From contig JAGWIS010000004.1 of assembly GCA_028866135.1 (NCBI GenBank), positions 1 to 42,897 of the forward strand: a DNA stretch of 42,897 nucleotides, in the 5' to 3' direction. Both the position numbers and the translations under genes were made by a program. Source of the DNA: Patescibacteria group bacterium (lineage in GTDB: Bacteria > Patescibacteriota > Minisyncoccia > Phycocordibacterales > Phycocordibacteraceae). Below are positions 1 to 42,897 of this stretch, in pieces (the first letter of the stretch is position 1; each line of letters starts with the position of its first letter). A model generated the notes under the pieces. It was not told the origin of the DNA, did no database searches, and saw only the letters and a list, made by a program, of their open reading frames with translations.

Positions 1-492
1 CAGTGTTCTGAAGCGTTCGATACGATCGGGATCTTCATTGCTTGAAAGCGTTCCCCAATCATATTCAAGGAATACGAAATCTCTTTTACCGACGCGCAGC
101 AGCTCCCTAAGGGATTGAGCGCGCGTTTCCGGCAAGATGTTCATGAAGACGAATCGCTGATGTACGAGGTCAAACGTGTCATCAGCAAAAGGCAGGTTGC
201 GCACATCTCCCTGCACGCCATAAAAAGGAACCTGCTCTGCGGCAAGGGCCTGCTGCATGTTGGAAAGGGTGTCCGTCCGAAGTTCAAGAGGCACATACAT
301 ACCTCCTTTCCCGGCGACATATTCAGCAAGGCCCGTGTTTGGTCCGCTGCCGGAATCAAGCATCTTCTTCCCCTCTAAGGGGAATCGATCCAATATCGTC
401 TCGGAGACAAGGTTCGGATATTCGATTTTCTTCAGACGTTCCAAATCTTCTTTAGGGCTCGTTTTCTGTTTATAAAATTCTTTTTTCTCCAT
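1..492 (-). CDS. class I SAM-dependent methyltransferase, partial (C-terminus off the window edge)
   Basis: Manual minus-strand translation from ATG at 492: MEKKEFYKQKTSPKEDLERLKKIEYPNLVSETILDRFPLEGKKMLDSGSGPNTGLAEYVAGKGGMYVPLEL...VQGDVRNLPFADDTFDLVHQRFVFMNILP; motif I and post-I pattern. Open to the window edge, so absent from the ORF track. Confidence 0.8.
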   Translation of the reverse strand, partial: MEKKEFYKQKTSPKEDLERLKKIEYPNLVSETILDRFPLEGKKMLDSGSGPNTGLAEYVAGKGGMYVPLELRTDTLSNMQQALAAEQVPFYGVQGDVRNLPFADDTFDLVHQRFVFMNILPETRAQSLRELLRVGKRDFVFLEYDWGTLSSNEDPDRIERFRTL

Positions 493-503
493 GTGCAATG
501 TTT

Positions 504-1463
504 TTACGCGACGCCGATGGCTTTCCTTACCTTTTCCATTTTCGCTTCGCTTATGGCGCGGGCTTCAGCCTTCCCTTTCGCGAGGATCTCGTCGACGATG
601 CTGGGATTGCTTTGGAGCTCTTCATATTTTGCTCGCATGGGCGCGAGATAGCGATCGAGGTCAACGATGAGCATTTCTTTCAGCGTCTTGTAGTTGCCCG
701 CATTACTACCATATATGGTAGTAAGCTCCGCTTCGCTCCGCACGAGCCGGTGGATCCGGTACACGTTCTCGGGGCGTTCGCCGGAAGAATCCGTGACTAT
801 GCTCATCACGCATTTCGCGAGCTCGTCGTGCGAAGCAAAGAGCGGAATCACGTTTCCATAGCTTTTGCTCATCTTCTGGCCGTCGGTGCCAGGGACGACT
901 GCTACATCCGGCATGATGTATGGCTCGGGAAGCGTAAACACGTCTGCTCTGAAGACGCGATTGAATTTCTCTGCGGTATCGCGCGCAATCTCGATGTGCT
1001 GTTTCTGATCTTGCCCCACTGGCACGACCGCCGCGTCGTAGAGCAAAATGTCAGCAGCCATCAGCATCGGGTAGTTGAAGGTCCCGACAGTGATCTCTTT
1101 ATTTTTCGCCTCGGCGTCCTTGAATGCGTGCGCACGCATGAGGTACGGCATGGTGGTGATGGTGTCGAAAATCCAACCGAGCTCGGTGTGCGCCGGCACA
1201 TCCGACTGCTTGAAAAAGACGACCTCTTTCGGGTCGAGGCCGATGGCGAGGTATGCCATCACGAGCTCGCGCGTGCGTTTGCGCATCTCTTCCGCATCCT
1301 GCACGGAGTTCAGTGCGTGATAATCAGCAACGAAAATGAAGCATTTGTATTTTCCCGAGCGAAAAAGGTCGACCTGCTGGCGCATCGCGCCAAAATAATT
1401 ACCGATATGCAGGTCACCGGTCGGCTTCACGGCAGAGACGAGAACGGGCTTCGAATGTGCCAT
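504..1463 (-). CDS. trpS: tryptophan--tRNA ligase
   Basis: SAVKPTGDLHIGNYFGAM (HIGH-like) and KMSKSYGN (KMSKS) motifs; full class I TrpRS-like length. Confidence 0.95.
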   Translation of the reverse strand: MAHSKPVLVSAVKPTGDLHIGNYFGAMRQQVDLFRSGKYKCFIFVADYHALNSVQDAEEMRKRTRELVMAYLAIGLDPKEVVFFKQSDVPAHTELGWIFDTITTMPYLMRAHAFKDAEAKNKEITVGTFNYPMLMAADILLYDAAVVPVGQDQKQHIEIARDTAEKFNRVFRADVFTLPEPYIMPDVAVVPGTDGQKMSKSYGNVIPLFASHDELAKCVMSIVTDSSGERPENVYRIHRLVRSEAELTTIYGSNAGNYKTLKEMLIVDLDRYLAPMRAKYEELQSNPSIVDEILAKGKAEARAISEAKMEKVRKAIGVA

Positions 1464-1648
1464 GGGACTACGATACCATGAAGCAATACGCGCTGCATCG
1501 CGGCAAGGTAGAGATATACGAGCAAGGTTCCAAAAATTGATATTCCCAGAAGGAATTCCGTATCATCGAGAAACGGGTTTTGGAACCCCCGTTCTGGGCC
1601 GTATCTTCGAGCTGAATCGAACGTTTGCGACCACCGGGTCGTTAGAGG

Positions 1649-1732
1649 TGCGCCGGGAAGGATTCGAACCTTCGAACGCATGTAGCGGGGCGGTTTACAG
1701 CCGCCATCCTTTAACCACTTGGATACCGACGC
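1649..1732 (-). tRNA. tRNA-Tyr (anticodon GTA), class II long variable arm, CCA not fully encoded
   Basis: Acceptor GCGTCGG/CCGGCGC, anticodon arm GGCGG-CTGTAAA-CCGCC, T-arm GAAGG-TTCGAAT-CCTTC, variable-arm stem CGC/GCG. Confidence 0.9.
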
Positions 1733-2502
1733 GAGAACTTGTCAAATCGACGACGATGCTTATCGTTTGCAGGCGCGATTTCCTTGAAGAATCGCTCTAC
1801 GTCCCTGCGTTTTGTGATGTATACCTTATAAGCACTCGCCTCCGATGCTTTGTATCCTAGCTTTCGAAGTATCTCTTGTAAAGCGAGCAGTAATGGAGCA
1901 GATCTATTTGTAAGAGATATCTGAATGCCGAAACGCAGGTTGTATACAGATCCGTCGGTATCGAAAAAACCGCGCGCAAATGCCTCCATGTATTTCTTAT
2001 CGCTCATGATCCACTTGGGTACTCCCACTTGAGCCGCGACCTTGTTTTCGACGAGCCCCTGTTCCTTCAACCACTTAGCAATCAACGTGGAGCCGATATA
2101 TACATCGCGATATCCAGACTTTTTGACAGAAATCGTCGCTTTGACTTTAAATAATTCCTGCATGAGTTTTTGCACATACTGTACATACGGGAGTTCTTTC
2201 GTTCCTAAAGTAACAATGGTTTGAAAATGCGATATGTGCCCGTCACCGAGCATAATGCCCAAAAATTCCGCTAGTCGAATAGACTGTTTCGGAAGCTGGA
2301 TGTCGTTTCTTCGATTCTGATACCGTAGTTTTTTCTCAGGAGTGGTCTTGATACCGAGTCGACGTATTCGATCAAATACTGTTTGATATGGAATGTTAAG
2401 TTCTTTCCCAATTTCGCCTATCGATTTATTTTGCGTGGCGTACAGAGAATACAGTTCTTTTCTATATATAGCTTCTTCATCTTTCGTCCATCGTCGGGCC
2501 AT
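1711..2502 (-). CDS. HTH + double-motif LAGLIDADG-type homing endonuclease; 3' end overlaps tRNA-Tyr
   Basis: N-terminal HTH-like SIGEIGKELNIPYQTVFDRIRRLGI; LAEFLGIMLGDGHIS and FARGFFDTDGSV LAGLIDADG motifs; stop TAA lies in the tRNA D-loop. Confidence 0.85.
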   Translation of the reverse strand: MARRWTKDEEAIYRKELYSLYATQNKSIGEIGKELNIPYQTVFDRIRRLGIKTTPEKKLRYQNRRNDIQLPKQSIRLAEFLGIMLGDGHISHFQTIVTLGTKELPYVQYVQKLMQELFKVKATISVKKSGYRDVYIGSTLIAKWLKEQGLVENKVAAQVGVPKWIMSDKKYMEAFARGFFDTDGSVYNLRFGIQISLTNRSAPLLLALQEILRKLGYKASEASAYKVYITKRRDVERFFKEIAPANDKHRRRFDKFSRRYPSG

Positions 2503-2563
2503 CTTTTCATTCTAACATTGACTACTCCGATACTACTCACAATATACAAAAACTGCGAATAAG

Positions 2564-3883
2564 TTATTTCAAAACGAGGATGAGGACGCCCTGCCTGCCT
2601 TTGCGTACGAGCGCGTAGCCGTGGGAGAGGTCTCCCTGAAATATCTTCTGATCGGGATTCTCGATGGCCTGTCCGGAGAGCGAGATGCCCTTCCCTTCGA
2701 TGAGCCGGCGAGCGTCTGACTTGGAGGAAGCGAGGCCGCTCGAGACGAGCGCTTCGGTGAGGGAAAATCCATTTTCAATATCTTTTTTCGAGAGCTTTAC
2801 TGACGGGGCTTCGGCAAGCGCCACCGCGAGCGCCTCGCGGGAGAGCTGGTCGAAAGGCGTGGTGCCGAAGAGTGCGTCGGTTGCGGCCGCTGCTTGCGCG
2901 GTGTCGAGCGGGCCGTGGACGATCTCCGTCACGAGACGTGCAAGCGTCTCCTGGGCTTCGCGATCGCCCGGGTTACGGCGATGAAGCTCCATGAGCGCAT
3001 CGATTTCAGCGGGCGGGAGAAAGGTGTAGGTCTTGAGGTATTTTTCGATATTCGCGTCCGGAAGATTTATCCAGAACTGGTAGAAGCGGAATGGCGAAGT
3101 CTTTTTCCGGTCGAGCCAGACGGCGTTCCCTTCCGACTTCCCGAACTTCTTGCCAGCTGCGTCGGTCACGAGCGGCATGCCGAGCGCGTAGACTTGCTTT
3201 CCTAGGCGCTTGCGGATGAGATCGACGCCCGAGAGGATGTTTGTCCACTGATCGGAGCCGCCGACTTGGAGGTCGACTCCGTATTTTTCATGGAGCGTCA
3301 GATAATCGAATGCTTGGAGGAGCGCGTAGGTGAATTCGGTATAGGAAATGCTTTCATCCGGCGTCTCAAGGCGCTTCTTGATGATGTCGCGCTTCACGAG
3401 GTCATTTACTGTAAAGTGCTTGCCGACATCACGCAGAAACGGCAGCAATTTCACTTTCGAGAGCCAGTCGACGTTATCGACCATCTTGAAGGACGAGGTG
3501 CCAAGAATAGTTTTCAGCTGCTTTTGCAGAGCGCGTGTATTTGCGGCAACAGTCTTCTCGTCGAGGAGGACGCGCTCGCCTTTCTCTTTCGGATCGCCTA
3601 TTTGGCCGGTCGCGCCGCCCACGAGAAAGACGAGCTTGTGGCCCGCATTGCCCAGGCGCTTCATCAGGAGGACGACAGCAAGATTGCCGACCTGGATCGA
3701 ATCGCTCGTGGGGTCGATGCCGAGATAGGCGGTCCGAGGAGCCTTCAAAATCTCCTCTGGAGAAGCCGAAGAAAGTTCTATTAGGTCGCGGGCTTTCAGT
3801 TCGTCAGCGAGGCTTGCCCCGTTAGAACCGTGCCGCTCGGAACGATTATTTGCCGCGGATGACGGTATCATATACGGGGACAC
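2564..3883 (-). CDS. tyrS: tyrosine--tRNA ligase (start may be further downstream)
   Basis: YLGIDPTSDSIQVGNL, QVGGSDQWTNI, KKFGKSEGNAVWLD, C-terminal S4-like domain. Confidence 0.95.
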   Translation of the reverse strand: MSPYMIPSSAANNRSERHGSNGASLADELKARDLIELSSASPEEILKAPRTAYLGIDPTSDSIQVGNLAVVLLMKRLGNAGHKLVFLVGGATGQIGDPKEKGERVLLDEKTVAANTRALQKQLKTILGTSSFKMVDNVDWLSKVKLLPFLRDVGKHFTVNDLVKRDIIKKRLETPDESISYTEFTYALLQAFDYLTLHEKYGVDLQVGGSDQWTNILSGVDLIRKRLGKQVYALGMPLVTDAAGKKFGKSEGNAVWLDRKKTSPFRFYQFWINLPDANIEKYLKTYTFLPPAEIDALMELHRRNPGDREAQETLARLVTEIVHGPLDTAQAAAATDALFGTTPFDQLSREALAVALAEAPSVKLSKKDIENGFSLTEALVSSGLASSKSDARRLIEGKGISLSGQAIENPDQKIFQGDLSHGYALVRKGRQGVLILVLK

Positions 3884-3920
3884 GGTTTCTAATGGGGGTC
3901 ATGGCGAAACTATACCACGC

Positions 3921-5699
3921 CTATTCTTCAAGGAATCCTCCCGATTGGTGGCTCCAGAGCTCCGCGTAGAGGCCTCTTTGCGCGACGAGTTCCTCATGCC
4001 GCCCGTCCTGGATTATCCGCCCTTCTTCGAGGACGAGGATCCTGTCGAGGTGCCGTATGGTCGATAGACGATGCGCGATGACCAGAGCGGTCTTGTCTTT
4101 CATAAGCTCCCACAATCCCTCCTGAATATATTTCTCCGACTCAGAATCGAGCGAGCTCGTCGCTTCATCGAGAATAAGTATCGGGGCATTCTTTAGCATC
4201 GCGCGGGCTATGGCGATGCGCTGCCGCTGTCCTCCTGAGAGCTTGACGCCGCGCTCGCCCACGAGCGTCTGATACCCATGAGGCAATTTCTCTATGAACT
4301 CATCGGCTCGCGCAAGCTTTGCTGCGCGCCGCACTTCTTCCTCGCTTGCATGAGGACGAGCGTAGGCGATGTTGTCGAACAGCGAACGATGGAAGAGGAG
4401 AGGCTCCTGCGGAACGTACGCTATCGCGTCGCGCAAGGATTGCTGCGAAACGGTCCGTATATCCTGCCCGTCGATCGTCACTGCCCCGGACTCAAGATCA
4501 GCAAATCTGAGCAGGAGCTTCGTGATGGTCGTCTTCCCTCCTCCGCTTGGGCCCACGAGTCCCACGCGCTCACCTCCGCGGATCGAAAGATTGAAGTCGT
4601 TCAGGAACGGCTCGTCCGCACCGTAGCTGAAGCGCACCTTCGTGCAGACGATGTCCGCGCGCGACACCTTCAGCTCGGTCGCATTCGACGAATCTCTGAT
4701 CGCCGGAGGCTCAAGGACGAGCTGGGTGAATTCCGCAGCCTCGCTTATCGCCGACTCGAGGTTGCGATAGACGCGGTTGATTTCCCAGAATACTCGCGTG
4801 ACGAGCGCGTAGTAGGAGAACGCCACGACGACCGTGCCGGGCGGAAGCCCAACGTTCCCGACAAAATAGATGGTCGCCATAAGGCCGATGACGTTGGTAA
4901 GAACGTAGAGCGGTGAAATGACCACGTCGAACCGCAGGTTCTGGTAATCAGCGGCTCCTTTGAACTTGTTCGTATAATCGAGCATATCAATCCCGAAGAG
5001 CCCTTGCTCCTGACTTTCTTTTGCGAACGATTTCACCGCGAAGATATTCGTGATGACATCCGAAATGTCTCCCGACACTTTGCTTGCCGCTGCGTGGCGC
5101 AGCGCCACGAGCTTTGATCGCCTACGAATGATGGGGAGCGCAATCGTTATTACTACAGCGAGCGAAAGCACGAGGAGAGTGGGCAGCCAGAGAGAGTAGC
5201 GACTAAGCACTATAACCGCAAAAGTGAGCGATAGAAGATTCGATACGATATTGAAAACGAAGGTATCCGTTAACGTCTCGAAGTGCCGAAAGAATGAGGT
5301 GGCCTTTTTCGTCAGGGATCCGACGAAGTTGTTGGTATAAAAATCGTAATCTCGATTGACCAGCTGCCGAAACGAGATGTTCCCCAGCTCGTTCATTCCG
5401 GCTGCCTCTACTTTGGCCAAGAAGTACATCCCGAAGCGCCACAAGACTTCACCAAACAGCCAGAGCCCCGCAAAAAGGGCGATGTATGGGCCTACCGAGG
5501 TCAGCGATACCTTGTCTCCCGCCGCGAGCATATTGACGAGATGCGCGATGATGAGCGGTGGCGCAAAAAATACGAAGATGTTCCCTATGGCAGGCAAAAG
5601 AAAACCGCCGAGCGAATAAAACGGATGGCGCCTGTATTGGCGGCCGTACGCCCGTAACACTTCGCGGACCGCCTCACGAGAAATCGGCTCATCGTTCAT
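3921..5699 (-). CDS. ABC transporter, fused permease + ATP-binding protein (MsbA-like)
   Basis: Walker A GPSGGGKTT, signature LSGGQRQRIAIARA, Walker B ILILDEATSSLD, N-terminal TM domain. Confidence 0.93.
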   Translation of the reverse strand: MNDEPISREAVREVLRAYGRQYRRHPFYSLGGFLLPAIGNIFVFFAPPLIIAHLVNMLAAGDKVSLTSVGPYIALFAGLWLFGEVLWRFGMYFLAKVEAAGMNELGNISFRQLVNRDYDFYTNNFVGSLTKKATSFFRHFETLTDTFVFNIVSNLLSLTFAVIVLSRYSLWLPTLLVLSLAVVITIALPIIRRRSKLVALRHAAASKVSGDISDVITNIFAVKSFAKESQEQGLFGIDMLDYTNKFKGAADYQNLRFDVVISPLYVLTNVIGLMATIYFVGNVGLPPGTVVVAFSYYALVTRVFWEINRVYRNLESAISEAAEFTQLVLEPPAIRDSSNATELKVSRADIVCTKVRFSYGADEPFLNDFNLSIRGGERVGLVGPSGGGKTTITKLLLRFADLESGAVTIDGQDIRTVSQQSLRDAIAYVPQEPLLFHRSLFDNIAYARPHASEEEVRRAAKLARADEFIEKLPHGYQTLVGERGVKLSGGQRQRIAIARAMLKNAPILILDEATSSLDSESEKYIQEGLWELMKDKTALVIAHRLSTIRHLDRILVLEEGRIIQDGRHEELVAQRGLYAELWSHQSGGFLEE

Positions 5700-5711
5700 G
5701 GAGAGAGCACC

Positions 5712-6263
5712 TTACCGGGCGAGGAAGAAGAGGCCGATGGCAGGCGCGGAGAACCACCAGAAGAAGAAGGCTTTCGGCGCAAAGAGCGCGTCGATTGCAG
5801 GCGTGAAAGTATAGACATTTGCGACCGGGAATACGTGGTAGGCAAGCGCGAGAAGGAATCCCGCGCCAAGGAATGAAAGCGTGAAGAGTCCGAATATGCC
5901 GATGTAGAGGAAGTCGGAGACGACGACGCGACGTAGAATGATATAAAAAATAATTGCGAAAAGAGCGTAGAGCCCGATCTGCGCAAGCAGCGCGGTCATT
6001 GCCGGTGCCGTCGGCAGATACGACATGTACGGGAACATCAGATAGAACGTGTATGCAGAATAGAAGGAGAGCATGAGGGCGACGAAGGGTCCGCGCCCGA
6101 CGTAATACGCGAAGAGGAAAAAGAGCCCGAGCAGGATGAGGATGATGAGGAAATCGCTCGCCGCATTCCAGACCGTAAAGGCGTAGTGGGTTGCGAGCGT
6201 GTTTACCTGAGCGATTGCTTCGGTGGCAGAAGTAGCGGTCGGCATGAAGACAGTATACCCCAT
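5712..6263 (-). CDS. hypothetical multi-pass membrane protein
   Basis: Several hydrophobic segments; minus-strand ORF between ABC transporter and dnaJ. Confidence 0.75.
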   Translation of the reverse strand: MGYTVFMPTATSATEAIAQVNTLATHYAFTVWNAASDFLIILILLGLFFLFAYYVGRGPFVALMLSFYSAYTFYLMFPYMSYLPTAPAMTALLAQIGLYALFAIIFYIILRRVVVSDFLYIGIFGLFTLSFLGAGFLLALAYHVFPVANVYTFTPAIDALFAPKAFFFWWFSAPAIGLFFLAR

Positions 6264-6325
6264 GAGATAATAGTTTTCGTGTACGAAGCACGACCCAGTT
6301 TCGGATATCTCACGGGGTATATGCC

Positions 6326-7414
6326 TTAGAGCCCCTCGGATTTGAGCTCCTCCACAGTCTTGCGCGCCTTGCCTGAGAGCTTGTGCGGAAGCGCCACTTC
6401 AAGCCGGATGATGAGGTCGCCCCGCCCACCCTCAAAGGGAATACCTTTCCCCGCCACCCGCAGATGCTCTTCCGCGCGCTTCATGGGCGGAATCTTCACC
6501 TCGAGCGTCTTCCCTTCCAAAGTTTCCACGGAGACGCTCGTGCCGAGCATCGCGTCCGTGAGCTTCACCGAGAGATTCATGGTCAGGTTTGAGCCGTCGC
6601 GGCGGAACACCGGATGCGGCTTCACGTGGATCTTCACGTAGAGATCGCCGGCGACACCCGTCTTCACCGCCTCGCCCTGCTGCGGCATGCGAATCATCTC
6701 GCCGTTATCGATGCCGGCAGGGATGTTTATTTTTATTTCTTCCTGCTTGCGGAGGACGCCGTGACCTTTGCATTCCGTGCACTTCTCTTTCGGAATCTTT
6801 CCGGTGCCGTCGCAAGCGGTGCAGGCGCGCACGCTCGTGAACTGCCCAAGGATGGAATTGCGCATCTCGTGGACGCGGCCGCTGCCGTTGCAGGTTTTGC
6901 AGGTCTCAAGCTCGGTGCCGGGCTTGCCTCCCGTGCCGCGACAGACCGCGCAGGTGGAAACTTTTGCAAGCAGCACCGAACGAGTCGTGCCAAAGACAGC
7001 GTCTTTGAAAGGAATTTCGAGGTCGATGGAGATATCGCGGCCGCGGGGCGTGCGGGCCTGGCCACGCCCGCCTCCGAAGATGTCGCCAAAGATGTCTCCG
7101 AAATCGAAGTCCACGCCGCCCTGCCCGAAGCCCTGCTGGAATCCGTTGAAATCAAATCCGCCAAATCCTTGCGCACCCGCCTGGCCGCCTCTCGGCGCGC
7201 CTCCGGCAAATGCTTGGCCGTACGCATCGTATTCGCGGCGCTTCTTGTCGTCGCTCAGGACCGAGTACGCCTCGGTTATTTCTTTAAACTTCGATTCGTC
7301 GGTGCCGCCTTTGTCGGGGTGATATTTGTGCGCGAGCTTGCGGAACGCCTTCTTGATATCTTCTTTGGTCGCTTTCCGGTCGACGCCGAGCACGTTGTAA
7401 TAGTCTTTCGCCAT
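6326..7414 (-). CDS. dnaJ: chaperone protein DnaJ
   Basis: J-domain with HPD ([10 protein letters not shown]), four CxxCxGxG-type repeats, C-terminal domain. Confidence 0.96.
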
Positions 7415-7456
7415 GAGCCGATTATACGCCTCCTGGTTTTCGTATGCAAAAAGAAA

Positions 7457-7482
7457 AACGGCACGAGGTGTCTCGTGCCGTT
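7457..7482 (-). terminator. Rho-independent terminator after the 7504-7911 gene
   Basis: AACGGCACGAG-GTGT-CTCGTGCCGTT (11 bp); minus-strand tail GTTTTTCTTTTTGC. Confidence 0.88.
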
Positions 7483-7503
7483 CATTCGCCCAGGAAGGAA
7501 GGT

Positions 7504-7911
7504 TTAGTTCGCGTTGGCCATCTTCTCAAGCGGGAGAGGGCGGCTCTTTCGGATCTGCTCCGAGCGCTTGTCCGTATAGAGCAGCCAGTTACCCCGATCC
7601 TTTTGGAGGACGATCTCCTTTATATTCAACAGAAACGCGCTGTTGTCCTCATGCGACAACATATCGTCCTGCGAGACAACTTGGGGTTCGTAAACGGTAG
7701 AGGCACCGTCGTCGATCCGGAAGACTCTGTCGTCCGTGAGAACCAGGTAAGCCCCGATGCACTCTTTCGTTTCTTTGCACAACCTCATCGCGGTTCGAAC
7801 CGTTGCGATGTGCACATCGGTTGCCAGGTCGGCAATTAAGACCAAAAGAGGGACCGTACACAGGACAGAGACAGTGGTCAGATTCAGAACGGTTTGCATT
7901 CTGGCTTTCAT
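7504..7911 (-). CDS. hypothetical protein with N-terminal hydrophobic segment
   Basis: [32 protein letters not shown]...; upstream AAGGAG SD, own promoter and terminator. Confidence 0.7.
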
Positions 7912-7964
7912 ACACCTTATCTCCTTCGTTGGGGTGAGTGAAATGTTCAATTCAGTCCGGTGGT

Positions 7965-7992
7965 AGTATACACGAACTATGTAAACTGTCAA
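7965..7992 (-). promoter_or_regulatory. sigma70-like promoter of the 7504-7911 gene
   Basis: Minus strand TTGACA - 16 nt - TATACT. Confidence 0.75.
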
Positions 7993-8056
7993 GTCCCCGC
8001 GGAGCGGGGGCTTGATTTGCTATGTTTTATGCCACTTCTCGAAAGAGCATGGATGT

Positions 8057-8359
8057 CTAGCAATATTTCACCAATCGAAAACCTTTCCATGCTCTTCTTT
8101 TCATTCGTCCGGAATCTCCCCGATATAATTTCAATTCGCGGGAAAGGACGAATGTCTTGCCTCCAGGAGTAAGGATATCCACGACTTGATCTGCGGCTAG
8201 CGCCAATATTCCTTTGGTTTTTCTCACGGCCACGACTTCAAAGGGGCCAGTTCCATAATGCTTAACCTTGAATTTGGTCCTCCCCATTGATTCTTCCGTG
8301 GATTGTTCCAGATCCCAAACAACAAGGTCTCCTTCTTTGAATTTTAAGTCGCTACTCAT
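8057..8359 (-). CDS. hypothetical protein (small beta-rich-looking protein)
   Basis: MSSDLKFKEGDLVVWDLEQSTEESMGRTKFKVKHYGTGPFEVVAV...; GGAGG 6 nt before ATG. Confidence 0.7.
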   Translation of the reverse strand: MSSDLKFKEGDLVVWDLEQSTEESMGRTKFKVKHYGTGPFEVVAVRKTKGILALAADQVVDILTPGGKTFVLSRELKLYRGDSGRMKRRAWKGFRLVKYC

Positions 8360-8471
8360 TTGCATCCTCCTCAAGCATCCTGCCACTCACTCATGGCGGG
8401 AAGCATTTGGTTAAGATTTCAACAAAAGAACCTCTGGCTATCTTGCCCCCAAAATGCCTAGATGTCAAGAT

Positions 8472-10373
8472 TTACGGTTTCTCCTTGAATTCGGCGTCGG
8501 TGGGGCCCCTAGACGCGTCACCAGAGCTTGACGCGTCGGGCGAACCGCCTTCGGCGGTTTTAGCCTGCTCGCTATTCTTCATCATCGCCTCCCCTATCTT
8601 CGAGAGGGTCGAGGAGAGCGCGTCGGTCGCGTTCTTGATGGTGCCGGCGTCTTCGCTATTGCGTGCCGTCTTGAGCGCATCAATTTTATCCTGCACTTCC
8701 TTCACCACTTCCGCGCCGGCTTTCTCGCCGTTTTCTTTTATCGCTTTCTCGGCGGCATACACGGCCTGATCGGCGATGTTGCGAGCCTCCACGAGCACCT
8801 TGCGCTTCTCGTCGTCGGCCGCATGCGCTTCGGCGTCCGTCTTCATCTTCTCGATGTCTTCCTTCGAGAGGCCGGTCGAGCCCTCGATGCGGATCGACTG
8901 CTCCTTACCGGTCGTCTTTTCCTTTGCTTTCACGGTGAGGATGCCGGAGGCGTCCACGTCGAAAGTCACTTCCACCTGCGGCATGCCACGCGGGGCCGGC
9001 GGGATGCCGTCGAGCATGAATTTGCCCAGGGACTTGTTATCGGCGCTCATCGCGCGTTCGCCCTGGGTGATGTGGATCTCGACCGACGGCTGATTGTCTG
9101 CGGCGGTGGAGAAAGTCTGCGAGCGACTGGTCGGTATCGCGGTGTTGCGCTCGATGAGCTTGGTCGCGACGCCGCCCATCGTCTCGATCGCAAGCGAGAG
9201 CGGAATCACGTCCACAAGCAGGATGTCTTTCACGTCGCCCTGGAGGATGCCCGCCTGGATGGCCGCGCCGATAGCGACGACTTCGTCCGGGTTCACCGTC
9301 ATATTGGGCTTCTTGCCGAAGAATTTCTCCACGGCTGCCTGGATGGCCGGCATGCGGGTCTGACCGCCCACGAGGATGACTTCGTTTATCTCGGGAATCT
9401 TAAACGGCGATGCTTCCATCGCGCGCTTGGTGATAGCCATCGCGCGATCGATGAACTCGCCCGAAATCTCCTCGAGCTTCGCGCGCGTCATCTTGATGAG
9501 CAGGTGGCGGGGGCCGGAGGCGTCCGAGGTGAGGAACGGGATGTTGATCTCCGTCTCCATCGCGCTTGAGAGCTCGATTTTTGCCTTCTCAGCAGCCTCG
9601 TCAAGGCGCTGGCGCGCAAGCGCGTCGCCGCGCACGTCGATGCCGCTCTCTTTCTTAAACTCGTCCGCGAGCCAGTTGATGATCTTCTGGTCGATGTCTT
9701 TGCCGCCGAGGTGGGCGTCGCCATCGGTGGACTTCACCTCAATCACGTCGCCGCCCACTTCAAGCACGGAAATGTCGAACGTGCCGCCGCCGAAGTCGAA
9801 GACCGCGATCTTTTCGTCTTTCTTTTTGTTAAATCCATACGCGAGCGCGGCGGCCGTCGGCTCGTTGATGATGCGCTTCACATCGAGGCCGGCAATCTGG
9901 CCCGCGGCTTTCGTCGCGCTGCGCTGGTCGTCGTTGAAGTATGCGGGGACGGTGATGATGGCTTCGGTAATCTTCTCGCCGAGCTTCGCTTCTGCGTCGG
10001 CCTTGAGTTTGCCCAAAATCATCGCCGAAATCTCCTCCGGGCGGTACCACTTATCGGTCATCTTGACCTCGATGCCGCCATTTTCTGCCTTGCGCATCTC
10101 AAAAGGAACTGCCGCCTTGTCTTTCTGCACGGCCGGCTCATCAAAGGAGTGGCCGATGAAGCGCTTGATTTGGAAGATTGTGTTGAGCGGATTCGTCACC
10201 GACTGGCGCTTGGCAAGCGTGCCGACGATGCGCTCGCCAGTCTTCCCCACCGCGACGATGGACGGGGTCGTGCGTGCGCCCTCGGCATTCTCGAGAACGC
10301 GCGGCTCGCCGCCCTCGACGATCGCCATCGCGGAGTTCGTGGTGCCCAAATCGATTCCAAGAATTTTTGCCAT
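8472..10373 (-). CDS. dnaK: molecular chaperone DnaK
   Basis: [36 protein letters not shown], substrate-binding domain. Confidence 0.97.
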
Positions 10374-10430
10374 AATGATAAATAAATTAAGCCTGTGTTG
10401 ATTCTACAGAAGGCACCGCTTCGATTGCAA

Positions 10431-10805
10431 CTATTTCTTACTTTTTGACTCCTCACGTTTCTGATAAACAAAAGCACCGACGATAACGCCCAGCGGAATT
10501 ATGAGGGAAGCGAGACCGGCGGTACTGTTGCCGCTTAGAATTAAATACGTTCCCGCCGCAATACCCGCAAGAGCGATTATTAGACCAAAGACAAGCCCAA
10601 GCGATGAACGAATACCATCAAACCAAATGACTCTGGATTCAAGACGCTGTCTATGAACAGATTGATTTTCGGCCATTTTAACCACCCGATCAGCAAGGCC
10701 CGGAAGCACAGATTCGTAACCGCGCAAAATTTCGGGATGAGGCAACGGAACCATCTGCATTTTCCCGTTAGTGGTCAACTTGTTCTCGTCCCCAGACATA
10801 GGCAA
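10431..10805 (-). CDS. DUF2335-like membrane protein
   Basis: LPHPEILRGYESVLPGLADRVVKMAENQSVHRQ followed by two TM segments. Confidence 0.75.
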   Translation of the reverse strand: MPMSGDENKLTTNGKMQMVPLPHPEILRGYESVLPGLADRVVKMAENQSVHRQRLESRVIWFDGIRSSLGLVFGLIIALAGIAAGTYLILSGNSTAGLASLIIPLGVIVGAFVYQKREESKSKK

Positions 10806-11001
10806 TTTCTAAATCATGCCCAACAGCCTTCCAGTCAGCGGCAATCGCACGAGCATCTGCTTCCCGCTCGGTATCGCTGGCAGCAAACTGGTTTACAAGC
10901 GGCGAAAAATCAAGAATGCCACTCATGCCACGAATAAAAGTGCGCCGTACCGGCATGAGCACGAAAGTATCCTGACCGATATGTGCGGATTTTTCAGTCA
11001 T
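10768..11001 (-). CDS. hypothetical protein, overlapping the DUF2335-like gene by 38 nt
   Basis: ORF of 77 aa MTEKSAHIGQDTFVLMPVRRTFIRG..., directly after grpE. Confidence 0.6.
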   Translation of the reverse strand: MTEKSAHIGQDTFVLMPVRRTFIRGMSGILDFSPLVNQFAASDTEREADARAIAADWKAVGHDLEIAYVWGREQVDH

Positions 11002-11013
11002 GGGCGAAGTATA

Positions 11014-11553
11014 TCATGATTTGTTTGTGCAATACGCAACCCTTACTTTTGCTGGGCGGATGACTGCGTCGCCGATTTTCCACCCTTTTTCGAGAACTGC
11101 AGTGATGGTGTCGTCGGTTTCGGCGCTTTCTGCCGCGTCCTGCCCGAGCGCTTCATGAAATGCGGGGTTAAACGCCTCGCCCACCTTCCCGAGCTCCTCA
11201 AGCCCAAGCGAAGCAAAGGCGCTTTCAAGCTGCTTCGCGATGGCAAGAAACCCTTCCGGCACCTTGCCGTGCTCTTTGGCGCGCTCGAGGGCGTCAAAGG
11301 CCGGCAGAAGCGTCTCGACTGCCTTCACCACCCCCGAGACCTTTGCAATTTTCATCTCCACCTCAAACCGCTTCAGGAGATTCACGTAGTCGGCCTTCGC
11401 GCGCTGCCAGCCGTCCATATATTCCTGCTTCTCCTTTCGGCACGCGCTCAAGTCCTCGCGCATCTTCGCGATCTTATTCTCGGCTTGCCCCTCAGCGCTC
11501 GTACCTTCGCTGTCGCCAGATTCAATGGTTATATCATCACGCTCTTCGTCCAT
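11014..11553 (-). CDS. grpE: nucleotide exchange factor GrpE
   Basis: Coiled-coil N-terminus, VETLLPAFDALERA, FNPAFHEALGQ, VLEKGWKIGDAVIRPAKVRVA. Confidence 0.93.
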   Translation of the reverse strand: MDEERDDITIESGDSEGTSAEGQAENKIAKMREDLSACRKEKQEYMDGWQRAKADYVNLLKRFEVEMKIAKVSGVVKAVETLLPAFDALERAKEHGKVPEGFLAIAKQLESAFASLGLEELGKVGEAFNPAFHEALGQDAAESAETDDTITAVLEKGWKIGDAVIRPAKVRVAYCTNKS

Positions 11554-11561
11554 GGTTTAAG

Positions 11562-11786
11562 TTATGCCAAAGCCGTCAATTTCACTAATGTGTTACCGAT
11601 GCTAACAGCGTTGAAATTCCTCCTGCCGATCTTCTCGCGGGCGCCAAGAATTTCGAGATTCAGAGTGCGACCCTTTTTATCTATATCAAGAAGCACTTCA
11701 GGGGCTACCTCAAGGGTCTTTGCCACCACTCCGGGACGAAGAGAAACGTTGAGCGCATTGGCCTCTTTGTCGTAGGTAATCTTCAT
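11562..11786 (-). CDS. DUF2283-family protein
   Basis: MKITYDKEANALNVSLRPG...LDIDKKGRTLNLEILGA. Confidence 0.75.
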   Translation of the reverse strand: MKITYDKEANALNVSLRPGVVAKTLEVAPEVLLDIDKKGRTLNLEILGAREKIGRRNFNAVSIGNTLVKLTALA

Positions 11787-11799
11787 ATCCGTGAGTATA

Positions 11800-12030
11800 T
11801 CATAAAGGCAACTTCCTTACCCAATGGGCAGTAACGACAACAATGCGCTTTGGTCCTCGGACAAGAACGACCTTCAAATATCGAATGCCAAACCTCTTAA
11901 ACCACTCTTCTCGAGGAAAGTTCCCTGGCAGGCGCAAATCAGGGGACCGCGCGACCTCACGTACCAAAAACAGCGAAATCTTGCGTTGCCTAATCTTCAA
12001 GAGGGCATGGGCGGTGAAATGAATCTCCAC
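11800..12030 (-). CDS. DUF4258-like small protein (putative toxin-like partner of the DUF2283 gene)
   Basis: MEIHFTAHALLKIRQRKISLFLVREVARSPD...KVVLVRGPKRIVVVTAHW. Confidence 0.65.
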   Translation of the reverse strand: MEIHFTAHALLKIRQRKISLFLVREVARSPDLRLPGNFPREEWFKRFGIRYLKVVLVRGPKRIVVVTAHWVRKLPL

Positions 12031-12064
12031 ATTCTCATGTTACATTATCCTGATTAAGCCGTAC

Positions 12065-12685
12065 TTATTTGGAAGCTTCACTTCCAAGGAGAGGGCTTGC
12101 CAGTCCCTCGACCACCTCAGCATTCGATAAATCCTTCAAAGCCACGGTCGGAACCAATAGTTTGGATATCTGCTTTCCTCCACCAACGATAATTTTCTCC
12201 CTATCCATTAGCCGGCTATCGATTAAAATTCTCCATGAATTTGGGAGTCCTACTGGGGTGATGCTCCCATACTCCATTCCCGTTTCTTGAAGAATTTCAT
12301 CCAAGGGAGCCATCGATACTTTCTTTGCACCGAGTTTCTCGCGTACAATGCCATTCAAATCAGCGCGGTGGCCGACAGGAACAAGAACGGCAGCCGTCGT
12401 TCACGTCTCTCCTCGCTTTCCCCTCACGACAATGCAATTCGCTCCTTCATCTGGGCTGACGCCATAGTGTTCTACCAACTCATGTCCGCCCATATACCGC
12501 GGATCAATTTGGGCAGACATGATTCCGTGGATGGACTTCGCAGCATTTAATACGGATTCGCTTAGAATTTCCGGATGCTCGTCAATTGGCCTGAAATTGA
12601 GGGATTCGTTCATAAAAGAAAGTATAAAGTATATAGAACAAACCGCCTTGCGGCGGTTTGTGGTTGAAACTAGCGCTTGCTCCAC
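12065..12685 (-). pseudogene. YbaK/ProX-type aminoacyl-tRNA deacylase-like gene interrupted by one in-frame TGA (12401-12403)
   Basis: N-part MNESLNFRPIDEHPEILSESVLNAAKSIHG...GANCIVVRGKRGET then TGA then TTAAVLVPVGHRADLNGIVREKLGAKKVSMAPLDEILQETGMEYGSITPVGLP in the same frame. Confidence 0.75.
12638..12661 (-). terminator. hairpin terminator after rpsI
   Basis: ACAAACCGCC-TTGC-GGCGGTTTGT, minus-strand tail TCTATATACTTT. Confidence 0.65.
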
Positions 12686-13065
12686 TGCGGAGACTTGCGG
12701 GCCTTCTTGAGGCCCGGCTTCTTGCGCTCCTTAGCGCGCGGGTCGCGCTTGAGGAACGTTGCGGCCTTGAGTACCGCGCGAGTCTTCGGCTCGGCTTTGA
12801 TGATGGCGCGAGAAATGGCGTGGCGGAGCGCGTCTGCCTGGGCTGCGACGCCGCCGCCCTCTACGTGTGCGGTGACGGCGTAGTTCTCGGCGCTGCCGGC
12901 CGTCGCGAAGGCCTCTTCGGCGATCTTTGCGCGTTCGTCAGTCTTGAAATACTCCTTTGCGGTCTTGCCGTTCACCATGAGGCTCGATTTCGCAGCGGCG
13001 ATCATGCGCACGCTCGCGATAGCGGTCTTGCGGCGTCCGACGGCGTTGATGTAGGTGGTTGCCAT
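12670..13065 (-). CDS. rpsI: 30S ribosomal protein S9
   Basis: AVGRRKTAIASVR, C-terminal RDPRAKERKKPGLKKARKSPQWSKR. Confidence 0.95.
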   Translation of the reverse strand: MATTYINAVGRRKTAIASVRMIAAAKSSLMVNGKTAKEYFKTDERAKIAEEAFATAGSAENYAVTAHVEGGGVAAQADALRHAISRAIIKAEPKTRAVLKAATFLKRDPRAKERKKPGLKKARKSPQWSKR

Positions 13066-13070
13066 ACTGG

Positions 13071-13442
13071 TTATGCGTTCACGACGAGATTCTTCATGCG
13101 CGGCGCGCGGAGCTTGTTGCGCGGAATCATGCCGTCGATGGTCTTCTTGAGGACTTCCGCGATGCCCTTTTTCGTAATCATCTCATCCATGCGGACTTCC
13201 TTCTGGCCGCCCGGGTAGCCGGTGTAGCGAAGGTAGACTTTGCCCTCTTTGCGGCGCGCAGGAAGGTGGAGCTTGCCCGCGTTCTCGATGACAACCGTCA
13301 CCGGAAGCGCCTGATTCTTGGCGAAGTGCACGGAGCGCTTTCCGAGAAGCGCATGCGCAGCCTCGCTCGCCACGCGGCCGAGCGTGCGGTCCGTCGCGTC
13401 GATGGTGTAGGTCGTGGCTTTCGGCTTCGTGTTGGAAGTCAT
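13071..13442 (-). CDS. rplM: 50S ribosomal protein L13
   Basis: TYTIDATDRTLGRVASEAAHALLGK...YTGYPGG, GMIPRNKLR; start taken at MTSNTKPK. Confidence 0.94.
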   Translation of the reverse strand: MTSNTKPKATTYTIDATDRTLGRVASEAAHALLGKRSVHFAKNQALPVTVVIENAGKLHLPARRKEGKVYLRYTGYPGGQKEVRMDEMITKKGIAEVLKKTIDGMIPRNKLRAPRMKNLVVNA

Positions 13443-13590
13443 AGGTACGTTATAGATACTAGACCCCGTAGTGAAAAATGGCATCGCTTACGCGATCTTG
13501 CTTCCGAGAGGGATTCGACTTGCTTTTAGTCATATCGTCGTACTTTACACTATTTTGCCGGATATTCCAATGCCATTTTCTACTACGGGG

Positions 13591-13944
13591 CTAGACGAAA
13601 GCGATGTATGCAAGCTTGCGGGCGTCGTTTGCCCCGCGCGCGGTGCGCTTCACGATGCGGGTGTAGCCGCCCTTGCGATCCGCGTAGCGCGGACCAATCG
13701 AATCGAAGAGCTTCTTCACGGCGGCTTTGTCGCCGAGGCGGGTCTGGGTGAGGCGGCGGCTCGCGAGCGTATTCTTCTTTGCGTAGGTGACGAGGCGCTC
13801 GACGAACGGGCGCAGCGCCTTGGCCTTTGCCTCGGTCGTCGAAATGCGCTCTTCAAGCACGAGCGAGCGCGCAAGGGATCGGATCAGCGCGCGGCGCTGA
13901 TTCGTCTCGCGATGGAAGGTCTGTGCTTTCTTGGTGAATGCCAT
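13591..13944 (-). CDS. rplQ: 50S ribosomal protein L17
   Basis: FHRETNQRRALIRSLARSLVLEERISTTEAKAKALRPFVERLVTYAK. Confidence 0.95.
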   Translation of the reverse strand: MAFTKKAQTFHRETNQRRALIRSLARSLVLEERISTTEAKAKALRPFVERLVTYAKKNTLASRRLTQTRLGDKAAVKKLFDSIGPRYADRKGGYTRIVKRTARGANDARKLAYIAFV

Positions 13945-14065
13945 GGTCCCCAAATGATTACCTGCGCGATGAGCGCATATTGATAAAAGCACACGAAGGC
14001 AGGCGCGTGGGCTTGAACTCGGCAGATGTACGGGTGTGGAGAGTAGTAATCATACGGGGCAAGGA

Positions 14066-15016
14066 TTATTCGCCCTTGAGCGTGAGGCCGTGACCAGCGA
14101 GCGCGCGGGAAATTTCCTCAATCGCCTTCTCGCCGATGCCGTCGAGCTCTTTGAGCGCGCTTTCCGTCTTGCGCGCAAGGCCGGCTGCGCTCTTCACGCC
14201 TGCGTCCTCGAGAGCCGAGGTGATGCGAGCCGAGAGACCGAGGTCGGAGACCTTGATCTTTGCGGCATCGGTCGTGTCGTCAGAGCCCTTCTTGCCATCG
14301 ACTGCTGCAAAGGCAGCTGCCGGCGCGCTTTCCTGGAAGCCGATGATGGCACGGAGCTGGTGCACCATGGTCTCGATTGAGCGCTCAAGCGCCTCGCGGG
14401 GAGCGATGGTGCCGTTCGTCTCGATGAGGATGCGCAGGCGGTTGAAATCCGTGCGGTCGCCGACGCGCATGTTCTCCACCTCGTAGTTCACGCGACGAAT
14501 CGGAGTGAAAGTCGCATCGAGCGCGATGGTGCCGATGTCGACTTTGTCTTTCGTGAGGACTTCGCGGGAGACGTAGCCGAGGCCGCGCTCGATGGTGGCT
14601 TCGAGCTCGAGCGACGACTTGCCCGAAAGGTCGCAGATGTGCTGCTCAGGATTCTTGACTTCGACCTGGCTCGGCAGCTTGAAGCTCTTTGCGGTGATCT
14701 CGCCCGGGCCTTTCACCGAGAGCGCGATGGTCTGCGGCTCGTCGCCGTGGAGGACGAAGTGCACGCGCTTCAAGTTGAGGAGGATTTCCATGACGGTCTC
14801 GCGCACGCCGTCGATGGTGGCGAATTCGTGCGGGACGCCGTCGATCTTCACCTGGGTGACGGCCGCGCCGGGAAGCGAGGAGAGGATAATGCGGCGCAGG
14901 CTGTTGCCGAGCGTGTGGCCGTAGCCCGGATAGAGCGAGTCGATCTCATAAATGCCCTGCAGTCCTTCCTCAGAAACGATACGGGGCTTACTCGGAAGTG
15001 TAATATGGTATTCCAT
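14066..15016 (-). CDS. rpoA: DNA-directed RNA polymerase subunit alpha
   Basis: YPGYGHTLGNSLRRIILSSLPGAAVTQVKIDGV..., C-terminal alpha-CTD-like HhH domain. Confidence 0.96.
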   Translation of the reverse strand: MEYHITLPSKPRIVSEEGLQGIYEIDSLYPGYGHTLGNSLRRIILSSLPGAAVTQVKIDGVPHEFATIDGVRETVMEILLNLKRVHFVLHGDEPQTIALSVKGPGEITAKSFKLPSQVEVKNPEQHICDLSGKSSLELEATIERGLGYVSREVLTKDKVDIGTIALDATFTPIRRVNYEVENMRVGDRTDFNRLRILIETNGTIAPREALERSIETMVHQLRAIIGFQESAPAAAFAAVDGKKGSDDTTDAAKIKVSDLGLSARITSALEDAGVKSAAGLARKTESALKELDGIGEKAIEEISRALAGHGLTLKGE

Positions 15017-15185
15017 AACTCAATCGTTGTTAAACGAGCTAAAAATCCCAGCTGCTTCGTTGCGGAGCCCCGCACGCTCGGTCGTCGTACAAAGCTTGTA
15101 CGCCTCCGTCGCATGCGTTCCCGCGCCTCGCATCTGAAGATTTTTCGTCTCGTTTTCCATATGTTTAGTTTATAAGTGCGAACTA

Positions 15186-15800
15186 TTATCGTGTATAGAA
15201 CGAGAGCACCGCGACGAGATCTCCCGCCGGATCGGCGGAAGACATCGTCGGCCGCTCGACGACCGATCCCTCCATCTTCTTCGGATCCCACGTGAGCCAC
15301 GACGGGAGCGGGCGCTCCGCGAAGCGGTCCGCGAATCCGACGAGGACGCCGTGCTCCTTCGAGCCCTCGCGCACGGCGATCACGTCGCCCACGTTTACCA
15401 TCTGCGACGGGACGCGGCTCTTCTTGCCGCCGACCGTCACGTGGCCGTGAGCCACCATCTGGCGCGCGCCGCGGCGCGTCTTCGCGAGCCCGAGGCGCCA
15501 GACGACGTTGTCGAGGCGGAGCTCAAGGAGCTCGTGAAGGCGATCGGAAGGCTTTACTTTGTGCACCGTGGAGAGGGCTTTGTTCACGTAATTGCGGAAC
15601 TGCTTCTCGGGAAGGCCGTAGGTGACGCGCACCTTCTGCTTCTCAAGCATCTGCTTGCCGAACTCGCTTTGGCGGCCGCGGCCCTTCTTTTTGTTCTTAG
15701 CGCTGCGGTCGGCGGAAATAGCGAACTTCTGCGTCTGCGCCTTTTCAAAGACGGAGACGCCGAGGCGCTTGGCAATTTTGTATCGTGGTCCGGTGATCAT
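15186..15800 (-). CDS. rpsD: 30S ribosomal protein S4
   Basis: MITGPRYKIAKRLG...GLPEKQFRNYV...LELRLDNVVWRLGLAKTRRGARQMVAHGHVTVGG. Confidence 0.95.
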   Translation of the reverse strand: MITGPRYKIAKRLGVSVFEKAQTQKFAISADRSAKNKKKGRGRQSEFGKQMLEKQKVRVTYGLPEKQFRNYVNKALSTVHKVKPSDRLHELLELRLDNVVWRLGLAKTRRGARQMVAHGHVTVGGKKSRVPSQMVNVGDVIAVREGSKEHGVLVGFADRFAERPLPSWLTWDPKKMEGSVVERPTMSSADPAGDLVAVLSFYTR

Positions 15801-15844
15801 GCTAGCGTTTGTTAGCGAGTAATCGAGCGTTACCAAACGCTTGC

Positions 15845-15900
15845 ACCCTGTTAAATTGCGGCGAAGCCGCATCCGCGCTTCGCGCGGGATTTAACAGGGT
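15845..15900 (-). promoter_or_regulatory. three-way-junction-like structured leader between rpsK and rpsD
   Basis: Outer 12-bp stem ACCCTGTTAAAT/ATTTAACAGGGT enclosing hairpins TGCGGC-GAA-GCCGCA and CCGCGC-TTC-GCGCGG. Confidence 0.6.
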
Positions 15901-15936
15901 AATGAAATTATAATTCGCTTCGCTCATACATTTCTA

Positions 15937-16371
15937 TTACACCCTCCTCGGCTTCGGCGGGCGCGGGCCGTTATGCGGGACCGGGGTCACGTCCTTGATC
16001 AAGCGCACCTGGATGCCCTTGCCGGTGAAGGCGCGGAGCACGGACTCGCGTCCGGCGCCGACGCCGCAAATGACGACCGTCGCTTCCTTAAGTCCGATCA
16101 TCGCCCCCTTCTCACCGAGGAATTCACCGACTTTCGCGGCCGCATACGGCGTGGACTTTCTCGCGCCGGAGAAGCCAAGCGCTCCTGCGCTTGAAGAGAC
16201 GACAGCATTGCCTTTCTCGTCGGTGAGGACGGCTTTCGTGTTGTTGAAAGTCGCTTCGACGTGGAGGATGCCTTTCTCGAGATGACGCTTCGAGACTTTC
16301 GAGAGCGCACGCTCTTTCCTTCCAGGGTCGAGGCCGCGTCCGGACTTCTTGATGATGCGTTTCTTTCCCAT
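15937..16371 (-). CDS. rpsK: 30S ribosomal protein S11
   Basis: VEATFNNTKAVLTDEKGNAVVSSSAGALGFSGARKSTPYAA, HNGPRPPKPRRV. Confidence 0.96.
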   Translation of the reverse strand: MGKKRIIKKSGRGLDPGRKERALSKVSKRHLEKGILHVEATFNNTKAVLTDEKGNAVVSSSAGALGFSGARKSTPYAAAKVGEFLGEKGAMIGLKEATVVICGVGAGRESVLRAFTGKGIQVRLIKDVTPVPHNGPRPPKPRRV

Positions 16372-16375
16372 GGTA

Positions 16376-16756
16376 TTAGGTCTTTTCGAGCGTACGGCGA
16401 CCCGAGGTCATCGTCTTGCGGACGTTGCCGCGGCGCGTGCGCGAATTGGTCTTCGTGCGCTGGCCGCGCACCGGGAGCCCGCGCGAGTGGCGGTCGCCGC
16501 GCGCCGACTTGATGTCCTTCAAGCGCTTGATGTTCTGGCCGATTTCGCGGCGCAGCTCGCCCTCGATGAGGAATCCTTCCGCGCTCGAGCGGATTTTCTG
16601 CTCCTCATCAGCCGTGAGCTCGCTGCCCTTCTTCGTGGGAGCGATGCCGGTCTTCTTCAAGATTTCGAGCGCACGCATCGGGCCGATGCCAAAAATAAGC
16701 GGCAACGCATAGGCGAGCTGCTTATTGTCTGGGATGGTGACGCCGGCGATACGCAT
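16376..16756 (-). CDS. rpsM: 30S ribosomal protein S13
   Basis: MRIAGVTIPDNKQLAYALPLIFGIG...HSRGLPVRGQRTKTNSRTRRG. Confidence 0.96.
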   Translation of the reverse strand: MRIAGVTIPDNKQLAYALPLIFGIGPMRALEILKKTGIAPTKKGSELTADEEQKIRSSAEGFLIEGELRREIGQNIKRLKDIKSARGDRHSRGLPVRGQRTKTNSRTRRGNVRKTMTSGRRTLEKT

Positions 16757-16931
16757 GGTTAGATTTTGTTACGAGCGAAGCGAGTTAGAAAATCTTCCAC
16801 CCGCCACACTTCCACTCGCATGCTCGGGCGCATGCGTGCTTTTTGCAATATTCCATTTGATCATGTTTGTGTTCATTTTCGATAAAGTGTGTCGGGTTGG
16901 GAAATAATATTCGCTCCGCTCATTTATTTTC

Positions 16932-17048
16932 TCAACCCTGGCGCGCCTTGCGCCGAGGATTCTTCTTATTGATACGGTATAAACGCCCGCCCCTGCGGAC
17001 GAGCTGATCTCCTGGCTGCTGCTTTTTTATGGATGCACGAACCTTCAT
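16932..17048 (-). CDS. rpmJ: 50S ribosomal protein L36 (cysteine-less form), 38 aa, missed by the ORF track length cutoff
   Basis: Manual translation [38 protein letters not shown], between infA and rpsM. Confidence 0.92.
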
Positions 17049-17066
17049 CGTAAATGTGTTGAATGC

Positions 17067-17342
17067 TTATGTTAATCGACGCACGATTCTCGCCCGACCC
17101 CCATAGGGATCGATGACCATGTCCACTTGATCGCCAACCAGGACGCGAATGCGGTGCAACCGCATCTTGCCCGCGAGGTAGGCGAGGATGAGTTCCCCTT
17201 CTCCTTTTTCAACCGCACCTTCGGCCGCTGCTGCTTCAGAAGAGGTGTCCACCGGAGCGGACAGACGGACCCGAAAAAGCGAATTCGGCAAGACCTCTTC
17301 GACGGTACCGACCGTCGTTTTTTTGTCTTCGCCGTCTTTCAT
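17067..17342 (-). CDS. infA: translation initiation factor IF-1 with internal insertion
   Basis: [16 protein letters not shown] ... [38 protein letters not shown]; upstream of rpmJ. Confidence 0.9.
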
Positions 17343-17392
17343 TCTTTCCTCATGCAGATGCCCCGCTAATGTAGCAAATACCTAGGAAATGG

Positions 17393-18607
17393 TCAATAGC
17401 TATCCGCGACGGTCTCCACAGAAATGGCCGACGGATCATCCGGGAAGGACTGCCGCCAGAACGGACGGAGGATGATGACCGCGCGCTTGACTTCCGGATA
17501 ATTCGTGAGGGCGACTTCCGCGGCCGAGCGGGTCTTCCCGGCGATGGCCGCGGCAATGCGAGCCGGATCCACCGTATATACGAGAGAAACCGTGCCCGAA
17601 AGGGAGAACGAGAAGGACGCGGCGTTTGGATCCGGAAGGCCGCGCTCCGCCGAAAGCTGGAGACCATCCGTTGATTTGAGCGTGAGCGGCTCGCCATGGT
17701 AGCCGATGGCCGTTACCGATGAGGCGATTGCGGTTGCGAGCGCGGCATTGGGGAAAACGACTGCGGTCGCGGTCCCCTGCTCTTTCACGTCGATCATGCC
17801 GGTAGTCGCGGAAGGCGCGAGGTCGAGGTCCTGGTAGGTCGTCGTCGCTGCGCCGGAGAGGAGCACGTAGCCCGCCGGAATCTGCGCCTTGAGGCTCGAG
17901 AGGAGGTCGGGCGCAAGCGCAGCGACGAGCGCGCTTCGCGCCGCTTTCTCAGTCGCCGGATCGGCGACCGGTACGGTTCCCGAAGCACCGCCCGTCATCG
18001 GAGCGGACGAGCGCGCATACACCTGGCTCGCCTGCGGCGTGCCGGCAAATCCAGGAATGGTGAAGGAGGTCGGTCCCACGTTATACGAGCTCCCTGGCTG
18101 ATCGGCATAGACTTTCACGGAGACGCTGCCCGGCTTTGCGGAGGTGCCGCTCGGAATTGCTATCGCGGAGTGGATGCGGAAGATGAGACCGGCGGTCGTA
18201 GCAAAACGCGTGTTTGCTATGAGCTTCTGCGCCTTTGCCTGGGTGTTGTAGACGGTGATCATGCCGGAGGCGGAGGAATTTACCGTCTTCGTGCCGGTGC
18301 CTTTGATCGTCTGCGAGGCGATCTTCTGCGCCGTGATGATTTCGTATGGGAGATTGCCGCTGCTCTGCGTGCCAGTGAAGGAGCTCTGCACCGCAGCGGA
18401 GACGGAGCTCGGCGTTATTTCGACTTTCGAGCTCGAGAAATAAAACAGAACGCCGATGGAGGCGATGATGACGGATCCGATGGCGATGATCGTGGTGAAC
18501 GGGAACTTGGGCGGATGCTCCGGGGAAGATTTTCGGGAACCGGACTGGCTCAGGGGCTCTGACTCTCTGCGGCGCGAAGGCGGAATGATGTCATCAAGTG
18601 TACGCAT
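17393..18607 (-). CDS. hypothetical membrane-anchored extracytoplasmic protein (baseplate J-like style)
   Basis: Basic N-terminus, single TM TTIIAIGSVIIASIGVLFYF, Ser/Thr/Ala-rich exported region with GMITVYNTQAKAQKLIANTRF. Confidence 0.65.
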   Translation of the reverse strand: MRTLDDIIPPSRRRESEPLSQSGSRKSSPEHPPKFPFTTIIAIGSVIIASIGVLFYFSSSKVEITPSSVSAAVQSSFTGTQSSGNLPYEIITAQKIASQTIKGTGTKTVNSSASGMITVYNTQAKAQKLIANTRFATTAGLIFRIHSAIAIPSGTSAKPGSVSVKVYADQPGSSYNVGPTSFTIPGFAGTPQASQVYARSSAPMTGGASGTVPVADPATEKAARSALVAALAPDLLSSLKAQIPAGYVLLSGAATTTYQDLDLAPSATTGMIDVKEQGTATAVVFPNAALATAIASSVTAIGYHGEPLTLKSTDGLQLSAERGLPDPNAASFSFSLSGTVSLVYTVDPARIAAAIAGKTRSAAEVALTNYPEVKRAVIILRPFWRQSFPDDPSAISVETVADSY

Positions 18608-18627
18608 ATGCGATAAAGTATATCAGC

Positions 18628-19707
18628 TTATGGGGCAACAGTGGAGGGCTGCTGTGTATCAACAACCGCTTCCTCGAAAAAATGCTGTTGTCGGAAAAGC
18701 GCCATGAGGAGTACCTGTAGGTCGGGAGGCGTAGCAGCTGCTTGCCGGACGAGGCCGGTCACATGGCTCGCGAGGACCGGCACCACTTTCGGCGGATTCT
18801 CCGAGAGCCAGAGCGTTTTTAGATGTCCTCCTTCGAGCGCTCCTCCGAGAGAGGCCGCATCCGGCTCGCGCGCAAGAAGAAACAAAATGCGCGGAAGCGG
18901 AAAGCGCTTCGAAAGCTCGGCAAGCTCGTTCTCGACCGCCTCGACCCACGAGTGACTCGCGTCGGTACCCGCCACTTCGTCTATGGAAACGAACAGTCCT
19001 TTGCGTAGGAATGCGATGGAGGTCTCCGGTCCCGTCGCATCGATGATGAGCGCATTGCGCTCGTGCGGAAACACTCTCTGTATCGCTTGGAAGCGCAGCG
19101 AGCTGCCGGCGATCGGGAGGACATTCCTTGTATGGAATGCGCTCTCAAGCATCGAAGTAATGTGGTGCGCGATGTGCTCGTCGATGAGCGACGTGAGCAC
19201 GACGACCGCCGCGCGGGATGCCTTTTTCCCGTAGGGATCGCGCGTCTCATAGCCATTGAGGGTGGTGCCGATGATGCTTTCGTCGACCAGCACTTTCCCG
19301 GAAGCTTCGACGCCCGTCTGTTTGATGGCCTCCGTGACGAGGCTTTTTGTGAAGACAAACGGCGTCTTCTGCTCGAAATGCTCGGTGCGCACCGAAGTCT
19401 TTTGCCACGGGGCGTCGATGGAAATGAGGACGGCGTCGGCGCTCCCGCGGCCGGCGGAGCGCATGAGGATGGGCGCGCCCTCGCGGATGAGCGTATCGAT
19501 GAGTATCTGAAGCGCGCGCAGCATCGCTTTCTCCTGGAGCTCGTTCTCACGGACCTCGACCGGGAAGCGGCGCGTGTAAAGGACGGCGGGTGCCTGGCCT
19601 TCGGCATATCGGGCATAGGCGCCCGCCACCGATTTCGTGCTCACATCCACGAGCACGACCGACTCCGTCTTTTCTTTTGCGCGGAAAAGATCAGCGAAAA
19701 AACTCAT
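18628..19707 (-). CDS. PilM/FtsA-like actin-fold ATPase
   Basis: SVVLVDVSTKSVAGAYARY, VLVDESIIGTTLNGYETRDPYGKKA, ALIIDATGPETSIAFLRKG. Confidence 0.6.
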   Translation of the reverse strand: MSFFADLFRAKEKTESVVLVDVSTKSVAGAYARYAEGQAPAVLYTRRFPVEVRENELQEKAMLRALQILIDTLIREGAPILMRSAGRGSADAVLISIDAPWQKTSVRTEHFEQKTPFVFTKSLVTEAIKQTGVEASGKVLVDESIIGTTLNGYETRDPYGKKASRAAVVVLTSLIDEHIAHHITSMLESAFHTRNVLPIAGSSLRFQAIQRVFPHERNALIIDATGPETSIAFLRKGLFVSIDEVAGTDASHSWVEAVENELAELSKRFPLPRILFLLAREPDAASLGGALEGGHLKTLWLSENPPKVVPVLASHVTGLVRQAAATPPDLQVLLMALFRQQHFFEEAVVDTQQPSTVAP

Positions 19708-19771
19708 TGGCTCATTCTAACACCCCATTAGATAGGCTCGCGGACTCGCCATCTAACGGAGCAGGCCGCCA

Positions 19772-21664
19772 TCATTCGAGGACGGCTTTTATTCTTCGCA
19801 CTCCAGCTGAAGAGGCTTCTTCTTTTTGAATCTTGAAACGCTTGCCGCCTTCTCCGAGCTCGCGCGTGTTGCTCACATGCGGCCCGCCGCAGAATTCTAT
19901 GGAAAATGCCTTGTCGAGCGGACCGACCGAATACACCGAGACGGTCTCCGGGTACGTCGCACCGAATTCGTGCTCGGCACCCAGCTTCTCCGCCTCTTCT
20001 TTCTTCATGTCGGTGCGGATGACCGGAATGCCTTCGGCGATTTTCTCATTCACTATCTTTTCCACCTCCGCCTTTTGTTCGGGGGTCATTTTCTGTCCGT
20101 AGGAAAAATCGATGCGCAGTCGTTCGCTCGTGATATTGCTCCCCCGCTGATGCACGTCCGGCCCGAGCACCATCTGGAGCGCCTTCAGAAGGAGGTGGTG
20201 CGCGGTGTGGTAGCGCACCGTCTGCTCGGCATGATCGGCGAGCCCCCCTGCAAAGCGCTGCGCCGCACCCGCTCTTGAGAGCGCCTGGTGTCGCTCCATT
20301 TTTATTTTCACCGCCTCCATATCAAGGCTGAGACCCCGTTCTTTTGCAATTTCCTCGGTGAGCTCCACTGGGAATCCATAGGTCGTAAAAAGCATGAACG
20401 CATCAATGCTGTTCCCCATCTTTTCAAGCTCGCGCATGCCGTTCGCGAGCGTTTTGCGGAACTGCGCTTCTTCCTTTGCCAGCTCTTCTGTAATCCTCCC
20501 TTTTTCTTTCCCTACGAATGGATACTGCTCGGCATACTCGTCGGCGTAGCTCCTGGCCACTTCGGGCAGAATGGCTTCCTTGATGCCGAGGCGGTCTATC
20601 TCGCGTATTGCGCGGCGAATGAGCCGGCGCAAAATATATCCCTGTTCGCTATTGCCCGGGCGTACTCCCGAAGCAATGATGAACGACGACGCACGGATGT
20701 GATCAAGGATGATGCGGAACGAACGGGTGGTTTCGTCAGAATCATCATATGATTTGCTCGAATGCGCCTCGAGCACGCTCCGTGCACCCGCAAAGACATC
20801 GGTTACATAGAGATCCGAGGTACCGAGCGTGGTTGAAGTGAGGCGTTCGAGTCCCCCGCCGAAGTCCACATTCCGTTTCGGCAATTCTTTGAACGAACCG
20901 TTGGCCTGCTTGATGAACTGCATAAAAACGGAGTTCGCTATCTCGACGAAACGGCCGCAATCGCAATTCGGATGGCATTCTCTCCCGTACTTTGTATCGT
21001 GCGGAGTTCCAAAATCATAAAAAATCTCTGAATCAGGGCCTCCTGGCTCGCCCGCGGGCATATTTGCCGGGACGCCGGAACGGCTCCACCAGTTCTTCTT
21101 TGCACCGTACGAGAATATGCGACCGCCCTGCATACCCTTCTCGTAGCCGGCTTCTTCAGTTCCGAGGCGGATCAGCTCCGCCGTCATTCCTTTCGCGGCA
21201 AAATTCTTCTTCCATATTTCAACTGCTTCAGTATCAATGTTCATCCCCGTTTCGGGATCGCCATCAAAGACCGTGACATAAAGTTTTGCCGGATCGAAAC
21301 CGAGACCGTCTTCTTTCGAAGTGAGGAATTCAAATATCCACGAAAGCTGTTCCTGCTTGAAGTAGTCACCCAAGGACCAGTTGCCGAGCATCTCAAAGAA
21401 GGTCAGGTGGCGATTGTCGCCGACTTCTTCGATATCTCCCGTACGGACCGCCATTTGGGAATCGACGAGGCGGGAGCCCTCCGGATGCGGCTGACCGAGC
21501 AGGTACGGCACCAAAGGCTGCATCCCGCTTGAGGTAAAAAGAGTCGTCGGGTCGTTCTCGGGCACGATCGGCGCCGAAGGGATGATCGCGTGCCCCCGCT
21601 TCGCAAAGAAATCGATATAGCGCCTGCGCACCTCCGAGACGGTCATATGGGAAAAAGATAGCAT
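19772..21664 (-). CDS. alaS: alanine--tRNA ligase, short form ending after the SAD-like domain
   Basis: RRRYIDFFAKRGHAIIPSAPIVPENDPTTLFTSSGMQPLVPYLLG; FCGGPHVSNTRELG near the C-terminus; 630 aa. Confidence 0.95.
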   Translation of the reverse strand: MLSFSHMTVSEVRRRYIDFFAKRGHAIIPSAPIVPENDPTTLFTSSGMQPLVPYLLGQPHPEGSRLVDSQMAVRTGDIEEVGDNRHLTFFEMLGNWSLGDYFKQEQLSWIFEFLTSKEDGLGFDPAKLYVTVFDGDPETGMNIDTEAVEIWKKNFAAKGMTAELIRLGTEEAGYEKGMQGGRIFSYGAKKNWWSRSGVPANMPAGEPGGPDSEIFYDFGTPHDTKYGRECHPNCDCGRFVEIANSVFMQFIKQANGSFKELPKRNVDFGGGLERLTSTTLGTSDLYVTDVFAGARSVLEAHSSKSYDDSDETTRSFRIILDHIRASSFIIASGVRPGNSEQGYILRRLIRRAIREIDRLGIKEAILPEVARSYADEYAEQYPFVGKEKGRITEELAKEEAQFRKTLANGMRELEKMGNSIDAFMLFTTYGFPVELTEEIAKERGLSLDMEAVKIKMERHQALSRAGAAQRFAGGLADHAEQTVRYHTAHHLLLKALQMVLGPDVHQRGSNITSERLRIDFSYGQKMTPEQKAEVEKIVNEKIAEGIPVIRTDMKKEEAEKLGAEHEFGATYPETVSVYSVGPLDKAFSIEFCGGPHVSNTRELGEGGKRFKIQKEEASSAGVRRIKAVLE

Positions 21665-21693
21665 GAGACAAAGGATTCATATACTATGCGCTC

Positions 21694-23655
21694 ATGATGA
21701 AAGAGGGATGGGGATTCGATACGCGAGACATTGACACGAGCGTGCGCCCGCAGGACGACTTTTTCCACTACGCAAGCGGAAACTGGATGAAAAAGCATCC
21801 TATACCGAAAGCGGAAGCAAAATGGGGCTCCTTCACGATGCTGCGCCATGCGACCGAGAAGCAGCTGCAAACGCTCCTCAAGAAAGTCTCGAGAACGAAG
21901 CAAGCAAAAGAAGGCAGCGCCGAGCAGATGATCCGCGACTTCTACCGGTCGGGAGTGGATATGAAGCGGCGGAAAGCGCTCGGCCTTGCGCCTATCAAAC
22001 CGCTTCTCGACCGCATTGAAGCGATCCGGAATCCCGAGGACATCGTTCGCACCATCGCGCATCTCGAGCGCATGGGCTCGGGCGGTCTCTGGGGCATCGG
22101 CATCGATCAGGACATGAAAGACAGCGAGCGATACATTATCTACATGGGCCAGGGAGGTCTTGGCATGCCGGATCGCGACTACTACCTTAAAGACGATGCG
22201 GAGTCGAAGCGCGTGCGCGCTGCGTACGAAACGCACCTCGCGAAGCGGCTTACGCTTGCCGGGCGCGGTACACAAGCCGAAAAAGAAGCCGCGACAGTAC
22301 TCGAGATCGAAACCGCCCTCGCGAAAATCTCAATGAAGAAAGAAGAGCTGCGGGACGTAGACAAAACCTATCACAAAAAGTCTTTGGCAGGGCTTCGAGT
22401 GCTCGCTCCCTCCGTTGATTGGAGCGAATACTTCAGGATTCTCGGCACGAAGCCGAAAGAGCTTGTCGTGATGCAGCCGAAGTTCTTCTCGGCTGCCGAG
22501 CGTCTTCTGCGCTCTTACCCCATTGAGGCGTGGCGCACGTATCTGCGCACGCATGTGATTGGCGATTTCTCCTCCTTCCTTACGCCAGAACTCGAAGAAG
22601 AAAGTTTCGCTTTCTACGGCACCGTGCTCACCGGGACGAAGCACATGAAGCCCGTGTGGCGGCGCATTTTGCGCACCGTGAACGGCGGATTGAGCGAACT
22701 CTTTGGCGAGCTCTACGTGAAGGAATACTTCCCTCCTGCGGCGAAGCGCAAAGCGATGCTCGTGGTCACTGATTTGTTCCGTGCCTACGAAGCGCGTATC
22801 AAGAATCTTGACTGGATGACCGCCACGACTAAGCAAAAAGCGATTAAGAAGCTCCGCGAGATGAATCGGAAACTCGGATACCCCGACAAATGGAAGACGT
22901 ATCGAGGGCTTCGCATACGCTCCGACGATTATGCAGGGAATGCGATGCGAGCAGGCGAATACGAGCATCGCCGCGCGATGCGGCGCCTCGGGAAGCCGGT
23001 TGACCGCAAAGAGTGGTTTATGAGTCCGCAGACGGTGAATGCGTACTGCAGCTTCGGCCTAAACGACATTGTCTTCCCCGCCGCCATCCTCCAGCATCCA
23101 TTCTTCGATGCGCGCGCCGACGACGCCTTCAATTACGGCGCCATCGGCTCGGTCATCGGCCACGAGATTACTCATGGCTTCGATGACCAGGGCTCAAAAT
23201 TCGATGGCAAAGGAAACAGAAAAACCTGGTGGACGGCCATTGATCGCAAACGCTTCGAGCAGAAAGCCGAGAAGCTCATTACAGAATTTGATGCCTATGA
23301 AGTTGCTCCCGGCATCCACGTAAACGGAAAACTCACGCTCGGAGAAAACATCGCGGACCTTGGCGGCATTTCCATCGCCTACGACGCGTACCAGCTGCGC
23401 CGGCGCGAGACGGGGCGCAAAATTATCTCCGGCTTCACGCCCGAGCAGCGCTTCTTCCTCGGCTATGCGATGACCGAGCGTGAGCAGGAGCGTCCGGAAT
23501 ATAGGAAAACGATGGTCATGACGGATCCTCACTCGCCCTCGCGCTTCCGTGTGAACGGCCCGCTCTCAAATCTTCCCGAATTCCACGAGGCTTTCCAGGT
23601 GCAAAAAGGCGACAAGCTGTATCGAGAACCCGGCGACCGAGCGAAAATTTGGTGA
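21694..23655 (+). CDS. M13 family metallopeptidase (neprilysin/PepO-like)
   Basis: VIGHEITHGFDDQGSKFDGKGN (HExxH), NAYCSFGLNDIVFPAAILQ, ENIADLGG; no obvious signal peptide. Confidence 0.93.
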   Translation: MMKEGWGFDTRDIDTSVRPQDDFFHYASGNWMKKHPIPKAEAKWGSFTMLRHATEKQLQTLLKKVSRTKQAKEGSAEQMIRDFYRSGVDMKRRKALGLAPIKPLLDRIEAIRNPEDIVRTIAHLERMGSGGLWGIGIDQDMKDSERYIIYMGQGGLGMPDRDYYLKDDAESKRVRAAYETHLAKRLTLAGRGTQAEKEAATVLEIETALAKISMKKEELRDVDKTYHKKSLAGLRVLAPSVDWSEYFRILGTKPKELVVMQPKFFSAAERLLRSYPIEAWRTYLRTHVIGDFSSFLTPELEEESFAFYGTVLTGTKHMKPVWRRILRTVNGGLSELFGELYVKEYFPPAAKRKAMLVVTDLFRAYEARIKNLDWMTATTKQKAIKKLREMNRKLGYPDKWKTYRGLRIRSDDYAGNAMRAGEYEHRRAMRRLGKPVDRKEWFMSPQTVNAYCSFGLNDIVFPAAILQHPFFDARADDAFNYGAIGSVIGHEITHGFDDQGSKFDGKGNRKTWWTAIDRKRFEQKAEKLITEFDAYEVAPGIHVNGKLTLGENIADLGGISIAYDAYQLRRRETGRKIISGFTPEQRFFLGYAMTEREQERPEYRKTMVMTDPHSPSRFRVNGPLSNLPEFHEAFQVQKGDKLYREPGDRAKIW

Positions 23656-23667
23656 GTGGGGCGGGTT

Positions 23668-24240
23668 TTACCCAAAGACTTTTTTCTCTTTTGCGTGCAC
23701 CTCGGCAAGGCGTTTGGTAAGCCGATGCTCGGGCAGCCGCGCTTTGGCGATGCGGAGTACTTCGCTGTGATACCAGAGATATTCCTCCTCCGGCTGCTTC
23801 CAGCGCGCAAGGAGCGCTGCACCCTCCTTTTCGAACGCTTCGATCTTGCTTTCGATATTGTCTATCTTGTCTGCAATGGCGATGAGCACGGCGCCGTCTG
23901 CTGCCGCTTCCACTTGCGCGAGGTAGTGGGTCTTGCGGGCCTTCCAATCCAACGTGACGCCGTCCTTTTCCGACACTTCGCTTACTGACTCGACCATGCG
24001 CGCGACACGTTCATTGAAAGCCGTGGCGATCTCTTCGCGCGTCGTTACTGTGTCTTCGATTGTGTCATGCAAGAGTGCTGCTGTTACCGTATCGTCGTCC
24101 GATCCGTCTTCGGCAACCAGAAGTGCTACCGAGAAAAGATGGGTGATGTATGGTAGAGGTTCTGCTTCGCGTCGCATCTGGCCGTGATGCTTCTTGGCCG
24201 CAAATTGTATCGCCTTCTTTATCTGCGGCGTGTGGTTCAT
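23668..24240 (-). CDS. HD-domain phosphohydrolase (RelA/SpoT-like HD)
   Basis: AIQFAAKKHHGQMRREAEPLPYITHLFSVA, AALLHDTIEDT, ADKIDNIESK. Confidence 0.85.
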   Translation of the reverse strand: MNHTPQIKKAIQFAAKKHHGQMRREAEPLPYITHLFSVALLVAEDGSDDDTVTAALLHDTIEDTVTTREEIATAFNERVARMVESVSEVSEKDGVTLDWKARKTHYLAQVEAAADGAVLIAIADKIDNIESKIEAFEKEGAALLARWKQPEEEYLWYHSEVLRIAKARLPEHRLTKRLAEVHAKEKKVFG

Positions 24241-24908
24241 TAGAGCCAGTGTATCGGCTCCTCGCCGTGTTCGGCAAGGTATGCGTTTGCCTTGCTGAAG
24301 TGCCTACAGCCGAAGAAGCCGTTTGCGGCGGAGAATGGCGAAGGATGCGGGGCCTCAAGTACTAAATGTTTGCTCCGGTCGATATGGGCGCCTTTCGCCT
24401 TCGCGTAATTGCCCCAGAGCATGAACACAAGATGTTCGCGCTCGTCCGAGAGCGCGCGAATGGCGGCGTCAGTGAAGAGTTCCCACCCGCGCTCCTGGTG
24501 GGAACCGGCCGCATGCGCTCGCACGGTCAGCGTCGCATTAAGAAGGAGCACGCCCTGCTTCGCCCAGCGGGAGAGATCGCCGTCGGTGTGTACGAGCGGC
24601 TTTCCTAAATCGCTCGCGATTTCTTTGAAAATATTCTGGAGCGACGGCGGCACAACGGTATGCTCATCGACGGCGAAAGCAAGACCATTTGCCTGCTTCT
24701 CTCCATGATACGGATCCTGACCGAGAATCACGACCTTCACCTTCTCGAACGGACAGAGATCGAATGCGCGGAAAATGCTTTTTGGCGGCGGGAAGACCTT
24801 TCCTTCCTGGTATTCCTTCTTCACGAATGCGGCGAGCTCCGCAAAATACGGTTTCTCAAATTCTCCCGCGAGCTTCTCCCGCCACGAGGGATCTATTTTT
24901 ACTTCCAT
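24240..24908 (-). CDS. ung: uracil-DNA glycosylase, family 1
   Basis: VVILGQDPYHGEKQANGLAFAV, LLLNATLTVRAHAAGSH, HPSPFSAANGFFGCRHFSKAN. Confidence 0.96.
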   Translation of the reverse strand: MEVKIDPSWREKLAGEFEKPYFAELAAFVKKEYQEGKVFPPPKSIFRAFDLCPFEKVKVVILGQDPYHGEKQANGLAFAVDEHTVVPPSLQNIFKEIASDLGKPLVHTDGDLSRWAKQGVLLLNATLTVRAHAAGSHQERGWELFTDAAIRALSDEREHLVFMLWGNYAKAKGAHIDRSKHLVLEAPHPSPFSAANGFFGCRHFSKANAYLAEHGEEPIHWL

Positions 24909-25162
24909 AGCGCTCCTTCTTTCTCCAAGAGCTCACGCTTCCTCGCGTCTCCACGATTGTAGCGGCCGAGGGAGCCGTCGGAGCGGATGACGCGATGACA
25001 CGGTACGCTCGGGTCGTAGTTATGCTTCATCACCGTGCCGACGGCGCGCGCAGCACCGGGGCGGCCAATTGCCCGAGCGACCTCTCCATAGCTTCGAGTT
25101 TCCCCTTTCGGTATCTGCCGCACCGCTTCTCTTACACGCTCGGCAAAAGAATCTTTTTTCAT
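24899..25162 (-). CDS. MGMT/Ogt-like DNA-binding-domain protein
   Basis: MKKDSFAERVREAVRQIPKGETRSYGEVARAIGRPGAARAVGTVMKHNYDPSVPCHRVIRSDGSLGRYN; PCHR motif. Confidence 0.88.
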   Translation of the reverse strand: MKKDSFAERVREAVRQIPKGETRSYGEVARAIGRPGAARAVGTVMKHNYDPSVPCHRVIRSDGSLGRYNRGDARKRELLEKEGALWK

Positions 25163-25956
25163 ACGCCTTTCTCTTTCTTTTTGTTCTTTGCGTGCAGCTC
25201 CTGCAGGATCTTTCCGGCGCTCTCCCGGTACATGCAGTATTCGCACGGGCCGCCACCGAAAGACGTCCCTACGGCCGGAATCTCATCGCTCATGAGCATC
25301 TCCTTCAGGTCAAAGATCACCGGCTCGATCCACGCATCGCTACCGGTGTATGGGATGAGTTCCACGTCGAATTCGAGCTTTCCATCGAAGGCTTTGGCGT
25401 CGGACTTGCCGTTCACGTATACGAAATAGCCGGTCGGGGATACCGGAAAACCATTTTTTCGAAAAAGCCATTGATAGATTTCAAGCTGCCGCTTGTAGGA
25501 ATCATACAGATCGTCTTCCGTGCTCGGGCCCACCTTTTTGCTTGTCGCTTTGTAGTCCACGATGATGAATTCTCCGGCCGGATTGACCCACACGTCGTCG
25601 ATGCCGCCGCGCAGAAGCAGATTCGTCGGTTCGTGAAGATAACTGATGCCGCGGCGAAGCGCATCGCGCCACTCTTCCATCCGGTCGTCCTTGAGCGGCA
25701 CGGCGTCGAGGCCGTAACGCTCAAGAAGCGGATGCTGCGTGGCTTTTGCGCGGTGAATGTCGAACTCGCGCTTCAGAAGCTCATCGACCGCGTTGTTGAG
25801 CGTGAAGGAAGGCATCGAAGGGCGCCTCACGCCGAGCCGCATCTCGAGATACGCGCAGCGCGGGCACTCGGTGAAGAGATCGATTTTCGAACGGCTTACT
25901 TTGAAAGGCTCTTTCGACGAAGGGTCGAATGGCCCGCGGCTTCGTGACACAGCCAT
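25159..25956 (-). CDS. PD-(D/E)XK nuclease superfamily protein with paired CxxC motifs (AddB/Cas4-like)
   Basis: GGIDDVWVNPAGEFIIVDYKAT; N-terminal CPRC and C-terminal CEYC. Confidence 0.8.
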   Translation of the reverse strand: MAVSRSRGPFDPSSKEPFKVSRSKIDLFTECPRCAYLEMRLGVRRPSMPSFTLNNAVDELLKREFDIHRAKATQHPLLERYGLDAVPLKDDRMEEWRDALRRGISYLHEPTNLLLRGGIDDVWVNPAGEFIIVDYKATSKKVGPSTEDDLYDSYKRQLEIYQWLFRKNGFPVSPTGYFVYVNGKSDAKAFDGKLEFDVELIPYTGSDAWIEPVIFDLKEMLMSDEIPAVGTSFGGGPCEYCMYRESAGKILQELHAKNKKKEKGV

Positions 25957-25957
25957 A

Positions 25958-26434
25958 TTACTCAGTGGTCGAGAAGTACGCGACCACGCGCGCGCCGGTG
26001 TCGAAATCGACGTACACGCTGTTCACGCTCACGTCGAACGCGCCGTTGTTGTCATCGCGATAGAGCTGAATGGCGTAGGAATGCCCAGGCTCCGTCGCTC
26101 GTAAGAGCGGGATGGAAACGGCACTCCTCGGGCCGCTTATGCGCGCGGCGCCGAGCACGTTCCCCAAGTCGCCGCCCGCCACTTCGCGCACGGCCACCCA
26201 GACTCCTGGTGGCGGCACCGTGACCGACTCGACCGTCACCGCGTCGCCCGCCGGCTGATCATGAACCGATACCGAACCGCCCTCAGCGGCCGAAGGTGTG
26301 GTCGTCGCCGAAGAAAGCATCGAGGACGGGGTCGGCATGGCGGAGAGATCTCCCTTAAAGAACCATGCACCCGTGAGAACCACGCCGAGCATGAGACCGG
26401 CGATGAATGAGTTGGCGGAAAAGGCCTTCGTCAT
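25958..26434 (-). CDS. hypothetical exported/membrane-anchored protein
   Basis: N-terminal TM SFIAGLMLGVVLTGAWFF, Ser/Thr/Pro linker, beta-rich domain VPPPGVWVAVREV. Confidence 0.65.
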   Translation of the reverse strand: MTKAFSANSFIAGLMLGVVLTGAWFFKGDLSAMPTPSSMLSSATTTPSAAEGGSVSVHDQPAGDAVTVESVTVPPPGVWVAVREVAGGDLGNVLGAARISGPRSAVSIPLLRATEPGHSYAIQLYRDDNNGAFDVSVNSVYVDFDTGARVVAYFSTTE

Positions 26435-27300
26435 ACGGAAACGGTATCACGAAAATCGTCCGGGAGCGCGAGCAGGCCCTCGGCTTCCGCGATGAGCTCG
26501 CCAACGCGGGCGGGCGGAAGACGGAGCGGGTCGAGGAGGCGCCGGTCCCGCACAATCTCGTCGACAGCGACCACGCCCTGGTCGATGAGGAGCCGCTTCT
26601 CTGAGCGCGAGAGCTCCACGAGCGTCGTGATCGGGTACACTTTCGCCCGGCTCATGTGGACGAAAAGGCTGTCGTGGACCGGATACCCCCACCCGAGGAG
26701 CTCTACGCCCGCGCACTCGGCGTACGCGATGGCTTCGGAGGTAAACTTCGTGTTCGTTACCAAGAGGCCGCGGTCGATGGGGCACGCGCGCACCGCCGGA
26801 TCGCAATCGAAGATGTCGTCGAAGCGGCTCTTCACGTAGAGCGCGACTTTGAGATCGGTCTTGTAGCCCGGGTCGTTGTGGTACTTCAGTTCGGCCGCGA
26901 TGTAGGTGTTCTGCTCCGGATGCGACGCGTAGAAATCAACTTCGTGGGAGACGCACTTCCCTTTGATGATCTTGCGCGTTTCGACCTGCCACCCCTCGGC
27001 ACGGTAGAGATGGGAAATAAAATCCTCGAACGGATGGCCCGAGGGCCCGAGGTCGAGAAGCGCGCGCCGGAGCGCGTAGCGGGCGGCGACCGGCCGCGCC
27101 TCTTTGCGCAAGAGAGAAAATGCGCGCGTATAGATCTCTTTTGATGATGTGCCCGGCGCGACGGTACTCGTGATGGCGTCCGCTATGTGGCGCGCAGCAT
27201 GCTCGCCTGCGCCGGAACGCCGCAGCGACATGACGAGGCGTTCCGGATCGAAGACTTCGGTCGATCCGTCTGCCTTAGTGATGCTGGGGAGCGTCGTCAT
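26431..27300 (-). CDS. ATP-cone domain + restriction-endonuclease-like (Mrr-type fold) protein
   Basis: ITKADGSTEVFDPERLVMSLRRSGAG...(ATP-cone) then FISHLYRAEGWQVETRKIIKGKCVSHEVDFYASHPEQNTYIAAELKYHND...GLLVTNTKFTSEAI. Confidence 0.75.
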   Translation of the reverse strand: MTTLPSITKADGSTEVFDPERLVMSLRRSGAGEHAARHIADAITSTVAPGTSSKEIYTRAFSLLRKEARPVAARYALRRALLDLGPSGHPFEDFISHLYRAEGWQVETRKIIKGKCVSHEVDFYASHPEQNTYIAAELKYHNDPGYKTDLKVALYVKSRFDDIFDCDPAVRACPIDRGLLVTNTKFTSEAIAYAECAGVELLGWGYPVHDSLFVHMSRAKVYPITTLVELSRSEKRLLIDQGVVAVDEIVRDRRLLDPLRLPPARVGELIAEAEGLLALPDDFRDTVSV

Positions 27301-27704
27301 GGAGCGCTTGTGGTCGCGGCTTCGCCGTTTACGGTTACGGAAATGGGCAGGCGCGCGGGCGCCGCGACCGTGGTTTGAAAGGATACTTGCGTGGGCGCCT
27401 GCAGGCAGAAGCCCGTGTCGACAGGCAGGGAAATCGCTACGAGGATGCTCGGCGTGGTCGAGGCGCCCGCGACGCTCGCGGTCGCACCCGCGCTCGTGCA
27501 GGCATTTGGCGCTTCGACCGAGCCGGAAATCGTGTGGACACCCTTCTTAAACGTGTCGCGAAGAATGACGGTCGGCGTACTCGCCTCGCTCTTTTGCTCT
27601 TGCGGCGCGGCGACTTCGCGCGCATGCGGCACCGAAAGCACGAAGCCGACGAGGATGACGAGGGCGATGATGCTCGCGGCAGCTCCGAGACGCATGTGCT
27701 TCAT
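27297..27704 (-). CDS. hypothetical exported protein
   Basis: N-terminal TM AAASIIALVILVGFVLSV; overlaps neighbours by 4 nt at both ends. Confidence 0.6.
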   Translation of the reverse strand: MKHMRLGAAASIIALVILVGFVLSVPHAREVAAPQEQKSEASTPTVILRDTFKKGVHTISGSVEAPNACTSAGATASVAGASTTPSILVAISLPVDTGFCLQAPTQVSFQTTVAAPARLPISVTVNGEAATTSAP

Positions 27705-28702
27705 GGCGCAATAATACCACCCCCGAGTAATTCGCCGCCACGAAAAAAGACGATTGATTGGCCGGGAGAAGGAATTTCAGGAAGTGGAGCATCGCTCACG
27801 AACATCTTTCCCTCGACATGCCCGCGGATACGCGGCCCACGATACCGGTACTGGGCTTCAAGCGCGCCCAACGGTTCTAGAATCCAGTTCGCATCGGTAA
27901 ACGCGATGCGTCGCGCAGACTCCGCGGAAGCCGGGACTCGCGATTTGCCCACGATAAGCTCGTTTTTCGCAATATCTTTTGCGAGAACGAACCAAGGACC
28001 GGCTTCCACGGAGTCCGCAAGGGCGATGCGTTGCCCGAGCGTAGAGAGGAGCACGCCCTCATGCGTTCCGATGACCCGTCCTTTTTCATCCCGTGCATTT
28101 CCGGAAGAGATACCGAATTCGCTCTTCAAAAATTCCTCCACCGATATGCTTCCGAGGAAACAGACACCCTGGCTGTCTTTCTTTTCTGCAACCGGCAGAT
28201 TGAAACGCTTCGCGAGCATGCGCACCTCTTCCTTCTCGAGATTTCCCACCGGGAAGATCGTTTCCGCGAGAATCTCTTTCGGAACCGCCCAGAGGAAATA
28301 GCTTTGATCTTTTCCCCCGCTTCGGTAGTGCCCCGTCGCGATTGCATCAGCTCCCTGCTCTTTCGCGAATCGGTAAAACGCGCCGAACTTCACGTCGCGA
28401 TTGCACATCACATCCGGATTTGGCGTCCGCCCGGCGCGATACTCTGCGACCAGATAATCGATGACGCTTTTTTTGTACTCCTTGCTTGCATCGAGCGTGA
28501 GAAATGGTACTCCGAGGCGCGCGGCGACCCGCATCGTGTCCCGCCGCTCCGCCGTCCACGTGCACGGCATCCCAGGCGGGTACCAGCCTTTGATGAATAC
28601 GCCGGTCACCCGTGCGCCTAAACGCTGGAGGAGCGCCGCCGAGACGGCCGAATCCACCCCTCCTGATAACCCAACGAATATCTCCTTCCCGCGTACGTTC
28701 AT
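27701..28702 (-). CDS. mnmA: tRNA-specific 2-thiouridylase MnmA
   Basis: IFVGLSGGVDSAVSAALLQ PP-loop, GRTPNPDVMCNRDVKFGAF, DSQGVCFLGSI. Confidence 0.94.
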   Translation of the reverse strand: MNVRGKEIFVGLSGGVDSAVSAALLQRLGARVTGVFIKGWYPPGMPCTWTAERRDTMRVAARLGVPFLTLDASKEYKKSVIDYLVAEYRAGRTPNPDVMCNRDVKFGAFYRFAKEQGADAIATGHYRSGGKDQSYFLWAVPKEILAETIFPVGNLEKEEVRMLAKRFNLPVAEKKDSQGVCFLGSISVEEFLKSEFGISSGNARDEKGRVIGTHEGVLLSTLGQRIALADSVEAGPWFVLAKDIAKNELIVGKSRVPASAESARRIAFTDANWILEPLGALEAQYRYRGPRIRGHVEGKMFVSDAPLPEIPSPGQSIVFFRGGELLGGGIIAP

Positions 28703-28753
28703 GCACGTATCTAATCATGTTTGGCAATTTGCGACTATCGAGAATTAAAGAAA

Positions 28754-28785
28754 GAAGCCCCGCAGAAGATTTTCTGCGGGGCTTC
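28754..28785 (-). terminator. Rho-independent terminator after the 28809-29420 gene
   Basis: GAAGCCCCGCAGAA-GATT-TTCTGCGGGGCTTC, minus-strand tail TTTCTTTAATTC. Confidence 0.85.
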
Positions 28786-28808
28786 ATATCGTGAAAGGTT
28801 TTCGAGGT

Positions 28809-29420
28809 TCAGAACTTCCGGGCAGCCGAAACGCCCAGGATAGAGTTGTGGCGGGCGTTCAAGTAGGCGTTGACCTCAAGGCCTATGGCTCCGAATTGGC
28901 CGACGTATACGTGGTCCCCATCCGAATCTACACTGGAAGTCCGCACACATCGGGTCGGCAGCAGGTATGTGTCGCGAACCGCCCTGTACGTCGTGAGGCA
29001 CCACGTTACTTCAGCCGCATTTGGAACCTCCATTGACTCGTCAACCAAGTCGCTTTGCTCCGCCCAGTTCTTATCGAGAGAACCCTCGACTGGCTCCTTG
29101 GAGAGCGCAATCCAGATCGTCTCGGACTTGTCAGCGCGGGCGAACTTCTGCGCCGCCTCTGTGTACCAGCCGTCTCTCATCATCGGACGGAAGTAATCGG
29201 ATTTCATGCTGCGGATGTCAAGGAGCGACATGCGCCTCGGCGGCCCCGCGACGAGTATGATGCCGCTACCTCGCCACCACCGAAGAATATTCGGCGCCGG
29301 GAGCGTGTCGCGAATCTTCTCGAGCTGCATCTTGGTGTAGGCGAGGCCGCGCGACTGCGCGATTTCCTCGGGCGAGATGAAGTCCGGACCGAGAATTCTC
29401 TTGGCCAAATCGTAGCTCAT
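28809..29420 (-). CDS. hypothetical protein, recurring CPR-type family with NAAEVTW motif
   Basis: NILRWWRGSGIILVAGPPRRMSLLDIRSMKSDYF...VPNAAEVTWCLTTYRAVRDTYLLP; AAAGGAG SD; own promoter and terminator. Confidence 0.75.
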   Translation of the reverse strand: MSYDLAKRILGPDFISPEEIAQSRGLAYTKMQLEKIRDTLPAPNILRWWRGSGIILVAGPPRRMSLLDIRSMKSDYFRPMMRDGWYTEAAQKFARADKSETIWIALSKEPVEGSLDKNWAEQSDLVDESMEVPNAAEVTWCLTTYRAVRDTYLLPTRCVRTSSVDSDGDHVYVGQFGAIGLEVNAYLNARHNSILGVSAARKF

Positions 29421-29507
29421 TGTCTTACTCCTTTGTGAAAGTGTGCGACGCGTTTAGGCGGTTAGTTGTCTCATCCGAACTCAAAATAGCAAAGAGCATT
29501 CGTCGCT

Positions 29508-29536
29508 ATTAAAACATATGTGATTGAGTATGTCCA
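29508..29536 (-). promoter_or_regulatory. sigma70-like promoter of the 28809-29420 gene, abutting the mltG stop codon
   Basis: Minus strand TGGACA - 17 nt - TTTAAT. Confidence 0.55.
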
Positions 29537-30496
29537 TCACGGCAAATACTTTTTTCGGTTAGCCTGGTGGCCGGCGTAGGTCGTGGCGTAATGCATGAGG
29601 CCGTCCTTGCCGGTGAGGTAGTAAAGATAATCCGTTTTTGCGGGATTCGCCGCTGCTTGAAGGGAGTCGAGGCCGGGATTGCAGATCGGCCCTGGCGGGA
29701 GTCCTGGGTGAGTGTAGGTATTGTAGGGAGAGTTGACGGTGAGGTCTTCCAGAGACGGAGAGTAGGTATCGCGCCCGAAAATGTACCCGAAGACGGCATC
29801 GACTTGGAGCGGCATGCCGAGTTTGAGTCGGTTCAAGAGGATGCCGGCTACGATGCGGCGATTTTCGCTTGAGCGAGCTTCCTTTTCGACGAGAGACGCC
29901 AAGATGACTGTATCTCCAATCGAGCGGCCGGAGGATCCAATCTCCCCCGCTATCGTCGCTATCTTCGTGTCGAAATTGTCGCGCATGAGCGCGACGAGGG
30001 AGGCGGCGTCGGAAGAAGGCAAGAAGAGATAGGTGTCGGGGAAAAGATATCCTTCATATGGTTGGGCTGCTTTGAGGAAATCTGCCGCCTTCACTTCGGG
30101 AAATGAGTCTGCGACTTCCGCTGCCATGTCGCGCACGGTCGTCCCCTCCGGAAACGTGATGCGCACGGGCGGAAGGCCAAACGCGCCGGTCGCGATCCGA
30201 TACGCAACTATGAGCGAATTCTGCGGAGCTTCGAAGCGGTAGGTTCCGGCATGCACGCTGCCGCTCGCCCCCGAGAGGCGCAGGAGAAGTCGCAAAACAG
30301 ACGGATGCGCAATGATGTGCGTTTCCGCAAGCTGATCCGCAACGAAGGGAGCCGAGGATCCGCGAGCGATCGTTATGAGGCTCCCTGAGGGAAAATCTGT
30401 AGGCGGCGCAAAGAGTGTGCGGTACCCGATGAGCGCAAAAAGCGCAACGATACATGCCGCTATCCAGAGAACGTTCCGCCTGGTGAGTGCTTCCAT
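29537..30496 (-). CDS. mltG: endolytic transglycosylase MltG (YceG-like)
   Basis: TFPEGTTVRDMAAEVAD, YEGYLFPDTYLF, LASLVEKEARSSENRRIVAGILLNRLKLGMPLQVDAVFGYI, YNTYTHPGLPPGPICNPG. Confidence 0.93.
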   Translation of the reverse strand: MEALTRRNVLWIAACIVALFALIGYRTLFAPPTDFPSGSLITIARGSSAPFVADQLAETHIIAHPSVLRLLLRLSGASGSVHAGTYRFEAPQNSLIVAYRIATGAFGLPPVRITFPEGTTVRDMAAEVADSFPEVKAADFLKAAQPYEGYLFPDTYLFLPSSDAASLVALMRDNFDTKIATIAGEIGSSGRSIGDTVILASLVEKEARSSENRRIVAGILLNRLKLGMPLQVDAVFGYIFGRDTYSPSLEDLTVNSPYNTYTHPGLPPGPICNPGLDSLQAAANPAKTDYLYYLTGKDGLMHYATTYAGHQANRKKYLP

Positions 30497-30501
30497 GCGT
30501 C

Positions 30502-31869
30502 TCAGATCGGCAGGTTTGCAGGGGCTTTGCCCGTGGCCGATCCGATGCGCGCCAGTCCCGGCGCCTCGACCGAGCTCGAGGGGATATGAAAGAGAGTCGC
30601 CAGCTCCTCGGTACTCATGACCATGATGTTCTTCGGGGACAAGCTTCCCTCGAAATAGGGGTCGTAGAAAAATTGCCGACGCCGATACACTTCGACGAGG
30701 TCTCGACGAAAACGGTTCTTTCGCTTTTCGACGCCTATTTCCCACGGATAGTCGTCAAAGGTCTTCATCCAGCGAGTCGAGGTGATGCCGTTCCATCCTT
30801 CGGTGCTAAACGGTTTGAAGAGGGCGATGATGTGCGCGATGTTTGTCGGGTTGAAATTCTTCGGCCGAGCAAGATAGATGCTGCGCGCACCCACGTCAAA
30901 TGCAAGCTTCGAGACGTTGCGTTCGATAGCGGCCATTTTCTCCGACTGTCCTTTTGTTGGGTTGGGGAAACCCGGACGCTCTTCGCCGGTCACGGCATCA
31001 AAATATGAGTCTCGTGTTTTCGCACGAATTTCCTCGACAAGTTTTTTTGCCTCGTCTTTCCAGGTGTATGGACTCCCGCTTTCGCCCAATTTATCTCCAT
31101 ACTTCTCACCCTTGTGGGCACGAATAACGAATTGGAGCCAGAGGTATTCCCCTTTTCCGATAGAGCTCATGAATTCGATGAGGTTTGCGAGCGGATCGAC
31201 TTGCTCCGGTTCTTTCTGCACCTTGTCGAGCCCGTATTCGACGTAGGTCTTGATGGGCAGAGGGTCCTTGTCGGTCTGCTTAAAATCGCAACCCCAGATA
31301 CTCCATTCCTCGGGAGTTGCTGAAATGGTCCGTGTATAATCCGGCGCCTCAGTTATCTGCACGCCGGGATACTGTGCATACATCTGCGCCTCCACAATCG
31401 GCCGGAGCTTTGCGCGCAGCCACACGAAAAAATGGACTTGCCCTTCAAAGGACGCAATCTCAAGCGACCAGAAAGGGCGGGTTCCTCCCCAAAAACGAGC
31501 GTACCAATTCGATTCTCCGCCAGTGAGATGCAGGCTCGAGAGGAATGTTTCCATGGCGAGCGGCGTCTTCACCAGATTGCGCGGCGGCTTTATTTCAAGA
31601 AGAATATAGTTCTGAGATGAGATGAAAATGCTTCGCTGAAGGAGGTACCAGAGCTCTATCGCTCCGCCAACAAGCAGGAACGGCAGCCACACCGGCGCAA
31701 GGAAAAGGGCTATCGTGAGCGCAAGGGAGACGACGCCGGGCATCCAGAGATACGCGTTTGCAAGAAGCAGGAGGCCGAGGACGAAAAGCGGCCACGGCGG
31801 GAAGCGGATACCGAAATTATCGGTGAGATACTCCTTAAGGTGCAGGACCGGCTCAAAGAAAGGCAGCAT
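30502..31869 (-). CDS. hypothetical membrane protein (CPR-type, possibly conjugation/secretion related)
   Basis: N-terminal TM cluster then soluble domain with ILLEIKPPRNLVKTPLAMETFLSSLH, ARSIYLARPKNFNPTNIAHIIALFKPF. Confidence 0.65.
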   Translation of the reverse strand: MLPFFEPVLHLKEYLTDNFGIRFPPWPLFVLGLLLLANAYLWMPGVVSLALTIALFLAPVWLPFLLVGGAIELWYLLQRSIFISSQNYILLEIKPPRNLVKTPLAMETFLSSLHLTGGESNWYARFWGGTRPFWSLEIASFEGQVHFFVWLRAKLRPIVEAQMYAQYPGVQITEAPDYTRTISATPEEWSIWGCDFKQTDKDPLPIKTYVEYGLDKVQKEPEQVDPLANLIEFMSSIGKGEYLWLQFVIRAHKGEKYGDKLGESGSPYTWKDEAKKLVEEIRAKTRDSYFDAVTGEERPGFPNPTKGQSEKMAAIERNVSKLAFDVGARSIYLARPKNFNPTNIAHIIALFKPFSTEGWNGITSTRWMKTFDDYPWEIGVEKRKNRFRRDLVEVYRRRQFFYDPYFEGSLSPKNIMVMSTEELATLFHIPSSSVEAPGLARIGSATGKAPANLPI

Positions 31870-31894
31870 GATGATGCTTCGAAGTATAGCAATA

Positions 31895-31933
31895 AAACAA
31901 GCAGGCCCCGCCTTTAGCGGGGCCTGCTTGTTT
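31895..31933 (-). terminator. strong hairpin terminator after the sigma4/HARE gene
   Basis: AAACAAGCAGGCCCCGC-CTTTA-GCGGGGCCTGCTTGTTT (17 bp), minus-strand tail TTTTATTG. Confidence 0.88.
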
Positions 31934-31947
31934 AAAAGTATCTGAAA

Positions 31948-33027
31948 TTATATCGCCGAGTAGCGGCCGTCCTTGAGGCGCTTGAAGTAGCGCGGATCGT
32001 TGAGGTTCACGAGGATGGTGTTGTCTTTGACGAAGCGGGCGCGCTTCACATGCTCGATGATCTCCTCCTTCTTCATCGGACCTTCCTGCTTAAGCGCTTC
32101 GCGGATCACGTCGCGCACGACCCCCGGCGTGAAGCCCCACTCGGTGAGCGCGTAGAGCCCGCGACCGACGAGCACGAAGCGGGGATCCTTGATGAGCTCG
32201 TTATGCGTCGTCGCGACATGCGCTTTCTTGGAAAAGAGCGTACCGATGGCGGAGGCGACTTCGGAGAAATGCATCGGGGAGCCATGACGCTTCACGGCGA
32301 GGTACGCATAGTCGCGAACGCCCTTGATGCGGATGGCCGGCGCGGTTGCGCGGCCCCACTCAGCGAGAGGATTGCTGCCGATGTGTTTCGAGAGGGAGAG
32401 CCAGCGCTTCAGCACCTCTTCATTCTTGTACGCATCATTTACACCCTTGAGCTCATCGAGGAAGAGGTCGAGAAGCTTGCCTTCGGGAACGACATCGGTA
32501 TCCGGAAGCGATGCGTAGAGCCGCGAAAGCGCATCGTGGATGTGCTTCGCGGTCGCGCTGTCGATGTGCCAGCGGGCGAGAAAGTCGTTCGTCTCGCGCT
32601 CGCGGAAGAACGAGGAGTCGAGCATGAGGAAGAAGCGGAAGCGATTGCGCGTCTTCTCGTCCTTCCCGAGGGAGGCGAGGAGCGTGTCTTCCGGCACGAT
32701 CATGCCGAGCGCATTGATATGATCGGCGATTTCTTCAAAAGCTCCTTTCGCATCCTTGAACGCCTTGCTCGCGCGGACAGCGTCGAGACCGGCGGCCTCG
32801 ATCTGACGGACGCGCTCGCGGGTGATGCCGGAGCGATCGCCGATTGCCTCGAGCGTTTCGCGCTCGGCATTTGCCCCGAGGCCGAAGCGGCGGATGAGGA
32901 CTTCGCGGGCACGCTCCGGAGCGGAAGCCAAAAGCTGCTTCACGAGCGCGGCGCTGTCAAAGGAAAAAGAGGCCGGCACTGCGGCCTTGGCCTTCCCTCC
33001 CTTTTTCACCTTCGATTCCTTGACCAT
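31948..33027 (-). CDS. sigma-70 region 4-like + HARE-HTH (RpoE-delta-like) transcription factor
   Basis: REVLIRRFGLGANAERETLEAIGDRSGITRERVRQIEAAGLDAVR (sigma4) and AIRIKGVRDYAYLAVKRHGSPMHFSEVASAIGTLF... (HARE-HTH). Confidence 0.8.
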   Translation of the reverse strand: MVKESKVKKGGKAKAAVPASFSFDSAALVKQLLASAPERAREVLIRRFGLGANAERETLEAIGDRSGITRERVRQIEAAGLDAVRASKAFKDAKGAFEEIADHINALGMIVPEDTLLASLGKDEKTRNRFRFFLMLDSSFFRERETNDFLARWHIDSATAKHIHDALSRLYASLPDTDVVPEGKLLDLFLDELKGVNDAYKNEEVLKRWLSLSKHIGSNPLAEWGRATAPAIRIKGVRDYAYLAVKRHGSPMHFSEVASAIGTLFSKKAHVATTHNELIKDPRFVLVGRGLYALTEWGFTPGVVRDVIREALKQEGPMKKEEIIEHVKRARFVKDNTILVNLNDPRYFKRLKDGRYSAI

Positions 33028-33075
33028 GTGGTGTAATTTATAGCAATTACCCGTAAAAGAGTCAATACCTGGGGA

Positions 33076-35556
33076 TTATACGACCAGATTGAGAATTTTT
33101 CCGGGCACATAGACAATCCTGGTCGGCTCTTTTCCGGCAAGCGCCGCGGCGACGGTCGGGACTTCGCGAGCAGCACGAATGGCCTCCGCTTCGAGAGCGT
33201 CTTTCGCAAGCATCACGAAGCCGCGGCGCTTGCCGCCCACCTGCACGACGACCTCGCTCTCCGTGACGGCGACTTCCGAAAAGACCGGCCACGGCTGTTG
33301 ATGCACGCTCGCAACTTTTTCCCTAAACGCACCATCCGATGGTGCGTCGGGCGACTTTCCTTCGGAAAGTTTAGCCCAGAGATGCTCGGCGAGGTGCGGC
33401 GCAAACGGCGCGAGCATGACGAGCAGGTGCGCAAGCGCCTCCTTTGAAACGGACTCTGCTGCCTCGAGCTCGTTCACGAGGATCATGAGCGCCGCAACGC
33501 CCGTATTAAATTTAAAACGGTCTCCATCCTCAGATATTTTTTGACCCGCGCGCGCGAACGCCCGCTCCACTTCACTTGGAAGGCCAGCTTCCGAGTGCGA
33601 GGAAGAGAGGTTTTTCTCGATAAGGCGCGCGATGCGCTCGAGGAATTTCCGCATCGAGGTTACCCCGTCGAGATTCCACGGATAGCTTCCTGGCTCGTTG
33701 TACGGACCAATGAACGCGAGGTAGACCCGCACTGCGTCCGCGCCGTAGTTCTGCACGAACTCATCCGGATTCAGCACGTTTCCTTTCGACTTGCTCATCT
33801 TCTGCCCGTCGGGGCCCATGATGAGGCCGCGATTGAAGCGCTCGGTAAACGGCTCGTCGACCGGCACGAGCGCGAGATCGTGGAGCGCTTTCGTAAAGAA
33901 GCGCGCGTACAAAACATGCATCGTGGTGTGCTCGCTCCCGCCGGAGTATCTCTTTACCGGCAGCCATTTCTTCATGAGCGCGTTATCGGAGAAATCATGT
34001 GTGTCTTTCGGATCGAGGTAGCGGAGGAAGTACCACGAGGAATCCACGAAAGTATCGAGTGTGTCGTATTCCGGCGTCCATCCCTCGCCAAATATCTTCG
34101 TCACGCGTTCTTTGAGTTCTTTGGAGGAAGCGAGCGGAGCCTTCCCGGTCGGGTTGAAGTCCACGTCGGTCGGCAAGAGCCACGGCAAGTGCTCGGCAGG
34201 AATCGGATGCGGCTTCCCTTCAGGGTCATACACGACCGGTATCGGGCAGCCCCAGTAGCGCTGGCGCGAGACGAGCCAGTCGCGGATGCGGTACTGCGTC
34301 GTCCGCTCCCCACCTGCGTAGGTGACGATGTCCCACTTTGCTTCCTCGCTAAATTTGCTATTGAAATCTCCGGAATGTTGAAGATGGCCAACGCCGGTGT
34401 AACAAACTTCTTTTTGCACGCCCTCTTGAGAAGAGGGTGGTGTTACGACGACTTGGACTGGCAACCCGAACTTTTGTGCAAATTCGAAATCGCGCTCGTC
34501 GTGCGCGGGGACGGCCATGACCGCGCCGGTGCCGTAAGACGCAAGGACGTAATCCGCGAGATAAACTGGGATTTCTTCCTTGGTCGCGGGATTGATTGCG
34601 GAAATGCCTTCGAGCTTTACGCCGGTCTTCTCTTTATTCTCGCTGCGCTCGCGCTCCGTCTTTTTCGTCGTCGCACTCACGTACGCTTCGACTTCTTTTT
34701 TATTTGAAACGGCGGACAACAGCGATGAAACAAGCGGGTGCTCGGGCGCGAGCACCACGTATGTCGCGCCGAAGAGCGTGTCCGGCCGTGTCGTGAACAC
34801 TTTGATGGATTGGACACCCGATGTTCCTTCAGAAGTTAGGACATCCGATGTCCTAACTTCGAATGAGAGATATGCGCCTTCGCTCTTTCCGATCCAGGCG
34901 CGCTGCGCCTCTTTTATTTCCTCGCGCCACGGAAGTTCATCGAGGCCTTTCAAAAGGCGCTCGGCATAGTCGGTAATCTTGAGAAACCACTGCGTGAGCT
35001 TCTTCTCCTCGACCGCTGTGCCGCAGCGTTCGCAGCAGCCGTCCACCACCTGCTCATTTGCAAGCACCGTCTGATCCTGCGGGCACCACTTCACCGCCGC
35101 TTCGCGGCGCTCGGCAAGCCCGTGCTCGAAGAGCTTCACGAAAAGCCACTGCGTCCACTGGTAGTAGCCGGGCTCGCAGGTAACGACTTCTTTGCTCCAG
35201 TCGAAGGACGCGCCCATGCTCGCGAGCTGCTCGCGCATGCGCGCCATGTTTTTATACGTCCAGTCTTTTGGATCAAGCCCGTGCTTCATGGCCGCGTTCT
35301 CAGCCGGAAGGCCGAAGGCATCAAAGCCAATCGGGAAGAGCACATTCTTTCCGCGCGCGCGCAGCAGGCGCGCGTAGATATCGGTTACGGCAAAGGCGTA
35401 CCAATGACCGATGTGGAGATCACCCGAAGGGTACGGGAATTCTGTGAGCAGATAGTAGGGCTCTTTCGATTCGTCCGAAAGATTTGCGGAATAGAGATCA
35501 AGCCCGGCCCATTTTTCACGGGCTTTCCGCTCCACTTCTCGATGATCGTATGCCAT
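33076..35556 (-). CDS. leuS: leucine--tRNA ligase with two palindrome-encoded inserts
   Basis: EFPYPSGDLHIGHWYAFAVTDIYARL, VFTTRPDTLFGATYVVLAPEHPLV, GPDGQKMSKSKGNVLNPDE. Confidence 0.96.
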   Translation of the reverse strand: MAYDHREVERKAREKWAGLDLYSANLSDESKEPYYLLTEFPYPSGDLHIGHWYAFAVTDIYARLLRARGKNVLFPIGFDAFGLPAENAAMKHGLDPKDWTYKNMARMREQLASMGASFDWSKEVVTCEPGYYQWTQWLFVKLFEHGLAERREAAVKWCPQDQTVLANEQVVDGCCERCGTAVEEKKLTQWFLKITDYAERLLKGLDELPWREEIKEAQRAWIGKSEGAYLSFEVRTSDVLTSEGTSGVQSIKVFTTRPDTLFGATYVVLAPEHPLVSSLLSAVSNKKEVEAYVSATTKKTERERSENKEKTGVKLEGISAINPATKEEIPVYLADYVLASYGTGAVMAVPAHDERDFEFAQKFGLPVQVVVTPPSSQEGVQKEVCYTGVGHLQHSGDFNSKFSEEAKWDIVTYAGGERTTQYRIRDWLVSRQRYWGCPIPVVYDPEGKPHPIPAEHLPWLLPTDVDFNPTGKAPLASSKELKERVTKIFGEGWTPEYDTLDTFVDSSWYFLRYLDPKDTHDFSDNALMKKWLPVKRYSGGSEHTTMHVLYARFFTKALHDLALVPVDEPFTERFNRGLIMGPDGQKMSKSKGNVLNPDEFVQNYGADAVRVYLAFIGPYNEPGSYPWNLDGVTSMRKFLERIARLIEKNLSSSHSEAGLPSEVERAFARAGQKISEDGDRFKFNTGVAALMILVNELEAAESVSKEALAHLLVMLAPFAPHLAEHLWAKLSEGKSPDAPSDGAFREKVASVHQQPWPVFSEVAVTESEVVVQVGGKRRGFVMLAKDALEAEAIRAAREVPTVAAALAGKEPTRIVYVPGKILNLVV

Positions 35557-35578
35557 ACGAGGCCCGAGCGAAGACCGG

Positions 35579-36118
35579 TTAGTCGCGGAAGCGGCGCCAG
35601 CCGATGTAGAGGAGAGTGAGGAGGCCGACCGTGCTGATGGCAAGCCGGATCCAATTGCCCGCGTCGCCCCAATACTGCGCCGAGGCGATGATGAGCGCGA
35701 GCACGCCGCCATAGGAAAGACCGGAAGAAACGATCGAGGAGCCAATCGGCATAAAGCCTATGACAAGCGCGATGACGCCGAGACCTACCATGAGCACGAA
35801 GGCGTAGAGCGCGTGCTGATCATTTGCAGCTTGGAACGGCTTCTGGCACTTGGCATACATGTCGCAATACCCGGTCATTCTCGGCCCGGAGATCGCCGGC
35901 TCAGGGGCGGGAGAGTATTCCGTCCACACGCCTCCCTGCGCATCGCAGGTCGGCGCATCGGTCGGCGAGATTCTCGATTGCGGGCAGAAGTCTTCGTAGT
36001 TTGGCGCCGGGTACGCGAGCGCAAGCACGACATTGAAAAATATGTTCAGGATGACAACGATGCCAATCAAAAGAGCCCAACGGACGAACTTCGGGTGCTG
36101 TGATGCTGTTGGTTCCAT
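35579..36118 (-). CDS. hypothetical multi-pass membrane protein
   Basis: MEPTASQHPKFVRWALLIGIVVILNIFFNVVLALAYPAPNYEDFC... four TM segments. Confidence 0.72.
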   Translation of the reverse strand: MEPTASQHPKFVRWALLIGIVVILNIFFNVVLALAYPAPNYEDFCPQSRISPTDAPTCDAQGGVWTEYSPAPEPAISGPRMTGYCDMYAKCQKPFQAANDQHALYAFVLMVGLGVIALVIGFMPIGSSIVSSGLSYGGVLALIIASAQYWGDAGNWIRLAISTVGLLTLLYIGWRRFRD

Positions 36119-36258
36119 ATGCGACGGATTATACCACGAGCGTGAGCGGAGCGCGGCAAGCAGTGTTGGAGCGTGCGGAGCGCGACGGCGCGAGCCAGAG
36201 CAAATTTCTAGCAAGAAATTATGCGGCTCCGAAACCGCTTGCCGCGCGAAGCCCTGTC

Positions 36259-37356
36259 TCAACCGTGCAAAAAGACCATCACGTCGCCGTCTTCGACGAT
36301 ATACTCCTTCCCTTCCGTGCGGACTTTCGCCGTCTCGCGCGCCGCGGCCCAGCTGCCGGCAGCAAGCAAATCGTCCGTAGCGATGACTTCGGCGCGGATG
36401 AACTTCTCAAGGAAGTCATTGTGGATGGCCGCGCCCGCAACGGGCGCAGTGCTGCCGCTCTTTATCGTCCATGCGCGTGTCTCGTCGGTGCCGGTCGTAA
36501 AAAATGAGATGAGACCAAGCGTGTCGTATGCGCCGCGGATGAGCCCGGCAAGGCCATCCTCGGAGACGCCGAGCTCCGCGCGAAATCCCACACGGTCGGC
36601 ATCCGCAACGTCGTTCAGTTCGCGCTCCGTCGCGGCGTCGAGGAACACGTAGCGTCCGCCGAGCGTCTTGATGAGATCGTAGGCGCGCGCCGCGCGGCCG
36701 TCGTTTATCTCATCGAGATTCTGGCCTCCGCTTTTTTTATTGAGCGCGTAGAAAATCGGCTTCATCGTGAGGAGGTTCAGGTAGCTGACGCGCTTCTGTT
36801 CTTCCGGAGAAAGTCCGGCATGGAGCGCGAGCTTTCCTGCGGCAAAGGCCTCTTCAAGCTTCGCGAGCGCAGCGTCTTCGAGTGCCGCCTCCTTGTCGCC
36901 GGTCTTTATGTCTCGCACGAGCTTGTCGCGCCGTTTCCGCACCTGCTCGGCATCAGCGAGCACAAGTTCCACATTGATAATCTCAATGTCCTTGTAGGGC
37001 TCGATCGTCTGCTCGACGTGGAGCACTTTCGGATCGTCGAAGAAGCGGACGACTTGGAGTATCGCGTCCGTCTCGCGGATATTTGCGAGGAACTGATTCC
37101 CGAGACCTTCGCCCGAGGCAGCGCCCTTGACGAGCCCGGCGATGTCGACGAATTCGATTGCTGCCGGAATAATCTTCCCGCTCGCGGAAAATGCGGCGAG
37201 CGCGCCGAGCCGCGTGTCAGGCACGCCGACGACGCCGACCGACGGGTCGATCGTGCAGAATGGATAATTCTCCGCCGGCACAGAGGCCTTAGTGAGTGCA
37301 TTAAACAATGTCGACTTACCAACATTGGGTAAACCAACGATACCGATTTTTAGCAT
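36259..37356 (-). CDS. ychF: redox-regulated ATPase YchF (Obg-family GTPase)
   Basis: MLKIGIVGLPNVGKSTLFNALTKASVPAENYPFCTIDPSVGVVGVPD; C-terminal TGS-like domain. Confidence 0.96.
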   Translation of the reverse strand: MLKIGIVGLPNVGKSTLFNALTKASVPAENYPFCTIDPSVGVVGVPDTRLGALAAFSASGKIIPAAIEFVDIAGLVKGAASGEGLGNQFLANIRETDAILQVVRFFDDPKVLHVEQTIEPYKDIEIINVELVLADAEQVRKRRDKLVRDIKTGDKEAALEDAALAKLEEAFAAGKLALHAGLSPEEQKRVSYLNLLTMKPIFYALNKKSGGQNLDEINDGRAARAYDLIKTLGGRYVFLDAATERELNDVADADRVGFRAELGVSEDGLAGLIRGAYDTLGLISFFTTGTDETRAWTIKSGSTAPVAGAAIHNDFLEKFIRAEVIATDDLLAAGSWAAARETAKVRTEGKEYIVEDGDVMVFLHG

Positions 37357-37359
37357 ATG

Positions 37360-37896
37360 TTATTCCCCACGCCTGCCCCGTAGGAAGTAATCTTTCCTAT
37401 GGGGTTCGGCAATCCGACGATACCTATCTTCAGTTGTGTACTGGCCATAATAAGTAGAAATAACCGGGATGAACCCCGACACTTGGAGCTTTTCTTGCGT
37501 GCCGATGACCTTCTCTACGGTTCTTAGCACTATCGCACGTTTCTGCTCGAAGCTCAACTCGCCTGACAGAAGTTCCTCCATCGATTCGGCGTAGTCGTTG
37601 ATCTCTTCCCCACTGCATCAAGGCCCGTTGCATTCCGTCGCCCTTCTCGCTCGCTGTCGTGTAGACACCGTCATCAATTTCAGCCTCAAAATTCTTCAAC
37701 AAATCTTCAAATATCGGAGCGGATACGGTAAAAACAACTTTCTCGCAGTCAGGGAACTGCTTGATGAGATACACCTTTACCTGCCCGCTTAGATTGTCTA
37801 ACTCAATATGCACCAGAACCGATATTTATCAGGCAACGGTTTTCCTGCCTCAATGAATTTGACGGCATCACGCTTCTCGTTGTCTGATAGAAACAT
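37360..37896 (-). pseudogene. frameshifted hypothetical gene, possibly a composite with a methyltransferase N-terminal fragment
   Basis: MFLSDNEKRDAVKFIEAGKPLPDKYR (37798-37896), then +1 frame VLVHIELDNLSGQVKVYLIKQFPDCEKVVFTV...MQRALMQW, then frame change at GGGG near 37605 to EEINDYAESMEELLSGELSFEQKRAIVLRTVEKVIG. Confidence 0.55.
37400..37449 (-). pseudogene. degenerate ychF 5'-end remnant
   Basis: Minus-strand ATGGCCAGTACACAACTGAAGATAGGTATCGTCGGATTGCCGAAC = MASTQLKIGIVGLPN, about 90 nt upstream of the real ychF start. Confidence 0.65.
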
Positions 37897-37991
37897 AATT
37901 TATATATCGATATAGACCATACCGCCCCGTATAGCCATCTTCATTTATACCACTTCTTAAGCTAACCGTCCCTGTTTTGACACTTTTAGCA

Positions 37992-38534
37992 TCATGGGTT
38001 AGTCAGATCGACCGGGGACGATGTGGCTGTTTCGTACTTGTGAATCTTTTGAGCCACGTCTGCCATTGAGTAGTAAGGGCGACTATGTTTTATCACGTCG
38101 ATCCAGTCTTTATATTCGTATGTGGTCGCATCATAAAAGCCATATGATTCCTCATATACGGTGAGCTTCTTTCCTTCCTGTAGCAATGTCTCGTCAATCA
38201 CGACTGCAATGCATTCACTTAGTCCTGGACTATAAAGCACCTTGTATAACTCCTTCTGATAGAGGTAATTCCCGGGTCCGAATGTCGCACCGCCGTCACT
38301 CCACTTCAACTTCTGCGACTTGTTATAGTCGTCGACGGCTTTCGTGACATTCGGTTGTAGCCCCTCACAATCGGGGTTGGCGGCTGCGAGCGCCTTTGGG
38401 CTAATCGCATCGTTGGCCGCCTCTGCTGTCTGCGGCTGGGGCGTGTAGAACCATGTTGCTCCATACGCCATGGCCGCGACGATGGCCAATCCGATAACAG
38501 GCCACTGCAAGATCTGTTTTAAATTTCGGGTCAT
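37992..38534 (-). CDS. hypothetical exported protein
   Basis: N-terminal TM/signal WPVIGLAIVAAMAYGATWFY; 180 aa; 4-nt overlap with upstream ORF. Confidence 0.65.
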   Translation of the reverse strand: MTRNLKQILQWPVIGLAIVAAMAYGATWFYTPQPQTAEAANDAISPKALAAANPDCEGLQPNVTKAVDDYNKSQKLKWSDGGATFGPGNYLYQKELYKVLYSPGLSECIAVVIDETLLQEGKKLTVYEESYGFYDATTYEYKDWIDVIKHSRPYYSMADVAQKIHKYETATSSPVDLTNP

Positions 38535-38956
38535 ACCTTTCCTTCCCTCATTTGTGCCCTGAAGAAAGCATTCATCGTATTAAATCTATTGGCCGATTCT
38601 CTAAACCATTCACGCTGGCCGCTGCTGAAGCACCGCTGTGTAAATTCGCTACACCTCTTCTGTAGTTGCCAAGGTAGTGGGTAGTCATCGGCGGAGTAGC
38701 CAAGGCGTTCGCACTTAAGAACTGCAGTCAGCATCTCCTCCTTTGATGCGTAGTCTGCATAGCATAGCGACACCTTATCGAGCTTGCGTAATATGTCTTC
38801 CGGAGATCGCAGTCCTTGCTTTTCGAACTCCTTAAGCCACGCACTGCTGTATGCGTATTCTGATGCCTTGATGTGTCGCTTACCAAACCAGCTTAATCCA
38901 TCCCACCAAGTCACATCTGCGTCCGTCACGCCCTGCTCCTTGAGATAAGGCTCCAT
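38531..38956 (-). CDS. hypothetical protein
   Basis: MEPYLKEQGVTDADVTWWDGLSWFGKRHIKASEYAYSSAWLKEF...; overlaps the next ORF start. Confidence 0.6.
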   Translation of the reverse strand: MEPYLKEQGVTDADVTWWDGLSWFGKRHIKASEYAYSSAWLKEFEKQGLRSPEDILRKLDKVSLCYADYASKEEMLTAVLKCERLGYSADDYPLPWQLQKRCSEFTQRCFSSGQREWFRESANRFNTMNAFFRAQMREGKV

Positions 38957-38998
38957 GTTCAATCGAGATAATTGATAATCCCTGGGGCAGGTACGCAA

Positions 38999-39124
38999 AA
39001 CCCGCCACCAGGAACCCTTGCGGGTCTACAGGAGTTTCCCCCTGCAACATAGGACATGCCCTGATGACGGGTTTTTCATGTCCTATGATTTCTGACCATG
39101 CCATACGACCCGAAGGTCATATGG
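38999..39124 (-). ncRNA. candidate structured RNA: tandem hairpins
   Basis: Minus-strand CCATATGACC-TTCG-GGTCGTATGG, CATAGGACATG/CATGTCCTATG (11 bp), CAGGGGGAAACTCCTG, ACCCGC/GCGGGT followed by TTTT. Confidence 0.4.
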
Positions 39125-39243
39125 TTTAGGCCACTCACACATAAAGATTAGCACATGATTAAAAGGTACTGAATTGACTTAGGAAAAGATTATAATCGAC
39201 CTTTGGGATTTATGGATTAGATTAAAACGTGTCGTCCGATATT

Positions 39244-39537
39244 TTAATCTACTTCTAACTTACCCTTGTTAGTTTTGGCATTCTTAAGGGCTAATCGCTC
39301 GGCTTCCCTCTTTCGTCCACCCCTCCAAAGCGTCCTATTGTCCGGTGGCGGGAGTTTGATAGTGAAGTTGAACGGAATGCCCTTCCCTCTGCCTGGCCCT
39401 AAAAATTGGCCTGTACGGGACAAACCATTCCTATCTTGAGCATAGAACCACCCTAAGGCCGTTTCGGCTTTCCCGCAAGACGACGCATCACTGCGCTGAA
39501 GGGCGCGAGATGAGCCGGGCGTACTCGAGGACCGCAT
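39244..39537 (-). CDS. hypothetical ORF of uncertain start, possibly a gene remnant
   Basis: LGWFYAQDRNGLSRTGQFLGPGRGKGIPFNFTIKLPPPDNRTLWRGGRKREAERLALKNAKTNKGKLEVD; overlaps the 39488 gene. Confidence 0.35.
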   Translation of the reverse strand: MRSSSTPGSSRALQRSDASSCGKAETALGWFYAQDRNGLSRTGQFLGPGRGKGIPFNFTIKLPPPDNRTLWRGGRKREAERLALKNAKTNKGKLEVD

Positions 39538-39994
39538 ACAAGACTCCTGTTGCGACGACGTAAAAGGCGATGGCCGCGCCGAAAGAAATTACGGGAACCC
39601 ATCCGAGCGCAAGGTATGCGAGGAACCACCACCCCGTGAAGATTATCGCGCTCCCGAACGCAAAAGAGATACGCTTGCGCGAAAGCGCGGAGGAGACGCC
39701 GATGATGAGGAGCGCGAGAGTAACGATGATCCAGTAGCCCGGAGAAAGCGCTGGCTGCGGATCTGCCTGGAGGAGGTACGACATGACAACGAGACCGAAT
39801 GAGGAAAGAAGCAAAGTCAGCATGCCAAAACGAAGCCCTTTCGCGATGCTGTCGAGGTGCGCGCGCTCTGCCTCGTCTATCGCGCCATCCCCCAGGGAGC
39901 GGATGTACGCGAATTCACCCCAGACCGCCGTAAAGACGCCGACGAGCGCGCCGACCATCTGGCAGAACACAAGAAAAGAGACGAATTCGTTCAT
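39488..39994 (-). CDS. hypothetical multi-pass membrane protein
   Basis: MNEFVSFLVFCQMVGALVGVFTAVWGEFAYIRSLGDGAIDEAERAHL... several TM segments. Confidence 0.7.
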   Translation of the reverse strand: MNEFVSFLVFCQMVGALVGVFTAVWGEFAYIRSLGDGAIDEAERAHLDSIAKGLRFGMLTLLLSSFGLVVMSYLLQADPQPALSPGYWIIVTLALLIIGVSSALSRKRISFAFGSAIIFTGWWFLAYLALGWVPVISFGAAIAFYVVATGVLYAVLEYARLISRPSAQ

Positions 39995-39995
39995 A

Positions 39996-40229
39996 TTACT
40001 TTTGCTGCATGAGCGTCCCGAGCTCGACGCGGTACTTCTTCATCACTTCCATTGCCGCCTTCATCTCGCTCTCGCCGCCTTTCTTCCGCCGCTCGATCTC
40101 CTCGCTTATCTTCTTGAAGAGCTGCGGATCCTTCGAGACGAGGCCGACCATCTGCTCGCGTTGCGCCGCTGGCACGTCTTTCATTTTCCACTTCGCGTAT
40201 TGGTTGATGAGAAAACTCTGGACAGACAT
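39996..40229 (-). CDS. hypothetical small helical protein
   Basis: MSVQSFLINQYAKWKMKDVPAAQREQMVGLVSKDPQLFKKISEEIERRKKGG. Confidence 0.65.
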   Translation of the reverse strand: MSVQSFLINQYAKWKMKDVPAAQREQMVGLVSKDPQLFKKISEEIERRKKGGESEMKAAMEVMKKYRVELGTLMQQK

Positions 40230-40235
40230 GACAGT

Positions 40236-40655
40236 TTAGTAGATGTCCGGGCGCTGGGTGATGCCGCGGATGGTCCGCGTCGTGAAGTAAAGCGATATGA
40301 GCGAGAGGAGCGCGAGCGCTTCGACGTATACGAACGAGGGATCAAAGAAGCTCATGCCGGCGCGATAGTGGTCGACGGCGGTCGTACCGAAGAGGAGCGT
40401 GCCGAGGACCGCGATGAGCGCGTTCGCCCAGTGGATCTCATACTGCATCGGATTGGTGATGCCAGCCGCGATTGCGAGTATCACGGCAGAGCCCACGGTG
40501 CCGAGCGTGGAGAGCGGAAGTTCGGCGCCGGTCGACTGCGCGACGATGAGCACGACCGCGCTCACGACGAAAAGCACGCGCACGGCGTCGCCATGGTAAT
40601 GCGGTATCTCGCGCCGCGCGGGAACTATATCGCCGCCGTCTCCTTCAAACGTCAT
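40236..40655 (-). CDS. hypothetical membrane protein
   Basis: MTFEGDGGDIVPARREIPHYHGDAVRVLFVVSAVVLIVAQ... four TM segments. Confidence 0.68.
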   Translation of the reverse strand: MTFEGDGGDIVPARREIPHYHGDAVRVLFVVSAVVLIVAQSTGAELPLSTLGTVGSAVILAIAAGITNPMQYEIHWANALIAVLGTLLFGTTAVDHYRAGMSFFDPSFVYVEALALLSLISLYFTTRTIRGITQRPDIY

Positions 40656-40717
40656 GACTCTAGTATACGCTTTATCCGCGTTTCGCAAGTGGTTATGCGA
40701 CCGTATTGAAAAGTTGC

Positions 40718-40746
40718 GCCCCTCCTGCGCGAAGCGCGGGAGGGGC
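40718..40746 (-). terminator. Rho-independent terminator after the 40767-41357 gene
   Basis: GCCCCTCC-T-GCGC-GAA-GCGC-GGGAGGGGC, minus-strand tail GCAACTTTTC. Confidence 0.8.
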
Positions 40747-40766
40747 TCGTGAAGAAGAGAGGGCAC

Positions 40767-41357
40767 CTAGGACCTGAACTCGGAGCGGGCCAGCTTGCGG
40801 ATGAGCAGTCGGCTCTCGGGCGGCCACTGAGTGCTGCGACCGAGTTCATCGGGAAAGAAATCCCAGGGCCTGTGTTCGATCAGGCCTTCGTCTCGGAAGA
40901 AGCATCCCATCTTGATGGGGCGGCTCGCATCCCCCGTTTCCATGAGAAAGAAGTTCTTGTGCTTATCGCGACGAATCCCGGAGCGGATCAAGCCCTTCTC
41001 GGTGGCCCTGACGATGAGTTCGATCTGCGGCAGGGTCATACCATACCCCAAACGGATGACCTCGCTTGCCATGAATGAGATGTCGACTTCGGGGCCGACG
41101 GAGAGCAGCGAAGCAATCCAGTCCACGAAAGCCGAGGGCTCACTGGGGTCAAGCACCGAAATGCTACAGTGATCAGCCTTCAATTGGATGACCGGGAGTC
41201 CGAGACTGCAGAGCTCGAAAGTTCGGAGCCTCCATTCCGAACCCTTGAGACATTCGTCCGTAAGCTTACCGTCTACGGCGTTGAGATCGATGACCGCCTC
41301 CTCAGAAAGCAGGTAGGCTTTCTTTTCTGTCGGCATCGGCGTCTGCTGCTGCATCAT
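40767..41357 (-). CDS. hypothetical protein
   Basis: MMQQQTPMPTEKKAYLLSEEAVIDLNAVDGKLTDECLKG...; SD AAGGAGG 5 nt before ATG; own promoter and terminator. Confidence 0.7.
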   Translation of the reverse strand: MMQQQTPMPTEKKAYLLSEEAVIDLNAVDGKLTDECLKGSEWRLRTFELCSLGLPVIQLKADHCSISVLDPSEPSAFVDWIASLLSVGPEVDISFMASEVIRLGYGMTLPQIELIVRATEKGLIRSGIRRDKHKNFFLMETGDASRPIKMGCFFRDEGLIEHRPWDFFPDELGRSTQWPPESRLLIRKLARSEFRS

Positions 41358-41444
41358 GAGACCTCCTTGGATGGACGTGATCGTGCTGGAAACCAGCACG
41401 AGTGAAGTTTCCTTCTGGTTAGATATAAAGGACTCCTAAACACT

Positions 41445-41474
41445 ACTGTAAACATAAATTGCAGAATGAGTCAA
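41445..41474 (-). promoter_or_regulatory. sigma70-like promoter of the 40767-41357 gene
   Basis: Minus strand TTGACT - 18 nt - TACAGT. Confidence 0.6.
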
Positions 41475-41588
41475 GTTTTTGAATACGATAGCTCTTATCC
41501 CACTGGCGGGGTTGCATTCCGGCGGGCGGGCCGTAGTGTATGCTAGGTAGCAGGTTAAAGCATTACACGTAACACCATCATATTCATC

Positions 41589-41840
41589 ATGGCAATAAAC
41601 GCAGCGTTATCGAAGCCGCTTACCCTTACTTCAGAATTGGAAGCGGTCGTAGGCAAGGGTCCGATGCCGCGGACCGAGGTAGTGAAGCAGCTTTGGGTAT
41701 ACATCAAGAAGAATAATCTCCAGAATCCGAAGAACAAGCGCAACATCCTCGCGGATGCGAAGTTGAAGGCGATTTTCGGCGGCAAGAGCGAAGTGACGAT
41801 GTTTGAAATGACGAAGCTCGTTTCAGCGCACCTGAGCTAA
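41589..41840 (+). CDS. SWIB/MDM2 domain protein
   Basis: LEAVVGKGPMPRTEVVKQLWVYIKKNNLQNPKNKRNILADAKLKAIFGGKSEVTMFEMTKLVSAHL. Confidence 0.92.
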   Translation: MAINAALSKPLTLTSELEAVVGKGPMPRTEVVKQLWVYIKKNNLQNPKNKRNILADAKLKAIFGGKSEVTMFEMTKLVSAHLS

Positions 41841-41855
41841 CGCACTGCGAAGCTC

Positions 41856-41889
41856 AAAGCAAAACCCGCCTTAGGGCGGGTTTTGCTTT
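41856..41889. terminator. bidirectional hairpin terminator between the SWIB gene and tRNA-Ala
   Basis: AAAGCAAAACCCGCC-TTAG-GGCGGGTTTTGCTTT (15 bp), T-rich on both strands. Confidence 0.85.
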
Positions 41890-41892
41890 TGG

Positions 41893-41965
41893 TGGACCTG
41901 AGGGGGATCGAACCCCTTGCCTCCGCAATGCCATCGCGGCGCTCTACCAAGTGAGCTACAGGCCC
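41893..41965 (-). tRNA. tRNA-Ala (anticodon GGC)
   Basis: GGGCCTGTAGCTCACTTGGTAGAGCGCCGCGATGGCATTGCGGAGGCAAGGGGTTCGATCCCCCTCAGGTCCA followed by CCA; anticodon loop ATGGCAT. Confidence 0.95.
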
Positions 41966-41967
41966 TT

Positions 41968-42657
41968 TCAATTAAAACTCTTCAACATTTGCTGAGCTAC
42001 TCGTTTTAATTCTAGATCAATTGCTGAAGAAAAGTAATCGATGCGGCAAACTCCTTTATACTCTTGTTTCTTCGATATTCGTCCCAAGGTTCGTTTATCA
42101 ACCCGTGCTTTATAGAATTGCTTAAGAGGGATTTTTGTTGTCTTCGACCAGAATTTTTGCAACCTCCCGATATCTTGATCTGCTCTGCATTGAACGGTGC
42201 ACCTGAACTTTCGCTCATCTACTTTGTAACATTCCCTCATTAGGTTTACAAACATAACCACGATTGCCGGATCGGAGTTTCCAAACATCAGCGAACCACG
42301 ATCTGTTTTAGATCCCTCGGCAAGGTATAGGATAATCAAGCTAATTTTCCTAGCGTGCTCGCTCTTCTCAAAGGAGCTTAGTAGAGGCTCGTTTTTCATA
42401 TCGAGATCCTTAAAAAAGATCTCCCGTCTCTCCTTTCTGTTTTTTGAAGAAATCCGACGAGCATTGGCAAAGTTCAATTTGTTTAACCTCTGGACCTTCG
42501 AATGATAACTTTTCGGTAATGGAATATCACGACACCAATATGACAACGTGCTTTTGGGAATATCCGTTTGCAGCAATCTTTTTATTTCAGAAAATGTTTT
42601 ACCTTTTTCACGAAGCTGCTCTACCCGTTGTCGTAAAGATACCGATGACATGAGCAT
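41968..42657 (-). CDS. HTH + LAGLIDADG-like endonuclease-family protein, stop codon 2 nt from the tRNA-Ala 5' end
   Basis: HTH-like RVEQLREKGKTFSEIKRLLQTDIPKSTLSYWCRDIPLP; ISLIILYLAEGSKTDRGSLMFGNSDPAIVVMFVNLMRECY resembling a LAGLIDADG helix. Confidence 0.6.
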   Translation of the reverse strand: MLMSSVSLRQRVEQLREKGKTFSEIKRLLQTDIPKSTLSYWCRDIPLPKSYHSKVQRLNKLNFANARRISSKNRKERREIFFKDLDMKNEPLLSSFEKSEHARKISLIILYLAEGSKTDRGSLMFGNSDPAIVVMFVNLMRECYKVDERKFRCTVQCRADQDIGRLQKFWSKTTKIPLKQFYKARVDKRTLGRISKKQEYKGVCRIDYFSSAIDLELKRVAQQMLKSFN

Positions 42658-42704
42658 ATTGTACCCCTAATTCCCTCCATCGATAGATGGAGCATGTGTA
42701 CAAT
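42658..42704. repeat. nested inverted repeat in the leader of the 41968-42657 ORF
   Basis: ATTGTAC...GTACAAT (7 bp) around CTCCATC-GATA-GATGGAG (7 bp). Confidence 0.7.
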
Positions 42705-42742
42705 TATTTTCCGGGACGTCCTTAATTTGAAATTTGAGTTAT

Positions 42743-42897
42743 TCAAGACTTCAGGAAATCCCCAATCGCTTTGGCGATGGTGTCGATCGTCTTCTTGAAA
42801 CGCTTCGCGTCCTGCTCGAGAAGCAAGAACCGGAATCCCTGGAGAGAGGAATTGAAGCCGGAGGAAAGCGGCACAACGCATACGCCGGTGGAGGCGA
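42743..42897 (-). CDS. PLP-dependent aminotransferase class I/II, C-terminal fragment (runs off the window)
   Basis: Manual translation ASTGVCVVPLSSGFNSSLQGFRFLLLEQDAKRFKKTIDTIAKAIGDFLKS*. Confidence 0.7.
   Translation of the reverse strand, partial: ASTGVCVVPLSSGFNSSLQGFRFLLLEQDAKRFKKTIDTIAKAIGDFLKS

Follow-up and report, generated by a model that had tools for sequence, protein, structure and literature searches.

A LAGLIDADG nuclease gene that ends within tRNA-Tyr, and a candidate class of tRNA-anchored homing elements in Patescibacteria

The tyrS-tRNA-Tyr locus and its nuclease gene

The window (the whole stretch of DNA that was analysed, 42,897 nucleotides of contig JAGWIS010000004.1 from a patescibacterial genome) carries on its minus strand, in this order, tyrS, an open reading frame (ORF) of 263 aa, tRNA-Tyr(GTA) and a trpS-like synthetase gene. 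The features of the locus are the following:

2564..3883, minus strand: tyrS (PF00579, 5.1e-74), which adjoins tRNA-Tyr in many empty relatives
2517..2529, minus strand: CGGAGTAGTCAAT, a putative scrap of a host-type D-arm, 12/13 match (dinucleotide shuffles)
2509..2514, minus strand: TAGAAT, a possible -10 element 6 nt 5' of the nuclease start codon, judged from its sequence
1711..2502, minus strand: predicted HTH and double-LAGLIDADG homing-endonuclease ORF, 263 aa (Pfam, profile matches, AlphaFold2, Foldseek)
1711..1732, minus strand: overlap of ORF and tRNA, 22 nt, with the TAA stop codon at 1711-1713 (sequence)
1649..1732, minus strand: intact tRNA-Tyr(GTA), the nuclease-linked allele, with rebuilt D-arm, anticodon stem and variable arm (ARAGORN, Rfam, allele comparison)
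504..1463, minus strand: trpS-like class I synthetase gene, downstream of the tRNA (ORF, Pfam)

The original prediction, that the ORF runs 22 nt into a same-strand tRNA-Tyr and stops in its D-loop, was confirmed by ARAGORN, which calls tRNA-Tyr(gta) at 1647-1732 on the minus strand, by the Rfam tRNA model (52.6 bits over 1649-1732, position 1649 being the 3' end of the tRNA) and by the ORF coordinates, which place the TAA at tRNA positions 20-22. The tRNA itself is intact, and the 39 distinct tRNAs read in the host genome (694,721 bases, 97% complete) include no other tRNA-Tyr; an HTH and LAGLIDADG gene is indeed tied to an essential tRNA, present in single copy. The nuclease gene also parts tRNA-Tyr from tyrS, as had been proposed: in many empty sites the two genes lie 28-59 nt apart. 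A scan for promoters and terminators gave signals not clearly beyond those of shuffled sequences. A LOOT RNA (RF03000, 75.7 bits) was noted elsewhere in the window, at 39013-39132 on the minus strand.

The 263-aa ORF is matched by PF14528 (LAGLIDADG_3) in two stretches (2.6e-19), and has weak matches to an N-terminal HTH and to PF14527 (WhiA). Among 23 aligned relatives, the motif-1 acid D87 is invariant and the motif-2 acid D183 is kept in at least 90%, both at catalytic positions. The profile of the nuclease family matches I-Tsp061I (2dch, 1.8e-17) and I-DmoI, and Foldseek matches of the AlphaFold2 model (pLDDT 91.6, well ordered to about residue 257) include 2dch (4.7e-10), I-DmoI (7.7e-7) and also WhiA. 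By its motifs, acids and fold the ORF is a double-motif LAGLIDADG nuclease of the homing type, with predicted cleavage activity. The tail RRYPSG, encoded within the tRNA, is of low confidence and poorly ordered in the model, and thus the overlap contributes nothing obvious to the nuclease fold.

Domestication as a WhiA-like LAGLIDADG transcription factor that regulates the adjacent tRNA or tyrS would account for the HTH domain, the weak PF14527 match and the presence of WhiA among the Foldseek matches. This is a very improbable reading, considering that the active-site acids of LAGLIDADG enzymes are conserved, that the profile match to I-Tsp061I is the better one, and that the genes are sporadic, face empty sites, leave truncated relics and form tRNA-specific clades (see below).

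Other origins were rejected. A spurious ORF was ruled out by the relatives, the conserved acids and the predicted fold. As for phage origin, no relative was confirmed in IMG/VR, the one weak match (29%) being in a phage terminase record. A nuclease encoded by a tRNA intron or group I intron does not fit a tRNA that is continuous, with no Rfam intron family found.

Anchoring of related nucleases to tRNA genes

The window protein retrieves four LAGLIDADG ORFs in its host genome, all upstream of a tRNA on the same strand, and their ends lie at -22 nt (the window copy), -47 nt (Leu(CAG)), +1 nt (Leu(GAG)) and +40 nt (Ser(GGA)) from the tRNA. Of the 101 LAGLIDADG loci in 106 family genomes, 56, spread over 40 genomes, end near the 5' end of a same-strand tRNA, and 32 overlap it; with five loci from outside the family added, the counts are 61 of 106 anchored and 36 overlapping. 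A sample of 286 genomes from the phylum yielded 46 with matches, a few of those from the family, and elsewhere in the phylum 47 of 65 fetched ORFs are anchored to a tRNA (24 overlapping). Control ORFs of at least 180 aa from the same loci end at such a position in only 13 of 316 cases, against which the anchoring in the host genome and family rules out chance overlap. The search of CPR genomes that had been suggested thus shows that the association of LAGLIDADG ORFs with tRNA 5' ends recurs across CPR, and the overlap itself recurs in relatives, for example in the Nomurabacteria locus L035 at -37 nt. The tRNAs concerned are Tyr, Ser, Leu, Asp, Cys, Gln and Phe.

Phylogenetic analysis indicates that nuclease clades correspond to tRNA identity almost one to one. 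On a tree of 91 proteins tRNA identity requires 17 changes, where the minimum is 15 and the shuffled mean 67. The Tyr clade (support 100/99) spans several families, and the window protein is placed in it beside that of L035. About a dozen tRNAs show the architecture of nuclease plus tRNA, each with its own nuclease clade.

Measured from nuclease end to tRNA, the distance lies between -47 and +63 nt in the family set and reaches +80 nt in the phylum sample, with all three reading frames represented. Because distance and frame vary in this way, abutment is the rule and the stop codon within the tRNA a frequent by-product; the part of the original prediction that made the stop a mechanism was not supported, the position not being conserved. 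That mechanism is a regulatory device in which RNase P, cutting at the tRNA 5' end, would strip the nuclease message of its stop codon, so that tRNA maturation and nuclease translation would exclude each other. It would suit the D-loop position of the stop, the arrival of the stop with the nuclease-linked allele (see below), the commonness of overlap (32 of the 56 anchored family loci) and the presence in the host genome of a tmRNA, which could rescue the resulting non-stop message. It is nevertheless improbable, as nearly half of the anchored genes have no overlap, distance and frame vary freely, and a promoter between nuclease and tRNA would decouple the two. Competition with RNase P may still lower nuclease output where the genes overlap.

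Several arrangements of other kinds were noted. Several nuclease genes of the Leu(GAG), Asp and Tyr kinds have at their 3' ends, just 5' of the tRNA, a TTGACAA-like motif, in differing reading frames (1733-1750 in the window). A separate nuclease clade of about 16 genomes is anchored in mirror image, its genes beginning right at the 3' end of tRNA-Lys(TTT) (..GCGCAC/ATG; loci L060, L065, L066, L072, L073, L093, L101 and L112 among others), and the Leu(CAA) loci L062, L305 and L307-L309 resemble this arrangement. Members of another clade (L053, L056, L057, L059, L070, L092) are found some 350-700 nt ahead of tRNA-Ile(GAT), where they probably occupy a candidate 16S rRNA intron. A LAGLIDADG fragment of 91 aa (L125, 2472-2747, in G000:C19), around which the 5.3 kb fetched contain no tRNA, is probably a decayed nuclease copy.

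Empty sites, tRNA alleles and scars

The presence of the nuclease is sporadic, and the comparison with empty tyrS-tRNA-Tyr loci that had been called for found matching empty sites in many relatives. In these relatives without the nuclease gene (HEG-less), tyrS is followed after 28-59 nt by a tRNA-Tyr with the D-arm TGGCGGAGTGGTCAATCGCA or close variants of it; the D-arm of the window tRNA-Tyr is TATCCAAGTGGTTAAAGGAT. Four HEG-linked alleles of the same genus were compared with 22 HEG-less alleles. Mismatch between the two groups, as against mismatch among the HEG-less alleles, is 0.48 versus 0.10 in the D-arm, about 0.5 versus 0.10 in the anticodon stem, 0.50 versus 0.18 in the variable arm and 0.14 versus 0.06 in the T-arm, but 0.01 in both cases in the 5' strand of the acceptor; in the anticodon loop the mismatch between HEG-linked and HEG-less alleles is 0. 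The stems of the HEG-linked tRNA-Tyr are preserved mostly through paired changes.

The rebuilt Tyr D-arm is found in 4 of 4 HEG-linked and 2 of 24 HEG-less genomes (p=7e-4), and a B-type tRNA-Ser(GGA) in 9 of 10 HEG-linked and 2 of 22 HEG-less genomes (p=2e-5), in Fisher tests that ignore relatedness and so treat related genomes as independent samples. For Leu(GAG) there is no clear separation of alleles by nuclease presence (0.21 versus 0.17). The nuclease-linked Ser(GGA) copy of the host genome itself retains an A-type tRNA, which speaks against the homing unit proposed below.

In the reading frame of the window ORF, 14 of 20 HEG-less Tyr alleles have no stop codon anywhere in the tRNA, and all four same-genus HEG-linked alleles carry the D-arm stop; the D-loop stop codon, judged from these sequences, belongs to the nuclease-linked allele. 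The same counts would be expected if the rebuilt D-arm were selected mainly as a supply of stop codons for the nuclease ORF, and not for avoidance of cleavage. Such selection is judged slightly less probable even than the RNase P device, since many of the changed positions lie in the anticodon stem and variable arm and have nothing to do with the stop, and the two HEG-less genomes with a rebuilt D-arm (L170 and L176) have no overlapping LAGLIDADG ORF. The D-arms of L170 and L176 may be traces of a loss, or variation that existed beforehand. Between tyrS and the rebuilt tRNA-Tyr, L170 has a different HTH ORF without a LAGLIDADG Pfam match (2806-3432, in G036), possibly another nuclease family exploiting the same site. 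In L175 (G081), a broken reverse-strand fragment of tRNA-Tyr follows tyrS, beside an intact copy.

The short sequence CGGAGTAGTCAAT in the window matches the empty-type D-arm of tRNA-Tyr at 12 of 13 positions (p=0.0017 by dinucleotide shuffles; p=0.14 against the window's own downstream tRNA), and can be read as a scar of the original, interrupted tRNA-Tyr. A 13/13 match to the host-type D-arm is present in G072 (L171). For Ser(GGA), loci L083 and L085 retain the first 27 nt of the empty-type tRNA. Two copies are present in the bin G034, L229 empty and L083 occupied, and they are 94% identical up to a break exactly after tRNA position 27; this junction is seen on the left side, the empty contig ending just after the tRNA, and the two copies may stem from two strains, as the bin is 5% contaminated. 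Leu(GAG) loci keep sequence from D-loop to anticodon loop directly 5' of the start codon. In tRNA numbering the scars end near position 22 for Tyr, at 27 for Ser(GGA) and near 38 for Leu(GAG). Scars are detectable in a minority of loci, with none in the five Tyr copies tested besides the window and G072. Few matches emerged when scars were sought by comparison with the tRNA lying downstream of each nuclease, and the scars that could be compared with both alleles match the empty-type allele. Beside a rebuilt tRNA in G049 there is a relic of a nuclease gene that lacks the first 125 aa and is 86% identical over the remainder. Scars, empty sites and this relic are the expected stages of a cycle of gain, decay and loss.

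Upstream of tRNA-Ser(GGA), L223 and L244 have short insertions without a nuclease, in which partial tRNA copies precede the full tRNA; the scrap in L244 comes from the other type of allele. In L087, L089 and L090 the host D-arm occurs in inverted form, GCACTAGACCA, near the likely promoter upstream of the Ser(GGA) nuclease. Such inverted D-arms reach p<=0.023 in 3 of 9 Ser(GGA) loci, with a fourth at 0.04, and by analogy with the autorepression of I-TevI a role as operator is possible.

A proposed homing unit and its precedents

The nuclease gene occupies the place where relatives have tyrS directly followed by tRNA-Tyr, and a complete alternative tRNA allele lies downstream of nucleases whose clades are target-specific. 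The original tRNA, to judge from the retained pieces, was interrupted, clearly so for Ser and by the evidence of a scar for Tyr. The reading preferred here, with a probability of roughly two in three, is that ORF and tRNA-Tyr move together as a single homing unit, which attacks the ordinary tRNA gene and brings a probably resistant replacement. The nuclease would cut the ordinary gene within the D-arm or close to it (in the Leu branch, in the anticodon loop); repair from a copy bearing the element would insert the nuclease along with its own tRNA allele; and this linked allele would keep the essential tRNA supplied while escaping cutting. If the scar marks an interrupted original tRNA, a replacement had to come along. 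The 22-nt overlap and the borrowed stop codon would follow from the packing of the gene against its tRNA.

The main rival differs from this reading only in lacking resistance: a homing gene of the ordinary free-standing sort happened to insert upstream of a tRNA, and the flanking tRNA of the donor was passively co-converted, with no role in resistance or rescue. Co-conversion of flanking DNA is normal for free-standing homing genes (PMC2988022), the Leu(GAG) alleles are not separated by nuclease presence, and HEG-linked allele types occur also without the nuclease (L170, L176, L222, L241). This rival is considered unlikely, though the least so of the alternatives, in view of the strong association of allele with nuclease for Tyr and Ser(GGA), of the concentration of Tyr changes in three parts of the tRNA (D-arm, anticodon stem and variable arm), with acceptor and anticodon loop kept constant, and of the scar, which implies that the original tRNA was interrupted and a replacement needed.

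Extended to the phylum, the homing-unit reading would make Patescibacteria hosts to a large class of homing elements anchored to tRNAs, with a separate nuclease clade for each tRNA, acting as natural home-and-rescue drives that cut the ordinary allele of a single-copy essential gene and bring a recoded, cleavage-resistant tRNA, with tRNA alleles turning over by nuclease invasion phylum-wide; the chances of this wider proposal are about even. If true, it would provide a natural bacterial counterpart to engineered gene drives with recoded rescue, would explain sharp tRNA differences between close relatives in reduced genomes, where tRNAs are otherwise conserved, and would mean that CPR lineages undergo homologous recombination with one another often enough for homing to persist. 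The elements would also offer a collection of meganucleases, each specific to a tRNA, whose target and resistant sites are already predicted.

Searches of the open-access literature turned up no description of LAGLIDADG genes anchored to tRNAs in these bacteria. SegB of T4/T6 and other free-standing homing endonucleases of phages likewise adjoin tRNA genes, but SegB is phage-borne, belongs to the GIY-YIG family and has no described replacement tRNA allele (PMC2988022; PMC13096335). Free-standing T4 homing enzymes cut at a distance (PMC2988022). The LAGLIDADG nucleases of CPR rRNA introns, such as I-ShaI, share phylum-level hosts, superfamily and conserved RNA-gene targets with the elements described here; they reside in rRNA insertion sequences and are mostly single-domain (PMC11270868), whereas the tRNA-anchored nuclease has two motifs per chain, no intron and an uninterrupted tRNA. 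The text of the paper on these rRNA-intron nucleases makes no mention of tRNA (PMC11270868). The archaeal double-motif enzymes I-DmoI and I-Tsp061I, which by profile are the nearest relatives of solved structure and which also figure among the best fold matches, are intron-encoded, unlike the Tyr-clade nuclease, which is free-standing and has an N-terminal HTH.

The nearest precedent, by analogy, appears to be the mORFs of fungal mitochondria (Allomyces atp6; Glomus atp6, atp9, cox2 and nad3), in which an endonuclease ORF comes with a replacement C-terminus (PMC3630166). There, too, a homing-type endonuclease (LAGLIDADG in most Glomus cases) is inserted in a host gene, a divergent part of the host gene travels along and restores it, and the displaced native part remains as a relic. 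The combination of a divergent element-linked host gene with a native fragment was found for Ser(GGA) in G034 and for Tyr in the window and G072; for Leu(GAG), alleles are not separated by nuclease presence. A related arrangement is known from fungal mitochondria, and in the open-access literature no report was found for tRNAs or bacteria. While mORFs carry the C-terminal coding end of protein genes, the CPR elements carry tRNAs, and in bacteria; their replacement lies downstream of the nuclease, their scar would be the 5' part of the tRNA, and they comprise many tRNA-specific nuclease clades. Engineered home-and-rescue (HomeR) drives are similar in that a nuclease targets an essential gene and brings a resistant rescue copy (PMC7968924); the tRNA-anchored element differs from them in being natural and bacterial, in having a tRNA as its target and in a rescue role that is presumed.
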